Assembly: GCA_013215385.1 (NCBI GenBank)
Contig: JABSOY010000026.1
Location: forward strand, 1-52,900
DNA from: Colwellia sp.
GTDB lineage: Bacteria; Pseudomonadota; Gammaproteobacteria; Enterobacterales; Alteromonadaceae
Reading direction: 5' to 3'
DNA length: 52,900 nt
Shown: positions 1-52,900 of the stretch, in pieces
Layout of the letters: each line of letters opens with the position of its first letter
How positions within the stretch are numbered: the stretch's first letter is position 1
Program-made: the position numbers and the translations under genes
The notes under the pieces: generated by a model
Seen by the model: the letters and a program-made list of their open reading frames with translations, nothing else
Told to the model about the DNA's origin: nothing
Database searches by the model: none

Positions 1-58
1 TATCCGTGAAGGTGGTCGTACTGTTGGTGCTGGTGTTGTTTCTAAAATCATGGATTAG
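1..58 (+). CDS. tuf: Elongation factor Tu, C-terminal end only (partial)
   Basis: Reading from base 2, the frame encodes IREGGRTVGAGVVSKIMD followed by TAG. This is the highly conserved C-terminus of EF-Tu, the GTPase that brings aminoacyl-tRNA to the ribosome. Only the last 18 residues are present; the rest of the gene lies upstream of the window. A strong intrinsic terminator follows about 30 bases later, so this is the end of its transcription unit. Confidence 0.93.
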   Translation, partial: IREGGRTVGAGVVSKIMD

Positions 59-90
59 TCCCCGATTTTAGTTCTCACGAGAACTACATA

Positions 91-117
91 AAAAAAGACG
101 CTTCGGCGTCTTTTTTT
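91..117 (+). terminator. Rho-independent terminator of tuf
   Basis: A GACGC / GCGTC stem with a TTCG tetraloop is flanked by A and T runs (seven T at 111-117). The A run on the left also makes it usable from the minus strand, but the next minus-strand gene ends at 328, so its job is to stop tuf transcription. From 118 to 327 I see no gene, only AT-rich spacer. Confidence 0.9.
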
Positions 118-327
118 ATCTTGAAAATACTTCAATATGATCAGAGCATGCTGCCAATGTTGAATTATCATCCAATCGTTCTGTTTGATTATCATCAAAA
201 ATATCAATCGATAAATTAGCATTATCTAGTGAGTTTTCTTGTCACACTCAATGAACTCCTTTAATCATAAGTATTAGATAATTCTATACTTGCCGATTTA
301 TTAGAGGTGAAACATTATAAGAAGGAA

Positions 328-1314
328 TTAAATCCGTTTACTTACTGAGCTAGAACCTGTGTGATAACCTTTTTGTCTTATTAATTCAAACGCTTCTTTT
401 AATCGTGCATTTTCTTGCATAATATCAATTTGACTACGCAGTAATTTATTACTCTCAATTATTTTGCAATGCGTTCGAACTCTTGCTTGTACTAAAGGTG
501 GGTCAATAGGTTTAGTTATATAATCAACCGCGCCTAAATCTAATCCCTGAACTATATGTTTTGTTTGATCTAATGCGGACAAAAAGATTACGGTAATATG
601 CTGAGTATGAGGGTTTGCTTTTAATCGGCGACAAACTTCCATACCATCCATGATTGGCATCATTATATCTAACAGTATCAAATCTGGTTGAGGTTCAATC
701 TGGCATATTTGTAATGCTTTTTCACCAGAGGTTGCGGCTTTTACTTTGTAATCTTTACGTAAAATCTCACTGATCACTTTTATATTATCAATAACATCAT
801 CAACAACTAAAATTTGCAGTGGTTGCTGGATATCTTTTTCACTCGCTCTTTGGCTATTGTTTTTAGCTAACCTAGCTAGCTTATTCGTTGCACTGTTATT
901 GTTCTCGAAAATAGCTTTAGATAAGTGATTAACAAACTGTTTTTCAGAAAAGGGTTTTACAATATATTCTGCAACACCATATTTAATCGCTTCGAGTACT
1001 TGCTCTTGATTTATCATTTCAGCAATCATTACAAAGGGGATTTTAGACGTTTTTGGATGTGCTCTGGATTGCTTTAATAATTGCATACTCTCATCTTTGG
1101 GCAATTGTGGGGCAGTAATTATCAAATTTATTTTTTGTTGGAATAAAATATTTAATGCATGAGCGCCATTTGCCGCATGAACGATATTATCAAAGGCCAG
1201 TGTAGATAACATATTAGTCAGTGTGCTTTGGATGTTCTCAATATTATCAACGAGTAACACGGTAAAGCCGACAAACATATTTTCTTTATTGTTATGGAGC
1301 TTTTCGATAGACAT
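328..1314 (-). CDS. Two-receiver response regulator with a degenerate first receiver
   Basis: A 328-residue cytoplasmic protein made of two CheY-like receiver domains (about 17-135 and 167-285) and a short C-terminal helical tail that looks coiled; there is no DNA-binding or enzymatic output domain. The second receiver is canonical: acidic pair D172-D173, phosphoacceptor D216 in the LLDIMMP motif, and a Lys in the YITKPI motif. In the first receiver the phosphoacceptor position is Ala68 (motif IITAPQLP) and the acidic pair is reduced to D23-N24, although K120 is kept, so it should not be phosphorylated. It is divergently oriented to the receiver and HD-GYP genes that follow. The second receiver resembles that of the HD-GYP protein (both have the DYITKPI-PP-LV segment), which suggests a shared phosphorelay. 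The output is unknown. Confidence 0.85.
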   Translation of the reverse strand: MSIEKLHNNKENMFVGFTVLLVDNIENIQSTLTNMLSTLAFDNIVHAANGAHALNILFQQKINLIITAPQLPKDESMQLLKQSRAHPKTSKIPFVMIAEMINQEQVLEAIKYGVAEYIVKPFSEKQFVNHLSKAIFENNNSATNKLARLAKNNSQRASEKDIQQPLQILVVDDVIDNIKVISEILRKDYKVKAATSGEKALQICQIEPQPDLILLDIMMPIMDGMEVCRRLKANPHTQHITVIFLSALDQTKHIVQGLDLGAVDYITKPIDPPLVQARVRTHCKIIESNKLLRSQIDIMQENARLKEAFELIRQKGYHTGSSSVSKRI

Positions 1315-1765
1315 GATTATCCGTTATTTTTATTTTGCATGTTTTGAGGTTATTAACCTGTAGATTATAACTAAGTTAACAGCAGAGTGCATTTACTTAG
1401 TATTAAATCAATTAACTACATCATACTTACCTAGCCATCTAGTTGGTTAATCGTTATATATATTAATTAAACAATGTATAGATCAATTGTGAATACGAAT
1501 TAGCTATTAGATGTTGGCCTATAAAGTTAGCCGAAAAGTTCTGAATGGGCTTAGTTTATTGTTATATTCTTCTTTTTATCGACCTTTTTGTAACTGGTTT
1601 GTTATGTTTAATGGCAAATATCAGTTATCCTTTTTATCAAGATGTTTAACTCATAAAATAAATACAAAAAGTTAATTTAAATTAACTATAGCGATGTATT
1701 CATCTTCGATTTAATCGTCTGTAATGAAGCATTATATTGAATATACAGCTAACAAGGAGTCATTG
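1315..1765. promoter_or_regulatory. Divergent intergenic region with a perfect 16-bp palindrome
   Basis: These 451 bases separate the minus-strand two-receiver gene from the plus-strand receiver gene and must hold both promoters. No convincing ORF is visible. The clearest signal is GTTAATTTAAATTAAC at 1671-1686, a perfect palindrome about 80 bases upstream of the GTG start at 1766. It could be an operator or simply a product of AT-rich sequence. I do not assign -35/-10 boxes. Confidence 0.4.
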
Positions 1766-2125
1766 GTGACTAAAATAGCATTCGTGGTTGATGATGAGCC
1801 GGCAAATATAGATTTGATTAAAGGCTTAATGCCAGAAGGCGTCAAAGTAAAGGCTGCGTTATCGGGTGAAATAGCACTAAAACAATTAGCTAAAAAATTT
1901 CCGGATATCGTTTTTCTTGATTTACTAATGCCAAAAATGGATGGTTTTGAAACCCTACAAGCGATAAGGAAATTACCCGAAGGTGATTCCCTACCGGTAT
2001 TAATTATTTCGGCTAATGCTAGTGAAACGGATATCGAGAGGGGGAAAGCGCTCGGAGCAATCGGACATCTAATAAAACCCATAGATAGTAATAAGCTTGC
2101 TGTATTTATAAATCAATATCTATAA
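1766..2125 (+). CDS. Single-domain CheY-like response regulator
   Basis: A stand-alone receiver of 119 residues. It has the acidic pair D9-D10, phosphoacceptor D52 in FLDLLMPKMDG, the Ser of the IISANA segment (Thr/Ser position) and the conserved Lys in the HLIKPID motif, so it should accept phosphate. I chose the GTG at 1766 because AAGGAG (1754-1759) sits six bases upstream. The ATG at 1724 would add 14 residues not typical of receivers and has no ribosome binding site. The gene ends 13 bases before the start of the HD-GYP gene, which has its own AAGGAG, so the two are probably co-transcribed. With no output domain it may act by protein contact or as a phosphate shuttle for the hybrid kinase encoded just downstream. 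Confidence 0.85.
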   Translation: MTKIAFVVDDEPANIDLIKGLMPEGVKVKAALSGEIALKQLAKKFPDIVFLDLLMPKMDGFETLQAIRKLPEGDSLPVLIISANASETDIERGKALGAIGHLIKPIDSNKLAVFINQYL

Positions 2126-2138
2126 AGGAGTGGTATAT

Positions 2139-3176
2139 ATGCCATCAAAAATTAAAGCAACGATCTTAATCGTTGATGATGCACCTGAAAATATTGATGT
2201 ACTCACAGGTATTTTGCGTCACGATTACAAAGTTAAAGCTGCGTTAAACGGTGAAACAGCAATTCACATTGCTAATGGAGAAAAAAAACCTGATTTAATC
2301 TTATTAGATGTTCTTATGCCTGGCATTGATGGTTACGAAGTATGTAAACAACTAAAAGAAAATGTTGAAACGGCTAATATCCCCATCATTTTTGTCACTG
2401 CTAAATCAGAAGTTAAAGATGAAGAGTATGGTTTTACGTTAGGCGCGGTTGATTATATTACCAAACCTATCAGCCCACCACTTGTATCCGCAAGAGTCAA
2501 AACACAGTTAGCAATATACGACCAAGCACGTCATCTAGAAAAATTAGTACAAAAAAGAACCGCTGAATTAAATGAAACTAGAGTAGAAATAATTCGCCGT
2601 TTAGGTCGTGCTGCTGAATTTAAGGATAACGAGACCGGCATGCATGTTATTCGTATGAGTTGGTTTTCACGTTTTCTTGCTGAACAAATTGGCAAGTCAG
2701 AACAGTGGTGTGACTTATTATATAATGCTGCTCCCATGCATGATATTGGAAAAATCGGTATCCCTGACCGGGTTCTATTAAAACCCGGTAAGCTTGACAG
2801 CGAAGAATGGGAAATAATGAAAAAACATGTCGAATATGGGGCCGAAATTATAGGTGACCATAGTTCACCTTTATTGAAACTTGCTAAGGAAGTAGCGATT
2901 TATCATCATGAGAAATGGAATGGCAAAGGTTACCCCAAAGGCGTGAGTGGTAAGGATATCCCAATTTCGGCTCGTATTGTTGCTATTGCTGACGTATTTG
3001 ACGCTTTAACAAGTGAACGTCCTTATAAAAAAGCATGGTCTGAAGAGCGGGCTATCGCGCTATTACAAGAAGAGTCAGGCGAACACTTTGAGCCGTATCT
3101 AGTAGCAGAATTTGTAAAATGTTTACCTAGAGTCAGAGATATTCAATCTCAATATCAAGATAACTTTGATGATTAA
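2139..3176 (+). CDS. Response regulator with HD-GYP domain (probable c-di-GMP phosphodiesterase)
   Basis: A 345-residue protein: an N-terminal receiver (about 8-125, phosphoacceptor D57 in LLDVLMPGIDG), a short coiled linker, and an HD-GYP domain (about 150-335). The hydrolase signature is intact: H201-D202 in HDIGKIGIPD, then HHEKWNGKGYP with the GYP triplet, and a later IADVFDALTS motif. Proteins of this architecture (RpfG-like) hydrolyse cyclic di-GMP when phosphorylated. The start is the ATG at 2139, eight bases after AAGGAG (2125-2130); the GTG at 2130 overlaps that ribosome binding site. It follows the single receiver closely and precedes the hybrid kinase by about 100 bases, so the three probably form one signalling circuit. 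The family assignment is firm; enzymatic activity is inferred. Confidence 0.92.
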   Translation: MPSKIKATILIVDDAPENIDVLTGILRHDYKVKAALNGETAIHIANGEKKPDLILLDVLMPGIDGYEVCKQLKENVETANIPIIFVTAKSEVKDEEYGFTLGAVDYITKPISPPLVSARVKTQLAIYDQARHLEKLVQKRTAELNETRVEIIRRLGRAAEFKDNETGMHVIRMSWFSRFLAEQIGKSEQWCDLLYNAAPMHDIGKIGIPDRVLLKPGKLDSEEWEIMKKHVEYGAEIIGDHSSPLLKLAKEVAIYHHEKWNGKGYPKGVSGKDIPISARIVAIADVFDALTSERPYKKAWSEERAIALLQEESGEHFEPYLVAEFVKCLPRVRDIQSQYQDNFDD

Positions 3177-3277
3177 TAGCAACACTTTAGCCTTTGAAAT
3201 AAGTTTACATATGCAAATGGCTAATTTATCAAACAGTTTATAAAACTCGAATATCAAAAATATAATAAAGGCGTAAA

Positions 3278-6200
3278 ATGCACCTGCTCCATAAAAACAC
3301 TATTCGGTTGTGCGATAAAATAGCGAAGTTACTGTCAATCGCACTGATGCTTTTTGGTTTGTTGATTCTAACTGGTTGGCACAGTGGCAATGTGGTTTTT
3401 ATACAAATCATTCCACATTTTGATTTAATTACTTATAACGCCGCTTTGTTATTCCTAGTTTCAGGTCTAGGTTTGTTTGCTGCTTGTCAAGGGATGCGTA
3501 AATTAACCATTTTTAGCGGTGGATTTTTGCTGTTTTTTGCAAGTATTACTGCTGCACAATATTTAGTCGGTATTCAACTTGGTATTGATGAGTTACTAAT
3601 GACTGATTCTCTTACTGCCAATCTGATATCCCCTGGCCGAATACCTTTCTGCGCTACCTTGTCGTTTTTATTTACTGGGCTTTATCTCTGTTTAGCATTT
3701 GCTAAAATACCTCTTTTTATAAAACCAACCCTTTCGGCGACCATATTCTCATTAGCTTTTATTGCTTTCGTCGAGCATTTAATGAAAGTTGATATGAGCA
3801 GCGGTTGGGGAATGTATAGCCAAATGGAAGTACATACTTCATTTGCATTTTGTATAGTTTCGTTGATTATAATGCTCAAAGTATTGGTAAACTTGGTCAA
3901 TGTTACCAGTCTACGCTGCTTAATTAGCCCGTTAACAATCGGGGGTAGTGCGATAACTATAATGTTTTGGCAAGCATTCGAACACGAATATGCGGTAAAG
4001 ATTGAGCAAAATTTCTTGCTAACAACGACTTATGCCGGTGAAGCTATCCTTGTCTTAGGTTTTTCATTAACTATATTGGCGGGTTACTTGATACATTTGG
4101 AATCTGACAATGATAAAGCCCGTCAGAATAGAATTGCTATTTATGCCAGTGTTTATTTTGGGACTATTTTATCGTTACTTTTATTCCAAGTTGCTCACAA
4201 TGAAGCGCAGAAAAGCATTCGAGTCGACTTTGTTTCTGTTGCAGATAAAAGGGTAAGAGCATTAGAGTTAGCCATATTACCCTATTATGAAAAACTCTAT
4301 ATTGTGCAAACAGCATTGCACGCCAATCCTGAAATAGACAAACAGCAATTTCAAGAAATAATACAACGTTCAGCCGTTGAAAAAGAGGGGGTAATAGGTT
4401 TAGGTTGGTTGCCTAAAGTTGCGGTCAGTAGTGAAAACAGCATGATACAAAAAGCGCATCAATTTGGCTTAGATTACTTTGAAATATTTTCGTTTGATCA
4501 ATACGGAAAAATACGATTAACGAGTGATAAAAATATTAAAGACGTTTATCCATTAATGTATGCCGTTCCAACTAAAAATAATAAAGAGGTAATAGGTTTA
4601 GATTTTTCGAGTATCTTGCATATCAAGCAAGCAATGGAGCGTTCTTTTGAAAGTAATAGCCCCGTGATAACGAACCGTCTAAATTTTGCCTATCCGGGTC
4701 AAAACTATATCGCTATGGTATTGCCAATATATTCTACGCATTTACCTCATGGCTCAACAGAAGAGAGAAGTTTGGCATTAAAGGGATATGCAATCAGTAT
4801 CATTGATGTCGATGCTATGGTGAACTTTACCTTAAATAAATATACGTCAGTTGGCGGGATGCATATTTCCTTTAAAGATATAACCAATAACGAATTATTA
4901 CATTACCATCCATCTAGATCCCCCAAAGCCCTACCAATAGAAGAGTTAGTTGAGTTTAAAAGCTTACATTATAAGCGGACATTGGATATTGGCGGCAATG
5001 AATGGGAAATTGAAATTGTCGGCGCAGATCCAGAAGCTTTCGCTGTTAATGAACTGGATATTATTAGTGTACCTTTGTTTATTTTTATTTTATCCATATT
5101 TCTTGCTTACTATTTAAGAAACTCACTTAACAAGGAAAAACAGCGAGAACAACTATTGAGTTACCAAAGGGCTTTACTTGATGCACTGCCAAACCCGGTG
5201 ATGGTTTCTGATGAATCATTAAATATATATGCAGTTAACAAAGAGTTTGAATTAGCGTTTGGTGTTTCACGTGAAGATGTTATTGGAAAATCTTTGCTAG
5301 AAAACAATTTTTTCTCTAAAACACTTTGTGAAACGTTTCATCAAGAAGACAAAGAATTACTGGTAAAGGGCGGCAGTAGTAATCGTGAAATGCAATTAAA
5401 GTTTGCCGATGGCAGTGAACGCGATGTGATGTATATGAGAACATCGTTTGAATTGGAAGGTCGTGCTCAAGGTATAATTAGTTTAGTCGTCGATATTAGT
5501 ACGCTTAAAATTGCTGAAAGAGAATTGTTTGACAATCAACGTCAGCTAGAGCTGGCGATGACAGGAGCCAATGCTGGCTTATGGGATTGGGATTTAGAAT
5601 ATAAGCACCTTGATATCGGTGATGTTTGGGCTTCCATGCTTGGTTATAGCAAGATGGAACTACATCGTTTATATGGTAATGCTAATAATTATTGGCAACA
5701 GCTCATCCATCCAGAAGATCTTGATGAAATGCGCGCCGCACTAGAGTTTCATATGCAAGGAAGAACCGATGTTTTTCGTGCAGAAATGAGAATGAAAACT
5801 GCAAAAGGCCAATGGAAGTGGATACTCAGTGTTGGTAAGGCGTTTGATCGCGATGAAAATGGTTATGCGTCGCGTGTTATTGGTATCAATCTAGATATAA
5901 ATGATGCCAAAAACATGGAGAATGATTTATTAATGGCGAAAACTTCTGCTGAAGAAGCAACCCGAGCTAAATCCGATTTCCTAGCTAATATGTCTCATGA
6001 AATACGTACGCCAATGAATGCCATCATTGGAATGAGTTATTTAGCTTTAGAAACGGATCTCAATAATAAACAACGAAATTATGTTCAAAAAGTTCATCGT
6101 AGCGCTGAATCTTTGTTAGGTATTATTAACGATATTTTAGATTTTTCAAAAATTGAAGCCGGTAAATTAGACATCGAAAAGGTTGATTTTCGTTTAGAAG

Positions 6201-8203
6201 ATGTGATGGATAATTTATCAAATTTAGTGGGATTAAAAGCGGAAGAAAAAGCACTAGAATTACATTTTGATGTATCAGCTGAAGTACCTACTGCCCTAAT
6301 AGGGGATCCATTACGTTTAGGACAAATATTGATTAACCTCGGAAACAACGCGGTTAAATTTACCGAAGCGGGTGGCGATGTTGTTATTAAAGTTGAGGTA
6401 AAAGAGTTTGTTGATGATGAAGTAGCAGTGCATTTCTCTATTCGAGATACCGGTATAGGAATGACACCTGAGCAACAAGCTAAGTTATTTCAATCATTCT
6501 CACAGGCAGATAATTCCATTACCAGAAAGTATGGCGGTACTGGCTTAGGACTCACTATTTCTAAAAAGTTAACTGAATTAATGCAAGGTGAAATTTGGGT
6601 TGAAAGTGAAGCAGGGGTTGGCAGTACTTTCCACTTTACTGCACAACTTGGCAAACAAAAAAATGGCATGTCGCAGCGCCTGCCAGTAGAAGCCGATTTA
6701 GGTGTCTTACGTATTTTAATTGTAGATGATAATGCAACAGCAAGAGAAATTTTGTCAACGATTCTTTCAGGTTTCGGCTTTCAAGTTGATCAAGCTAATA
6801 CTGGCGATCAAGCGCTTGGCTTATTGAAAAGTGCAGATTTAAATGACCCTTACGATTTAGTCTTTATGGATTGGAAAATGCCAGGAAAAGATGGTATTGA
6901 AACGACTAAAGAAATACAAAAAAATGACCTGATTAAGAATGTACCCACAGTGATAATGGTAACTGCGTACGGGCGTGAAGAATTATCAAATGCGGCAAAT
7001 CATATTGATATAAGTGGTTTTTTGACTAAACCTGTAACCGCCTCTGGTTTACTCGACTCCATCTTGTTAGCGATGGGCAAAGATGTTGTTAGTGAACGTC
7101 ATGTTGTCGAAAAAGACAATTTAGCAGAAAGTGCCATTGCTCATTTGCAAGGTGCTAACCTATTACTTGTTGAAGATAACGAAATGAACCAAGAGCTGGC
7201 GATGGAATTACTGACTATGAATGGTTTATCAGTTACGCTTGCTGAAAATGGTCAAGAAGCGCTTGATGAACTAACTAGACAGTCGTTTGATGGCATCTTA
7301 ATGGATTGTCAGATGCCGGTGATGGATGGTTATACCGCGACTAAAAAAATAAGAGCACAAGTTCAATATCAATCCTTACCTATCATCGCGATGACAGCTA
7401 ATGCGATGGCTGAAGATAAAGCCAGAGTAATTGCCAGTGGTATGAATGACCATATAGCTAAACCAATCAATGTTAATGGCATGTTTATCACCATGGCTAA
7501 ATGGATAACGCCAAAGGAGCCGAAAGCGAAAGTGATCATTAAATCAGACCCATCAACAAGTGACAGCAAAGAAACGGAGATACCGAGTGTGTTAGGCATA
7601 GATACAGAAGCAGGGTTAGCCGTTACTCAACATAATAAAGTACTTTATTTAAAGTTATTGAAACGTTTTGCAAGTAGTTATCAAAACTTTGGGCAACAAT
7701 TTTTAGACGCGATACAAGACAGTGATGATAAGGCTGCGATAAGATGTGCGCATACACTCAAAGGAACGGCAGGAAATATTGGTGCTAAATCAATACAATA
7801 TTCAGCAAAAGTATTAGAGCAAGCTTGTGAAGAGGCGTTTGAGACAGGAACTTTAAAAGTTAATGGTGAAGCGAGTGAAAAAATACAAGAACTGTTGAAT
7901 AAGGTAATACAAGATTTAGTACCTGTGGTTGAAGAGCTAAGCAAATTATCTAGCCCGGCTAAAACTATCGCGGAATCACAAGTGCTAGATAGAGTGAAAA
8001 TCAAACCTATTTTTGCCGAATTGGAAGAACTGATTGAAGATTTCGATACCGATGCTACCGATGTATTAGAGCAACTAGACCCTATGTTTCAAGGAACCGA
8101 ATACTATCAGCAACTATCTCAACTTATTGAAGCGGTAGATGCATATGATTTTGATACGGCAGCGACAATTTTTACAGCCTTGAAAACCCAATTAGACGAG
8201 TGA
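3278..8203 (+). CDS. Large CHASE-PAS-PAS hybrid histidine kinase with two receivers and an HPt domain
   Basis: A 1641-residue inner-membrane sensor kinase. The N-terminus (about 15-275) holds several hydrophobic segments. A periplasmic CHASE-type sensory region follows (about 313-585), closed by a membrane helix near 599-618. Then come two PAS domains (about 630-750 and 755-885) and the phosphotransfer region with H907 in the HEIRTPMN box. The ATPase domain has GNNAVKF, DTGIGM and GGTGLGLTIS. Receiver 1 has phosphoacceptor D1198 (FMDWKMPGKDG), receiver 2 has D1343 (LMDCQMPVMDG), and a C-terminal HPt domain carries H1492 in HTLKGTAGNIGA. All catalytic residues of a BarA/ArcB-like multistep phosphorelay appear intact. 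The ligand is unknown; CHASE domains bind small extracellular molecules. It sits between the HD-GYP gene and tssA, with about 175 bases to tssA, so a role in controlling the T6SS is possible but unproven. Confidence 0.92.
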   Translation: MHLLHKNTIRLCDKIAKLLSIALMLFGLLILTGWHSGNVVFIQIIPHFDLITYNAALLFLVSGLGLFAACQGMRKLTIFSGGFLLFFASITAAQYLVGIQLGIDELLMTDSLTANLISPGRIPFCATLSFLFTGLYLCLAFAKIPLFIKPTLSATIFSLAFIAFVEHLMKVDMSSGWGMYSQMEVHTSFAFCIVSLIIMLKVLVNLVNVTSLRCLISPLTIGGSAITIMFWQAFEHEYAVKIEQNFLLTTTYAGEAILVLGFSLTILAGYLIHLESDNDKARQNRIAIYASVYFGTILSLLLFQVAHNEAQKSIRVDFVSVADKRVRALELAILPYYEKLYIVQTALHANPEIDKQQFQEIIQRSAVEKEGVIGLGWLPKVAVSSENSMIQKAHQFGLDYFEIFSFDQYGKIRLTSDKNIKDVYPLMYAVPTKNNKEVIGLDFSSILHIKQAMERSFESNSPVITNRLNFAYPGQNYIAMVLPIYSTHLPHGSTEERSLALKGYAISIIDVDAMVNFTLNKYTSVGGMHISFKDITNNELLHYHPSRSPKALPIEELVEFKSLHYKRTLDIGGNEWEIEIVGADPEAFAVNELDIISVPLFIFILSIFLAYYLRNSLNKEKQREQLLSYQRALLDALPNPVMVSDESLNIYAVNKEFELAFGVSREDVIGKSLLENNFFSKTLCETFHQEDKELLVKGGSSNREMQLKFADGSERDVMYMRTSFELEGRAQGIISLVVDISTLKIAERELFDNQRQLELAMTGANAGLWDWDLEYKHLDIGDVWASMLGYSKMELHRLYGNANNYWQQLIHPEDLDEMRAALEFHMQGRTDVFRAEMRMKTAKGQWKWILSVGKAFDRDENGYASRVIGINLDINDAKNMENDLLMAKTSAEEATRAKSDFLANMSHEIRTPMNAIIGMSYLALETDLNNKQRNYVQKVHRSAESLLGIINDILDFSKIEAGKLDIEKVDFRLEDVMDNLSNLVGLKAEEKALELHFDVSAEVPTALIGDPLRLGQILINLGNNAVKFTEAGGDVVIKVEVKEFVDDEVAVHFSIRDTGIGMTPEQQAKLFQSFSQADNSITRKYGGTGLGLTISKKLTELMQGEIWVESEAGVGSTFHFTAQLGKQKNGMSQRLPVEADLGVLRILIVDDNATAREILSTILSGFGFQVDQANTGDQALGLLKSADLNDPYDLVFMDWKMPGKDGIETTKEIQKNDLIKNVPTVIMVTAYGREELSNAANHIDISGFLTKPVTASGLLDSILLAMGKDVVSERHVVEKDNLAESAIAHLQGANLLLVEDNEMNQELAMELLTMNGLSVTLAENGQEALDELTRQSFDGILMDCQMPVMDGYTATKKIRAQVQYQSLPIIAMTANAMAEDKARVIASGMNDHIAKPINVNGMFITMAKWITPKEPKAKVIIKSDPSTSDSKETEIPSVLGIDTEAGLAVTQHNKVLYLKLLKRFASSYQNFGQQFLDAIQDSDDKAAIRCAHTLKGTAGNIGAKSIQYSAKVLEQACEEAFETGTLKVNGEASEKIQELLNKVIQDLVPVVEELSKLSSPAKTIAESQVLDRVKIKPIFAELEELIEDFDTDATDVLEQLDPMFQGTEYYQQLSQLIEAVDAYDFDTAATIFTALKTQLDE

Positions 8204-8378
8204 CCATTGTAATCATTCATGCGAGCTTATTCGTTACATTTTATTTAGCAACGGCTAATACTATTTTTAAGTACATATTAAATTAAGTAATTACTTGATT
8301 TAAAACTATTTCCCAATTACTTTAATGAAGAGAGTAAATATTATCTCTTGGTATATTGTAAAAAATAATGAGGTTTTT

Positions 8379-9755
8379 TTGGATTACAAACAGCTGTTAG
8401 AGCCTATCGAAGGGGATAACCCTTCAGGACGTTATCTGAAAGGTGAACGTGCACAATATCGTGCTTTACGAAATACGTTTAATGCCGCTCAATCTTCTTT
8501 TCGACGCTTTATTGAAACGCCAGACTCATCAAACGATGAAGAATTATTTGAAGAAAACCAAAAAAACTGGCAAGCCGTAAGTGACGCCTGTTGGCAAACA
8601 TTAAATGAAGAAAGTAAAGACATAGAAATATATTGCTGGTGGGTTATGTCACTAGCATTTCAAAGTGATTCTATTAACAAAATAGCCGCTAGCTTGGCGA
8701 CACTCAAGCCCTTTATTGAAACATTTTGGCCGGATATAAACCCTTATTTACCCGACAATAAACTTAAATCCTCTGAAGTCTCGCAACAAGCTTCTGAGCG
8801 CGCTGAAATGCAGCTTAAACCCTTGGTCCAATTATTAGGGGAAAGCAATGGTAGTGGTTTACTATATATGCCATTACAAATGTTTGCCTTAGTTGGAGGA
8901 ATTAACCTGACAAAATACCTATCAGCTACCAAGACAGGTACGTTGCCGGCGCTTAAATCCAAGGCCCAACAAGACTTTTCTTCATACAAAGCAGATATTA
9001 TCCAGTCGATTAAAGCCCTTGATGCTGCAATTAAGTCGGTAGAATCGCTTGATTTATGGTTAAAAACTAAGATGACAGAGTTGTCTTTTTCTGTAATTAG
9101 CACCCAATTTTTAAAAACAAACTTGTCAGATTGTTTACAGGCTATAAAGTACTTAGTTGAGGATAGTTTCCAACATTGGCCGCTTGAACAACCGCAGGAA
9201 ATTGAAACTCCCCAGATCCAGCTTGAAAAAAGTACTGATACGAATATAGATGAGCATCTGAATACAGACGTTAGCCCGCAGACGGTTACAACTAACCGAC
9301 AAACAGCGTATGTTGAATCAGTAGAACAGCCGATGAATAGAGATTCTGCTTTTCACCAGTTACGCAATATAGCCGAATATTTTGCGAAAAATGAACCTCA
9401 TAGTCCGGTGTCGTATTTACTAGAAAAAACGATTAGATGGGGTTATATGCCCCTGCCAGAGCTAATGGCAGAATTAGTCTCAGGTAACGATAAAGTCTTA
9501 GAACAAATTAATCTGGTTACAGGTATCAGTGGGAATAAAGCAGAGCTCCCTGGAAATAACCTCACTGCTCCGACGAGCTATAACAACTCGACAGATGCTA
9601 AAGTATCAGCTATAAATGACACAGCTACTGCTGCTCAGTTAACTGCAAGAGATTCAATGCCAGTAGATGGAGGAGGATCTCCTCGTCATACTGCTAGTTC
9701 TTCAGGAAATGCTGAAAATGCTGAAAATGACGGGAATACAGAGTTTAGTTGGTAA
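8379..9755 (+). CDS. tssA: T6SS protein TssA (ImpA family)
   Basis: A 458-residue protein (from the TTG start) with an ImpA N-terminal domain (LLEPIEGDNPSG near the start, then a helical region with CWWVMSLAFQ) and a C-terminal segment with HSPVSYLLEKTIRWGYMPL, typical of TssA/VasJ proteins. TssA organises the baseplate and primes tail tube and sheath polymerisation. The last 60 or so residues are rich in Ser, Thr, Asn and Ala and look disordered. I prefer the TTG at 8379, preceded by GAGG (8370-8373) five bases upstream, because it places LDYKQLLEPI at the N-terminus where the family begins. The ATG at 8325 adds 18 residues (total 476) and has no clear ribosome binding site. It is the first gene of the T6SS block and is separated from hcp by 193 bases. 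Confidence 0.88.
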   Translation: MDYKQLLEPIEGDNPSGRYLKGERAQYRALRNTFNAAQSSFRRFIETPDSSNDEELFEENQKNWQAVSDACWQTLNEESKDIEIYCWWVMSLAFQSDSINKIAASLATLKPFIETFWPDINPYLPDNKLKSSEVSQQASERAEMQLKPLVQLLGESNGSGLLYMPLQMFALVGGINLTKYLSATKTGTLPALKSKAQQDFSSYKADIIQSIKALDAAIKSVESLDLWLKTKMTELSFSVISTQFLKTNLSDCLQAIKYLVEDSFQHWPLEQPQEIETPQIQLEKSTDTNIDEHLNTDVSPQTVTTNRQTAYVESVEQPMNRDSAFHQLRNIAEYFAKNEPHSPVSYLLEKTIRWGYMPLPELMAELVSGNDKVLEQINLVTGISGNKAELPGNNLTAPTSYNNSTDAKVSAINDTATAAQLTARDSMPVDGGGSPRHTASSSGNAENAENDGNTEFSW

Positions 9756-9761
9756 AATTTT

Positions 9762-9887
9762 GATAACACAGTCGTTATCTGATTTTATTACCTAAAACGA
9801 GAAGTTAATTAACCAAATCGGTTTATAAATATTTTAGGGATATTCATATTTCTTCCTTATTTATCTATTACAATTTTTTACCGATTT
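9762..9887 (+). promoter_or_regulatory. tssA-hcp intergenic region: weak hairpin and an inverted repeat upstream of hcp
   Basis: Just after tssA, GATAAC (9762-9767) and GTTATC (9774-9779) can form a six-base-pair stem followed by a T-rich stretch, a weak terminator at best. Further on, AAATCGGT (9815-9822) and ACCGATTT (9880-9887) form an 8-base inverted repeat 57 bases apart, ahead of the hcp start at 9949. It may frame an hcp promoter or leader. I could not identify a sigma54 -24/-12 element. Confidence 0.3.
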
Positions 9888-9948
9888 AAAGCACAATATT
9901 TCATAGTATTACACCAAGTAATTATATAAACACAACGAGGAATAGAAT

Positions 9949-10479
9949 ATGGCTTCAATTTACATGAGAATTGATGGAAACGACACTATTAAAGGCTCAG
10001 CAACGGTAACGGATATCGGCGGCAAGAAAGGTTTTTTTGCTATAGACTCTATGTCTTGGAGTGCTATGCGAAATGTTTCAGTAGACATTGGTAACTCAGA
10101 TAATAATGATGGCGGCATGGTTGCCCTTGGTGAAGTTCAGTGTTCGAAACAGTTAGATGGAGCAAGTCCTTTTTTAACTACGTTTCTTTTTGCTCCAGGT
10201 GAAACAGGAAAGACAATAGAAGTTGTTTTCACCAAGCCAAACCGTGCGGGTAAAGGTTTGATTCCATATTTAATTGTTACTTTAGAAAATGCACGTATTT
10301 CTAGTTACTCTATTGCAGGAAGTGATGGCAGCCAACCGAATGAAAATTTCGCAATGACCTATGCAACTATTTCTCAGACCTATTATGTCGAGTCTGAAGG
10401 TGGCAAAGTTGAAAAGTCGGCGGAAGTTGCATTTAATACCCAAACTGCTGAAATAACTTCACAAGCTGATTTGAAATAA
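9949..10479 (+). CDS. hcp: T6SS tube protein Hcp (TssD)
   Basis: A 176-residue protein recognisable as Hcp from its N-terminus (ASIYMRIDG), the central LDGASPFL and TIEVVFTK segments, and the LENARISSYSI strand. Hcp forms hexameric rings that stack into the inner tube and is secreted with the spike. The length is slightly above the usual 160-172 residues. GAGG at 9936-9939, ten bases upstream of the ATG, is a fair ribosome binding site. It sits directly before the sheath genes tssB and tssC, so tube and sheath components are made together, ahead of a strong hairpin that follows tssC. Confidence 0.93.
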   Translation: MASIYMRIDGNDTIKGSATVTDIGGKKGFFAIDSMSWSAMRNVSVDIGNSDNNDGGMVALGEVQCSKQLDGASPFLTTFLFAPGETGKTIEVVFTKPNRAGKGLIPYLIVTLENARISSYSIAGSDGSQPNENFAMTYATISQTYYVESEGGKVEKSAEVAFNTQTAEITSQADLK

Positions 10480-10509
10480 TCATTAGATAATGAAGGTAGG
10501 AATAAAATA

Positions 10510-11013
10510 ATGGCATTAAATTCACAACATAAACGTGTAAGTAAAAATCGCGTTAGCATCACTTATGATGTTGAAACTAACGGAGCTGTAGAAACTAAAG
10601 AGCTCCCTTTTGTTGTTGGTGTTCTAGGTGACTTTTCAGCAGATAGAGAAGATAAACCAGATGCTGCTGACCGAGAGTTTTTTCAAATAGATAAAGATAA
10701 CTTTGATTCAGTATTAAAACGTGTTGGACCAGAACTGAAAATGAAAGTTGATAATGTGCTGACTGATGATAATAGCCAAATCGAAGCAAACTTATCATTC
10801 TCATCGATGAAAGACTTTACACCAGAAGCCATTGTTGAAAAAGTTGATGTGCTTAAAAATTTAGTCGAAACACGTAATCAATTAAAAGTCTTACTCAGTA
10901 AAGCAGACCGTTCTCGTGATCTAGAGAAACTGCTGAAAGAAGTGTTAACTAGTGCAGATACTATTAAGTCGTTATCTGATGAATTAGGCTTGAACTCGGG
11001 AGATGAAGCATAA
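10510..11013 (+). CDS. tssB: T6SS sheath small subunit TssB (VipA)
   Basis: A 167-residue protein with the TssB signature: basic N-terminus, RVSITYDVETNGAVETKELPFVVGVLGDFS near the front (split here: RVSITYDVETNG then KELPFVVGVLGDFS), and a helical C-terminus used to interlock with TssC. TssB and TssC form the contractile sheath around the Hcp tube. An AAGGTAGG-like ribosome binding site (10494-10501) precedes the ATG. The stop overlaps the tssC start by one base (TAATG), indicating translational coupling and matched production of the two sheath subunits. Confidence 0.95.
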   Translation: MALNSQHKRVSKNRVSITYDVETNGAVETKELPFVVGVLGDFSADREDKPDAADREFFQIDKDNFDSVLKRVGPELKMKVDNVLTDDNSQIEANLSFSSMKDFTPEAIVEKVDVLKNLVETRNQLKVLLSKADRSRDLEKLLKEVLTSADTIKSLSDELGLNSGDEA

Positions 11014-12491
11014 TGAGCACTGAACAAGAACAAAGTGGTGCACCGGAAGGTCAAGCACAAGATGTTAGCTTTTTAGATAGAGCAATTGCGGCGACCACAC
11101 AAACTACTCCAGATGCGACTAAAGAGCTAATTTCAACGTTAATGGACCAAGCTACAGAGGGGACAATAACGTGGGATAAAAACTTAACCAAAACAATTGA
11201 AAATGCTATCGCGGCGATTGATGAAAAGCTTTCTAAACAATTATCTGCTGTTATGCAGCAAGATAAGTTTAAAAAACTCGAAGGTTCATGGCGCGGATTA
11301 AATAAACTTGTCCGCGAAAGTGAGTTAGGGTCAAGTTTAAAAATTAAAATGGCTGATTACAATCGTGATGACATTTTAGAGCAGTTTGAAGATGCCCCAG
11401 CAATCGATCGCAGTCCATTATTTAATACGCTCTATCAAGGCGAGTACGGCACTGCTGGTGGTGAACCTTACGGTTTATTATTAGGCGATTACCAATTCGA
11501 TGCCAGCGATGAAAGCGTTTCATTGTTACGTTATATGGGCGAAGTAGCCGCTGCTTGTCATGCTCCTTTTGTTGCTGCTGCCTCATCTAATATGTTTGAA
11601 TTAGATAGCTATGAAGTCTTTAATGAAGGTAAACCAATTGCACCAGCATTTGATTCACCCGCTTATGCTTCTTGGAATTCATTCAGAGAAAGTGATGATG
11701 CCCGTTATGTGACGTTAACATTACCACAAACCATTGCTCGTCTACCTTATGGTCAAAAAGGTATTGCTACTAAGTCTTTTGATTATGAAGAACTAGGTAC
11801 TGATGCTGAAGGTAATCCAAAACCTACCGGTAATGATCAAATTGTTTGGTCTAATGCAGCATTCGAAATGGGTCTTAAAATGACTCAAGCATATTCTGCG
11901 TCGGGCTGGTGTACATCGATTCGTGGTTTGGAGAACGGTGGTAAAGTAGAATCTCTACCTAACCTAACCTTTAAATCTGAAGCTGGTGATATTCAACAGC
12001 AATGTCCAACGGAAGTTAATTTAACTGATGAACGTGAGAAAGAATTAAGTGACTTAGGCTTTTTGCCTCTAGTTCACTATAAAAATTCTGATTACGCGGT
12101 ATTCATTGGTGGACAAACAACTCAGAAGCCAAAAACCTATACTGATCCTGATGCAACATCTAATGCGGCTATTTCAGCGCGCTTACCATTTATTATGGCC
12201 AGTAGTCGTATCGCGCATTATTTGAAAATAATGGGTCGTGATAAGTTAGGCTCAAACCTTGAAGCGGCAGATGTATCTCGTGATTTGAATACTTGGATCA
12301 GTCAGTTTACTAATCCAGGTGCTATCGGTAATGAGCAACGAGCAAAAACACCTTTAGCAGAATCGGCTATTGAAGTTGTTGAACAACCAGGTAAGCCTGG
12401 TTCATATTCAGCAATTGCCCACTTGAAACCATGGTTACAAATGGAGTCACTAACGACTTCTGTTCGCATGGTAGCTAAGATCCCAGGGTAA
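11013..12491 (+). CDS. tssC: T6SS sheath large subunit TssC (VipB)
   Basis: A 492-residue protein with conserved TssC blocks: KLEGSWRGLNKLV, a GGEPYGLLLGDYQF segment, the ARYVTLTLPQTIARLPYG region, and a C-terminal RIAHYLKIMGRDKLGS block followed by LNTWISQFTNP. The length is normal for the family. It pairs with TssB in the sheath, and its N-terminus is normally recognised by ClpV or by TssB helices during recycling. The start overlaps the tssB stop by one base. A 17-bp hairpin follows it, separating the abundant tube and sheath genes from the rest of the cluster. Confidence 0.96.
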   Translation: MSTEQEQSGAPEGQAQDVSFLDRAIAATTQTTPDATKELISTLMDQATEGTITWDKNLTKTIENAIAAIDEKLSKQLSAVMQQDKFKKLEGSWRGLNKLVRESELGSSLKIKMADYNRDDILEQFEDAPAIDRSPLFNTLYQGEYGTAGGEPYGLLLGDYQFDASDESVSLLRYMGEVAAACHAPFVAAASSNMFELDSYEVFNEGKPIAPAFDSPAYASWNSFRESDDARYVTLTLPQTIARLPYGQKGIATKSFDYEELGTDAEGNPKPTGNDQIVWSNAAFEMGLKMTQAYSASGWCTSIRGLENGGKVESLPNLTFKSEAGDIQQQCPTEVNLTDEREKELSDLGFLPLVHYKNSDYAVFIGGQTTQKPKTYTDPDATSNAAISARLPFIMASSRIAHYLKIMGRDKLGSNLEAADVSRDLNTWISQFTNPGAIGNEQRAKTPLAESAIEVVEQPGKPGSYSAIAHLKPWLQMESLTTSVRMVAKIPG

Positions 12492-12501
12492 TACTTAATA
12501 A

Positions 12502-12538
12502 AGCATTAAGGCATGACCTAAGGTTATGCTTTAATGCT
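12502..12538 (+). terminator. 17-bp hairpin between tssC and the second tssC-like gene
   Basis: The arms at 12502-12518 and 12522-12538 pair over 17 consecutive positions (two of them G-U) around a three-base loop. Only a weak T/A stretch follows (ATTTAAACTT), so it is not a textbook intrinsic terminator. It probably attenuates readthrough or protects the 3' end of the hcp-tssB-tssC message, which encodes subunits needed in far greater amounts than the baseplate and membrane parts downstream. Confidence 0.6.
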
Positions 12539-12782
12539 ATTTAAACTTCGCTGATAATTTATATTTTTAGCCTGTGTGGCGATTAACAACCCTGTTATTC
12601 ATTGTAAATAGCTTAGCGGTAGTTGTGCTATTTTGATGATAAAATAGAGTGAATTCAGTCTAAAATAACGCCTGTTGATAGTGTATTTTAAAAATCACAT
12701 TGATAAAGAAAAACATTTTGATTTGCCTTTTTTTCAAAAGAAAATATTTGCTAAACTGAATGATAAAGATGCTAATAATAGT

Positions 12783-14195
12783 ATGAAAATAAAAAACAAT
12801 ACTGTTTGGTTAACAAAGCTGAATACGTTAAATAGTGAAGATCCCCTGTATTTACAACAAGCTTTGGCGTTGTTGACTGAATTAGATCAGGCGTTGATAT
12901 CATCATTGACAGCCGATACATTCAAAGCATTAATCATTACACTTATCGCAGAGATTGATTCAGCATTAAGTGATCAACTCTCTAAAGTTATGCAACACTC
13001 TGAATTTACCGCACTTGAAGCAAGGTGGCGTGGCCTAAATAATTTAGTTAGTGTGCCATTTAATAAAAATCGAATCAAAATAAAGTGCCTTGATTTTGAT
13101 TGGGACACCATATCGAGTGATGTTAATTTATCAAGTAGTTTAAAACGTAGTCAGCTCTACAATAAAATTGGTAATAAAGAGCTCAACACCTTGGGCGGAG
13201 AGCCATTCGGCACTATCATTATTGATCATCAAGTCTCAGCAGAGTTAAATGACTATAGTGATTATGATGATTTATATACCCTTGAACTGTTAGGAGCGTT
13301 AGGACAACTCTGTTTATGTCCTTTTATTTTATCACCTGATGAAACTTTTTTTGGTGAGGCGGGAGCACAATGGTTAACAGATACCCATCGTGTGCAACGT
13401 GTTGTTGATGGACCAGATTACCAAAGCTGGCAAAAGTTACGGGGTATGGCATCTAGTCGATTTATTGGCTTAGCTATGCCTAAAATCAAGTTACGTTCTT
13501 TATATAAAAATTACGGTTGTGGCTTTTTGTTCAATGAAGTATCACATGATAAACAAAGAGGGCTTTATGGACTGGCTCATTTTGCTTTTGTTTCAACTAT
13601 TGTGCGTGAATTTGATCGTATAAGTTGGTTTGGTTTTTTAAAGTCTCGTTGGAATGATAGGTTACAAGGCGCGGTGATTAATTTACCTGACACAGGCGTT
13701 CAACATGATTGGCATACGCCTCAACCTAAAGTCCGTTTATTCGGCAATATAGCTCAATTCTATGCCAAATTAGGTTTTATACCTTTAGCTCATAGCCCTT
13801 TAACAAAGAAATATTACTTTATGGATAACCACTCTGTTTGGTCAGGCCAAGATAGTGGTGATGATAAAGTACTCTCTTTAATCCAAACAACGTTAATTTG
13901 TTGTCGCATCGCCCATTATTTAAAAGTACAAATACGCGACGTTTTAGGTAGTTTCCTTAACGCAAATGAATGTGAATTACATCTGTCAAAATGGCTGAGT
14001 AAATATGTTTCTAATGTCTCATCAGCGAATGATGAAACATTGTCCAAGTACCCATTAAGAAGTGCTAAAGTTAAAGTTAAAGAATCTGTACATTCTCCGG
14101 GAGAATTCTCTTGTCAGGTTGCTTTACAGCCGCAATATCAATTCGACATGTTTGCTGGGCAAATCCTTCTGACCACAGAGTTAGGAGAAGGGTAA
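12783..14195 (+). CDS. Second TssC-like sheath protein (ImpD / TssC2 type)
   Basis: About 470 residues, homologous along its length to the neighbouring TssC: compare EARWRGLNNLV with EGSWRGLNKLV, TLGGEPFGTIIIDHQ with GGEPYGLLLGDYQ, and CRIAHYLKVQIRDVLGS with SRIAHYLKIMGRDKLGS. Tandem TssC-like genes occur in some T6SS clusters (impC/impD in Rhizobium; two TssC forms in Agrobacterium); in those I recall, only one pairs with TssB. The stop overlaps the tssE start by one base, so its translation is tied to the baseplate genes and not to tssB-tssC. The start is uncertain: ATG 12783 keeps every conserved block, while TTG 12675 would add 36 Lys-rich residues. Neither has a clear ribosome binding site. 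Confidence 0.85.
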   Translation: MKIKNNTVWLTKLNTLNSEDPLYLQQALALLTELDQALISSLTADTFKALIITLIAEIDSALSDQLSKVMQHSEFTALEARWRGLNNLVSVPFNKNRIKIKCLDFDWDTISSDVNLSSSLKRSQLYNKIGNKELNTLGGEPFGTIIIDHQVSAELNDYSDYDDLYTLELLGALGQLCLCPFILSPDETFFGEAGAQWLTDTHRVQRVVDGPDYQSWQKLRGMASSRFIGLAMPKIKLRSLYKNYGCGFLFNEVSHDKQRGLYGLAHFAFVSTIVREFDRISWFGFLKSRWNDRLQGAVINLPDTGVQHDWHTPQPKVRLFGNIAQFYAKLGFIPLAHSPLTKKYYFMDNHSVWSGQDSGDDKVLSLIQTTLICCRIAHYLKVQIRDVLGSFLNANECELHLSKWLSKYVSNVSSANDETLSKYPLRSAKVKVKESVHSPGEFSCQVALQPQYQFDMFAGQILLTTELGEG

Positions 14196-14608
14196 TGGTC
14201 TTTATTAAAACTTTTTTAAATGAATTACACTCAAATGATGAATCTCACTTGGTGACTTCGATTAAATATAATCTAAAACAACTATTAGAGAGTGAAGCCC
14301 CCTTGCTGGTCTTAGATCCACGTCTAGTTGAATCACAGCACTCTATTTTTGCTTTTGGCGTTGAAGACATTCAAAGTTTGAATTATCAGATGGGTAAAAA
14401 TATTTTTACTTCACGAATAAAAGCGCTGATTCGCAGTTTTGAACAGCGAATAGAAAATGTAGAAGTTGGTATTCTGGCGGATAAAGATAAGAGTAATACC
14501 ATACGGTTTACTATTTCAGGAGACTTAGTTGATGGACAAGCATTTCAATTGAACAGTAAATTAAATATTAGTGATTTTAGTTTAACGATGGAGAATGAAA
14601 TTGTCTGA
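14195..14608 (+). CDS. tssE: T6SS baseplate protein TssE (gp25-like)
   Basis: A 137-residue protein of the GPW/gp25 family. It has an N-terminal helix with SIKYNLKQLLESEAPLL, the LNYQMGKN turn, and a C-terminal strand pair with IRFTISGDL. TssE is a baseplate wedge component equivalent to T4 gp25. I chose the ATG at 14195, preceded by AGGAG (14183-14187) at seven bases. A longer frame from 14111 would add residues encoded inside the preceding gene with no family resemblance. It overlaps the second tssC-like gene by one base and tssF by 14 bases. Confidence 0.9.
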   Translation: MVFIKTFLNELHSNDESHLVTSIKYNLKQLLESEAPLLVLDPRLVESQHSIFAFGVEDIQSLNYQMGKNIFTSRIKALIRSFEQRIENVEVGILADKDKSNTIRFTISGDLVDGQAFQLNSKLNISDFSLTMENEIV

Positions 14609-16406
14609 ATTACTCAATCGTTATTTTGAACGAGAATTATCATTAATAAGACGTTCTGGCGGGAGTTTTAAAGCTAAACACCCTGATGCAGCAAATAGTA
14701 TGCATTTAAATGAAAAGCATTACGAAGATCCAAATATTACGCGCTTATTGGAATCAGTTGCTCTATTAAGTGCTAAGAATGAAATGAAGTTAGATCAACA
14801 GTTACCTCATTTATCCAATGCGGTATGTTCGGTCTTATATCCATCTTTTAATCAGCTTATGCCTTCTGTTATGAGTGTTAAGTTTGAAGCGGATTGTAAT
14901 GCTTTTGTCGAGCCTGAAAACATTTCAAAGCACGAAGAAATTAAAATTAAAAATGAAAACGGGCAAGTGTGCCAGTTTAAATTTTGTAATGATGCTTTAT
15001 TCTCGCCACTAACGCTCAACGATGTGAGTGCGAGGTACGCCCCTTTTCCTTTTGATTTACCAATAAAGCATGATGCCAATGCGGTCATACAATTAAAAAT
15101 TAATACTAATGATCCCCAAGCGATGATCTCACAGCTAATGCCTAACTCATTAAGCTTATATCTTAATGGTTTCGGTGAAGGAGCAACGGGTTTAATTGAG
15201 TTACTACTTTCACAATTATTGTTTATCTCAGTTTCAGATCCTAATTTTAGCCAACAAATATTATTAGATAAGTCATCTTTTAAACCTCGCTGTCTCGATG
15301 CTGATTTTAATGTACTCGATAAGAAAGCTAATGAATTCACCGCTTATCAAATGTTATTGGAATATTTTAATTATGCTGAAAAAAGAAAGTATTTTTATCT
15401 TAAAGGACTTCATAACGCCTGTTTAGCACTTAACACTAATGAAGTGGTGCTAAGCTTTTTTGTAAAAGATATTCCGACAGAATATATTGGTTTATTTGAT
15501 AGCAGTATTTTTCAATTAAATACCGCCTTAGTCGTTAACCAATTTACTCATCGAGCTGAGCCTATATATTACTCACATCAACAGTTATCGGTTCCGATAA
15601 ATCCTGATGTCAGTAATCAAGAAAGTAATATAGAAATCATTGCAGTAGAAAACGTGAAAGAAGTTAGACCCGATGGTGAGTACCCATTGAAGCCATTATT
15701 CGCTAAACGTTACTTTGATCAAGACCACCCTTTACTTTGGTTTAGTGAAAGTCATATCAATAGTGACAGGAAGTTTCAACATCATTTATCTATAAGCTTT
15801 GAGCCCGCAGACCGTAATCAATATGAAGTCACACAGCAACACTTATTGTCTACGGAATTAGTGTGTTGTAATGGTCGTTCACCGAGTTCTATAACTGCAG
15901 GTAATGAAGCTAAATTCTCTGGCGCAATTGAACTTGCGGGCAAGCTAGTTTCGCACAATATTCCAACCGTGCCACTTTATCCTAATGAATCACAGCAGTT
16001 ACATTGGCAACTTATCGAGCTATTAACGACTAACTTCAGTTCTTTGATTAACGTTAATAATCCGGTTGAAAAATTAAGAAATCTATTGTCAGTGTTCAGT
16101 CGTTCGTCTCAGCAACAAGAATTAGCGGGGGCAATTCAGAAAGTTGAATATCAACAGAAGGTTGCACGTGTTTTTATTGATGGTGTCAATATATTTACTT
16201 CAGGTACCCTGATCAAAATTGATGTGTCCGTTTTTGATCATTCAAATTCAGCTAACCTATGGCTTTTCATTCATCTGCTGAATCAATTTTTTGCAAGTTT
16301 TTGTAGTTTTGATCGTTTTGTTGAATTAGAAGTGACGTTAGTCACAGACCAAGGTAAAGAGGTTATTCAGTTTGATAAAACTCATGGCGCGCAACAATGT
16401 CTATGA
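14595..16406 (+). CDS. tssF: T6SS baseplate protein TssF (VasA / ImpG)
   Basis: A 603-residue protein that begins with the TssF signature: LNRYFERELSLIR, then FKAKHPDAA. The RLLESVALLSAK block follows, with a C-terminal LWLFIHLLNQFFASFCSFDRFVELEV segment typical of the family (cited in part: HLLNQFFASFCSFDRF). TssF with TssG and TssE forms the baseplate wedge. The gene overlaps tssE upstream (14 bases) and tssG downstream (10 bases), a tightly coupled translation unit. The length is normal. Confidence 0.94.
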   Translation: MKLSELLNRYFERELSLIRRSGGSFKAKHPDAANSMHLNEKHYEDPNITRLLESVALLSAKNEMKLDQQLPHLSNAVCSVLYPSFNQLMPSVMSVKFEADCNAFVEPENISKHEEIKIKNENGQVCQFKFCNDALFSPLTLNDVSARYAPFPFDLPIKHDANAVIQLKINTNDPQAMISQLMPNSLSLYLNGFGEGATGLIELLLSQLLFISVSDPNFSQQILLDKSSFKPRCLDADFNVLDKKANEFTAYQMLLEYFNYAEKRKYFYLKGLHNACLALNTNEVVLSFFVKDIPTEYIGLFDSSIFQLNTALVVNQFTHRAEPIYYSHQQLSVPINPDVSNQESNIEIIAVENVKEVRPDGEYPLKPLFAKRYFDQDHPLLWFSESHINSDRKFQHHLSISFEPADRNQYEVTQQHLLSTELVCCNGRSPSSITAGNEAKFSGAIELAGKLVSHNIPTVPLYPNESQQLHWQLIELLTTNFSSLINVNNPVEKLRNLLSVFSRSSQQQELAGAIQKVEYQQKVARVFIDGVNIFTSGTLIKIDVSVFDHSNSANLWLFIHLLNQFFASFCSFDRFVELEVTLVTDQGKEVIQFDKTHGAQQCL

Positions 16407-17446
16407 TGCAGCAAGCTTCTTTAATAGAACAAGTACAGGAATATCCTGAAAACTTTGATTTAGTACAGCTAGTTAGAGTACTAAATCGTCATTTTTCTAA
16501 AGTCTCTAAACCTTTTGAATTGATTATCGAAGCTGACCCTATGCCTAATAATATTGCGGCTGAAATTAGCGATTTTAATTTGGTGGGTCAAAAAGCAATT
16601 ATCTCTAGCAGTAAAACATCACTTACATCAGGTTACAGTGTTGTTCCTATTTATATATATGAAGAGCTATTAACCGCATTTCATGAAGAACAATATGCGT
16701 TAGCCGACTTTCTTAATATCTTTAATGATCGCTACTTTAAGTTGTATGTTCGCACAGTAGAAAAAACTCACTTACTATTAACCGATGAAATAGATCGCTA
16801 TTTAAATAGCACATCATTTCAACAGAAAAACCACAAAAAAGCACAAGTGCAACTGGCTAGCTGTCTTGCACAATTATCGGCTTTACCTGATGAAGTAGAG
16901 GTTAAAAACTGGCTAGGTTATAGTATGATTTTAGGGAGTCCCCATCGCTCTTTAGATGATTTACAACAAGTAGTCGCAGACTATTTTTCGTTAAAAGTGA
17001 GTATTAATAGTGGTCAACTAAACAAATATAAACTTGACCAAGAAAGCTGGACACGTTTAGGTGTTAAAAAATCTTTAAATAACCAAGATATAAATGGCAA
17101 GTTTTCAGAGCAAAACAATCAGTTAGGTCGTGGTTTTTTGCTGGGCCAACGCTGTTGGTTATCTAAAAAAAGAGTGAATATAACGCTAGAAGCTGAGTCA
17201 CAAGAACAGCTGAAACTTTTAGTCAATGATAGCGCTTGGTCTCGAGAACTAGCGAATATGACTCGTAGCTATTTACGTGATAAAACTGAAATTGCTATCT
17301 ATCTAAAAGCACCTGATAGCTGGTTTCACAGTATTCAATTATCAGTTGATATCGAAAAGACCGTTCGTTTAGGCCGCGGTTTTCACTTAAAAAATTCGCA
17401 ACAGAATAAACCTGTTGTTTATCTGAACCACCTAGTTAAGGATTAA
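16397..17446 (+). CDS. tssG: T6SS baseplate protein TssG (VasB / ImpH)
   Basis: A 349-residue protein in the usual TssG position after tssF. Visible family features are the FDLVQLVRVLNRH start, FNDRYFKLYVR in the middle, and the late WLGYSMILGSPHRS and GRGFLLGQRCWL blocks. TssG bridges two TssF copies in the baseplate wedge. It starts 10 bases inside tssF and ends four bases before tssH, so the run tssC2-tssE-tssF-tssG-tssH is essentially gapless. Confidence 0.9.
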   Translation: MSMMQQASLIEQVQEYPENFDLVQLVRVLNRHFSKVSKPFELIIEADPMPNNIAAEISDFNLVGQKAIISSSKTSLTSGYSVVPIYIYEELLTAFHEEQYALADFLNIFNDRYFKLYVRTVEKTHLLLTDEIDRYLNSTSFQQKNHKKAQVQLASCLAQLSALPDEVEVKNWLGYSMILGSPHRSLDDLQQVVADYFSLKVSINSGQLNKYKLDQESWTRLGVKKSLNNQDINGKFSEQNNQLGRGFLLGQRCWLSKKRVNITLEAESQEQLKLLVNDSAWSRELANMTRSYLRDKTEIAIYLKAPDSWFHSIQLSVDIEKTVRLGRGFHLKNSQQNKPVVYLNHLVKD

Positions 17447-17450
17447 TATC

Positions 17451-20057
17451 ATGTCTCAAGTAAACTTACCTAATTTAATCGCGAAGTTAGACTCTGATAC
17501 AAAGCGGGCTTTAGAGCTTGCTGCTGGTGATGCGATGAATTCACATTATCCATCAATTGAACTAGAACATTGGTTATTGCAAATAATATATAAGCCGGCA
17601 ACTGAGGTAAGTGAATTTTTTGCAAAACAGAAAATAGAAGTGGAAACTGTTATCAAAGAGCTTTCTTCTAAATTAGCAAAATTGAGTAAGGGCTTCGAGG
17701 GACAGCCAAGCTTGAGTGGCAATTTAACTGAATTGGTCAAATCAGCATGGTTAATTGCTACCGTTGATTTTTCACACAGCCAATTAACACCCTTGCATCT
17801 CATCTTAGCGAGTCAACAAGTTAGTGAGTTAGGCGTAAAAGCGCTTTCACTAAAAAGTTTAGAAAACTTTTCCGAATCTGCATTACGTAGCCAAATATCG
17901 CAATTAACAGTGGCACAATTGGGTACACAATCGGCTGGCGCTCGTACTGCTGGCACTAGCTCTGGAGATGCTTTAGCAAAATATACGATCAATTTAACGC
18001 AAGCAGCACGCGATGGTAAACTGGATAATGTTTTAGGACGAAATCAAGAAATTAGAACGGCGATTGATATACTGTGTCGTAAGAGACAAAACAACCCAAT
18101 ATTTGTCGGCGAGCCCGGCGTAGGTAAAACCGCAGTAGTAGAAGGCTTAGCTATTAAAGTAGCACGCGGCGAAGTACCTGCGATAATCAAAGATATTGAA
18201 ATTCTTAGTTTAGATTTAGGCTTATTACAAGCTGGCGCGAGTGTTAAAGGTGAGTTTGAAAACCGCCTTAAGGATGTGATCAATGAAGTTAAAAATTCAG
18301 AGAAGCCAATTGTCGTTTTTATTGATGAAGCACATACTTTAATTGGTGCCGGTGGTGCTGAAGGACAAAATGATGCCGCTAATTTATTAAAGCCAGCACT
18401 GGCTCGCGGTGAGTTTAGAACATTAGCCGCAACAACCTGGGATGAATATAAAAAGTATTTTGAGAAAGACCCCGCTTTAACACGTAGATTTCAAGTGGTT
18501 AAGATTGAAGAACCTAGCGCTACCGATGCACTGCAGATGTTACGTGGCGTTGCTGAGTCATTGCAAGCCCATCATAAAGTCTATATTCGAGAGTCGGCGG
18601 TTGAAGCTGCTGTTAACTTATCTATTCGTTACTTACCTGCGCGTATGTTACCTGATAAAGCGATTAGTTTACTCGATACCAGTTGTGCCCGTATCGCTTT
18701 AACACAAGGGGCTAAACCTGAATCAATTGAAAGCTTAGAGCAAAATTTGCAATATATGCAGAACGAACTTGAAGTCATGCAAAGAGAATCTGCAGTATTC
18801 GATGATGTTATATTTGAAGTGGAAACGCTCACCAGTAACATAGCGAAAGCTGAAGGTGAACTTGAGTTGTTGAATGCACGTTGGACAAAAGAGCTAGCCT
18901 TAGTCGAGATAGTGTTAGCATTACAAACACAAGTGACAGACAATTTAGCTAATGATGTTGAAGATAAAGAAAAGCATAGCGAATTGAACCAAAAACTTGG
19001 TGAATTAGAAACTTTACAAGCCGGCGAACCACTGGTGAATGCAATGGTGGATGATATTACTATTGCACAAGTTATTGCTTCATGGACGGGTATCCCCATT
19101 GGCAATATGTTAAGTGATGAAGTTAAAAAATTACTTACCATTGAAGAAAACTTACATAAGCGTGTTATTGGTCAAAATACGGCGATTAGTGAATTAGCGA
19201 AAAGTATTCGTATATCTCGGGCCGGATTAACGGATAGCCGCAAGCCTATCGGCGTATTTTTAATGTGTGGACCAAGCGGTGTTGGTAAAACAGAAACAGC
19301 GGTAGCATTGACCGACTTATTATATGGCGGCAGTAATGATATGACCGTGATAAATATGACAGAATTTAAAGAAGAACATAAAATATCAATGTTGTTAGGT
19401 GCGCCGGCAGGATATGTTGGTTTTGGTAAAGGAGGAGTGCTGACAGAAGCGGTACGTCGTAATCCATATTCAGTGTTATTATTAGATGAAATGGAAAAAG
19501 CGCATCCTGGTGTGCATGACTTATTTTATCAAATTTTTGATAAGGGCTGTATTTCAGATAGCGAAGGCCGAAATGTAGATTTTCGTAATACCATTATCAT
19601 TATGACTTCTAATGCAGCTGATCAAGCTATCTGTGATGCTTGTGATGAGAATGAGGAACGCTTACCGAATGAAGAACTGGTTGAGAAAATTAGGCCTGCA
19701 TTGCAGCAATATTTCAAACCAGCCTTTTTAGGCAGAACAACTGTGGTACCTTATTATCCATTGAATGATGAAGAGCTAAGTAAAATTTGTGAAATAGCGC
19801 TTAACCGCATCCGCAAAAAATTAGTTGAACAATACAAAGCAAGTTTTGATTATGACCAAGAGTTTATTAATTATGTGGTCAACAAAAATAATGATCCAAC
19901 AACAGGTGCTCGTGGGATTGAGCAGATCATTAACCGTTCGTTAATGCCAAGATTAGCAGAGCAATGTATTACATTGTTGAGTGAAGGCAAAGAAATTAAC
20001 TCGGTGACTGTAAAATGTATCCATGGTAATGATTTTGAAGTGAATATTGCATCATAA
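17451..20057 (+). CDS. clpV: T6SS AAA+ ATPase ClpV (TssH)
   Basis: An 868-residue Clp-family unfoldase that recycles contracted sheath. An N-terminal Clp repeat domain (about 10-155) is followed by AAA domain 1 with Walker A GEPGVGKT (220-227) and Walker B VVFIDEAH, a coiled middle domain (about 420-520), and AAA domain 2 with Walker A GPSGVGKT (607-614), Walker B VLLLDEMEKAH and a C-terminal GARG sensor motif. Both nucleotide sites look intact. Its location after tssG and its domain pattern distinguish it from the heat-shock protein ClpB. A near-palindrome (20075-20096) follows the stop. Confidence 0.95.
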   Translation: MSQVNLPNLIAKLDSDTKRALELAAGDAMNSHYPSIELEHWLLQIIYKPATEVSEFFAKQKIEVETVIKELSSKLAKLSKGFEGQPSLSGNLTELVKSAWLIATVDFSHSQLTPLHLILASQQVSELGVKALSLKSLENFSESALRSQISQLTVAQLGTQSAGARTAGTSSGDALAKYTINLTQAARDGKLDNVLGRNQEIRTAIDILCRKRQNNPIFVGEPGVGKTAVVEGLAIKVARGEVPAIIKDIEILSLDLGLLQAGASVKGEFENRLKDVINEVKNSEKPIVVFIDEAHTLIGAGGAEGQNDAANLLKPALARGEFRTLAATTWDEYKKYFEKDPALTRRFQVVKIEEPSATDALQMLRGVAESLQAHHKVYIRESAVEAAVNLSIRYLPARMLPDKAISLLDTSCARIALTQGAKPESIESLEQNLQYMQNELEVMQRESAVFDDVIFEVETLTSNIAKAEGELELLNARWTKELALVEIVLALQTQVTDNLANDVEDKEKHSELNQKLGELETLQAGEPLVNAMVDDITIAQVIASWTGIPIGNMLSDEVKKLLTIEENLHKRVIGQNTAISELAKSIRISRAGLTDSRKPIGVFLMCGPSGVGKTETAVALTDLLYGGSNDMTVINMTEFKEEHKISMLLGAPAGYVGFGKGGVLTEAVRRNPYSVLLLDEMEKAHPGVHDLFYQIFDKGCISDSEGRNVDFRNTIIIMTSNAADQAICDACDENEERLPNEELVEKIRPALQQYFKPAFLGRTTVVPYYPLNDEELSKICEIALNRIRKKLVEQYKASFDYDQEFINYVVNKNNDPTTGARGIEQIINRSLMPRLAEQCITLLSEGKEINSVTVKCIHGNDFEVNIAS

Positions 20058-20074
20058 GCCATTTATTAAGTAAA

Positions 20075-20096
20075 ATGAGTTACCTAGGTAGCTCAT
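20075..20096 (+). repeat. Near-perfect 22-bp palindrome between clpV and the FHA gene
   Basis: ATGAG at 20075-20079 is mirrored by CTCAT at 20092-20096, and the centre TACCTAGGTA is a perfect palindrome; one position pair mismatches. It can form a hairpin in the 65-base spacer between clpV and the FHA gene, or serve as a binding site for a dimeric regulator. No T run follows, so it is not a clear terminator. Confidence 0.4.
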
Positions 20097-20122
20097 GACG
20101 ATAACGACTAGCAGTAAAGTAA

Positions 20123-21184
20123 ATGTCAATAACAATACAGTTAACTGAAATACCTGCGAATGAAAGTGTGCCAAATCGCATCGTTACCTTGTCTCCAACA
20201 GGCGGTAATTTTGGTTCGGCATTTGACTGTGATATTCAGTTGCCGGATCGTAGTGGGCAAGTGGCGGCAAAACATGGTTGCTTTATTGCTAATAAAGACA
20301 AAATGATGATACATACTTATTCAGGGCTAAGTATCACCATACAAGGAACGCCATTAGCGCCGGGTAAAAGTGCCATGATAGAAGATGGCACTATCATAGG
20401 TATCGCTGACTATATTATGCTAGTGAGTATTGTCGCTAATATGGATAGTGAACCAAGCGACAACGATATAGTAATTAAACCAGATCAAAATTATCAAGCC
20501 TATTTTTCCGATAACAGTCTTGATGAAGACGATTTTGAAGATACTATTGTAATGAAAGATGATAATGACGGTATGATAAAAGGGCAAACAATGACACAAG
20601 ATAAAACACCACATTTTGCTGCTAGTGGCGTATTTTCTGATGATCCTTTTGAAGACGATCCATTTAAAGATGAAGACATTTCTTTTAATGTAAATGAACG
20701 AGCGTCCTCTGAAGAAAAAAGATTTGCTCAACCGGCAGAGAGTATTGAAACCTTTATTGCCCAAGAGAGTGATAACGATGATACCGAGGTTATTTTTATG
20801 AACAATAACCTTATTAAGACAGCTGAGAGGGAAAGCAATCAGTCAAATGATGATAAAAACCAGGGAATCACACAATTAGTCAGCTTATTAGAGAATCAAA
20901 TAGTAAGTAACAATGATCAGCAAAGTAAGATTTTTCAGGCCATTGATAAGACATTAACAACTTTTATTAACGAATTCTCACCAGAACACCTCGAAGAGGT
21001 TTTTGATGATTTTGGCACACCTTTTTTTGTACAAAAAGAAAAGCAATATTGGCGTTCTTACCGTAAATCATTTAGCCGCCGTCTAGATAAAGGCGAGTAT
21101 CATCGTATGTTTAAAGCCTTATTGTTAGAGAATATGCAAGGTAATACTGCAATCAATAAAGGTAATAAGGGTGAAAATGACTAA
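20123..21184 (+). CDS. T6SS FHA-domain protein (TagH / ImpI family) with altered phosphopeptide site
   Basis: A 353-residue protein: an N-terminal FHA-like domain (about 5-100), an acidic Asp/Glu-rich linker (about 115-230), and a C-terminal domain (about 250-345) with SPEHLEEVFDDFG and YWRSYRKSFSRRL, matching ImpI/VasC-type T6SS accessory proteins. FHA domains normally bind phosphothreonine through a GR arginine and a Ser in VSRRH. Here those positions read G31-S32 and V47-A48-A49-K50-H51, so the key Arg and Ser are absent. No PpkA kinase or PppA phosphatase gene is present in the window. The domain may therefore have only a structural role. It overlaps tssJ by eight bases. Confidence 0.82.
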   Translation: MSITIQLTEIPANESVPNRIVTLSPTGGNFGSAFDCDIQLPDRSGQVAAKHGCFIANKDKMMIHTYSGLSITIQGTPLAPGKSAMIEDGTIIGIADYIMLVSIVANMDSEPSDNDIVIKPDQNYQAYFSDNSLDEDDFEDTIVMKDDNDGMIKGQTMTQDKTPHFAASGVFSDDPFEDDPFKDEDISFNVNERASSEEKRFAQPAESIETFIAQESDNDDTEVIFMNNNLIKTAERESNQSNDDKNQGITQLVSLLENQIVSNNDQQSKIFQAIDKTLTTFINEFSPEHLEEVFDDFGTPFFVQKEKQYWRSYRKSFSRRLDKGEYHRMFKALLLENMQGNTAINKGNKGEND

Positions 21185-21695
21185 ACATTTACACACTTTA
21201 TTACTATTCGTTTCATTGTTATTAATGATTGTCACGTTTTCGGCATGTAGTGTTTTTTCTAGTACTGAAGAGGAAGAAGACCTTATTGAACTCAAGTTGT
21301 TGCTCAAAGCTGGCGATAATATCAACCCTTCTCAAGTGAGTAAAAGAAACCCTGTTGTTGTTAATCTCTATCAATTAAAAAATATAGATGCGTTTAAATC
21401 TTCTCAGATACTTGATTTATACGAAAAAGATATCGCAATACTTGCTGATGATTTAGTTAATAAAAAAATTCTTGGCAGTGTACTGCCACAAGAAAAAAGA
21501 GCTGTAACGCTTGCTATAGCTCAGGGAACCAAATATTTAGCCGTATTTGTTCAGTTTTCCAATTACTCTCAAGCTAAAGCTAAAGCATGGTTAGAGCTTA
21601 AAGAAATTGATGATATTGAACAGATAAATATTTCAATTGATTCATTAACCGTTAATATTGAACCGGTTATCGAACAAAGCTTTTGGTCATGGTAA
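21177..21695 (+). CDS. tssJ: T6SS outer-membrane lipoprotein TssJ
   Basis: A 172-residue lipoprotein with a signal peptide ending in a lipobox (FSAC, Cys24 of the ATG form). The mature part has the TssJ/VasD pattern: an ELKLLLKAGDNINPS strand, PVVVNLYQLKN, a central helix, and a KYLAVFVQFSNY strand. TssJ anchors the TssJ-TssL-TssM trans-envelope complex in the outer membrane. I prefer ATG 21177 because TAAGG (21166-21170) lies six bases upstream; the GTG at 21171 is too close to it. It overlaps the FHA gene and is followed 19 bases later by tssK. Confidence 0.88.
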   Translation: MTKHLHTLLLFVSLLLMIVTFSACSVFSSTEEEEDLIELKLLLKAGDNINPSQVSKRNPVVVNLYQLKNIDAFKSSQILDLYEKDIAILADDLVNKKILGSVLPQEKRAVTLAIAQGTKYLAVFVQFSNYSQAKAKAWLELKEIDDIEQINISIDSLTVNIEPVIEQSFWSW

Positions 21696-21714
21696 TTATT
21701 TTTGGAGAAATCAC

Positions 21715-23049
21715 TTGGATTTAGCTAAACAAGTTGTTTGGAAAGAGGGGATTTTTATCTCACCACAACACTTTCAACAACAAGCTATACATAATAAATC
21801 GTATATTCAGAATTATGCGAGTACCCATGGTTATACTGATCACTTTGGTTTAAGTGATATTACGCTAAATACGGATTTACTAAAAATTGGTAAAATAGCA
21901 GTAACCAACTGTCGAGGTTTATTCCCTGATGGTTATTATTTTAATTTAACTGAAGAAATAGTTATCGATGTGCCAACAGATGCCGTTGAGAAGAATGTAT
22001 ACCTCTCTTTACCTATCGCTCTGCAAGGTTCGGCTGCTTTTGCTCAAGAAAGTGCTCAAAATACCCGTTATATTTGTCAAACGATGACCAGTTATGATAA
22101 TGCATCATTCCAAAATGATAGTATTGAGCTTGAAGTGGCGCGCGATAACATTAGTTTGTCGATTGGCAAGCAAGACATGGCCGGCTTTGTTTCATTCCCA
22201 ATTGCTCGTATTTTGGAAACAAGAGAAACCGGAGAAGTGATTTTTGATAAGAGCTTTATACCTGCTTGTATTCATTTTCAAGCTTCTGTTTATCTCTACG
22301 ATAAAGTCAAAATGCTGCAAAGCTTGATACAAACACGAGCCCATGAAGTACAAAAACGTATCGCCATTGGTCAAGACAGTAAGAGTGAACCAACGTTATA
22401 CAAAGACTATTTATGGCTACAAACATTAAATAGATGGTTACCTTGGAGTGATTGGGTACAACAAGACTTACAATATACCACTCATCAATTATATCGTGAT
22501 TTAACGACATTTTCTGCCGAATTATCAGGATTAACACCTGAGTTGCCTAGTCAATTCAATATGTTAAAGTATGATGGACTTTATCAAACATTTAGTCCTA
22601 TTTTCATGAAATTACATCAACAACTGAGTATGGTATTGCAAGACTCTGTAATTATTTTTGACTGGGATGATAAATTATACGAAAAACGTCGCTTACTTCG
22701 CACTATAATTAATAATCCAGATAGTATGATAAATCGCCGGTTTGTTATCAGTGTTGAATCATCAATGAATTCTGCTGATATTGCGCAACTATTACCACAA
22801 GCTGCTACGTTAGCGGGTAATACGAATATTGTTGAACTAGTTCGCAATGCTATGTCTGGTGTAGAATTACGACACCTTTTAGTGGCACCTCATGAATTAA
22901 AGCCAAAAACTACGGCAAGTTACTTTGAAGTCAATATTAAAAATGAATTATGGATTGATATGTTAAATAAAGGTGAAGCGCTAAATATTCATATAGATAA
23001 TAGGATCTCCGATCTAACCGTCACCTTATATGCACTTTCACTGGGTTAA
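21715..23049 (+). CDS. tssK: T6SS baseplate connector TssK
   Basis: A 444-residue protein starting with the TssK signature (KQVVWKEGIFISPQHFQQQ) and containing the expected central and C-terminal blocks (LAPQ-type motif here as HLLVAPHELKP). TssK links the baseplate wedges to the TssJLM membrane complex. I chose TTG 21715, which is seven bases after GGAG (21704-21707) and places the conserved block at residue 5. A TTG at 21658 would overlap tssJ by 38 bases and adds 19 residues unlike the family. It is separated from tssL by nine bases. Confidence 0.92.
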   Translation: MDLAKQVVWKEGIFISPQHFQQQAIHNKSYIQNYASTHGYTDHFGLSDITLNTDLLKIGKIAVTNCRGLFPDGYYFNLTEEIVIDVPTDAVEKNVYLSLPIALQGSAAFAQESAQNTRYICQTMTSYDNASFQNDSIELEVARDNISLSIGKQDMAGFVSFPIARILETRETGEVIFDKSFIPACIHFQASVYLYDKVKMLQSLIQTRAHEVQKRIAIGQDSKSEPTLYKDYLWLQTLNRWLPWSDWVQQDLQYTTHQLYRDLTTFSAELSGLTPELPSQFNMLKYDGLYQTFSPIFMKLHQQLSMVLQDSVIIFDWDDKLYEKRRLLRTIINNPDSMINRRFVISVESSMNSADIAQLLPQAATLAGNTNIVELVRNAMSGVELRHLLVAPHELKPKTTASYFEVNIKNELWIDMLNKGEALNIHIDNRISDLTVTLYALSLG

Positions 23050-23058
23050 TTTATACTA

Positions 23059-24177
23059 ATGTCAGCTGCTTTACCTAACACTACTACAATAGACTTCGGT
23101 GATAATATCATGGGTAATCAAGCGCCTTTTGATTACTCCGACAATCAACTTTATAACCTTAGTATTCCCTTATTGTCGATATTACTTACCTTAGAGCGAT
23201 TACCTAAACCTGATAACTTGTCAGTTTTTAAAAGCTTACTTAAACAGCATATTGTCGATCTGAGCGAGCAAGGCAAGAAGCTAGATTATCCTTCAGCCGT
23301 TATCGATAAGCTTTGTTGTTTACATTGCATTGTCTTAGATGAGTTTATTATTCACAGTCGTTGGGGCATAAGTGCCGGTTGGGAAAATAATACCTTATTG
23401 AGTGAATTATTTAATTTACAAAGTGGTGGTGATTTATTTTTTACAATCACCGAAAAGGCAATGCGTCAATCGGGTAAAATGATAGATCTGTTAGCCGTTA
23501 TCTATATTTGTTTGCAAATGGGCTTTAAAGGCAGGTATCGCTCTCGACAGTCGGAAAAAATAGGCATTATCATAAAAGAAATTAGAACGGTGACTATTGA
23601 TAATAAAATTTTGCCAAAAGTCATTATGCAAGAAACGCCAGTGAACAAGGGACTGTTTCTTACTAGTCGACGTTACTTTTCCTTTGCCTTAATTATGATG
23701 CTGTTATTAGTGTTTGTGGTAACATTTTTTGATTATTGGTTTAAAGAGACTTACCCCGCAAGAAGTCGCGAGGTGCGAGAGTTGAATAAAATTATTACCA
23801 GCTATAATCAGAACGAAGCAAGCTCACGTTTATTTAGCCTTACTGATAGCACAGCAGAGCCGTCAACTACCAATGACAATATTACGGTTACTGATAATCA
23901 CCAGCAAACTGAACTTGATAAGTCAGGGCAAATTTCAGCGCTATATCGGGTGCAATTAAATTCATTTTCTGCTCGAAGCAACGCTGAAAATTTTCTTAGT
24001 AAAATTGACAATAACCTTTATGACTTATCAATAAAGCCGATCGGTAAATATTATATTGTTTATAGCCTTGCGAATTCTGAATTAGCGGCCGAGCAACAGC
24101 AGCATTATTATCAGACAACCTATCAACTCTCTGCGATTATATTTCAGCTTAATAACATGAGTAAACGCGTATTATGA
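23059..24177 (+). CDS. tssL: T6SS membrane protein TssL (DotU) with a C-terminal SPOR-like domain
   Basis: A 372-residue protein. Residues about 28-190 are the cytoplasmic DotU/IcmH domain (PLLSILLTLERL, DEFIIHSRWGISAGWENNTLL shown in part: CIVLDEFIIHSRWG, then LLSELFN and FKGRYR). A single membrane helix lies near 207-228. The periplasmic tail ends in a segment from about 295 (YRVQLNSFSARSNAENFL, then YYIVYSLANSE and a final strand) resembling a SPOR domain, which binds denuded peptidoglycan glycan strands. Many TssL proteins end after the helix; extended forms carry a cell-wall-binding domain, more often OmpA-like. It would anchor the TssJLM complex to the wall. The last four bases overlap tssM. 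Confidence 0.88.
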   Translation: MSAALPNTTTIDFGDNIMGNQAPFDYSDNQLYNLSIPLLSILLTLERLPKPDNLSVFKSLLKQHIVDLSEQGKKLDYPSAVIDKLCCLHCIVLDEFIIHSRWGISAGWENNTLLSELFNLQSGGDLFFTITEKAMRQSGKMIDLLAVIYICLQMGFKGRYRSRQSEKIGIIIKEIRTVTIDNKILPKVIMQETPVNKGLFLTSRRYFSFALIMMLLLVFVVTFFDYWFKETYPARSREVRELNKIITSYNQNEASSRLFSLTDSTAEPSTTNDNITVTDNHQQTELDKSGQISALYRVQLNSFSARSNAENFLSKIDNNLYDLSIKPIGKYYIVYSLANSELAAEQQQHYYQTTYQLSAIIFQLNNMSKRVL

Positions 24178-27100
24178 CTATTACGCTAACTAAACGACAC
24201 CTAATTACCACGTTATTCATTCTGCTATTTTGTGGATTCAGTTTCTCATGGTACCTGTTGCCAAGTTTTTATTGGTTATTTGGGCCGGCAATGGCCTTAA
24301 CCGTGATCACAGCTATTACTTTATGGCTTACCAATCGCGAAGACGATGACGTTAAGCAGAGAAAAAACCGCGAAAAGCATGACAAAGATACTATTAATAA
24401 GTTATTTAGTTCTTTATTACGAGAGTTAAAAAACAGGGGACAATATAAACAAAAATATCGTTTACCTTGGTATTTATTTGTCAGTCATAACATTCAAGCA
24501 GATAGTGCGGTATTAAGCCAAATGGGCTTTAAACATAGTTCAGCCATCAATCTTGATAACGAGCTGGCAGTGCAAATTTGGCTGAAGAACAATGCAGTGA
24601 TGATAGCAGTAAGCCTATCAGAAGATGATCACCGAGTATTGAATTGCACTAAGCTATTATTGCGTAAAATTAAAAACTTCAGATCTCGGCAAGCATTAAA
24701 TGGTATTTTACTTAGTCAGTCGATTGATCAACTACTCAATCAAGATAAAAGTAACAACAAACAAAAGGCTAATGACAGTCGCCTTGTCATAGATGAAGCG
24801 CAACAATTGTCTGGTCAAAAATTACCGCTTTATGTGTTATTTAATCAAATGGCGAATCTAGCTGACTTTTGTCAATTTTTTTCCTCTCTAGAAGAAAATC
24901 ATTTAGAGGGTTGTTTTGGAGCTGTTAACAATAAACCTTCACAAGCAGAGTCCTTCACCTTACCTTGGTTTAATAGTGCCTTTGATGACCTTTGCCATCG
25001 AATGGGGAAAGCAGTTGTTTTTGCTATTGATAATCAATTAAACGAAAGTTTTAGACGTTCTGTTATTGCGGCCCCTGTACAGTTTAGACAAATAAAAGGT
25101 GATATAAGCCTCTATTTATCAGAGCTATTTCTATCTAAAACATCACCACAGGAATATCAGTTTAGAGGCTTTTTTTTTACCAATACAGAAAATAACGCGA
25201 CAGTCATTGACCCTTTAACCAAGCAAATTGCCTATCAACTAGATCACCATGAAATGCTGGTATCTGATGGCATGAAGATGTCGCATAGTCTTTTTATAGC
25301 TGAACTTTTTAATCGTTTTATTCGACCTGAAGCGGGTATGGCTCAGGTAAACAAATTACGTAAGCGACTACTGCTTACTTTTCAAATGGGCTATTTTGTT
25401 TTTATTTTATCAATATTTGGGATAACGGCAGGGCTATTCAAAGTAAATTTTGATTATTATCAATTGCTCAATGCTAATACTTTAGTACAGCTTGACGCTT
25501 ATAAGAAAAGCGTACAAAAGATCCCATATCAAAGCGGAAGCTTAGTTGACAACGTCAATAACCTTCGCCTAATTGAAAAGATTTACTTAAACTATAAAAG
25601 ACCAACTCCTGTATATATATCGGAATTAGTGCCAAATCCGAGTTTATTCAAAGCACTCGAAAAAACATATCATACTGAGCTATTAAATGTACTTATACCT
25701 TCGTTAGTTAGTGATATCGAAACAAGGCTATTGTCTAATCACAAATCAGGTAATATTCTGCAAACTGCAAATTTGCTGAGTTTAGCCAAATCATTGCAAA
25801 GACACAGCAGTGCTGATTGGCTAGTATTAAAAAATTATTACCAACAGGTTTTTAAAATTAATAATAACCATGATAAAACATCGGTTAATAATTTAATGCT
25901 CTTGATGGATGATGTCTATTTATTGGGTATAGCTAAAATAAGCGTAAATCAGCAGCTCATTGAAAATGCTGAATCAATGTTAAATGAGGTTAATCGCAGT
26001 CAGGTGATTTTTAACTATATTAAAAATTTACCACAATTCTCGTCTATTATTGATATTAAAGATGAACTGGGCACTAAGTTTTTTCAGTTGTACCAAGTCA
26101 AAAATAGTGCAATGTTACAAGTCCCTATTATTTATACTCCTCAAGGATATGCTGCGTTAAATCTCAATGCAAATTCACCTTTGATAAAGGGTGTAATTAC
26201 TGGGAATAAGTCATTGTTAGGTGAGCAATTAAACGAATTTGAAATTAATAATTTAGTTCAGCAGCTACAACGTTTATATCAACGAGCATACATAAATTAT
26301 TGGCTTGGATTTATTGATAACCTTTCGCTTAAGCCGATATCAAAACTGAGTTTAAGCTATTCTTTGAATCTGTTAGCAACAAAGAAAGATGCTCCTTTAA
26401 GTCAGCTCTACGACGTCATTTCCTACTACACCTATCCGAAATTACAATCTGCAGCTTCTCAATCGGTAAAAGAAAATGAAACAGATAAAAAAACGGCATT
26501 ATTACTTGATAATAAACCTACTGTTGTAATGCCGAGTGCGGATCAAAGATTGATGGAAAAGGCTATCCAAGAGAAGTTTTCCGTTTATCATGACTTTATA
26601 AAAGCAGATGAAAATGGAATAAGTAAGCTTTCAAATTTAGTCTCCCACTTTGCTAAAATCAAAAAATGGCTTGATAAGTCAAATAAAAGTAGCAAGGTCG
26701 ATGTTGAATTTTTCCAACAATTATCCGCTATTGATAAAGACCAAAGTTTATATCAATTAAGTGAGACTAAGGTTGAAATTGAACTGCTTGATGATTATAA
26801 GAGTGAATTGATTAGCGTAATCAGTAAAGATATTCGCCGAAAGGTGGTTAGCTATTTAGACAAGCAATGGCAGCAAAAAATGAGCATTCCTTTCTCAACG
26901 ATTTTTGCGAATAAATTTCCCTTTAACATAATGAGTAAATCGAGTGTCACCTTAAAAGAATTTAATCGTTATTTTAAAGTAGGGGGGATATTTGACAAAT
27001 ATACTCAGCAGCTATTTGCTAAGTTCAAACAGGTAGAAGGGCAAGTATTTCTCAATAGCTTCATACCTAATCAGGCGATTTATGTCAGTAGCGAAACTTT

Positions 27101-27554
27101 GACCCAGTTGGCGAGGTTAGCTGAAATTAGACAAGTACTTTATCGACAAGGACAAAACCAATTTTCCATTTCATTTAAAGTGAATGTTAAATCAATGTCA
27201 GCAAATTTACTAAAATTTGAATTCTTTTCACAAAGAACCTTGATGAATTACCAGCATGGACCTAAATTATGGCAGGATTTTGTTTGGCCAGACTTATCAA
27301 CACAACATGAGTTATTGGCGATTTTCACTGATACTCAAGGTCAAAAAAGTACCACTACCTATACGGGGGATTGGGCTTGGTTACAGCTTATTTACCAAAA
27401 TAATCAAAGTGTTCAGGGGAAAACCGAAATAGTTCTTGGTCAAGAGAATAAGGATATAAGATTAATACTGTCTGTTGATAGTGATGAAAATCCTTTGTCC
27501 CCGTTATTTTTCAGCCAATTTGTGCCACCGAAACAGCTGTTAATATCGCATTAG
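24174..27554 (+). CDS. tssM: T6SS inner-membrane protein TssM (IcmF / VasK) lacking a Walker A motif
   Basis: A 1126-residue protein with two N-terminal membrane helices (about 8-52), a cytoplasmic domain, a third helix near 398-420 and a large periplasmic part, the TssM arrangement. It ends in the C-terminal periplasmic domain that contacts TssJ. In most TssM proteins the LPWY motif is followed by a nucleotide-binding GPPGxGKT loop and later a DTAG motif. Here LPWYLFV is followed by SHNIQADSA (104-112) and the DTAG position reads VSLSED, so the cytoplasmic domain should not bind nucleotide in the usual way. The family assignment rests on position, length, topology and overlap with tssL. It is the last plus-strand gene of the T6SS block. 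Confidence 0.9.
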   Translation: MTITLTKRHLITTLFILLFCGFSFSWYLLPSFYWLFGPAMALTVITAITLWLTNREDDDVKQRKNREKHDKDTINKLFSSLLRELKNRGQYKQKYRLPWYLFVSHNIQADSAVLSQMGFKHSSAINLDNELAVQIWLKNNAVMIAVSLSEDDHRVLNCTKLLLRKIKNFRSRQALNGILLSQSIDQLLNQDKSNNKQKANDSRLVIDEAQQLSGQKLPLYVLFNQMANLADFCQFFSSLEENHLEGCFGAVNNKPSQAESFTLPWFNSAFDDLCHRMGKAVVFAIDNQLNESFRRSVIAAPVQFRQIKGDISLYLSELFLSKTSPQEYQFRGFFFTNTENNATVIDPLTKQIAYQLDHHEMLVSDGMKMSHSLFIAELFNRFIRPEAGMAQVNKLRKRLLLTFQMGYFVFILSIFGITAGLFKVNFDYYQLLNANTLVQLDAYKKSVQKIPYQSGSLVDNVNNLRLIEKIYLNYKRPTPVYISELVPNPSLFKALEKTYHTELLNVLIPSLVSDIETRLLSNHKSGNILQTANLLSLAKSLQRHSSADWLVLKNYYQQVFKINNNHDKTSVNNLMLLMDDVYLLGIAKISVNQQLIENAESMLNEVNRSQVIFNYIKNLPQFSSIIDIKDELGTKFFQLYQVKNSAMLQVPIIYTPQGYAALNLNANSPLIKGVITGNKSLLGEQLNEFEINNLVQQLQRLYQRAYINYWLGFIDNLSLKPISKLSLSYSLNLLATKKDAPLSQLYDVISYYTYPKLQSAASQSVKENETDKKTALLLDNKPTVVMPSADQRLMEKAIQEKFSVYHDFIKADENGISKLSNLVSHFAKIKKWLDKSNKSSKVDVEFFQQLSAIDKDQSLYQLSETKVEIELLDDYKSELISVISKDIRRKVVSYLDKQWQQKMSIPFSTIFANKFPFNIMSKSSVTLKEFNRYFKVGGIFDKYTQQLFAKFKQVEGQVFLNSFIPNQAIYVSSETLTQLARLAEIRQVLYRQGQNQFSISFKVNVKSMSANLLKFEFFSQRTLMNYQHGPKLWQDFVWPDLSTQHELLAIFTDTQGQKSTTTYTGDWAWLQLIYQNNQSVQGKTEIVLGQENKDIRLILSVDSDENPLSPLFFSQFVPPKQLLISH

Positions 27555-27561
27555 TTATAGC

Positions 27562-27600
27562 CTGACTATGAGCCACTACAAAAAAGGGTTTCATAGTCAG
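27562..27600. terminator. Shared hairpin between convergent tssM and PAAR genes
   Basis: CTGACTATGA (27562-27571) and TCATAGTCAG (27591-27600) form a perfect ten-base-pair stem in the 67-base gap between convergent genes. The loop contains an A6 run; no long T tail follows on either strand. It probably serves as a bidirectional terminator for tssM and for the minus-strand spike operon. Confidence 0.5.
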
Positions 27601-27621
27601 TAGATCTTATAACTGCTGAAG

Positions 27622-27921
27622 TTAGCCAATTAATACCGTTGGCATGCCTGCGACGACAGTGCCACCATGTGCACTACTATCTCCCATGCGAATAGCCGGT
27701 TTAGAACCAAATAGAACGGTAGTACTGCCCATGATTAAACTATCGGGTGGACCGATACAAGTACAGCTATCTCCCATGACAGAAGCTGGCATACTGCCAA
27801 TTAGTACGGTAGGACAGCCAGGGCCTAATATCGGACCACCGACATGTGGGATCGGGGGAACGGCTGGTGTTTGCATGGGACAAACATGCATATCAGTTAG
27901 TCTAGCTGCAGGTAATCCCAC
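27622..27921 (-). CDS. PAAR-repeat spike tip protein
   Basis: A 99-residue PAAR protein with the PAARLTD opening, His12 in DMHVCP, repeated TVLIGS-MPA/TVLFGSKPA units, CxC near the middle and a late AHGG, all typical of the metal-binding cone that caps VgrG. There is no extra toxin domain, so cargo must ride on VgrG or another protein. The start is GTG at 27921; its first base is the last base of the upstream gene's TAG stop. It is the last gene of a minus-strand spike operon, after VgrG and the DUF-type protein, and converges on tssM. Confidence 0.92.
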   Translation of the reverse strand: MGLPAARLTDMHVCPMQTPAVPPIPHVGGPILGPGCPTVLIGSMPASVMGDSCTCIGPPDSLIMGSTTVLFGSKPAIRMGDSSAHGGTVVAGMPTVLIG

Positions 27922-28526
27922 TATTGTTCCTCATTCATGGTTAGTAACGTGATATACAATGGTGCCCCTTGCGCGATGTTTAAAGCTTGCTCTATGACCT
28001 TCAGGTAGAATTTTTCATAGCCCATATCACGCTCTTTCCAAGCTGGTACTGCAGCAGCTACAGAAATAGCTGCGGCAATGGCATGGCCATATAAAAAAGC
28101 TGGCGGCATTACTGCTGGAAGTTCCGGGGCAACTATACTACCGGTTCCAGACCAATAAACTGCTTTTGCTATCCAAGCAGGAGCAACTTCCAAGCCTATT
28201 CTATCGCCCAGTTGATTAGCACGTATCCTATGGGTTTCATTCGGTTGCTGTAACCATTGTCGAGCACTATTTATTGCTTGTCGCTGAGGGTTATCCCATT
28301 CATCTATTCTGAGTGCTAGTGCTTCACTTGCCCAGAATATGCCATCGATCATGGGAAGGGCATGGGCAATAAACTGTATAGCATCGTTATACAGTTTTCC
28401 ATCGACTAAAGATGCAATTGCTTGTTTAGGCGACATTTTAAGGTCGAGTATCGCTTGAGCTTCTTCAGTTAATTGATATCGCTCTATAATGGCGGCGATA
28501 TTTTTATTGGGTATTTTTTTTAACAT
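27921..28526 (-). CDS. Uncharacterised T6SS spike-operon protein (resembles DUF6931)
   Basis: A 201-residue cytoplasmic-looking protein, mostly helical and rich in Ala, with several Trp residues (IFWASEAL, AWIAKAVYWSG, VPAWKERD). A glycine- and alanine-rich stretch near 150-170 (HAIAAAISVAAAVPAWK) is hydrophobic but is broken by charges on both sides. I think it matches the DUF6931 family, which I recall beside VgrG and PAAR genes; this identification is from memory and not certain. It overlaps VgrG upstream by one base and PAAR downstream by one base, so the three are translated as a unit. An adaptor or chaperone role for spike loading fits the position but is not shown. Confidence 0.65.
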   Translation of the reverse strand: MLKKIPNKNIAAIIERYQLTEEAQAILDLKMSPKQAIASLVDGKLYNDAIQFIAHALPMIDGIFWASEALALRIDEWDNPQRQAINSARQWLQQPNETHRIRANQLGDRIGLEVAPAWIAKAVYWSGTGSIVAPELPAVMPPAFLYGHAIAAAISVAAAVPAWKERDMGYEKFYLKVIEQALNIAQGAPLYITLLTMNEEQ

Positions 28527-30520
28527 TAGTTTACTTGCACCAGAGAGCCAGAAATTTGTGTGATCCCAGAAGAGGATACTTTAGTTAAGGCGCTTGAACT
28601 TAATTCAGCGCCAGCAGTGCCGCTTATTTTAACTTGTGCGGTTGAGCTTATTTCTGCGCCAGCTGTTCCAGCTAAACTTAGCTTAGCTGTAGCACTGCCT
28701 TTCAGGTTGGCACCGGCACTAATTTTTGTATCAGCGGTACTACTAATTTTAATATTAGCGCCACTTGCTGCGATATCGCCTGACGATTTTATGGTTAACT
28801 TATCGCAAGTGATCGTAATACCACTGCTGCTTAACTCTATTGAATTACCACCAACCGCCAAAGTAATTTTATCATCGGCTTTAATACTTATTTCTTTTGC
28901 TGTTTCAGACAGTGTTTTAGTTACGGTTAGCGAATAATCATCCTTGCCTATTATCGTAATTGCTTTTTCTGTGGTACTGCTAAACTCTGCTGTTACTGTC
29001 TGAGTGTAATTATTCTCAACTTCAATAAGATGATCTTTTGCGGCATGAAAATAGAGTTGCTCTTTATCGGCTTTATCATCGAAGCGTATTTCATTTGACT
29101 GTTTACCTAATTGTGTTTTTATACCGCTTTGACTGCTATTAACTTCTGGGTAAGGAGGTTTGTTTTTACTATTGTAAACACTGCCAATAACGACGGGTTG
29201 GTCGGGATCGTTGTTAACGAAGCTGACTAATACTTCATCGCCAATACGAGGAATAAACTGCATGCCTAGACTAGCGCTCGCCATAGGTTGAGCGACACGT
29301 ATCCAACAACTTGGGCTATCGCCACCGACTTTATCCCAATAAAATTGTACTTTAATCCGGCCACTTATATCGTGTTGTGGCTGACCTACGTCACCACCAA
29401 TAACAACGGCAGACTGTAAACCATTAATGATTGGTTTTGAAATAGGTTGAGGAAAACTAGGACTCGAGATTGGCCGACAAATAAAGTTATTGTGATATTT
29501 CACCGATTGCTCAGCAGCCTCAATCGAGTGCGTGATGGATTCAATCGCGTAATCACCAAGCTGTTTACTATCTGGGTGTGCTGACAAGCTAAATTGAGTC
29601 GCTAGCGTGATATCTTCGACAATACTTTCTGCTTCAACTGAGCTGTAATCACTCTGCACTTGGTTTAGACGTATTTTGGCTGTGTCCGAGCTTAAATCAC
29701 TCATATCACCTTTAATTGAGTTAGTACCAAATTCGTATTGGGTTAATTTAGCATTATTGGCAATTTTATTGGATGACTTTGTTTCACCACTATCAATGAG
29801 TTTTGTGCTCTCATAATCATAATTTACTGTACTGATAGCCGCTGAGTGTACCTTTAATTTAGGTTGCCATTTAGTCAGTAACATTTGTTCACCAGAACGA
29901 CTGGCAATGTAATCTAGTTTATTTACGCTTGCCTTTTCATAGGGAGAGCTTGGATCATGTAAGGTTAGTTGATGACTTTTATTATTATGGGTGAAGTAAT
30001 AATGTATCCCTTGTTCAGCGAGTAATCTCTGGACAAAGTCAAAGTCTGTTTCATTATATTGAACACAATAGTTTCTTTCATCTGACGGTAATGAACCTAA
30101 GGTATAATTACCTGAAAATCCGGCGTCATTGAAAATACTTGTTAAAATGGCTGATAGGGTTTTTTGCTGAAATACTTGGCTATTTTTACGTAGCGTCAAT
30201 AACCATAACCAGGGCCTTAACGTAATTTGATAGCGCTGAAAATCATGATCACTTTGACTCTCTAGCAATTGTATTTCAGTTAAATAACCGTTAAAAACTC
30301 TTTTTTCTTTTTGTTTGTTGTCAGCAATTTCATTCCAGTGGCAAGTAATCAATTGTCCTAATTGATCTGCAGTTGAAAAGTTATTGCTGACTAAAATTCC
30401 TTGGATAAGAAAGGGATTAGATAAACTTTCTTCAATAATGACTTGATGTCCAAGATGAGTATTACCGCTTGAATCAGAGAAATATAACCCTCTATTTTCA
30501 ACTTGATATGAAATGGCCAC
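28526..30520 (-). CDS. vgrG: T6SS spike protein VgrG (TssI)
   Basis: A 664-residue VgrG. The N-terminal gp27-like part (about 1-370) contains YCVQYNETDFDFVQRLLAEQG. The gp5-like OB domain has GRIKVQFYWDK, CWIRVAQ, MQFIPRIGDEVLVSF and DPDQPVVIGSVYN. The C-terminal part from about 470 is a needle of short beta-strand repeats rich in Ser, Thr, Ala and Gly (units such as KISGTAGAELSSS), with no added enzymatic domain. The GTG start at 30520 follows AAGGA with six-base spacing. It lies between the RelA/SpoT-like gene upstream and the DUF-type and PAAR genes downstream, all on the minus strand. Confidence 0.95.
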   Translation of the reverse strand: MAISYQVENRGLYFSDSSGNTHLGHQVIIEESLSNPFLIQGILVSNNFSTADQLGQLITCHWNEIADNKQKEKRVFNGYLTEIQLLESQSDHDFQRYQITLRPWLWLLTLRKNSQVFQQKTLSAILTSIFNDAGFSGNYTLGSLPSDERNYCVQYNETDFDFVQRLLAEQGIHYYFTHNNKSHQLTLHDPSSPYEKASVNKLDYIASRSGEQMLLTKWQPKLKVHSAAISTVNYDYESTKLIDSGETKSSNKIANNAKLTQYEFGTNSIKGDMSDLSSDTAKIRLNQVQSDYSSVEAESIVEDITLATQFSLSAHPDSKQLGDYAIESITHSIEAAEQSVKYHNNFICRPISSPSFPQPISKPIINGLQSAVVIGGDVGQPQHDISGRIKVQFYWDKVGGDSPSCWIRVAQPMASASLGMQFIPRIGDEVLVSFVNNDPDQPVVIGSVYNSKNKPPYPEVNSSQSGIKTQLGKQSNEIRFDDKADKEQLYFHAAKDHLIEVENNYTQTVTAEFSSTTEKAITIIGKDDYSLTVTKTLSETAKEISIKADDKITLAVGGNSIELSSSGITITCDKLTIKSSGDIAASGANIKISSTADTKISAGANLKGSATAKLSLAGTAGAEISSTAQVKISGTAGAELSSSALTKVSSSGITQISGSLVQVN

Positions 30521-30584
30521 TCAGTATCCTTTAAATGATTTGAATGAGAAATATATACTAGTAAGTGAGTTTGCTTTATTACGA

Positions 30585-30734
30585 TTAAAGTGTAGTAAAC
30601 AGTATTCTTAACCAGCCTAAACTCGATATTGTTAGCCTGCTGATACCAATTAGCCCCAACAAACTTGTAAAGGGAAAATGATACCAGCAGTTGTGCTGAG
30701 ATTTTTCTTGGCTAGTCCAGTAATACTCTCGCAT
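30585..30734 (-). CDS. Small hydrophobic ORF between the candidate cargo gene and vgrG
   Basis: A possible 49-residue protein beginning MREYYWTSQEK and ending in a hydrophobic half (FPFTSLLGLIGISRL through LRILFTTL) that could span a membrane. The ATG is preceded by AAGG at five-base spacing and lies 23 bases inside the 3' end of the cargo gene, a coupling arrangement often used by short partner genes. It may be a small membrane peptide, a remnant, or chance. An immunity protein against a cytosolic nucleotidyltransferase would not be expected to look like this. I do not recognise it. Confidence 0.3.
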   Translation of the reverse strand: MREYYWTSQEKSQHNCWYHFPFTSLLGLIGISRLTISSLGWLRILFTTL

Positions 30735-31839
30735 TGTCACCTTGCTCATAAATACAAAGACTGACACTTGATAATGCTTTGATCTCTTTTAGTTCAACAG
30801 TAAGGCTTTGGTTACCCCGAGATATATTGCCATTTAAGCGCTCAACTAGTTTTGCTACTTCGATTAATGCTGTGTTGGCTTTAGGCACACGATTTTTAAT
30901 AAAAGAAAACCATTTATCTCCCATATTTTTAGCTACTTTTTTAATAACCTCGGTATTGGTGATGGTAAAGGGTTTATCTAAAGTGCCACCATCACGTAAG
31001 ATGTCATAAATAATATGGCCATTCTTTTTCGCTGCCATCATATTTTTGGTGTTTAACTGTAATTCACCAATATTGCCATTGGCCATTTTAAGAAAAAACT
31101 TAATGTCTTTATAGCCGGCATCAGTAGCGCCGCAATTAAATTTTGAATTTGCCCCTTTACTCGTCCCATATCGGTCTTTCATCGCCGTTTGAAAATGTTG
31201 TAATTCAATAAATTCTTCTGTTAATGAAATCATTGCTTTGGCGGCAACCATATCTTCCATATTGTCAAAAATTATGGTCATACGAGCAGCATCTTTTAAA
31301 TCACCGATATCATAATTTCTTTTGCGATTTGTTATTTTATCGAGCGCGCCATGAAAATCTTTAACGCCAAAATAAGCACCGGGTGGTTGTTTTACTATAC
31401 CGTTACACACAGACGCAATTTTTACCGCATAGTTTTTAAGTGCTTCTTGCGCTTCGATGGTTTCAAAAAACATCATAAATAACTGTTTACGTTTTAATTG
31501 GGTATTGGCTAGCTGACTTCTTGAAGCATTACTGTGCTGGCCAGTTTGCATAGTACTTTTAGTTTTTTGATCGAGATAATTATTGATAGAACCCTGGCCC
31601 GTCATTATGTCGATAATAGATTGATCTTGTGCTTTATTCGCATCGTTTGAATATTCGAAAGAGGCTAGTTTTTGCTTTAACTGTTGAATTTTGTGTTGAT
31701 AATCTTTTACATTTACGAGTCTAAACCCTTGAGACATGTGGTTTTGTAAATTAATCTTAGACATTACAGCCGCACGATTTTTCTTTATTTGTGCTGGTGA
31801 TAATTCTACATAATTGTTATTTGAATTGTTGCTTGGCAT
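30712..31839 (-). CDS. Candidate T6SS cargo protein with a RelA/SpoT-like nucleotidyltransferase domain
   Basis: A 375-residue protein with no signal peptide. Residues 1-140 are Asn/Gln/Lys-rich and helical. From about 160 to 280 the pattern follows RelA/SpoT alarmone synthetases: VKDFHGALDKI (compare RVKPVASILEK of small synthetases), the metal-binding D180 with R185 in DLKDAARMTIIF, then GYKD (G242-Y243, the base-stacking Tyr), E259 and Q261 in GELQLNT, and a late GHIIYD. Some ATP-binding residues differ (RVK reads GVK; the GYRSxH His is Lys). Related domains occur in polymorphic toxins, and T6SS effector Tas1 makes (p)ppApp. GAGG eight bases before ATG 31839 decides the start; an ATG at 31875 has none. 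It is upstream of vgrG on the same strand, so secretion by this system is an inference. Confidence 0.6.
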   Translation of the reverse strand: MPSNNSNNNYVELSPAQIKKNRAAVMSKINLQNHMSQGFRLVNVKDYQHKIQQLKQKLASFEYSNDANKAQDQSIIDIMTGQGSINNYLDQKTKSTMQTGQHSNASRSQLANTQLKRKQLFMMFFETIEAQEALKNYAVKIASVCNGIVKQPPGAYFGVKDFHGALDKITNRKRNYDIGDLKDAARMTIIFDNMEDMVAAKAMISLTEEFIELQHFQTAMKDRYGTSKGANSKFNCGATDAGYKDIKFFLKMANGNIGELQLNTKNMMAAKKNGHIIYDILRDGGTLDKPFTITNTEVIKKVAKNMGDKWFSFIKNRVPKANTALIEVAKLVERLNGNISRGNQSLTVELKEIKALSSVSLCIYEQGDNARVLLD

Positions 31840-32210
31840 TAGATAGACCTCAATGTTTATGCTTGATTGAATCATTCATACGATTAATATATCTAGTAGT
31901 TATTTATATTGTCACTTTAGTTTTAAGCTATTCACACCTGATTATTTTTAAATAAAGCGTTTTTTCTAAACTCATTTACCATGAGATTGAAGCTGAAAAC
32001 ATCGGGAGAATATCTTTACTGTATATTGATGAATTACTGCATTTCACGGTAACAATATATAGCGAATAATAAATAGTAAATTCACTAAAAATCCCGCCAT
32101 TATGACCATGGGTCTACAGGGGCTTGTAATGTGTTAAATTTATCATACCCGATGGTGTAATCTCAATAATTATTTTTTTATCAAAAAACCGTACCCTAAA
32201 GGCTAGAAAA
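31840..32210. promoter_or_regulatory. Gene-free stretch between the cargo gene and the chemoreceptor
   Basis: About 370 AT-rich bases. It should hold the minus-strand promoter of the candidate cargo and spike genes. The longest forward reading frame I noticed is a 23-codon one near 31981 with no ribosome binding site. I see no RNA gene and no recognisable operator. Confidence 0.3.
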
Positions 32211-32262
32211 TAAAATGAAAAATTCAACTGAAAAAATAAAATTTAATCATATCAGTTGAATT
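32211..32262 (-). terminator. Terminator of the chemoreceptor gene
   Basis: AATTCAACTGA (32221-32231) and TCAGTTGAATT (32252-32262) form a perfect 11-base inverted repeat just after the stop of the minus-strand chemoreceptor. Reading on the minus strand, the stem is followed by a T-rich tract (TTTTTCATTTTATTTT). The 20-base loop is long, so it is a moderate-strength prediction. Confidence 0.55.
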
Positions 32263-32273
32263 TATGGTCATAT

Positions 32274-34277
32274 CTACACTTTGAATTGACTTACCGTAGC
32301 CGTTAATGTGTCTGAGTTAGTTTGTAATCCGTCTAAACTATCAGCCATGCTTGTGGCACTTTTAACGGTATCATCGGTAAGTAAGCGGACATTTTCAATA
32401 TTTCGTGATACTTCTTCAGCGACAGAAGCTTGTTGAGAAACAGCATCAGAAATTTCATGAGTTTGCTGCTGAAATTCAGTTATAACCGCTGATATATCGT
32501 TAAGCACAGTGTGCACTTGTTCAGTTAAATCAACACTTTGCTTTGCTTCGATTTGACTACTATTCATTACTGCCACAGCCTTAGTCGCGGTACTTTGTAA
32601 TTCATCGATGATTGACTCTATATTGCTAGTAGATTCTTGTGTTCTCGACGCTAATGTTCTAACTTCATCAGCAACAACGGCAAAGCCTCGTCCTTGCTCG
32701 CCAGCTCTAGCTGCTTCAATAGCAGCATTAAGCGCTAATAAATTAGTCTGTTCAGCAATACTTCTAATAACGCTGAGTACATCGCCAATACCCTGGGTAC
32801 CATCTTTAAGTTGATTGACAACATTTGCTGCTGAAATTACATTAGCTGAAAGGGTATTTATTCCTTGCTTAGCTTGTTCAACAACACTGACACCATGTGA
32901 TACTTTTTCTTCTGCTTGGCTGGCTAGATCATTAGATAACTTTGCATTGATAGAAATATCGTTACTGGTTTGCGCAAGCTCTGTGGCAGCCGTTGCTACC
33001 ATATCTATTTCTTGTTTTTGATCTTCGATAATACCGTTGGTTTTTTTGCCTATATTGGCAGCCACTTGTGTTGACTGATTTACTTCAGTACTTATATCAA
33101 CCGTTTCTTTGACTAACTGCTGAATTTTGCTCACGAAGCTATTAAACTCGCCAACAAGGTTACCGATTTCATCTTTTTTGACGACTTCAATACGTTTGGT
33201 TAAATCGCCTTCACCCGTAGCCATATCACTCATCGCAACTTGCAACATATTAATACGTTTCATCAGTGGAATGGCCATTAACCAAACTACAAAAGCTATT
33301 AAAACGATAATAATAATTACGATAATACTTGAGGAAATGAAAGCTTGTTCAACAGGATCTGAAATTAATCTGTCAGGGACTAAAAAACCCAATTTCCAAT
33401 TCATTAAGGGATAATCACTTTTTACTTGATTAAAAATGACTTGATAATCTTCTCCTTGCCAGCGGACACTTGAAGCACCTGAGATGGCACTTGTGATTTC
33501 AGACTGTAATGCATCAAAGCCATGGGTATTGGGAAAGTTATCATCAATTGATGACATTAATGAGCCCGGTTTGAAGTCATTATTAAAACCAGGAAAAAAG
33601 ACCAATTGACCGCTGTCAGTCATTAAAAATGCTTCGCCTTCGCCTTGGTATTTTATATCAGCTAATAAGTCTTCACCAATAGTAGAGATTAAAATGTCTA
33701 TGCCACCAATACCTAAAAAACGGCCATTGGGCAAATAGTAAGGACCTTTTACCGTCGCTGAAATCGAACCATCATTAGCATCAACGGCAGGCTCGGTAAC
33801 GTACATTCTGCCTTTATCAATCCCTTCTTGCCACCATGGTCGTTTATTTGTGTAATAGTCAGCATCATTATAACGGCCATTTAAATCGAAGTATTCGTGG
33901 GTGTTTTCAGTGCCAAAAAAGACGCTTTTAATTGCGGTATCATTATCCGAAAAATATTTAAAGTATTGGGTCACGTCTTGATAATTTTTATTATCGTCTA
34001 TATCTGACAACCGTTGATCATATTCAGTAAACCAATCGATCACTTGCGGATTAGCGAATATAGCGTGGTTGATTTGGCCTTTAGCAATAAAAAAGTTACG
34101 CACTTCAGCTGATTGTTGGCTAACAATACTTTCAATAGAACTGTTGACCTGTTTACGAGTATCTTCGCTGATATCCGATAAAACAAAATAGGAAGTCACG
34201 ATAAGAAGAAAGGCGACTGCAGTTGAAATACCAAAGGTTAATTGGCGTAAAATTGAGCGACGCAAAAAATTTATCAT
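32274..34277 (-). CDS. Methyl-accepting chemotaxis protein with a periplasmic Cache sensor
   Basis: A 667-residue chemoreceptor. A first membrane helix lies near 16-33. A double-Cache-type periplasmic sensor spans about 40-310, with the RPWWQEG and [13 protein letters not shown] motifs seen in Cache_1 proteins. A second helix ([19 protein letters not shown] region, about 318-340) leads into a HAMP domain and a signalling domain with the conserved hairpin [20 protein letters not shown] and [15 protein letters not shown]. It would sense a small molecule and signal to CheA/CheW. Its ligand cannot be told from sequence. It stands alone between the T6SS spike genes and the iron operon, on the minus strand. 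Confidence 0.93.
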
Positions 34278-34781
34278 ATATTATATCCGGTTTAAGAGGT
34301 TGTTTTAGTTATTAAAGCGCTATTCAAATAACGTCTTATTATTATAAAACTTTATCATGACAGTTAAGAGATCGCTATTGTGTCATGCAATAATTTTAAA
34401 TTGCTTTAATCACTAACTTCCAGTGTTTTATTTAAGTTAATGAAGGTTAGAAGCGATTGATTAAGGTGGGAATGTAGACGTGAGACCACTGTATTCATTA
34501 AAAATTCAGTCTCTTAAATAGCGGTTAGTTGTACTGCTGGCGTTATGATTGCAGTCATAACCGGGCTCGTTAACCCGGATATATTGATCACTAAAAACGC
34601 TAGATCATATTTCTAATTTTCAATTAGTTGAATTTATTTCCCCTCTATAAGTTCAGTCAAATCACAATAATAATGCAAATGATAACCATTGTTATTTGTA
34701 TTGATCTTTTCATTACGTTTAGTTACCATTGGTTAATATCTTGATAACATTTAAACTTTTAATACAAATAGGTAGGAAATA
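34278..34781. promoter_or_regulatory. Divergent region between chemoreceptor and iron operon
   Basis: About 500 bases without a gene, carrying the minus-strand promoter of the chemoreceptor and the plus-strand promoter of the iron operon. A small stem, CCGGG (34561-34565) with CCCGG (34574-34578), lies in the middle. The main functional signal is the Fur-like site listed separately. No short gene is convincing. Confidence 0.4.
34678..34696 (+). promoter_or_regulatory. Fur box upstream of the imelysin / TonB receptor operon
   Basis: AATGATAACCATTGTTATT matches the 7-1-7 Fur pattern (TGATAAT-n-ATTATCA) at 11 of 14 positions and contains a perfect ATAAC / GTTAT inverted pair. It lies about 85 bases upstream of the first iron-operon gene, where a repressor would cover the promoter. 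The functions encoded downstream (imelysins, FecA-like receptor) are those expected of Fur control. Confidence 0.7.
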
Positions 34782-36149
34782 ATGAAGTTCGGTTCTGTAC
34801 ATAAAATAACAACAGCGATTTTACTTGCAAGTGCTTTAACAGCATGTGTTGACGATGGTGATGATGGTGCACAAGGTGTTGCAGGTATTGATGGTGCTGC
34901 AGGCGCTGCTGGTACTTCTGGTGTAAGTGTTTTTGTCACTCGTGACGATGTTGTTACCACTAATGCCAATATTGCTTATGCTGTATATTCAGACTCGTTA
35001 TTTGCTGCAATAACATTGCGCGATTCATTAGCTACATTTGTTACTACGCCAACGGCAGATAACTTTGTCGCAGCCAAAGAGTCATGGAAAGCATCACGTG
35101 AACCTTACGGACAAAGCGAAGTGTATCGTTTCCGTGGTGGTCCAATTGATACTAATGCTGATGGTAGCGAAGGCGGAGTTGAAGGTGCAGTTAATGCTTG
35201 GCCTTTAGGCGAGGCTGTTATTGATTATGTTGCAGGGCAAGTAGATGGCGATGATGGCATTGCTACTTTAGTTGGTACAAATATTATTGCGGGTACGGCA
35301 ACAATTGACCAAGATTTGTTAGAGGGATTATTCGAAAAGAATGGTGATGCTGATGTAACTACTGGCTACCATGCGATAGAGTTTTTACTGTGGGGTCAAG
35401 ATTTAAATGCAGACCAAACAGGTACAGGTACTAGAGATATGACTCCAGGTCAGCGTCCAGTAACTGACTATGCTTTAGATGGTGCTTGTACCTCTGGCTT
35501 GGGCAATACTGTTACTCCTGTAACTTGTCAACGTCGTGGTGAATATTTATTAGTTGCCGCTGATATTCTGATCAAAGATTTAAAAACTGTTGTTACTGCA
35601 TGGGAGCCACAAACGGGCAGCCATTATAAATCTTTTGTTGCTGGAGGTGATGACTCTCTTGGTATTATTTTGGAAGGAATGGGAAGATTAAGTTACGGTG
35701 AATTAGGCAGTGAGCGTATCAATATCGCTTTGATCAATAATTCACAAGAAGATGAACATTCATGTTTTAGTGATAATACCCATCGCGATATTTTCCTCAA
35801 TGCGAAAGGCGTACAAAATTCATTTAACGCTCAATACACCCGTATAGACGGTGAGGTGATCGAAGGCGCTTCTATTTATGACTTATTAGTTACTGAAGGC
35901 GAACATGAATTAGCGAATAAATTACGTGCTTCATTAGAAGCGACTATGTCAGCTGCTGCAGTTATCGATACAAAAGCAAAAACAGGTATGCCATTTGATG
36001 TGTTGACCGCGGTCGATATTGAACAGCCAAATGTTGTGGCAGTTATTGCTGGCTTAGTTGCGCAAACGGATGATATTGAACAGGTTATTGATGCACTTGG
36101 TGTTACTGCCGGTGACTTAAAACAAGATGGCAGCACAAACATCGAATAA
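34782..36149 (+). CDS. Imelysin-family iron-regulated lipoprotein with intact GxHxxE motif
   Basis: A 455-residue lipoprotein: signal peptide with lipobox LTAC, then a short collagen-like Gly-rich linker (GAQGVAGIDGAAGAAGTSG), then an imelysin (peptidase M75 / IrpA-like) domain. The family motif GxHxxE is present as GYHAIE with H197 and E200. Imelysins of this kind (IcmP, IrpA) are periplasmic or surface proteins of iron uptake; the peptidase activity once proposed is doubtful. A ribosome binding site (AGGAAATA) precedes the ATG. It heads the operon and is followed by a hairpin before the first di-haem gene. Confidence 0.9.
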   Translation: MKFGSVHKITTAILLASALTACVDDGDDGAQGVAGIDGAAGAAGTSGVSVFVTRDDVVTTNANIAYAVYSDSLFAAITLRDSLATFVTTPTADNFVAAKESWKASREPYGQSEVYRFRGGPIDTNADGSEGGVEGAVNAWPLGEAVIDYVAGQVDGDDGIATLVGTNIIAGTATIDQDLLEGLFEKNGDADVTTGYHAIEFLLWGQDLNADQTGTGTRDMTPGQRPVTDYALDGACTSGLGNTVTPVTCQRRGEYLLVAADILIKDLKTVVTAWEPQTGSHYKSFVAGGDDSLGIILEGMGRLSYGELGSERINIALINNSQEDEHSCFSDNTHRDIFLNAKGVQNSFNAQYTRIDGEVIEGASIYDLLVTEGEHELANKLRASLEATMSAAAVIDTKAKTGMPFDVLTAVDIEQPNVVAVIAGLVAQTDDIEQVIDALGVTAGDLKQDGSTNIE

Positions 36150-36183
36150 CACTCTGTATAGCATTTTTAGTATTCATTTATTC

Positions 36184-36204
36184 ATGGGCTCTTTAAGAGC
36201 CCAT
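36184..36204 (+). terminator. Intra-operon hairpin after the first imelysin gene
   Basis: ATGGGCTCTT (36184-36193) and AAGAGCCCAT (36195-36204) are perfectly complementary around one base, giving at least an eight-pair GC-rich stem with a TTTAA loop. The following TTTCCAGTTTC is only partly T-rich, so it likely reduces readthrough or stabilises the first cistron, giving more imelysin than downstream products. Confidence 0.5.
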
Positions 36205-36245
36205 TTCCAGTTTCAGAAACTTAATAAAAAGTAAGAGCACATACG

Positions 36246-37916
36246 GTGAAAGAGTTGATAAATAAAGTTGTTATAGTGATCTTTATTGCGAGCAGTTTAG
36301 GTGCGTGTGGTGGTAGTTCGAAGAGTAATGAGCCACCCGTAGTGATGCCCCCCGTAGTGGTGCCACCCACTCCTATAGTTGATCATAGTGGTTTAGCACC
36401 ATTATCCGCAGATATTATTTTAATCGAAGAATATTTAGCCGGGGGTGATGCCACCGTTTTTGTTGATAACCAAGATGCTTTTGGCACTCGTCCCGACTTA
36501 ATTAAGAGTAACTTTAAACAAGATGGTTTTTTCACCGCGGGAGATCACTTATTCCGCACGAAGCATACTGATATTGGACCATTACTCAATAATCCGGTTT
36601 GTCAAAACTGTCATATCAGTGACGGAAGAGGTGAGCTACCGGTATCAAAAACGCAACCAATGTTAACTATGTTACTCAAACTCGCTGATGAAACGGGTGC
36701 AGAAGATCCTATCTATGGTAATCAATTACAACCTTTTGCGGTACAAAGTTTTGATGGCGGTGATATTAATTTAGGGCTGGCTGTTTACGATGGCTCATTA
36801 AATGGTAATGAGTTAGTTGGAGAAGCAACACCATATATTGAATATGAAGCACTGCCGGGAACTTATCCAGACGGTAGCGCTTATCAGTTACGTTCACCCA
36901 TTTATCGAATAAAAGATCTTAGTTTTGGTGATTTTACCGACAACATCCGTTTTTCTCCTCGATTAGCACCAGCAATTTTTGGCGTCGGTTTATTAGAAGC
37001 AATACCCGCCGACAATATTCTGGCCTTGGTTGACGCATCAGATCAAGATAATGATGGTATTTCAGGGCGTGCTTCTATGGTTACTGATGCTATAAGCGGT
37101 GAAGTAATGCTAGGGCGTTTTGCCTATAAAGCGCAAAATCCAACAGTATTGCAACAAGTAGCAGGTGCCTACCAAGGAGATATGGGTATTACCACGAGTG
37201 TCTTTGGCGATGAACCATGCTCAGAGCAGCAGCTATCATGCAATTTTATCGCTGAACAAGAAATAAAAACTGCAGACAAAACCGACGTCAGTAACAAAGA
37301 ACTTGCGCTAGTCGAATTTTATAATCGAGTGTTAGGGGTCCCAGCTCGCCGTGGTTATGATACTAACAGTGAGCAGTGGCAAGATGATATTGCACTAGGG
37401 CGAAAGTTATTCTTTGAAGCAAATTGTGTCGGATGTCACACACCTCGGCATGTTACTGGCATAGCTGCAGGCAGTGTCTTAGGAGAATTAACTTTATTAT
37501 CTTTAGAGCCTGATGCTCAACCCATTGACCTTTTGTCAGGGCAAACCATTTTTCCTTATACAGATTTATTACTGCATGATATGGGCGGCTCTTGTACGGT
37601 AACGCGTGAAATGGTTGACGGTCAATTATGTACCGGAGGTGCACAATGTGAATATGTGCAACGTTGCGAAGGACTAGCCGATGATCTTATTCAAGGTGAT
37701 GCTGGTGGTACCGAATGGAAAACACCCGCTCTTTGGGGAATAGGCTTAACACAAATAGTGAATCCGCAAGCTACTTTTTTACATGATGGGCGTGCTAGAA
37801 CAATTGAAGAAGCCATTCTTTGGCATGATGGTGAAGCCAAAAATAGTAGAAATGCCTTTATGCAGTTAAGTCAAAGTGAGCGAGAGCAGTTATTACAGTT
37901 TGTTGAGTCTTTGTAA
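36246..37916 (+). CDS. Di-haem cytochrome c lipoprotein, DUF1111 family
   Basis: A 556-residue lipoprotein (lipobox LGAC near residue 20, then a Pro/Val-rich linker) of the DUF1111 di-haem oxidoreductase family, related to MauG-type peroxidases. Two c-type haem sites are visible: CQNCH (C119, C122, H123) and CVGCH (C394, C397, H398). The family-specific FAPxxFGxGLLEAIP pattern appears as LAPAIFGVGLLEAIP, and LHDGRARTIEEAILWHDGEA near the end (split: LHDGRARTIEEA, ILWHDGEA). It may oxidise or reduce iron or a protein partner during iron uptake; this is inferred. The GTG start at 36246 is tentative. The stop overlaps the next gene by one base. Confidence 0.88.
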   Translation: MKELINKVVIVIFIASSLGACGGSSKSNEPPVVMPPVVVPPTPIVDHSGLAPLSADIILIEEYLAGGDATVFVDNQDAFGTRPDLIKSNFKQDGFFTAGDHLFRTKHTDIGPLLNNPVCQNCHISDGRGELPVSKTQPMLTMLLKLADETGAEDPIYGNQLQPFAVQSFDGGDINLGLAVYDGSLNGNELVGEATPYIEYEALPGTYPDGSAYQLRSPIYRIKDLSFGDFTDNIRFSPRLAPAIFGVGLLEAIPADNILALVDASDQDNDGISGRASMVTDAISGEVMLGRFAYKAQNPTVLQQVAGAYQGDMGITTSVFGDEPCSEQQLSCNFIAEQEIKTADKTDVSNKELALVEFYNRVLGVPARRGYDTNSEQWQDDIALGRKLFFEANCVGCHTPRHVTGIAAGSVLGELTLLSLEPDAQPIDLLSGQTIFPYTDLLLHDMGGSCTVTREMVDGQLCTGGAQCEYVQRCEGLADDLIQGDAGGTEWKTPALWGIGLTQIVNPQATFLHDGRARTIEEAILWHDGEAKNSRNAFMQLSQSEREQLLQFVESL

Positions 37917-39433
37917 TGATAAAAATCAATTTGGTTTTTTATCAAACCATTACCACAGTAAAAGAAAGCGCTAAGTATCTAATGCTTCTTTTTGCTGTTT
38001 TCGCTTCGGGCTGCTCAGAAAATAAAGCGCCCGCCTTTCAGCAAAGTGAACTGTCTCCTGGCGGCACGATGACCGTAAAACGGTTACAAAGGCAAAGTTA
38101 TATCCATCCTGGAGCGGCAGTGAAAGGAATGCAAAAACTGAATTTTTGGACCGGGTTCTCATTTTTTAGAGATCCATGGGTTGCTTCACCCAGCTCAACC
38201 AAATCGCGAGATGGTTTGGGGCCATTATTTAATACCCGTTCATGTATTAGTTGTCATGATGCGGGCAGTCGGGGACCTATGGCTAAGGTTGGTGAAAGTA
38301 TGCCATCTTCCTTAGTTATTAAACTGGGTTTGCGTGATAAATCCAATGATATTAATTATCAGGAGACAGATTTAACGAAAAGTCTGACATTGGTCGATCC
38401 AAATTATGGCGATCAAATTCAGCCACGAGGTATATTGTTTAGACATCCGAAACTTGCACATGCGCCAAAAGGAGAAGCTCTGCTTAAGCTAAGTTACCAA
38501 ACCATTGATGGTCTTTATGCCGATGGGTCGAGTTATCAATTAAGTCAACCTAAATACCAACTAACTAAAATGGCCTATGGTGATTTAGCTGATCATATCG
38601 GTTTAACTCCGCGTTTTGCTCCTAATATTTTTGGTGCAGGTTTGTTAGATGCAATCCATGTCGACGACCTACTTGCCCAAGAAGACGTTGATGACAATAA
38701 CCAAGATGGAATTTCAGCTAAATACAACAGAGTAATGAATATTGCTACCGGTACGTTAGATATAGGTCGATTTTCATTAAAGGCGAAACACCCCACTTTA
38801 GCCCAACAAATAGCGGCAGCATTTCGTAATGATATTGGTATTACTAGTCGTTTATTTCCAACCGAGAGCTGTACTGAACAACAGATAATTTGCCAACAAA
38901 CCGCGCGTTTGGGGGAGTCATCAAATGAGCATAGTCATCAAGCTGCCTTCGAAATATCAGATAAATTATTTAACCTAGTAGTCAGTTTTAATCAGTTATT
39001 AGGTGTCCCGCCAGCTCGAAACTTAACGACAGAAAAAGTATCAAAAGGCCGTGAACATTTTTATCAACTTGGCTGCCAACAATGTCATACCCCAAGTTAT
39101 AGAACCGATAAGAACTATCCAGTTGAAGTTTTAGCCGATCAACTTATTTGGCCGTATAGCGATTTAGCATTACATGATATGGGAGAAATGTTAGCAGACA
39201 ATGTTAAAGAAGATGACGCGAACGGCCAAGAATGGCGTACACCACCCTTGTGGGGTATTGGTCTGCAAAAATCGACGACTAAGCAGCAACGATTTTTACA
39301 TGATGGTCGAGCTAATAGTATTAGTGAGGCCATTCTATGGCATGGCGGAGAAGCGGCGGTAGCCCAGAAAAAATTTACTCAGTTAACCGCGAATCAACGA
39401 CAAGAACTCGTTGAGTTTGTGCGAGCAATTTAG
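37916..39433 (+). CDS. Second di-haem cytochrome c lipoprotein, DUF1111 family
   Basis: A 505-residue paralogue of the preceding protein. A lipobox (ASGC, about residue 33) follows the N-terminal hydrophobic segment. Haem-binding sites are CISCH (C110, C113, H114) and CQQCH (C387, C390, H391). Shared blocks include FAPNIFGAGLLDAIH and FLHDGRANSISEAILWHGGEA (cited in parts: FLHDGRAN, EAILWHGG). Its start overlaps the upstream stop (TAATG), so the two are translated together and may form a hetero-oligomer. A pair of DUF1111 genes between two imelysins suggests a four-protein redox and binding unit. Confidence 0.88.
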   Translation: MIKINLVFYQTITTVKESAKYLMLLFAVFASGCSENKAPAFQQSELSPGGTMTVKRLQRQSYIHPGAAVKGMQKLNFWTGFSFFRDPWVASPSSTKSRDGLGPLFNTRSCISCHDAGSRGPMAKVGESMPSSLVIKLGLRDKSNDINYQETDLTKSLTLVDPNYGDQIQPRGILFRHPKLAHAPKGEALLKLSYQTIDGLYADGSSYQLSQPKYQLTKMAYGDLADHIGLTPRFAPNIFGAGLLDAIHVDDLLAQEDVDDNNQDGISAKYNRVMNIATGTLDIGRFSLKAKHPTLAQQIAAAFRNDIGITSRLFPTESCTEQQIICQQTARLGESSNEHSHQAAFEISDKLFNLVVSFNQLLGVPPARNLTTEKVSKGREHFYQLGCQQCHTPSYRTDKNYPVEVLADQLIWPYSDLALHDMGEMLADNVKEDDANGQEWRTPPLWGIGLQKSTTKQQRFLHDGRANSISEAILWHGGEAAVAQKKFTQLTANQRQELVEFVRAI

Positions 39434-39462
39434 TTTTAATTTAGAAATACCAGGAAATAAGC

Positions 39463-40641
39463 ATGAAAAATATCAAATCAATGAAATGTTTTTATCAGCA
39501 AGCATTACTTGTTGGCACACTCGCTCTAGGCGTCATTGGCTGTGGTGGCGGTAGCGGTGGCGAAACACAACCGGCGCCAGATATACCAACGACACCTACT
39601 ACGCCAAGTGGCACACTTGATGACCAGTTTACGTTATGGCTGACCGATTTAACTAACAAGGTTATTTTACCTAATTATCAAACTTTAGATGATGAAGCTA
39701 AGCAGTTTTCTGCTGATAGCTTGGCATTTTGTCAGTTAGATAATGCTAAGGCATCAGATTTAACTGAATTAAAAGTGGCTTGGCAGGAGTTAAATTTAGC
39801 TTGGCAGAGTATTCAATGGGTAAAAATCGGACCAATTCTCGAACACAACCGAAATTTCAGAATACAGTTGTGGCCAGACAGTCGGGGTTATGTTGTTCGG
39901 GATGTTGATAAGTTTTTACTGACACAAAGTACACTTGATGTAGATGCAGTCGCTAAAAGCAGTGTCAGTGGGCAAGGTATTCCTGCGCTTGAATACTTAC
40001 TTTATCCTAATTCAAACCAAGACTCTTTGCTTAACGCGGGCAATAAAATTAAGCGCTGTGAAGTCGTGATGGCGATCAGTGAAAACTTAGCCACTATAAG
40101 TGCAGAAGTCTTAGAGGCATGGCAGGTAACGGGTGGGAATTATATCGCTCAAGTTATTGGCGGTACTGGTGAGTTTACCAGTGTCAAAGATGCGGTCGAA
40201 GAAATTGTCACCAATTGGCTGGAACAAGTAGAACGAGTTAAAGATGAAAAAATGCTTGCCCCTTTAGCATCAGGTGCTCCAGGTATCCCCGCAATTACAG
40301 AGTTTTATTTAAGTGAACAATCATTAGTGAGTATTCAAGCAAATGTAAAATCGTTTCAGCAAATATACACTGCTGGCGATGGCCATGGCTTTGAAAAAAT
40401 ACTTGTTGAGTTTTTAGAGCAACCCGCAATTGCGACTCAAATGAACGATAGAATTGCTGCGGCAATCACAGCCACTGAAACCTTGTCAGGTTTATACGCA
40501 GAACTACTTAATAGTGATGATGGTCGGGTAATTATTGATAATAACATTCAAAAGTTACGCGATGTACGCGATATTTTATCTATCGACTTCATTCAAGCAA
40601 CTGATATTAATATTGGTTTTAATTCAAATGATGGTGATTAG
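39463..40641 (+). CDS. Second imelysin-family lipoprotein, GxHxxE histidine replaced by proline
   Basis: A 392-residue lipoprotein (lipobox IGC, then a Gly-rich and a Pro/Thr-rich linker) with an imelysin domain. The family motif reads GIPALE, with Pro174 where the first paralogue has His and Glu177 kept. This second imelysin type, with GxPAxEYLL, accompanies the His type in loci I recall from Pseudomonas (PA4370-PA4373, with DUF1111 and DUF1513 genes). It probably binds a different ligand or acts as a partner of the first. It lies 29 bases after the second DUF1111 gene and two bases before the TonB receptor. Confidence 0.86.
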   Translation: MKNIKSMKCFYQQALLVGTLALGVIGCGGGSGGETQPAPDIPTTPTTPSGTLDDQFTLWLTDLTNKVILPNYQTLDDEAKQFSADSLAFCQLDNAKASDLTELKVAWQELNLAWQSIQWVKIGPILEHNRNFRIQLWPDSRGYVVRDVDKFLLTQSTLDVDAVAKSSVSGQGIPALEYLLYPNSNQDSLLNAGNKIKRCEVVMAISENLATISAEVLEAWQVTGGNYIAQVIGGTGEFTSVKDAVEEIVTNWLEQVERVKDEKMLAPLASGAPGIPAITEFYLSEQSLVSIQANVKSFQQIYTAGDGHGFEKILVEFLEQPAIATQMNDRIAAAITATETLSGLYAELLNSDDGRVIIDNNIQKLRDVRDILSIDFIQATDINIGFNSNDGD

Positions 40642-40643
40642 CC

Positions 40644-42899
40644 GTGCAAAAATTTCCTTTAACTCAGTTAGGGCTCTTGTGTACATTTTTTCTGACTCAA
40701 ATGTCTATTACCGTTCAGGCAGAAGAGCTTGAGCGTAAAACAGACCAAGAGCAACAAAAAGCATCTAACAAGCAAAAAGAAAAACAGCTTGAAGTGATCA
40801 GTATTTTTGGCCAGCGCAATCAATTAAGAACAGCAACCGGCTCTGCATTTGTCGTTGACGAAAAAACGTTAGAGCAATTTGAATTTGATGATATTCATCG
40901 AGTATTACAATCTGTGCCAGGTGTTTATATTCGAGAAGAAGATGGTTATGGTTTAAGGCCCAATATTGGTTTACGTGGTGCAACGACAGAAAGAAGTAGC
41001 AAAGTTGCTATCATGGAAGATGGTATTCTCATTGCTCCAGCACCTTATGCTGCACCTGCTGCCTATTATTTTCCGTTGATGTCACGTATGACTCAGGTAG
41101 AAGTATTTAAGGGCCCATCAGCAATTAAATATGGTCCAAATACCGTGGGCGGTGCCATTAACATGCTGTCACGTCCTATTAACAGTGATAAAAAACCGCA
41201 GGCGAAGCTTGATTTAGCGTTTGGTCAAGATAAGTATCAAAAAGCGCATGGCTATCTCAGTCAAACAGCAACCCTTGCGGGGTATGGCGATTTAGGCTTC
41301 TTGATTGAAGGATTAACTATTAATTCTGATGGCTTTAAAGATTTAGATGGTGGTGGTGATACAGGTTTTAAAAAAAATGAGCTTATCTTTAAGGCTAATT
41401 TTGTTCCTAGTAATGCCTCGTATTATCAAATATGGCAGTTAAAATTGGGCTATTCAGATGAAGTTTCAAATGAAACTTATTTAGGCTTAACTGATGCAGA
41501 CTTTATTGAAAATTCTGAACGTCGTTATATCGCCAGTAAAAACGATAAGATGGATTGGGAGCATTATCAATTTCAGCTATCTCATTATATCGAAATAGAT
41601 GACCAAACTAGCCTTTATACCCAAGCTTACCATCGTGAATTTGATCGTGATTGGGACAGGTTAAATAGTTTTAATTCAAGTCGTAGCATGCAAACGATAT
41701 TAACATCTCCTGAAACCGGTATTAATGCTTTATTTATGGATGTATTAAAGGGCGAGCGAGATTCAACGACCTCGCAAGAAAATTTACTCTTTACTTTAAA
41801 TGACCGTCGCTATTATTCACAAGGTCTTGAAAGCAAATTATTGTGGGACAGTGAGTTGATGGGAGCTGATTTAGCTCTTGATGTCGGCTTACGTATTCAT
41901 CGCGATGAAGTGGTCAGAAATCATCGCGCCGACCAATATTTTATGCAAGCGGGTGAATTAGTTTTTGCTAATGAGCAGCAACAAACCACAACTCAGAATA
42001 AAGATACAGCGACAGCACTGGCGAGTTATGCCAATGCCAATTTAGATTTTGGCCAGTTTAATATTACTGCCGGTATGCGTGTTGAATATATAGAAGGTGA
42101 AAGCCATGACTATTTAACCGGAGAAAGACTAAGTTCTTCTGATACCGTTGTTATGCCTGGCTTAGGGGTTTTTTACCAAATAGATGAGAGTCTTGGTTTA
42201 TTGCTTGGTGTTAATAAAGGCTATGTGCCGAATAGCCCTGGTCAGGGCGATAATGTCGATCCAGAAGAAAGTTGGAATTATGAATTTGGTTTACGTTATA
42301 GCCAACAAGACCTTAGAGCTGAAGTTATAGGTTTCTATAACGACTACAGTAATCTAAAAGGCACTTGTACGTTTTCAAGTGGTTGTGAGCAAACATTAGA
42401 TGAAGAATTTAATGCCGGTGAAGTAAACGTTTATGGCTTAGAAGCAAGCTTTACTGCAGAGTTCGAATTAACCAGCGGATTAACTTTACCTATCAACCTA
42501 GCATATACCCACACTGAGTCGGAATTTCAGCATAGTTTTCAATCTAATTTTTCACAATGGGGTCGTGTTGAAAGTGGTGATGCCTTACCTTATTTACCAG
42601 AAAATCAAATAAGTATAGAGGTGGCACTTCAGCATGAGCATTGGCGTGCTGCTTTATTGTTAAAACATATAGATGCAATGCAAGAAGCCGCAGGTGATAA
42701 TACAGAACTAGCAGGGTTATGGACTGATGAAGTGCAACAGCTTGATTTTTCATCATGGTATCGATTTTCTGCTAATTTTAAAGTCTATCTTAAGCTTGAT
42801 AACTTAACCGACGAAACAGTTATTGTTTCTCGCAGACCTTTTGGGGCTCGACCGGGTAAAACAAGACAAACAACCATAGGTGTGAAGTTAAGCTTCTAA
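40644..42899 (+). CDS. TonB-dependent outer-membrane receptor, FecA-like
   Basis: A 751-residue receptor with a signal peptide ending near VQAEE, a TonB-box-like segment (EVISIFG), a plug domain (VLQSVPGVYIREEDGYGLRP shown in part: VPGVYIREEDGYGLRPNIG; then VEVFKGPSAIKYGPNTVGG), and a 22-strand barrel ending in a C-terminal aromatic (KLSF). The plug resembles FecA-type ferric-chelate receptors. The GTG start at 40644 lies two bases after the upstream stop, suggesting translational coupling. It would import a ferric chelate with TonB-ExbBD energy. The substrate is not readable from sequence. Its partners, imelysins and DUF1111, are in the same operon. Confidence 0.93.
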   Translation: MQKFPLTQLGLLCTFFLTQMSITVQAEELERKTDQEQQKASNKQKEKQLEVISIFGQRNQLRTATGSAFVVDEKTLEQFEFDDIHRVLQSVPGVYIREEDGYGLRPNIGLRGATTERSSKVAIMEDGILIAPAPYAAPAAYYFPLMSRMTQVEVFKGPSAIKYGPNTVGGAINMLSRPINSDKKPQAKLDLAFGQDKYQKAHGYLSQTATLAGYGDLGFLIEGLTINSDGFKDLDGGGDTGFKKNELIFKANFVPSNASYYQIWQLKLGYSDEVSNETYLGLTDADFIENSERRYIASKNDKMDWEHYQFQLSHYIEIDDQTSLYTQAYHREFDRDWDRLNSFNSSRSMQTILTSPETGINALFMDVLKGERDSTTSQENLLFTLNDRRYYSQGLESKLLWDSELMGADLALDVGLRIHRDEVVRNHRADQYFMQAGELVFANEQQQTTTQNKDTATALASYANANLDFGQFNITAGMRVEYIEGESHDYLTGERLSSSDTVVMPGLGVFYQIDESLGLLLGVNKGYVPNSPGQGDNVDPEESWNYEFGLRYSQQDLRAEVIGFYNDYSNLKGTCTFSSGCEQTLDEEFNAGEVNVYGLEASFTAEFELTSGLTLPINLAYTHTESEFQHSFQSNFSQWGRVESGDALPYLPENQISIEVALQHEHWRAALLLKHIDAMQEAAGDNTELAGLWTDEVQQLDFSSWYRFSANFKVYLKLDNLTDETVIVSRRPFGARPGKTRQTTIGVKLSF

Positions 42900-42911
42900 G
42901 GGATGATCATC

Positions 42912-44015
42912 ATGTTGTTAACCCGTCGGAAATTTTTAGCAGCCACCGCCGCCACGTGTGCTGCGGGGGCATTCGCTTTTGTTTCTAGTAGGAAAGCTGA
43001 TCAGTATTGGTTGGTCAGTGCAGCTACAGATAATAAAAATCAGCACTTTGTCAGTGCGATTGATTTACAAGGTCATGAGGTTAGCCGTATTTCTCTACCT
43101 GTACGTGGCCATGATGCTATTGATATAGCCGGGAAACCCGGTAGAGCAATAGTTTTTGCACGACGACCGGGCCTCTTTGCTTTTGAAGTTGACTTTATTG
43201 CCGGGCGAATTGTTCATCAAATAGAACCAGAGAAAGGTTATCACTTTTACGGACATGGCGTGTTATCAACGAAAAACAATAGTTTACTGACCAGTGAAAA
43301 TCACTATGGTACTGGTAATGGCTATATTATTGAGCGTGACTTAAGTAATTACCAAATTATTAATAGATATCGCTCTGGTGGAATAGGCCCTCACCAAATT
43401 GCCTTGATGTCAGATGAAGAAACTTTAGTTATTGCCAATGGTGGCATTAAAACTCATCCTGAACAGCCTAGAAAAAAATTAAATCTGCATTCGATGAAAC
43501 CAAATTTATCATATTTAGATGTAGTATCCGGAAAAATTATTGAACAGCATCAGCTTAACAATCCACAACTGAGTATTAGGCATCTTGCGGTTAGCGCAGA
43601 AGATAAAGTTATTGCCGGCCTACAATATCAAGGAACTAAAACAGATCTTGTGCCATTAGCTATTTCACATTTTCAGGGGGGGGCGTTGCAGTACTTAAAA
43701 GCACCAAACCATCAATGGCGGTCTATGAGTCAATATACGGCAAGTGTATGTGTTGATAACAAGAATGCTTTAGTCGCGATAAGTTGCCCACGGGCAGATA
43801 TGATTACTTATTGGTCTTTACATAATGACCGTTTTTTAGCAACGGAGCGCTTATCAGATGGTGCTGGTCTTGCTTATACAGATAAATTATTTGCGAGTAG
43901 TGGTAAAGGCCAAATTACTGAGCTAGCAAAAGGGAACACTTATTCATCAAAGCTTGTTTTTTCATTTGATAAGCTGCGCTGGGATAATCACATGTTAGCA
44001 ATGAAAATTAGTTAA
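42912..44015 (+). CDS. DUF1513 protein with Tat signal
   Basis: A 367-residue exported protein (from ATG 42912) that starts MLLTRRKFLAATAATCAAG, a twin-arginine signal (TRRKFL), and then has a beta-propeller-like DUF1513 body (GHDAIDIAGKPGRAIVFARR, cited at 20; then HFYGHGVLS and a GIGPHQI turn). DUF1513 genes accompany imelysin and DUF1111 genes in other bacteria, supporting a shared iron role; the reaction is unknown. AAGGG (42898-42902) is nine bases before this ATG and directly abuts the ATG at 42903, so I prefer the later one. It is the last gene of the operon; a Fur-like site follows 13 bases after the stop. Confidence 0.85.
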   Translation: MLLTRRKFLAATAATCAAGAFAFVSSRKADQYWLVSAATDNKNQHFVSAIDLQGHEVSRISLPVRGHDAIDIAGKPGRAIVFARRPGLFAFEVDFIAGRIVHQIEPEKGYHFYGHGVLSTKNNSLLTSENHYGTGNGYIIERDLSNYQIINRYRSGGIGPHQIALMSDEETLVIANGGIKTHPEQPRKKLNLHSMKPNLSYLDVVSGKIIEQHQLNNPQLSIRHLAVSAEDKVIAGLQYQGTKTDLVPLAISHFQGGALQYLKAPNHQWRSMSQYTASVCVDNKNALVAISCPRADMITYWSLHNDRFLATERLSDGAGLAYTDKLFASSGKGQITELAKGNTYSSKLVFSFDKLRWDNHMLAMKIS

Positions 44016-44027
44016 AATAAACATACA

Positions 44028-44073
44028 AATGAGAATGATTTCTATTTACATTGTAAAAAAGGTTTGTTATTAT
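44028..44073 (+). promoter_or_regulatory. Fur-like site overlapping a strong sigma70 promoter
   Basis: AATGAGAATGATTTCTATT (44028-44046) resembles Fur boxes of the AATGAGAATGATTCTCATT type. It overlaps TTTACA (44045-44050), a five-of-six -35 box, followed after exactly 17 bases by TATTAT (44068-44073), a five-of-six -10 box. Fur binding here would block the promoter. No protein-coding gene follows on the plus strand until 45979; the transcript would run into two terminators at 44189-44251. Confidence 0.6.
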
Positions 44074-44080
44074 TCTTTTT

Positions 44081-44221
44081 GTTGATTGGCCCCCCAAGTC
44101 ATCGATGTTTGGAATAGTAGAAAACTTAAGTTACACACTTTTGTATCGTTTAACCCATATTATTTTGGGTGTATTATCTCCTCCAGATAAAATGATGTTT
44201 GCGCAAAGCATCATTTTTATT
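44081..44221 (+). ncRNA. Putative Fur-controlled small RNA
   Basis: A gene-free interval of about 140 bases from the predicted start (about 44081) to a strong intrinsic terminator. Single-stranded candidates for target pairing are GGCCCCCCAAG (44088-44098) and TCTCCTCC (44177-44184), the latter complementary to a Shine-Dalgarno sequence. The 3' end is a stem (AAAATGATG with CATCATTTT, and an inner TTT/AAA) with a short T tail. This is the general plan of an iron-stress sRNA such as RyhB or PrrF. I see no sequence similarity that I could name to either, so homology is not claimed. Confidence 0.5.
44189..44221 (+). terminator. Intrinsic terminator of the putative sRNA
   Basis: AAAATGATG and CATCATTTT pair, with an inner TTT-GCGC-AAA stem-loop and one bulged G, followed by TTATT. 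The A run on the left arm makes it partly functional from the minus strand as well. Confidence 0.7.
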
Positions 44222-44251
44222 AGGCTCTATGTAAATAGAGCCTATTTTTTT
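44222..44251 (+). terminator. Second hairpin terminator before the CysG-like gene
   Basis: AGGCTCTAT (44222-44230) and ATAGAGCCT (44235-44243) form a perfect nine-base-pair stem with a GTAA loop, followed by seven T (44245-44251). It backs up the preceding terminator for plus-strand transcription and protects the convergent minus-strand gene that ends at 44281. Confidence 0.8.
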
Positions 44252-44280
44252 GCTTAAATTTTAATTAGATACCTGATTGT

Positions 44281-45246
44281 TCAATCAGCACAAATAAGCT
44301 GTTTTTTTCTTATGGTACTTAATAATAAGGCAGAGTTTTCTGGTAATTGTGCACAGCCGGCGAGTAGATAAATAACTTTTTGTCCTTTTTCTGATAAATC
44401 TAAGGCATGCTGAAAATTGACCATAATAGTCGAGCAGATACTTTGCGGGTATTTATCGGCATCACGTCTTATATATTCTAATAAATCACTGTTAACATTT
44501 TCATCATAAAATACCGCATCTGCAAATTGCATTTCGCGATGGATTTGCAGTGTTAATTTATCTGGATTACCTGTTTTAGTATGAACAAAGACTATCTCTC
44601 CCTGCGGAGGTGGAACTTCGTTTTTTAAAGTAGTTATTAGCTGTTGCTCAGCCTGAAAATGGTCACCATCTAAGACAGCTTCGCCTATAGTGCCACGCAA
44701 TGTATTTTCCCAGAAGGTACGGCGGTTACGTAAACCTTTCACTCTGGCTTTAACATGATCGCGAAATTTAAACGAAAACTCCGCTAGCTTGCCATAATTA
44801 TTTGGCAGCACTTTTTCAATTTGTTCCCTTAGCATTCTTAAAAGTATTGGCGCAGTACCTGAACTACATATTGCGATGATCATCGGGGAACGATCTATAA
44901 TTGCTGGCGTTATATAAGTACAAAGTTCGGGTTGATCAACAACATTGGTGAGGATATTGAGTGGTTTGGTTTCTTCAGAAACCGCTTTATTTACCGAGCG
45001 ATTGTCAGTGGCTGCAATGACTAAATTAATATTCGCTAAATGACCACTTGTGTAATTATGTGCTAACCAAGGTAAATTGTGTGATTGAATCAAGCGATGA
45101 ACACTGGGGGAGACACTTTCAGACATTACTACAATGTTTGCTGTGGTTTTAAGCAATAATTCAATTTTACGAGCAGCGACGTCACCACCACCGATCACCA
45201 TGGCTGAAATGTTTTCAGCATCAAGGAAAATGGGGAAATATTTCAT
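44281..45246 (-). CDS. CysG-like siroheme protein: intact dehydrogenase/chelatase, truncated methylase domain
   Basis: A 321-residue protein. Residues 1-150 match the precorrin-2 dehydrogenase / sirohydrochlorin ferrochelatase part of CysG (Met8-like): NAD-binding VIGGGDVAARK, D104 in NVVDQ aligned with the catalytic Asp of E. coli CysG, and the SSGTAP loop with S128. The next part, 150-215, matches the CysG dimerisation region. From 216 it resembles the start of the uroporphyrinogen methyltransferase domain (GEIVFVHTKTGNPDKLTL against a GAGPGDPxLLTL type), but the GGDP motif reads LAGCAQLP and the protein ends about 135 residues early. Full CysG is near 457 residues. SAM-dependent methylation is therefore unlikely, and a separate CobA-type enzyme would be needed for siroheme. 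Confidence 0.82.
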   Translation of the reverse strand: MKYFPIFLDAENISAMVIGGGDVAARKIELLLKTTANIVVMSESVSPSVHRLIQSHNLPWLAHNYTSGHLANINLVIAATDNRSVNKAVSEETKPLNILTNVVDQPELCTYITPAIIDRSPMIIAICSSGTAPILLRMLREQIEKVLPNNYGKLAEFSFKFRDHVKARVKGLRNRRTFWENTLRGTIGEAVLDGDHFQAEQQLITTLKNEVPPPQGEIVFVHTKTGNPDKLTLQIHREMQFADAVFYDENVNSDLLEYIRRDADKYPQSICSTIMVNFQHALDLSEKGQKVIYLLAGCAQLPENSALLLSTIRKKQLICAD

Positions 45247-45369
45247 TTAATTAGCCTATTGTACTTTGATATCAATCCTAACATGAACAAAAGTATAATA
45301 ACTTGTTCTAGTTAACCTTTATCATTTCTGTCATCGCCATAAGAGTATACGAATAACTTAAATTCATCA

Positions 45370-45858
45370 TCATGAAGGCAATGATAAGGGCTGTTCACTG
45401 ATTGCCAAACCATTACAGTCACCATATATAAACTGTCCAGGAATAAAAGTTATACCCGCAAAAGTAACAAGAGTATTAACCTTGCCAATGCCCAGCTTTT
45501 CAGTCTTTATTGGGCAACAACCCAATGCTTTAACACCTAAGTTGAGTGTAGCAATAGTACCCGCATCACGAATACAGCCATTAATAACAATGCCTTGCCA
45601 GCCATTATTTACAGCTTTTTCAGCAAGCATGTCGCCTAAAAGTGCATGAGTGGTACTCGCTTTACCATCTACCACCATAACTTTGCCCGTACCGTCAGTA
45701 GCCACTAAAGCTTTTACTTTTGAATTATCATTGAAACAAGCAACAGTAACAATTTCACCGCTGAAAATTTTCTTTTGGCCATAATCGGTAAATAAAGGCT
45801 GCGCGAGTAATAGCTCGTTTGGGTAAATATCATATAAGTCGGGTAGTAAATCGAGCAT
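45370..45858 (-). CDS. rraA: RraA family regulator of ribonuclease E activity
   Basis: A 162-residue protein of the RraA family, which in E. coli binds RNase E and lowers its activity. Visible features are LPDLYDIYPNELL at the start, DGTGKVMVVDGKAS, LLGDMLAEKAV with NGWQGIVINGCIRD (the GCIRDA loop) and LGVKALG. The length equals that of bacterial RraA (about 160). RraA-fold proteins also include aldolases, which need a metal-binding pattern; the neighbourhood gives no such hint. AAGGA lies eight bases before the ATG. It is divergent to prmA. Confidence 0.9.
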   Translation of the reverse strand: MLDLLPDLYDIYPNELLLAQPLFTDYGQKKIFSGEIVTVACFNDNSKVKALVATDGTGKVMVVDGKASTTHALLGDMLAEKAVNNGWQGIVINGCIRDAGTIATLNLGVKALGCCPIKTEKLGIGKVNTLVTFAGITFIPGQFIYGDCNGLAISEQPLSLPS

Positions 45859-45978
45859 CGTTTGTTTCCTTAATGGGCAGTGAGATAAATTAATTCGGAT
45901 AAATACTCTAGCAGAAGTATATATAGGTATTAACTGACAAATGCTAAACTAGGATAAATTTTATTGTGAGAGTTTTTC

Positions 45979-46860
45979 ATGCCTTGGATACAGCTTCGCC
46001 TAAGTGCGAATGAAGATACATCAGAAAAGTATAGTGATTGGTTAAGTGCCTGTGGCGCACAAGCGGTTACCTTTATTGACGCACAAGATACACCTATATA
46101 TGAACCATTACCGGGCGACGAAGTAATTTATTGGAGCAATACCGTTGTTATGGGCTTATTTGAAGCAAACCATGACATGGATAAAACCATTAGTTACTTA
46201 CAAAGTATTCATCCTGACAAAAAAGAGATGGCCTATAAGCTTGAGCAACTTGAAGACAAAGATTGGGAAAGAGAGTGGATGGATAACTTCCACCCGATGA
46301 AATTCGGCCAAAGATTATGGATCTGCCCAAGCTGGCTTGAAGTTCCTGATCCGACAGCGGTAAACGTAATGCTTGATCCTGGTTTAGCTTTTGGTACGGG
46401 AACACACCCAACAACGGCATTATGTTTAACCTGGTTAGATGGACTAGATTTAGTCGGTAAAACAGTGGTTGATTTTGGCTGTGGTTCCGGAATTTTATCG
46501 CTGGCGGCACTAAAATTAGGTGCTAAAAAAGTGATCGGCATTGATATCGACCCTCAAGCACTACAAGCAAGTAAAGCCAATGCTGAACGTAATAGTGTCG
46601 ACGATCGTTTGGAGCTTTTCTTACCAAAAGATCAGCCTAACTTAAAAGCAGATGTCGTTGTTGCTAATATTCTGGCGGGTCCATTACGTGAACTCGCACC
46701 CACAATTATTGAATTTGTTGCCCCAAATGGTTTGCTTACATTATCTGGTATTCTAGAAGAACAAGCCAATGAACTACAAATTATTTATGGTCAATGGTGT
46801 GAAATGGACGCTATTACTGTGCAAGACGAGTGGGTTCGCCTTTCGGGAACAAAAAAATAG
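45979..46860 (+). CDS. prmA: Ribosomal protein L11 methyltransferase PrmA
   Basis: A 293-residue SAM-dependent methyltransferase that trimethylates ribosomal protein L11. The N-terminal L11-binding domain starts MPWIQLRL, followed by the linker with [16 protein letters not shown], then motif [21 protein letters not shown] and GIDIDPQAL, and the NILAGPL motif. The length and all motifs are normal. GTGAGAG upstream of the ATG is a weak ribosome binding site. In many gammaproteobacteria prmA lies just before dusB-fis, as here. Confidence 0.96.
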
Positions 46861-46881
46861 TTAAAATTTCTGTTACAAAAT

Positions 46882-46918
46882 GAGCAGTATTTGTTAGCTA
46901 TTTGTACAAATTCTGCTC
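46882..46918 (+). repeat. Inverted repeat between prmA and dusB
   Basis: GAGCAG-t-ATTTGT (46882-46894) mirrors ACAAAT-t-CTGCTC (46906-46918), thirteen positions on each side with one unpaired T-T pair, separated by 11 bases. No T tail follows. It could be the 3' structure of the prmA transcript or an operator for the dusB-fis promoter. Confidence 0.4.
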
Positions 46919-47054
46919 CCACCAATGGTTTGCAAAAAGTCAATATTAAAAACACAAAAAAAAGCTAAAATTGTTCAATTTATATGCTTTCCAATTCAAT
47001 AAAAAACACGTAAACTTAGCGCCCTTTTGAATAGTAGCTCAAAAAAACAGCAGC

Positions 47055-48020
47055 ATGAAAATAGGTTCGTACACTTTATCAAGTAATGTAATGCTTGCTC
47101 CGATGGCCGGAATAACCGATCAACCGTTTCGACAACTTTGTTGCCAAATGGGAGCAGGGTTAGCTGTATCAGAAATGATGTCGTCTAATCCAAAAGTATG
47201 GCATACCGAGAAATCGATACGACGAAGTATTCATAGTGAAGGTGCCGGTATTCGTTCAGTACAAATTGCCGGTTCTGATCCACAAGAGTTAGCGTTTGCT
47301 GCAAAAGTTAATGTTGAAAATGGCGCACAAATTATAGATATCAATATGGGCTGTCCTGCTAAAAAGGTCAATAAAAAGCTCGCGGGTTCTGCACTATTAA
47401 AAGAACCTAAATTGGTAGAAGAAATTGTGCGAAGTGTGGTTGATGCGGTAAACGTGCCAGTGACACTAAAAATTCGTACTGGTTGGTGTGAAAACACTCG
47501 TAACGGTATTGAGATTGCTAAAATTGCTGAACACCATGGTATTCAGTCTTTAGTGGTTCACGGCCGAACGCGTAACGACTTTTATAAAGGCGATGCGGAG
47601 TATGAAACAATAAAAGCGATTAAGCAGGCGGTTAATATTCCCGTAGTGGCTAATGGCGACATTACCAGCGCAGTAAAAGCCGCGCAGGTATTAAATTTTA
47701 CTGGGGCTGATGCCGTAATGGTGGGTCGTGGTGCCCAAGGGAAACCTTGGATCTTTCGAGAAATTAATCATTTCTTGAAAACGGGTGAACATTTGTCTAC
47801 CCCCTCATTGGAAGAGATTTGTCCGATAGTTATTGGGCATGTAAAGGAGTTACACAATTTTTACGGTGATTTTACGGGTGTTCGTTTTGCTCGTAAGCAC
47901 GTCTCTTGGTATATGCTCGCGTATGATCAAGAGAAAAAATTTCGTTCTGTTTTTAATGGGTTAGAGTCAACTACCGACCAGATTGACGCATTAGAACTGT
48001 ATTTTGATAATTTAAATTAA
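47055..48020 (+). CDS. dusB: tRNA-dihydrouridine synthase B
   Basis: A 321-residue flavoenzyme that reduces uridine to dihydrouridine in tRNA. It has [17 protein letters not shown] at the start, the catalytic Cys100 in [24 protein letters not shown], and the PVVANGDI motif with [11 protein letters not shown]. The length is typical of DusB. The dusB-fis pair is conserved across gammaproteobacteria; fis follows after 20 bases, so they form one operon. Confidence 0.96.
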
Positions 48021-48040
48021 CTAGAAAGAGTCTGAACTTT

Positions 48041-48328
48041 ATGTTTGAACAAAATATTTCATCACCATTCGTTACTGGCAAGATCCAAACTCAAGCCGAG
48101 TATTCTCCATTACGCACTCAAGCTAAACAAGCGATCAGTAACTACTTATCACAATTAAATGGTAATGATGTAGACGATATGTACGACCTTGTACTTTCTG
48201 AAATCGAAGCACCAATGTTAGAAGAAGTGATGAAGTATACTCGCGGTAACCAAACCCGTGCAGCTAACTTATTAGGTATCAACCGTGGTACGTTACGTAA
48301 GAAATTAAAAAAATACGGTCAGAACTAA
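48041..48328 (+). CDS. fis: DNA-binding protein Fis
   Basis: A 95-residue nucleoid-associated protein that bends DNA and activates rRNA promoters. The C-terminal helix-turn-helix reads [21 protein letters not shown], as in Fis of other gammaproteobacteria (cited in parts: [19 protein letters not shown]). E. coli Fis has 98 residues. It is the second gene of the dusB-fis operon and is followed by an intrinsic terminator. An rRNA-type promoter, the classical Fis target, lies about 4.5 kb downstream at the end of this window. Confidence 0.97.
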
Positions 48329-48356
48329 AAAAGTCGACAGGTTGTTCCTGTCACTT

Positions 48357-48384
48357 AAAAGCACCCTAGGGTGCTTTCTTTATT
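48357..48384 (+). terminator. Rho-independent terminator of dusB-fis
   Basis: AAAAGCACC (48357-48365) and GGTGCTTT (48370-48377) form a stem with a CTAG loop, followed by CTTTATTT. It closes the dusB-fis operon before the purH leader. Confidence 0.8.
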
Positions 48385-48410
48385 TCTAGCCACGGCATTT
48401 GCTACAGCTA

Positions 48411-48480
48411 GCTACCCAAAACTGGGTAGAGGACTTACCTCCTTGAGAGGTAACCGCCAAGGACAAACGTCAATGGCCAG
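48411..48480 (+). promoter_or_regulatory. Structured purH leader with three consecutive hairpins
   Basis: Three stems in a row occupy about 70 bases upstream of purH: CTACCC (48412-48417) with GGGTAG (48424-48429); TTACCTC (48435-48441) with GAGGTAA (48447-48453), loop CTTGA; GCCA (48456-48459) with TGGC (48474-48477) around GAC/GTC. All lie before the start at 48516, with no T tail to make them plain terminators. purH is a known target of ZTP (pfl) riboswitches, but I do not see the ZTP consensus elements I remember. A CAAACGT core at 48464-48470 recalls a PurR box. A cis-regulatory role is likely; its class is unknown. Confidence 0.45.
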
Positions 48481-48515
48481 GCAATTAAACTAACTTTAAG
48501 GTTAACAATAAAACA

Positions 48516-50117
48516 ATGGATACTCCACGCCCAATCAAACGTGCATTATTAAGTGTTTCTGATAAAACAGGTATTGTCGATTTCGCCCGCAGCTTAGCGC
48601 AAAAAGGTGTTGATATCTTATCAACTGGCGGCACAGCAAAATTATTAGCTGAAAATGGCATTCAAGTAACAGAAGTTTCTAATTACACGGGTCACCCTGA
48701 AATCATGGACGGCCGTGTTAAAACACTTCATCCAAAAGTTCATGGCGGAATTTTAGCGCGTCGCGGTATTGATGAAGCGGTTATGCTAGAAAACGATATT
48801 AGCGCAATTGATATTGTCGTCGTTAACCTTTACCCATTTGCTAACGCAGTTAGCGATGAAAACTGTTCGTTAGAAAATGCGATCGAAAATATCGATATCG
48901 GCGGACCAACAATGGTACGCGCGGCAGCAAAAAATCATAAAGATGTTACTATTGTCGTTAATGCTCATGATTACGATCGTGTCTTAGCTGAAATGAATGC
49001 CAACAATGATTCATTAACGTACAAAACACGTTTTGATCTAGCGATTGCTGCTTACGAACATACGGCCTCTTACGATGGTATGATCGCAAACTACTTCGGT
49101 AAAATGCTTAACGCTCACGGCACTGAAAACGTGGAAGTTAAACTTAAAGACAAAAATAAATTTCCACGTACCTTTAACAGTCAGTTTATTAAAACTGAAG
49201 ATTTACGTTACGGTGAAAACTCACATCAAGATGCTGCTTTTTATGTTGAAGCAAATCCAGTAGAAGGTTCAGTTTCAACAGCTAAACAACTTCAAGGTAA
49301 GGCGCTTTCTTACAACAATATTGCTGATACAGATGCCGCTTTAGAATGTGTTAAAGAATTTGATGAGCCGGCGTGTGTCATCGTGAAACATGCTAACCCT
49401 TGTGGTGTATCAATTGGCGACAATATTTTAGCCGCTTACGAAGGTGCTTATAAAACGGACCCTACCTCAGCATTCGGCGGTATTATCGCCTTCAACCGTG
49501 AATTAGACGCAGACACAGCAGAAGCTATTGTTTCACGTCAATTCGTTGAAGTGATTATTGCACCAAGTGTTTCAGAGGCCGCTGCACAAATTGTTGCAGC
49601 TAAGCCTAACTTACGTTTATTAGAATGTGGTGAATGGTCAACAACAACATCTGGTTTTGATCTTAAACGCGTAAACGGTGGTTTATTGGTTCAAGATAGA
49701 GACCAAGGTAAAGTAACGAGTGACGATTTAAAAGTGGTCACTAAACGTCAGCCTACAGCTGATGAAATGCGTGATTTACAATTTTGCTGGAAAGTAGCGA
49801 AATACGTAAAATCGAATGCCATTGTTTATGTTAAAAATAGCATGACAATCGGTGTCGGTGCTGGCCAAATGAGCCGTGTTTACTCCGCTAAAGTAGCTGG
49901 AATTAAAGCAGCTGACGAAAATCTAGAAGTTAAAGGTTCAGTTATGGCATCCGATGCATTCTTTCCATTCCGTGATGGTTTAGATGCAGCTGCTGAAGCT
50001 GGTATTACTGCGGTAATTCAGCCGGGTGGTTCAATGCGCGATAATGAAGTTATTGCTGCCGCAGATGAACATAACATTGCTATGGTGTTCACAGGTATGC
50101 GCCACTTCCGCCATTAA
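48516..50117 (+). CDS. purH: Bifunctional AICAR transformylase / IMP cyclohydrolase PurH
   Basis: A 533-residue enzyme for the last two steps of IMP synthesis. The N-terminal cyclohydrolase (MGS-like) domain, about 1-160, has [19 protein letters not shown] and the GGILARR block. The C-terminal formyltransferase domain has the KHANPCGV motif with the catalytic Lys-His and [17 protein letters not shown], ending in FTGMRHFRH. Sequence and length are fully typical. purD is downstream but separated by a gene and a terminator-like hairpin, so the classic purHD operon is split here. Confidence 0.98.
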
Positions 50118-50122
50118 ATGAA

Positions 50123-50282
50123 ATGCTTGTCGTTGTGAAGCCCTCTTTATGCGTTAAAAGTACTCACTGACTAACGTCAGCTCCGTGCTTTCTCCTTCAA
50201 AGAGAACTTCACAACTTAAAGCATATTCAATTAACTGCTTTATTAGCCTTGTTGATAAAATGTTACATTTCAATAAGGCTAA
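50123..50282 (+). repeat. Long inverted-repeat element and a second palindrome after purH
   Basis: A structured, non-coding block of about 100 bases: ATGCTT (50123-50128), GTTGTGAAG (50132-50140) and CTCTTT (50143-50148) on the left match AAAGAG (50199-50204), CTTCACAAC (50207-50215) and AAAGCAT (50218-50224) on the right, with an inner GACTAACGTC near 50169-50178. This looks like a dispersed palindromic (REP-like or MITE-like) element. A separate stem, TTAGCCTT (50243-50250) with AAGGCTAA (50275-50282), follows. Neither is a textbook terminator. Confidence 0.6.
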
Positions 50283-50373
50283 ATATCTCTCTTTTAGACC
50301 CCTTATCTGTTTCTTCTTTTAAAATCTGCTATAACATATCGAGTTAAATTTTACTCTTGATATGGAAAAGCAA

Positions 50374-51201
50374 ATGAAAACAATAAAAACATTACTGTCT
50401 GCCTCAATTATTAGTCTGTCACTTGCCAGCGTTTCAGCTGCTGCTCACACAATGCACTCTGCGGATAACGCACAACTAGCACAAGCGGTTGCGAGTGAGC
50501 ATAGATCTGCTGCTAATAAATTACGTGACCAATACCGTCACCCCCAGCAAACATTAGAATTTTTTGGCTTTAAATCGAACATGACCGTTGTCGAGATTAC
50601 TCCCGGTGGTGGTTGGTATACTGAAATTTTAGCTCCAGCGCTAAAAGGGAAAGGCAAATTAATTGCTGCTCATTATCCAGATACAGGTGAAGATAACTAT
50701 TACAGTAATTCGCGTAAAAGATTAGAAAAGAAGCTAGCTGGCCACGATATGTATAGTGAAGTTGAACTGTCTAATTTTGTCCCTAAAAAAGCCAGTGAAT
50801 TAGCTCCAGCAGGTACTGCAGATATGGTACTTACTTTCCGTAATTTACATAACTGGGGCGAAGAGGGGGTACAACAAGTATTTATCGACGCATTTAAAGC
50901 ACTAAAAGCTAATGGAGTCTTAGGTGTTGTTGAGCATCGCTTACCAAAAGGTGCAATGGCAAGTGATGAAAATCGCGGCTATGTATCAGTAGAGAAAACG
51001 ATTGCTCAAGCAAAAGCAGCAGGCTTTACCCTAATTGCTAGCAGTGAAGTGAATGCAAATGTTAAAGATAAAGCAAACTATGAAAAAGGCGTATGGACCT
51101 TACCACCATCTTTTGCTTTAAAAGACAAAAATAAAGAAAAGTATTCATCGATTGGTGAAAGCGACCGCATGACTTTAAAATTTGCAAAAGTAGCTAAATA
51201 A
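50374..51201 (+). CDS. Exported predicted SAM-dependent methyltransferase
   Basis: A protein of 275 residues (ATG 50374) or 279 (ATG 50362) with a clear Sec signal peptide (TIKTLLSASIISLSLASVSAAA, cited in parts: LLSASIISLSLASVSA then AHTM) and a methyltransferase-like fold: motif I VVEITPGGGWYTEIL, then LTFRNLHNW and a VVEHRLPKG strand. It resembles the COG4798 group of predicted methyltransferases that carry signal peptides. SAM is not expected in the periplasm, so activity there is doubtful. It sits between purH and purD with its own 3' terminator. The function is unknown; I chose 50374 as start on N-terminal shape (short MK start), without strong support from a ribosome binding site. Confidence 0.72.
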   Translation: MKTIKTLLSASIISLSLASVSAAAHTMHSADNAQLAQAVASEHRSAANKLRDQYRHPQQTLEFFGFKSNMTVVEITPGGGWYTEILAPALKGKGKLIAAHYPDTGEDNYYSNSRKRLEKKLAGHDMYSEVELSNFVPKKASELAPAGTADMVLTFRNLHNWGEEGVQQVFIDAFKALKANGVLGVVEHRLPKGAMASDENRGYVSVEKTIAQAKAAGFTLIASSEVNANVKDKANYEKGVWTLPPSFALKDKNKEKYSSIGESDRMTLKFAKVAK

Positions 51202-51208
51202 TCTTAAG

Positions 51209-51248
51209 ACTTGCGCTATAACTTCCCTTATAATAGCGCAAGTTTTTT
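51209..51248 (+). terminator. Intrinsic terminator between the methyltransferase gene and purD
   Basis: ACTTGCGCTAT (51209-51219) and ATAGCGCAAGT (51233-51243) form a perfect 11-base-pair stem, followed by T6. It ends the preceding unit; purD at 51286 must have a promoter inside or beyond this element or depend on readthrough. Confidence 0.85.
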
Positions 51249-51285
51249 AGCATATTTTCTAGCAGATAAAGTAGGGTTAAGATAA

Positions 51286-52572
51286 ATGAATGTTTTAGTA
51301 ATAGGTAGTGGCGGCCGTGAACATGCACTAGCATGGAAAGCCGCGCAATCAACACAAGTAGAAAAAGTTTTTGTTGCGCCAGGCAATGCAGGTACGGCAA
51401 CAGAGCCTAAAGTAGAAAATGTTGCCATATCTATTGGTGATACCGCAGCATTAATTGACTTTGCTAAAACTCGAAATATAGGCCTAACTATCGTCGGCCC
51501 AGAACAACCTCTGGTAGATGGTATCGTTGATGCTTTCCAAGCTGAAGGTTTAACCATTTTTGGTCCAAGTGCTAAAGCTGCACAACTTGAAGGTTCAAAA
51601 GCATTTACTAAAGACTTCTTAGCACGTCATGATATACCTACGGGTTGGTACCAAAACTTTACTGAAATCGAACCAGCATTAGCCTATGTTCGTGAAAAGG
51701 GCGCGCCAATTGTTATAAAAGCTGACGGCTTAGCGGCAGGTAAAGGTGTTATTGTTGCGATGACATTAATCGAAGCTGAAGATGCTATAAAAGATATGTT
51801 AGCTGGTAACGCGTTTGGTGATGCAGGTCATCGTGTGGTTATTGAAGAGTTTCTTGAAGGTGAAGAAGCAAGCTTTATTGTTATGGTCGATGGTAAAAAC
51901 GTTTTAGCTATGGCTACCAGTCAAGATCACAAGCGCGCTTATAATAACGATGAAGGGCCAAATACCGGTGGTATGGGCGCTTATTCCCCAGCTCCTGTGG
52001 TAACTGCTGAGATTCACCAACGTATCATGGATGAAGTTATTTATCCAACCGTTGAGGGAATGGCAAAAGAAGATGCAGATTACACTGGCTTCTTATATGC
52101 AGGTTTAATGATCGATGCGAGTGGCACGCCAAAAGTTATCGAGTATAACTGTCGATTTGGTGATCCAGAAACTCAACCTATGATGATGCGTTTAAAATCT
52201 GATATTGTTGAATTATGTTTATCAGCTTGTGCGGGCGAATTAGATAAAGCAACGATCGAATTCGATCCACGCCCAGCAGTCGGTGTAGTACTAGCCGCTG
52301 GCGGTTATCCAGGGACTTACGGCAAAGGCAAAGTTATTGCAGGTTTGGATACTAATCAGCATGCAGACAGAAAAACTTTCCACGCTGGAACAGCTCAAAA
52401 AGATGGTGAAATTGTTACTGCTGGTGGTCGCGTATTATGTGCAACCGCATTAGGTGAAACTGTTACAGATGCACAACAATCGGCTTATGCTTTATTACAT
52501 GAAATAAGCTGGGAAGAGGTACAATTTAGAACTGATATCGCTTACCGTGCAATTGCTAGAGAGCAAAGTTAA
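51286..52572 (+). CDS. purD: Phosphoribosylamine-glycine ligase PurD
   Basis: A 428-residue ATP-grasp enzyme that joins glycine to phosphoribosylamine in purine synthesis. It opens with VIGSGGREHALAWK, has IVGPEQPLVDG, then KADGLAAGKGV in the ATP-grasp domain, EEFLEGEEASF, the NNDEGPNTGGMGAY motif and EYNCRFGDPETQ. Motifs and length are normal. Purine genes purH and purD usually form an operon, here interrupted by a methyltransferase gene. A strong terminator follows. Confidence 0.98.
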   Translation: MNVLVIGSGGREHALAWKAAQSTQVEKVFVAPGNAGTATEPKVENVAISIGDTAALIDFAKTRNIGLTIVGPEQPLVDGIVDAFQAEGLTIFGPSAKAAQLEGSKAFTKDFLARHDIPTGWYQNFTEIEPALAYVREKGAPIVIKADGLAAGKGVIVAMTLIEAEDAIKDMLAGNAFGDAGHRVVIEEFLEGEEASFIVMVDGKNVLAMATSQDHKRAYNNDEGPNTGGMGAYSPAPVVTAEIHQRIMDEVIYPTVEGMAKEDADYTGFLYAGLMIDASGTPKVIEYNCRFGDPETQPMMMRLKSDIVELCLSACAGELDKATIEFDPRPAVGVVLAAGGYPGTYGKGKVIAGLDTNQHADRKTFHAGTAQKDGEIVTAGGRVLCATALGETVTDAQQSAYALLHEISWEEVQFRTDIAYRAIAREQS

Positions 52573-52598
52573 GTTACACTTTTTAAGTGTTGAAATGA

Positions 52599-52622
52599 AA
52601 GCCTCTTTTAAGAGGCTTTTTT
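52599..52622 (+). terminator. Rho-independent terminator of purD
   Basis: AAGCCTCTT (52599-52607) and AAGAGGCTT (52610-52618) form a nine-base-pair stem followed by a T run (52617-52622). It closes the purD unit ahead of the rRNA promoter region. Confidence 0.9.
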
Positions 52623-52779
52623 ATTACCTAAAATTTACAAAACATAACAGGATCAACTGGTATTAATTTAAATGATCTTAATATAGTTTTGATCCGTTGC
52701 TTTTAATAAAAACGGAATTCATCAGCAAACTGCTCGAATAAACTTCAATAAACATATAGTCTGTACGTTAAGTGAACGA

Positions 52780-52900
52780 ACGATCGTTTATTTCAAAAAC
52801 ATGACAAAAAAGGGTTGACGCCGAGCGAGAAATCTCTAGAATGCGCTCCAGTTCCAAGGGGTAACCCAAACGGACGTTTTGATAAGTTAACTTCTCTTTA
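52780..52900 (+). promoter_or_regulatory. rRNA-operon promoter and leader with boxA-like end
   Basis: TTGACG (52815-52820), a 16-base spacer and TAGAAT (52837-52842) are followed by the GC-rich discriminator GCGCTCC (52843-52849), as in rrn P1 promoters of gammaproteobacteria. An A/T-rich block (52780-52814) sits where an UP element would be. The transcript would start near 52850. The window ends with CTTCTCTTTA, resembling the 5' end of boxA antitermination sequence. The rRNA lies outside the window, so this is inferred from promoter form only. Confidence 0.7.

Follow-up and report, generated by a model that had tools for sequence, protein, structure and literature searches.

A candidate Fur-repressed small RNA gene, similar in layout to RyhB, between an iron operon and the siroheme-synthase gene of Colwellia

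Results and Discussion

We propose that positions 44027–44251 of contig JABSOY010000026.1 from a Colwellia sp. (the source genome below) are probably the gene of a trans-acting small RNA (sRNA), about 170 nt long, which Fe-Fur would repress and iron scarcity release, and which may pair with sodB; positions are those of the window, by which we mean the whole 52.9-kb stretch of DNA analysed. RyhB is the textbook iron-sparing RNA. Comparative genomics gives good support to a RyhB-like sRNA under Fur repression, and the most likely reading is that it works like RyhB, though by the covariance-model test made it is not a member of the RyhB family. An earlier note on this DNA had put forward such an RNA, with GGCCCCCC as a C-rich seed and an end near 44221; its central idea is supported by selective conservation, compensatory changes and counterparts in two other genera, while that seed and that end are not.

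In iron-replete cells, Fe-Fur would sit on the putative site at 44027–44047 and repress the promoter. When iron is scarce, repression would be lifted for the RNA together with the iron-uptake operon ending just upstream, and the RNA would be made from about 44080 and ended by the intrinsic terminator. CUCCAGA and its flanking bases could then pair with the Shine-Dalgarno and start region of the sodB mRNA, which would lower synthesis of Fe-superoxide dismutase and so save iron, in the manner of RyhB in E. coli.

The locus and its parts

As read from the sequence, the candidate gene lies between an iron operon and the convergent siroheme-synthase gene (Table 1). The operon runs in the order imelysin, two di-haem oxidoreductases (DHOR), imelysin, TonB-dependent receptor and DUF1513; spacing and strand suggest that these genes form one transcription unit, the first of them starting downstream of a Fur-like site. 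The DUF1513 coding sequence holds a run of eight Gs (43676–43683), kept in the relative MAG DT_21, which is a possible slippage site.

Table 1. Features of the candidate locus and its surroundings, in window coordinates
Feature	Position	Strand	Sequence, basis or remark
Fur-like site ahead of iron operon	34672–34696	+	overlapping matches AATGCAAATGATAACCATT (14/18) and AATGATAACCATTGTTATT (15/18)
Iron operon (putative)	34782–44015	+	six ORFs, Pfam matches above cut-off
Fur-like site over -35 hexamer	44027–44047	+	AAATGAGAATGATTTCTATTT; 19-mer core AATGAGAATGATTTCTATT at 44028–44046
Sigma-70-type promoter TTTACA-17-TATTAT, extended -10	44045–44073	+	sequence and conservation
Proposed sRNA, start inferred, about 170 nt	44080–44251	+	identity to two relatives
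Predicted 5' stem-loop	44079–44105	+	folding; loop holds part of the C-run
Proposed pairing block	44177–44187	+	TCTCCTCCAGA; CTCCAGA (44181–44187) complements sodB TCTGGAG
Hairpin 1	44189–44217	+	covariation over five sequences
Hairpin 2 and T-run, intrinsic terminator	44221–44251	+	stem 44221–44244, T7 to 44251
Siroheme synthase, CysG N-terminal type, convergent	44281–45246	-	PF13241, PF10414, TIGR01470
RraA	45370–45858	-	minus-strand gene beyond siroheme synthase

The single-sequence features that the earlier note had listed are where it placed them. The Fur-like 19-mer is present and overlaps the promoter, with TTTACA at 44045–44050, TATTAT at 44068–44073 and, in addition, a TG one base ahead of the -10; no plus-strand gene follows directly, siroheme synthase and RraA both being on the minus strand; and the gene-free stretch contains the C-run GGCCCCCC (44088–44095) and the C/U-rich block TCTCCTCC (44177–44184). 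The strong hairpin named as the end also exists, but there are two, and the second, which is the stronger (44221–44244), carries the RNA with its T-run past 44221 to 44251. Two hairpins imply a transcript of about 170 nt, or of about 140 nt if it stops at hairpin 1, and the T-run behind the terminator would fit Hfq binding. The 5' stem-loop is predicted in the source genome and, in similar form, in DT_21; the C. hornerae fold differs there.

The gap 44016–44280 is without a gene, and its plus-strand ORFs of at least 20 aa are of 34 and 50 aa. The idea that the region is a short mRNA from which the longer frame (44105–44257) is translated is hardly credible: the frame is open in the source genome, but it crosses both terminator hairpins and the region carries indels in C. 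hornerae, on which grounds the small-protein reading was dropped. In addition, no Shine-Dalgarno sequence was seen ahead of the frame, and the changes in hairpin 1 are compensatory.

Taken by themselves, the promoter signals are modest. Scored against two forms of the Fur consensus, the site matches one at 14 of 18 positions within 65 bases (P about 0.005) and the other at 13 of 19 (P 0.039), and equal or better Fur-like sites exist elsewhere in the window. Within a 4-kb region there are 14 promoter-like matches, about as many as chance predicts (13.2), and 14 terminator-like ones, which is above the 2.8 expected. The feature stands above chance because of its conservation, not because of single-sequence scores. 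It is thus very improbable that mere coincidence in an AT-rich gap accounts for the promoter and Fur-like site, a view with which the promoter count and a Fur score P of only 0.005–0.04 would agree, but against which stand site-specific conservation and the recurrence of both elements at the same place in other genera. Elsewhere in the source genome, on contig C27, the frames of an ArsP_2-type exporter and a metallophosphoesterase are some 670 bases apart, and the gap opens with a strong Fur-like site inside TTGACA-17-TACTAT (L002, 1501–1532); this site may belong to another Fur-controlled leader or RNA.

Conservation in two close relatives

Five other Colwellia genomes were compared, and the stretch 44027–44251 is present in two of them, Colwellia MAG DT_21 (G005) and Colwellia hornerae ACAM 607 (G004). 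As a yardstick we used 4-fold coding sites pooled over the two flanking genes; RNA identities were counted over 44079–44251, and p values are from Fisher tests against those sites. In DT_21, where 164 of 241 4-fold sites are identical to the source genome, the RNA is identical at 164/174 positions (p 7.5e-12) and the Fur-like site at 21/21 (p 4.7e-4), with 6/6 for the -35, 11/12 for the extended -10 and 30/30 for the terminator (44222–44251). Less kept are the other spacer bases (5/11), the bases after the operon's last stop (6/11) and those after the terminator (19/29).

C. hornerae is more distant (100/226 4-fold sites identical), and its RNA is nonetheless identical at 122/174 positions (p 1.7e-7). 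Identity extends to the 5' part of the RNA (41/63, p 0.003) and is highest over 44175–44221 (41/47) and the terminator (30/30); the middle of the RNA is at 14/39, the -35 at 5/6, the extended -10 at 10/12 and the other spacer bases again at 5/11. The Fur-like site is degenerate there (12/21), not above background (p 0.18), so that it is selectively conserved in one of the two relatives, DT_21. DT_21 retains the C-run, but C. hornerae has lost it and reads GACCAACA, so that a role as a conserved seed is not supported. From the pattern of identity in both relatives we infer that selection tracks the components expected of an sRNA gene.

A 3' module in five Colwellia genomes

Two further Colwellia genomes (G001 and G002) hold, by eye, the 3' module only in the gap before the siroheme gene, namely CTCCAGA, hairpin 1 and a differently sequenced terminator, following a di-haem oxidoreductase frame. 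DUF1513 gave no match in either at E <= 1e-10, and the model R2 described below gave no Fur/promoter unit in either at E <= 1. The block of G001 that corresponds to the pairing block reads TTTCTCCAGAA. CTCCAGA is invariant in the five genomes, and since it overlaps TCTCCTCC, the latter, which the earlier note had read as a Shine-Dalgarno complement, is the better seed candidate.

Hairpin 1 has 12 pairs, four of them with double changes, and over the five sequences 91.7% of cells are paired, compared to 43–62% in a control in which the partner strand was slid. On four of five measures, the covariation score among them, 1 shuffle in 500 did as well; on the fifth, the number of further pair types, 444 of 500 did, which is unremarkable. 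Aligning relatives for covariation of terminator and seed, a check suggested earlier, thus gives compensatory changes for hairpin 1 and a loss, in C. hornerae, for the C-run. CTCCAGA is unpaired in the predicted fold of C. hornerae and partly paired in that of the source genome, with predicted costs of opening the block of 0.3 and 5.3 kcal/mol.

The 3' module raises the question of whether the conserved element is mainly the 3' UTR and terminator of the iron operon, with a weak internal promoter and any regulatory RNA a 3'-UTR product. We consider this unlikely for the source genome and its two relatives, since all three have kept the two hexamers and the RNA's 5' part but not the spacer, and since the unit of a genome from another genus (G026, below) begins, by eye, past a seemingly separate terminator. 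It is favoured by the operon's own Fur-like site and by G001 and G002, which have CTCCAGA, the hairpin and a terminator after the di-haem oxidoreductase frame without the R2 unit. An operon tail, which the earlier note had named as the finding that would speak against an sRNA, may be the true description in these two genomes, where the 3' element ends the operon without a Fur-like promoter.

sodB as a possible target

sodB and sdhC are classical RyhB targets. The sodB ribosome site reads TTTCTGGAG in the source genome, DT_21 and C. hornerae, and the TCTGGAG within it is exactly complementary to CTCCAGA in these three species, which have the full RNA. The match was spotted by eye once the invariance of CTCCAGA had been noted and was scored afterwards, against a background of 351 gene starts of the source genome (heuristic calls from 400 kb plus the window). 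TCTGGAG occurs within 30 bases upstream of only one of these other starts. A 26-nt block of the source RNA is predicted to pair with sodB at -14.7 kcal/mol, in a duplex spanning the Shine-Dalgarno sequence to the start codon, which 2 of the 351 equal or beat when -35 to +5 is considered, and 7 for -80 to +40. The DT_21 RNA forms nine consecutive pairs with its sodB; with the best window across that block, sodB is stronger than every background gene in DT_21, and nine genes are as strong in C. hornerae.

When all windows along the RNA are scanned, sodB does not stand out: 50 of the 351 genes are as good in the source genome, 17 in DT_21 and 86 in C. hornerae. For the counterpart RNAs described below the counts are 171 (G003), 141 (G113), 187 (G026), 77 (G101) and 69 (G180), the last three being the genomes of genus g22 that the scan covered (G161 and G133 were left out). 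Thus the pairing with sodB is a lead only, and that sodB is the target is a tentative proposition, to which we give somewhat less than even weight. When RNAs and sodB sites were cross-paired between genera, the cognate pair was preferred in several rows, though not cleanly, the element of G180 reaching -16.7 with the Colwellia sodB. As this preference is unclean and the scans of G113 and g22 are not significant, we do not claim co-variation of RNA and sodB across genera.

Two other candidates were rejected. With the first 60 nt of the RNA, 282 of the 351 genes match the strength of sodB, which disposes of GGCCCCCC or the 5' end as the sodB seed. Pairing with sdhC is unremarkable in the block test and in the scans; its value for G003 is void, as the frame used (MADSKASLSIDG) looks like another gene.

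NCBIfam places the superoxide dismutase of the source genome in the Fe type with a score just over the cut-off, and one Fe/Mn-SOD gene was found in that genome. Repression would therefore leave the cell no such enzyme, and full repression would be costly. In G180, a second SOD gene (L153) is closely preceded by TTGATAATTGTTTTTATTTGC, which resembles a Fur site, as would be expected if this were a Fur-repressed Mn-SOD.

Counterparts in other genomes and genera

A similar arrangement is found in G003, also a Colwellia, and in G113, from another genus, where a Fur-like site comes 10–17 bases past the DUF1513 stop and is followed by a promoter, a stretch without genes and a terminator. The bodies of these units are unrelated to the source RNA and share a common 5' end, ACTTGATGG. 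A third case, G026 from yet another genus (g22), was found via its Fur-like site. A model built from G113, G026 and G003 (R2) gave seven strong matches in 395 genomes of the bacterial family, these being the three building sequences and four others, all of g22. The unit is thus present in all five sampled g22 genomes and stands before the siroheme-synthase gene in each; a TonB-receptor-type frame lies upstream in four, while G101 has a 338-aa frame in between (domains were run for G026). In G113 the siroheme gene ends about 190 bases past the R2-matched stretch.

At E <= 1, 384 of the 395 genomes have some R2 match, and the loci inspected below the top seven are, by eye, mostly Fur-like sites before genes. 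To the source locus R2 matches over the Fur site and promoter part only (20.4 bits), and the counterpart bodies do not align with the source RNA. The model R1, applied under stricter filters, matched nine of the 395 genomes at E <= 0.1 (three full RNAs, the two 3' elements of G001 and G002, and four weak matches), which restricts full-length homology to 3/395. BLAST matches below about 46 bits, apart from those named, were taken as chance or Fur-site matches.

A survey of DUF1513 gave 38 loci, of which 33 were compared (L044–L048 were left out) and, L070 being without a frame, 32 were read by eye. The unit follows straight after the DUF1513 stop in five: the source genome, DT_21, C. hornerae, G003 and G113. 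L061 and L077 have Fur-like 19-mers (14/19) further on, that of L077 before a gene, and are not in this count. A survey from the siroheme gene covered 24 loci outside Colwellia, 23 of them readable (L143 has a 47-base flank), and found, by eye, one similar arrangement (L139, in G425). In this genome, of genus g62, the siroheme gene has a Fur-like site next to it (1188–1257), after which comes CTTGATG, a sequence that the counterpart RNAs also carry; in G265, of the same genus, strong Fur-like sites lie beside the siroheme gene (L138, near 1105).

In all, nine genomes from three genera have such a unit adjacent to the siroheme gene, namely those of g1 (source genome, DT_21 and C. hornerae), g63 (G113) and g22 (five), a number that is not a frequency, since these genomes were found through the unit or its flanking genes. 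By their place and promoter, the counterparts may be one gene by descent. That the siroheme gene stays beside the unit in three genera might also suggest that the transcript acts mainly in cis on that gene, by antisense read-through or collision, lowering siroheme, an iron cofactor, at iron scarcity. This is improbable: a strong terminator precedes the siroheme gene, selection reaches into the RNA's 5' part, more than interference in cis would by itself require, and in G003 the siroheme gene is some 2 kb from the unit. Between the two in G003 (L088) lies, by eye, a frame for a PEP-CTERM-like protein.

The g22 counterpart RNA (L100 and L102–L105, near 1500–1800) is strongly conserved, 231–238 nt long in the four measured, and highly structured by prediction (consensus energy -65 kcal/mol). 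A block identical in all five, CTTTCCGGGAGTACG, could pair with the sodB ribosome site; the whole-RNA scan was not significant.

Returning to a trans-acting sRNA as the preferred reading, a wider and doubtful extension is that in this bacterial family a new family of Fur-repressed iron-sparing sRNAs stands in for RyhB, tied to the site between operon and siroheme gene, its body rewired fast and its sodB-pairing block kept, the sRNA gene in Colwellia having arisen from the 3' UTR of a Fur-controlled operon or being on its way back into it. The case would offer a concrete proposed interaction with sodB, and an operon 3' end that has a Fur-type promoter of its own in some species and lacks one in others.

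Comparison with known RNAs

No Rfam family matches at its gathering score in the window or at the counterpart loci. Permissive searches gave sub-cut-off matches that were set aside, to SCARNA24, DUF3800-I, PrrF and rli40 in the window and to DUF3800-I, GcvB and five others at one g22 locus. The RyhB model (RF00057) is absent among matches at E up to 5 in 43960–44300; under stricter filters it has no match in the 47 genomes sampled from this family of marine bacteria, and has one in 9 of 31 from the order's other families (five above the cut-off). In a family whose sample gave no RyhB match, a Fur-type sRNA at a recurrent site would show the same solution reached with unrelated sequence. In the open-licence literature on Colwellia or Alteromonadales and sRNA, Fur, RyhB, iron or siroheme, we recognised no report of this RNA.

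The candidate has the sequence layout of the class of Fur-repressed iron-sparing sRNAs, with a promoter and Fur-like site, no conserved ORF and an intrinsic terminator. PrrF of Pseudomonas is a Fur-repressed iron-sparing sRNA, as the candidate putatively is, but the locus scores 15.3 bits with the PrrF model (RF00444), below its gathering score of 90. sRNAs derived from 3' UTRs occur in Gram-negative bacteria; the candidate resembles them in that its 3' part recurs where the iron operon of G001 and G002 ends, and differs in the Fur-type promoter in the gap in the source genome and DT_21 (the Fur site being degenerate in C. hornerae).

RyhB pairs with sodB mRNA, with a role for Hfq (PMC8544716), and occurs in Shewanella (PMC8891985). 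Like RyhB of E. coli, Vibrio and Shewanella, the candidate would be a stand-alone gene that has a terminator with a U-run, a putative Fur-type promoter and a predicted, still tentative pairing with the sodB ribosome site; unlike RyhB, it is about 170 nt long, has other neighbouring genes and lies at a locus without an RF00057 match. IsrR of Staphylococcus is Fur-repressed, 174 nt long and has C-rich stretches modelled to pair with the Shine-Dalgarno regions of target mRNAs (PMC9410917). It is Gram-positive and has three conserved C-rich regions, whereas here one C-run is not conserved; the candidate would resemble it in its putative Fur-type control, in its length and in the proposed setting of a C-rich stretch against a Shine-Dalgarno sequence.
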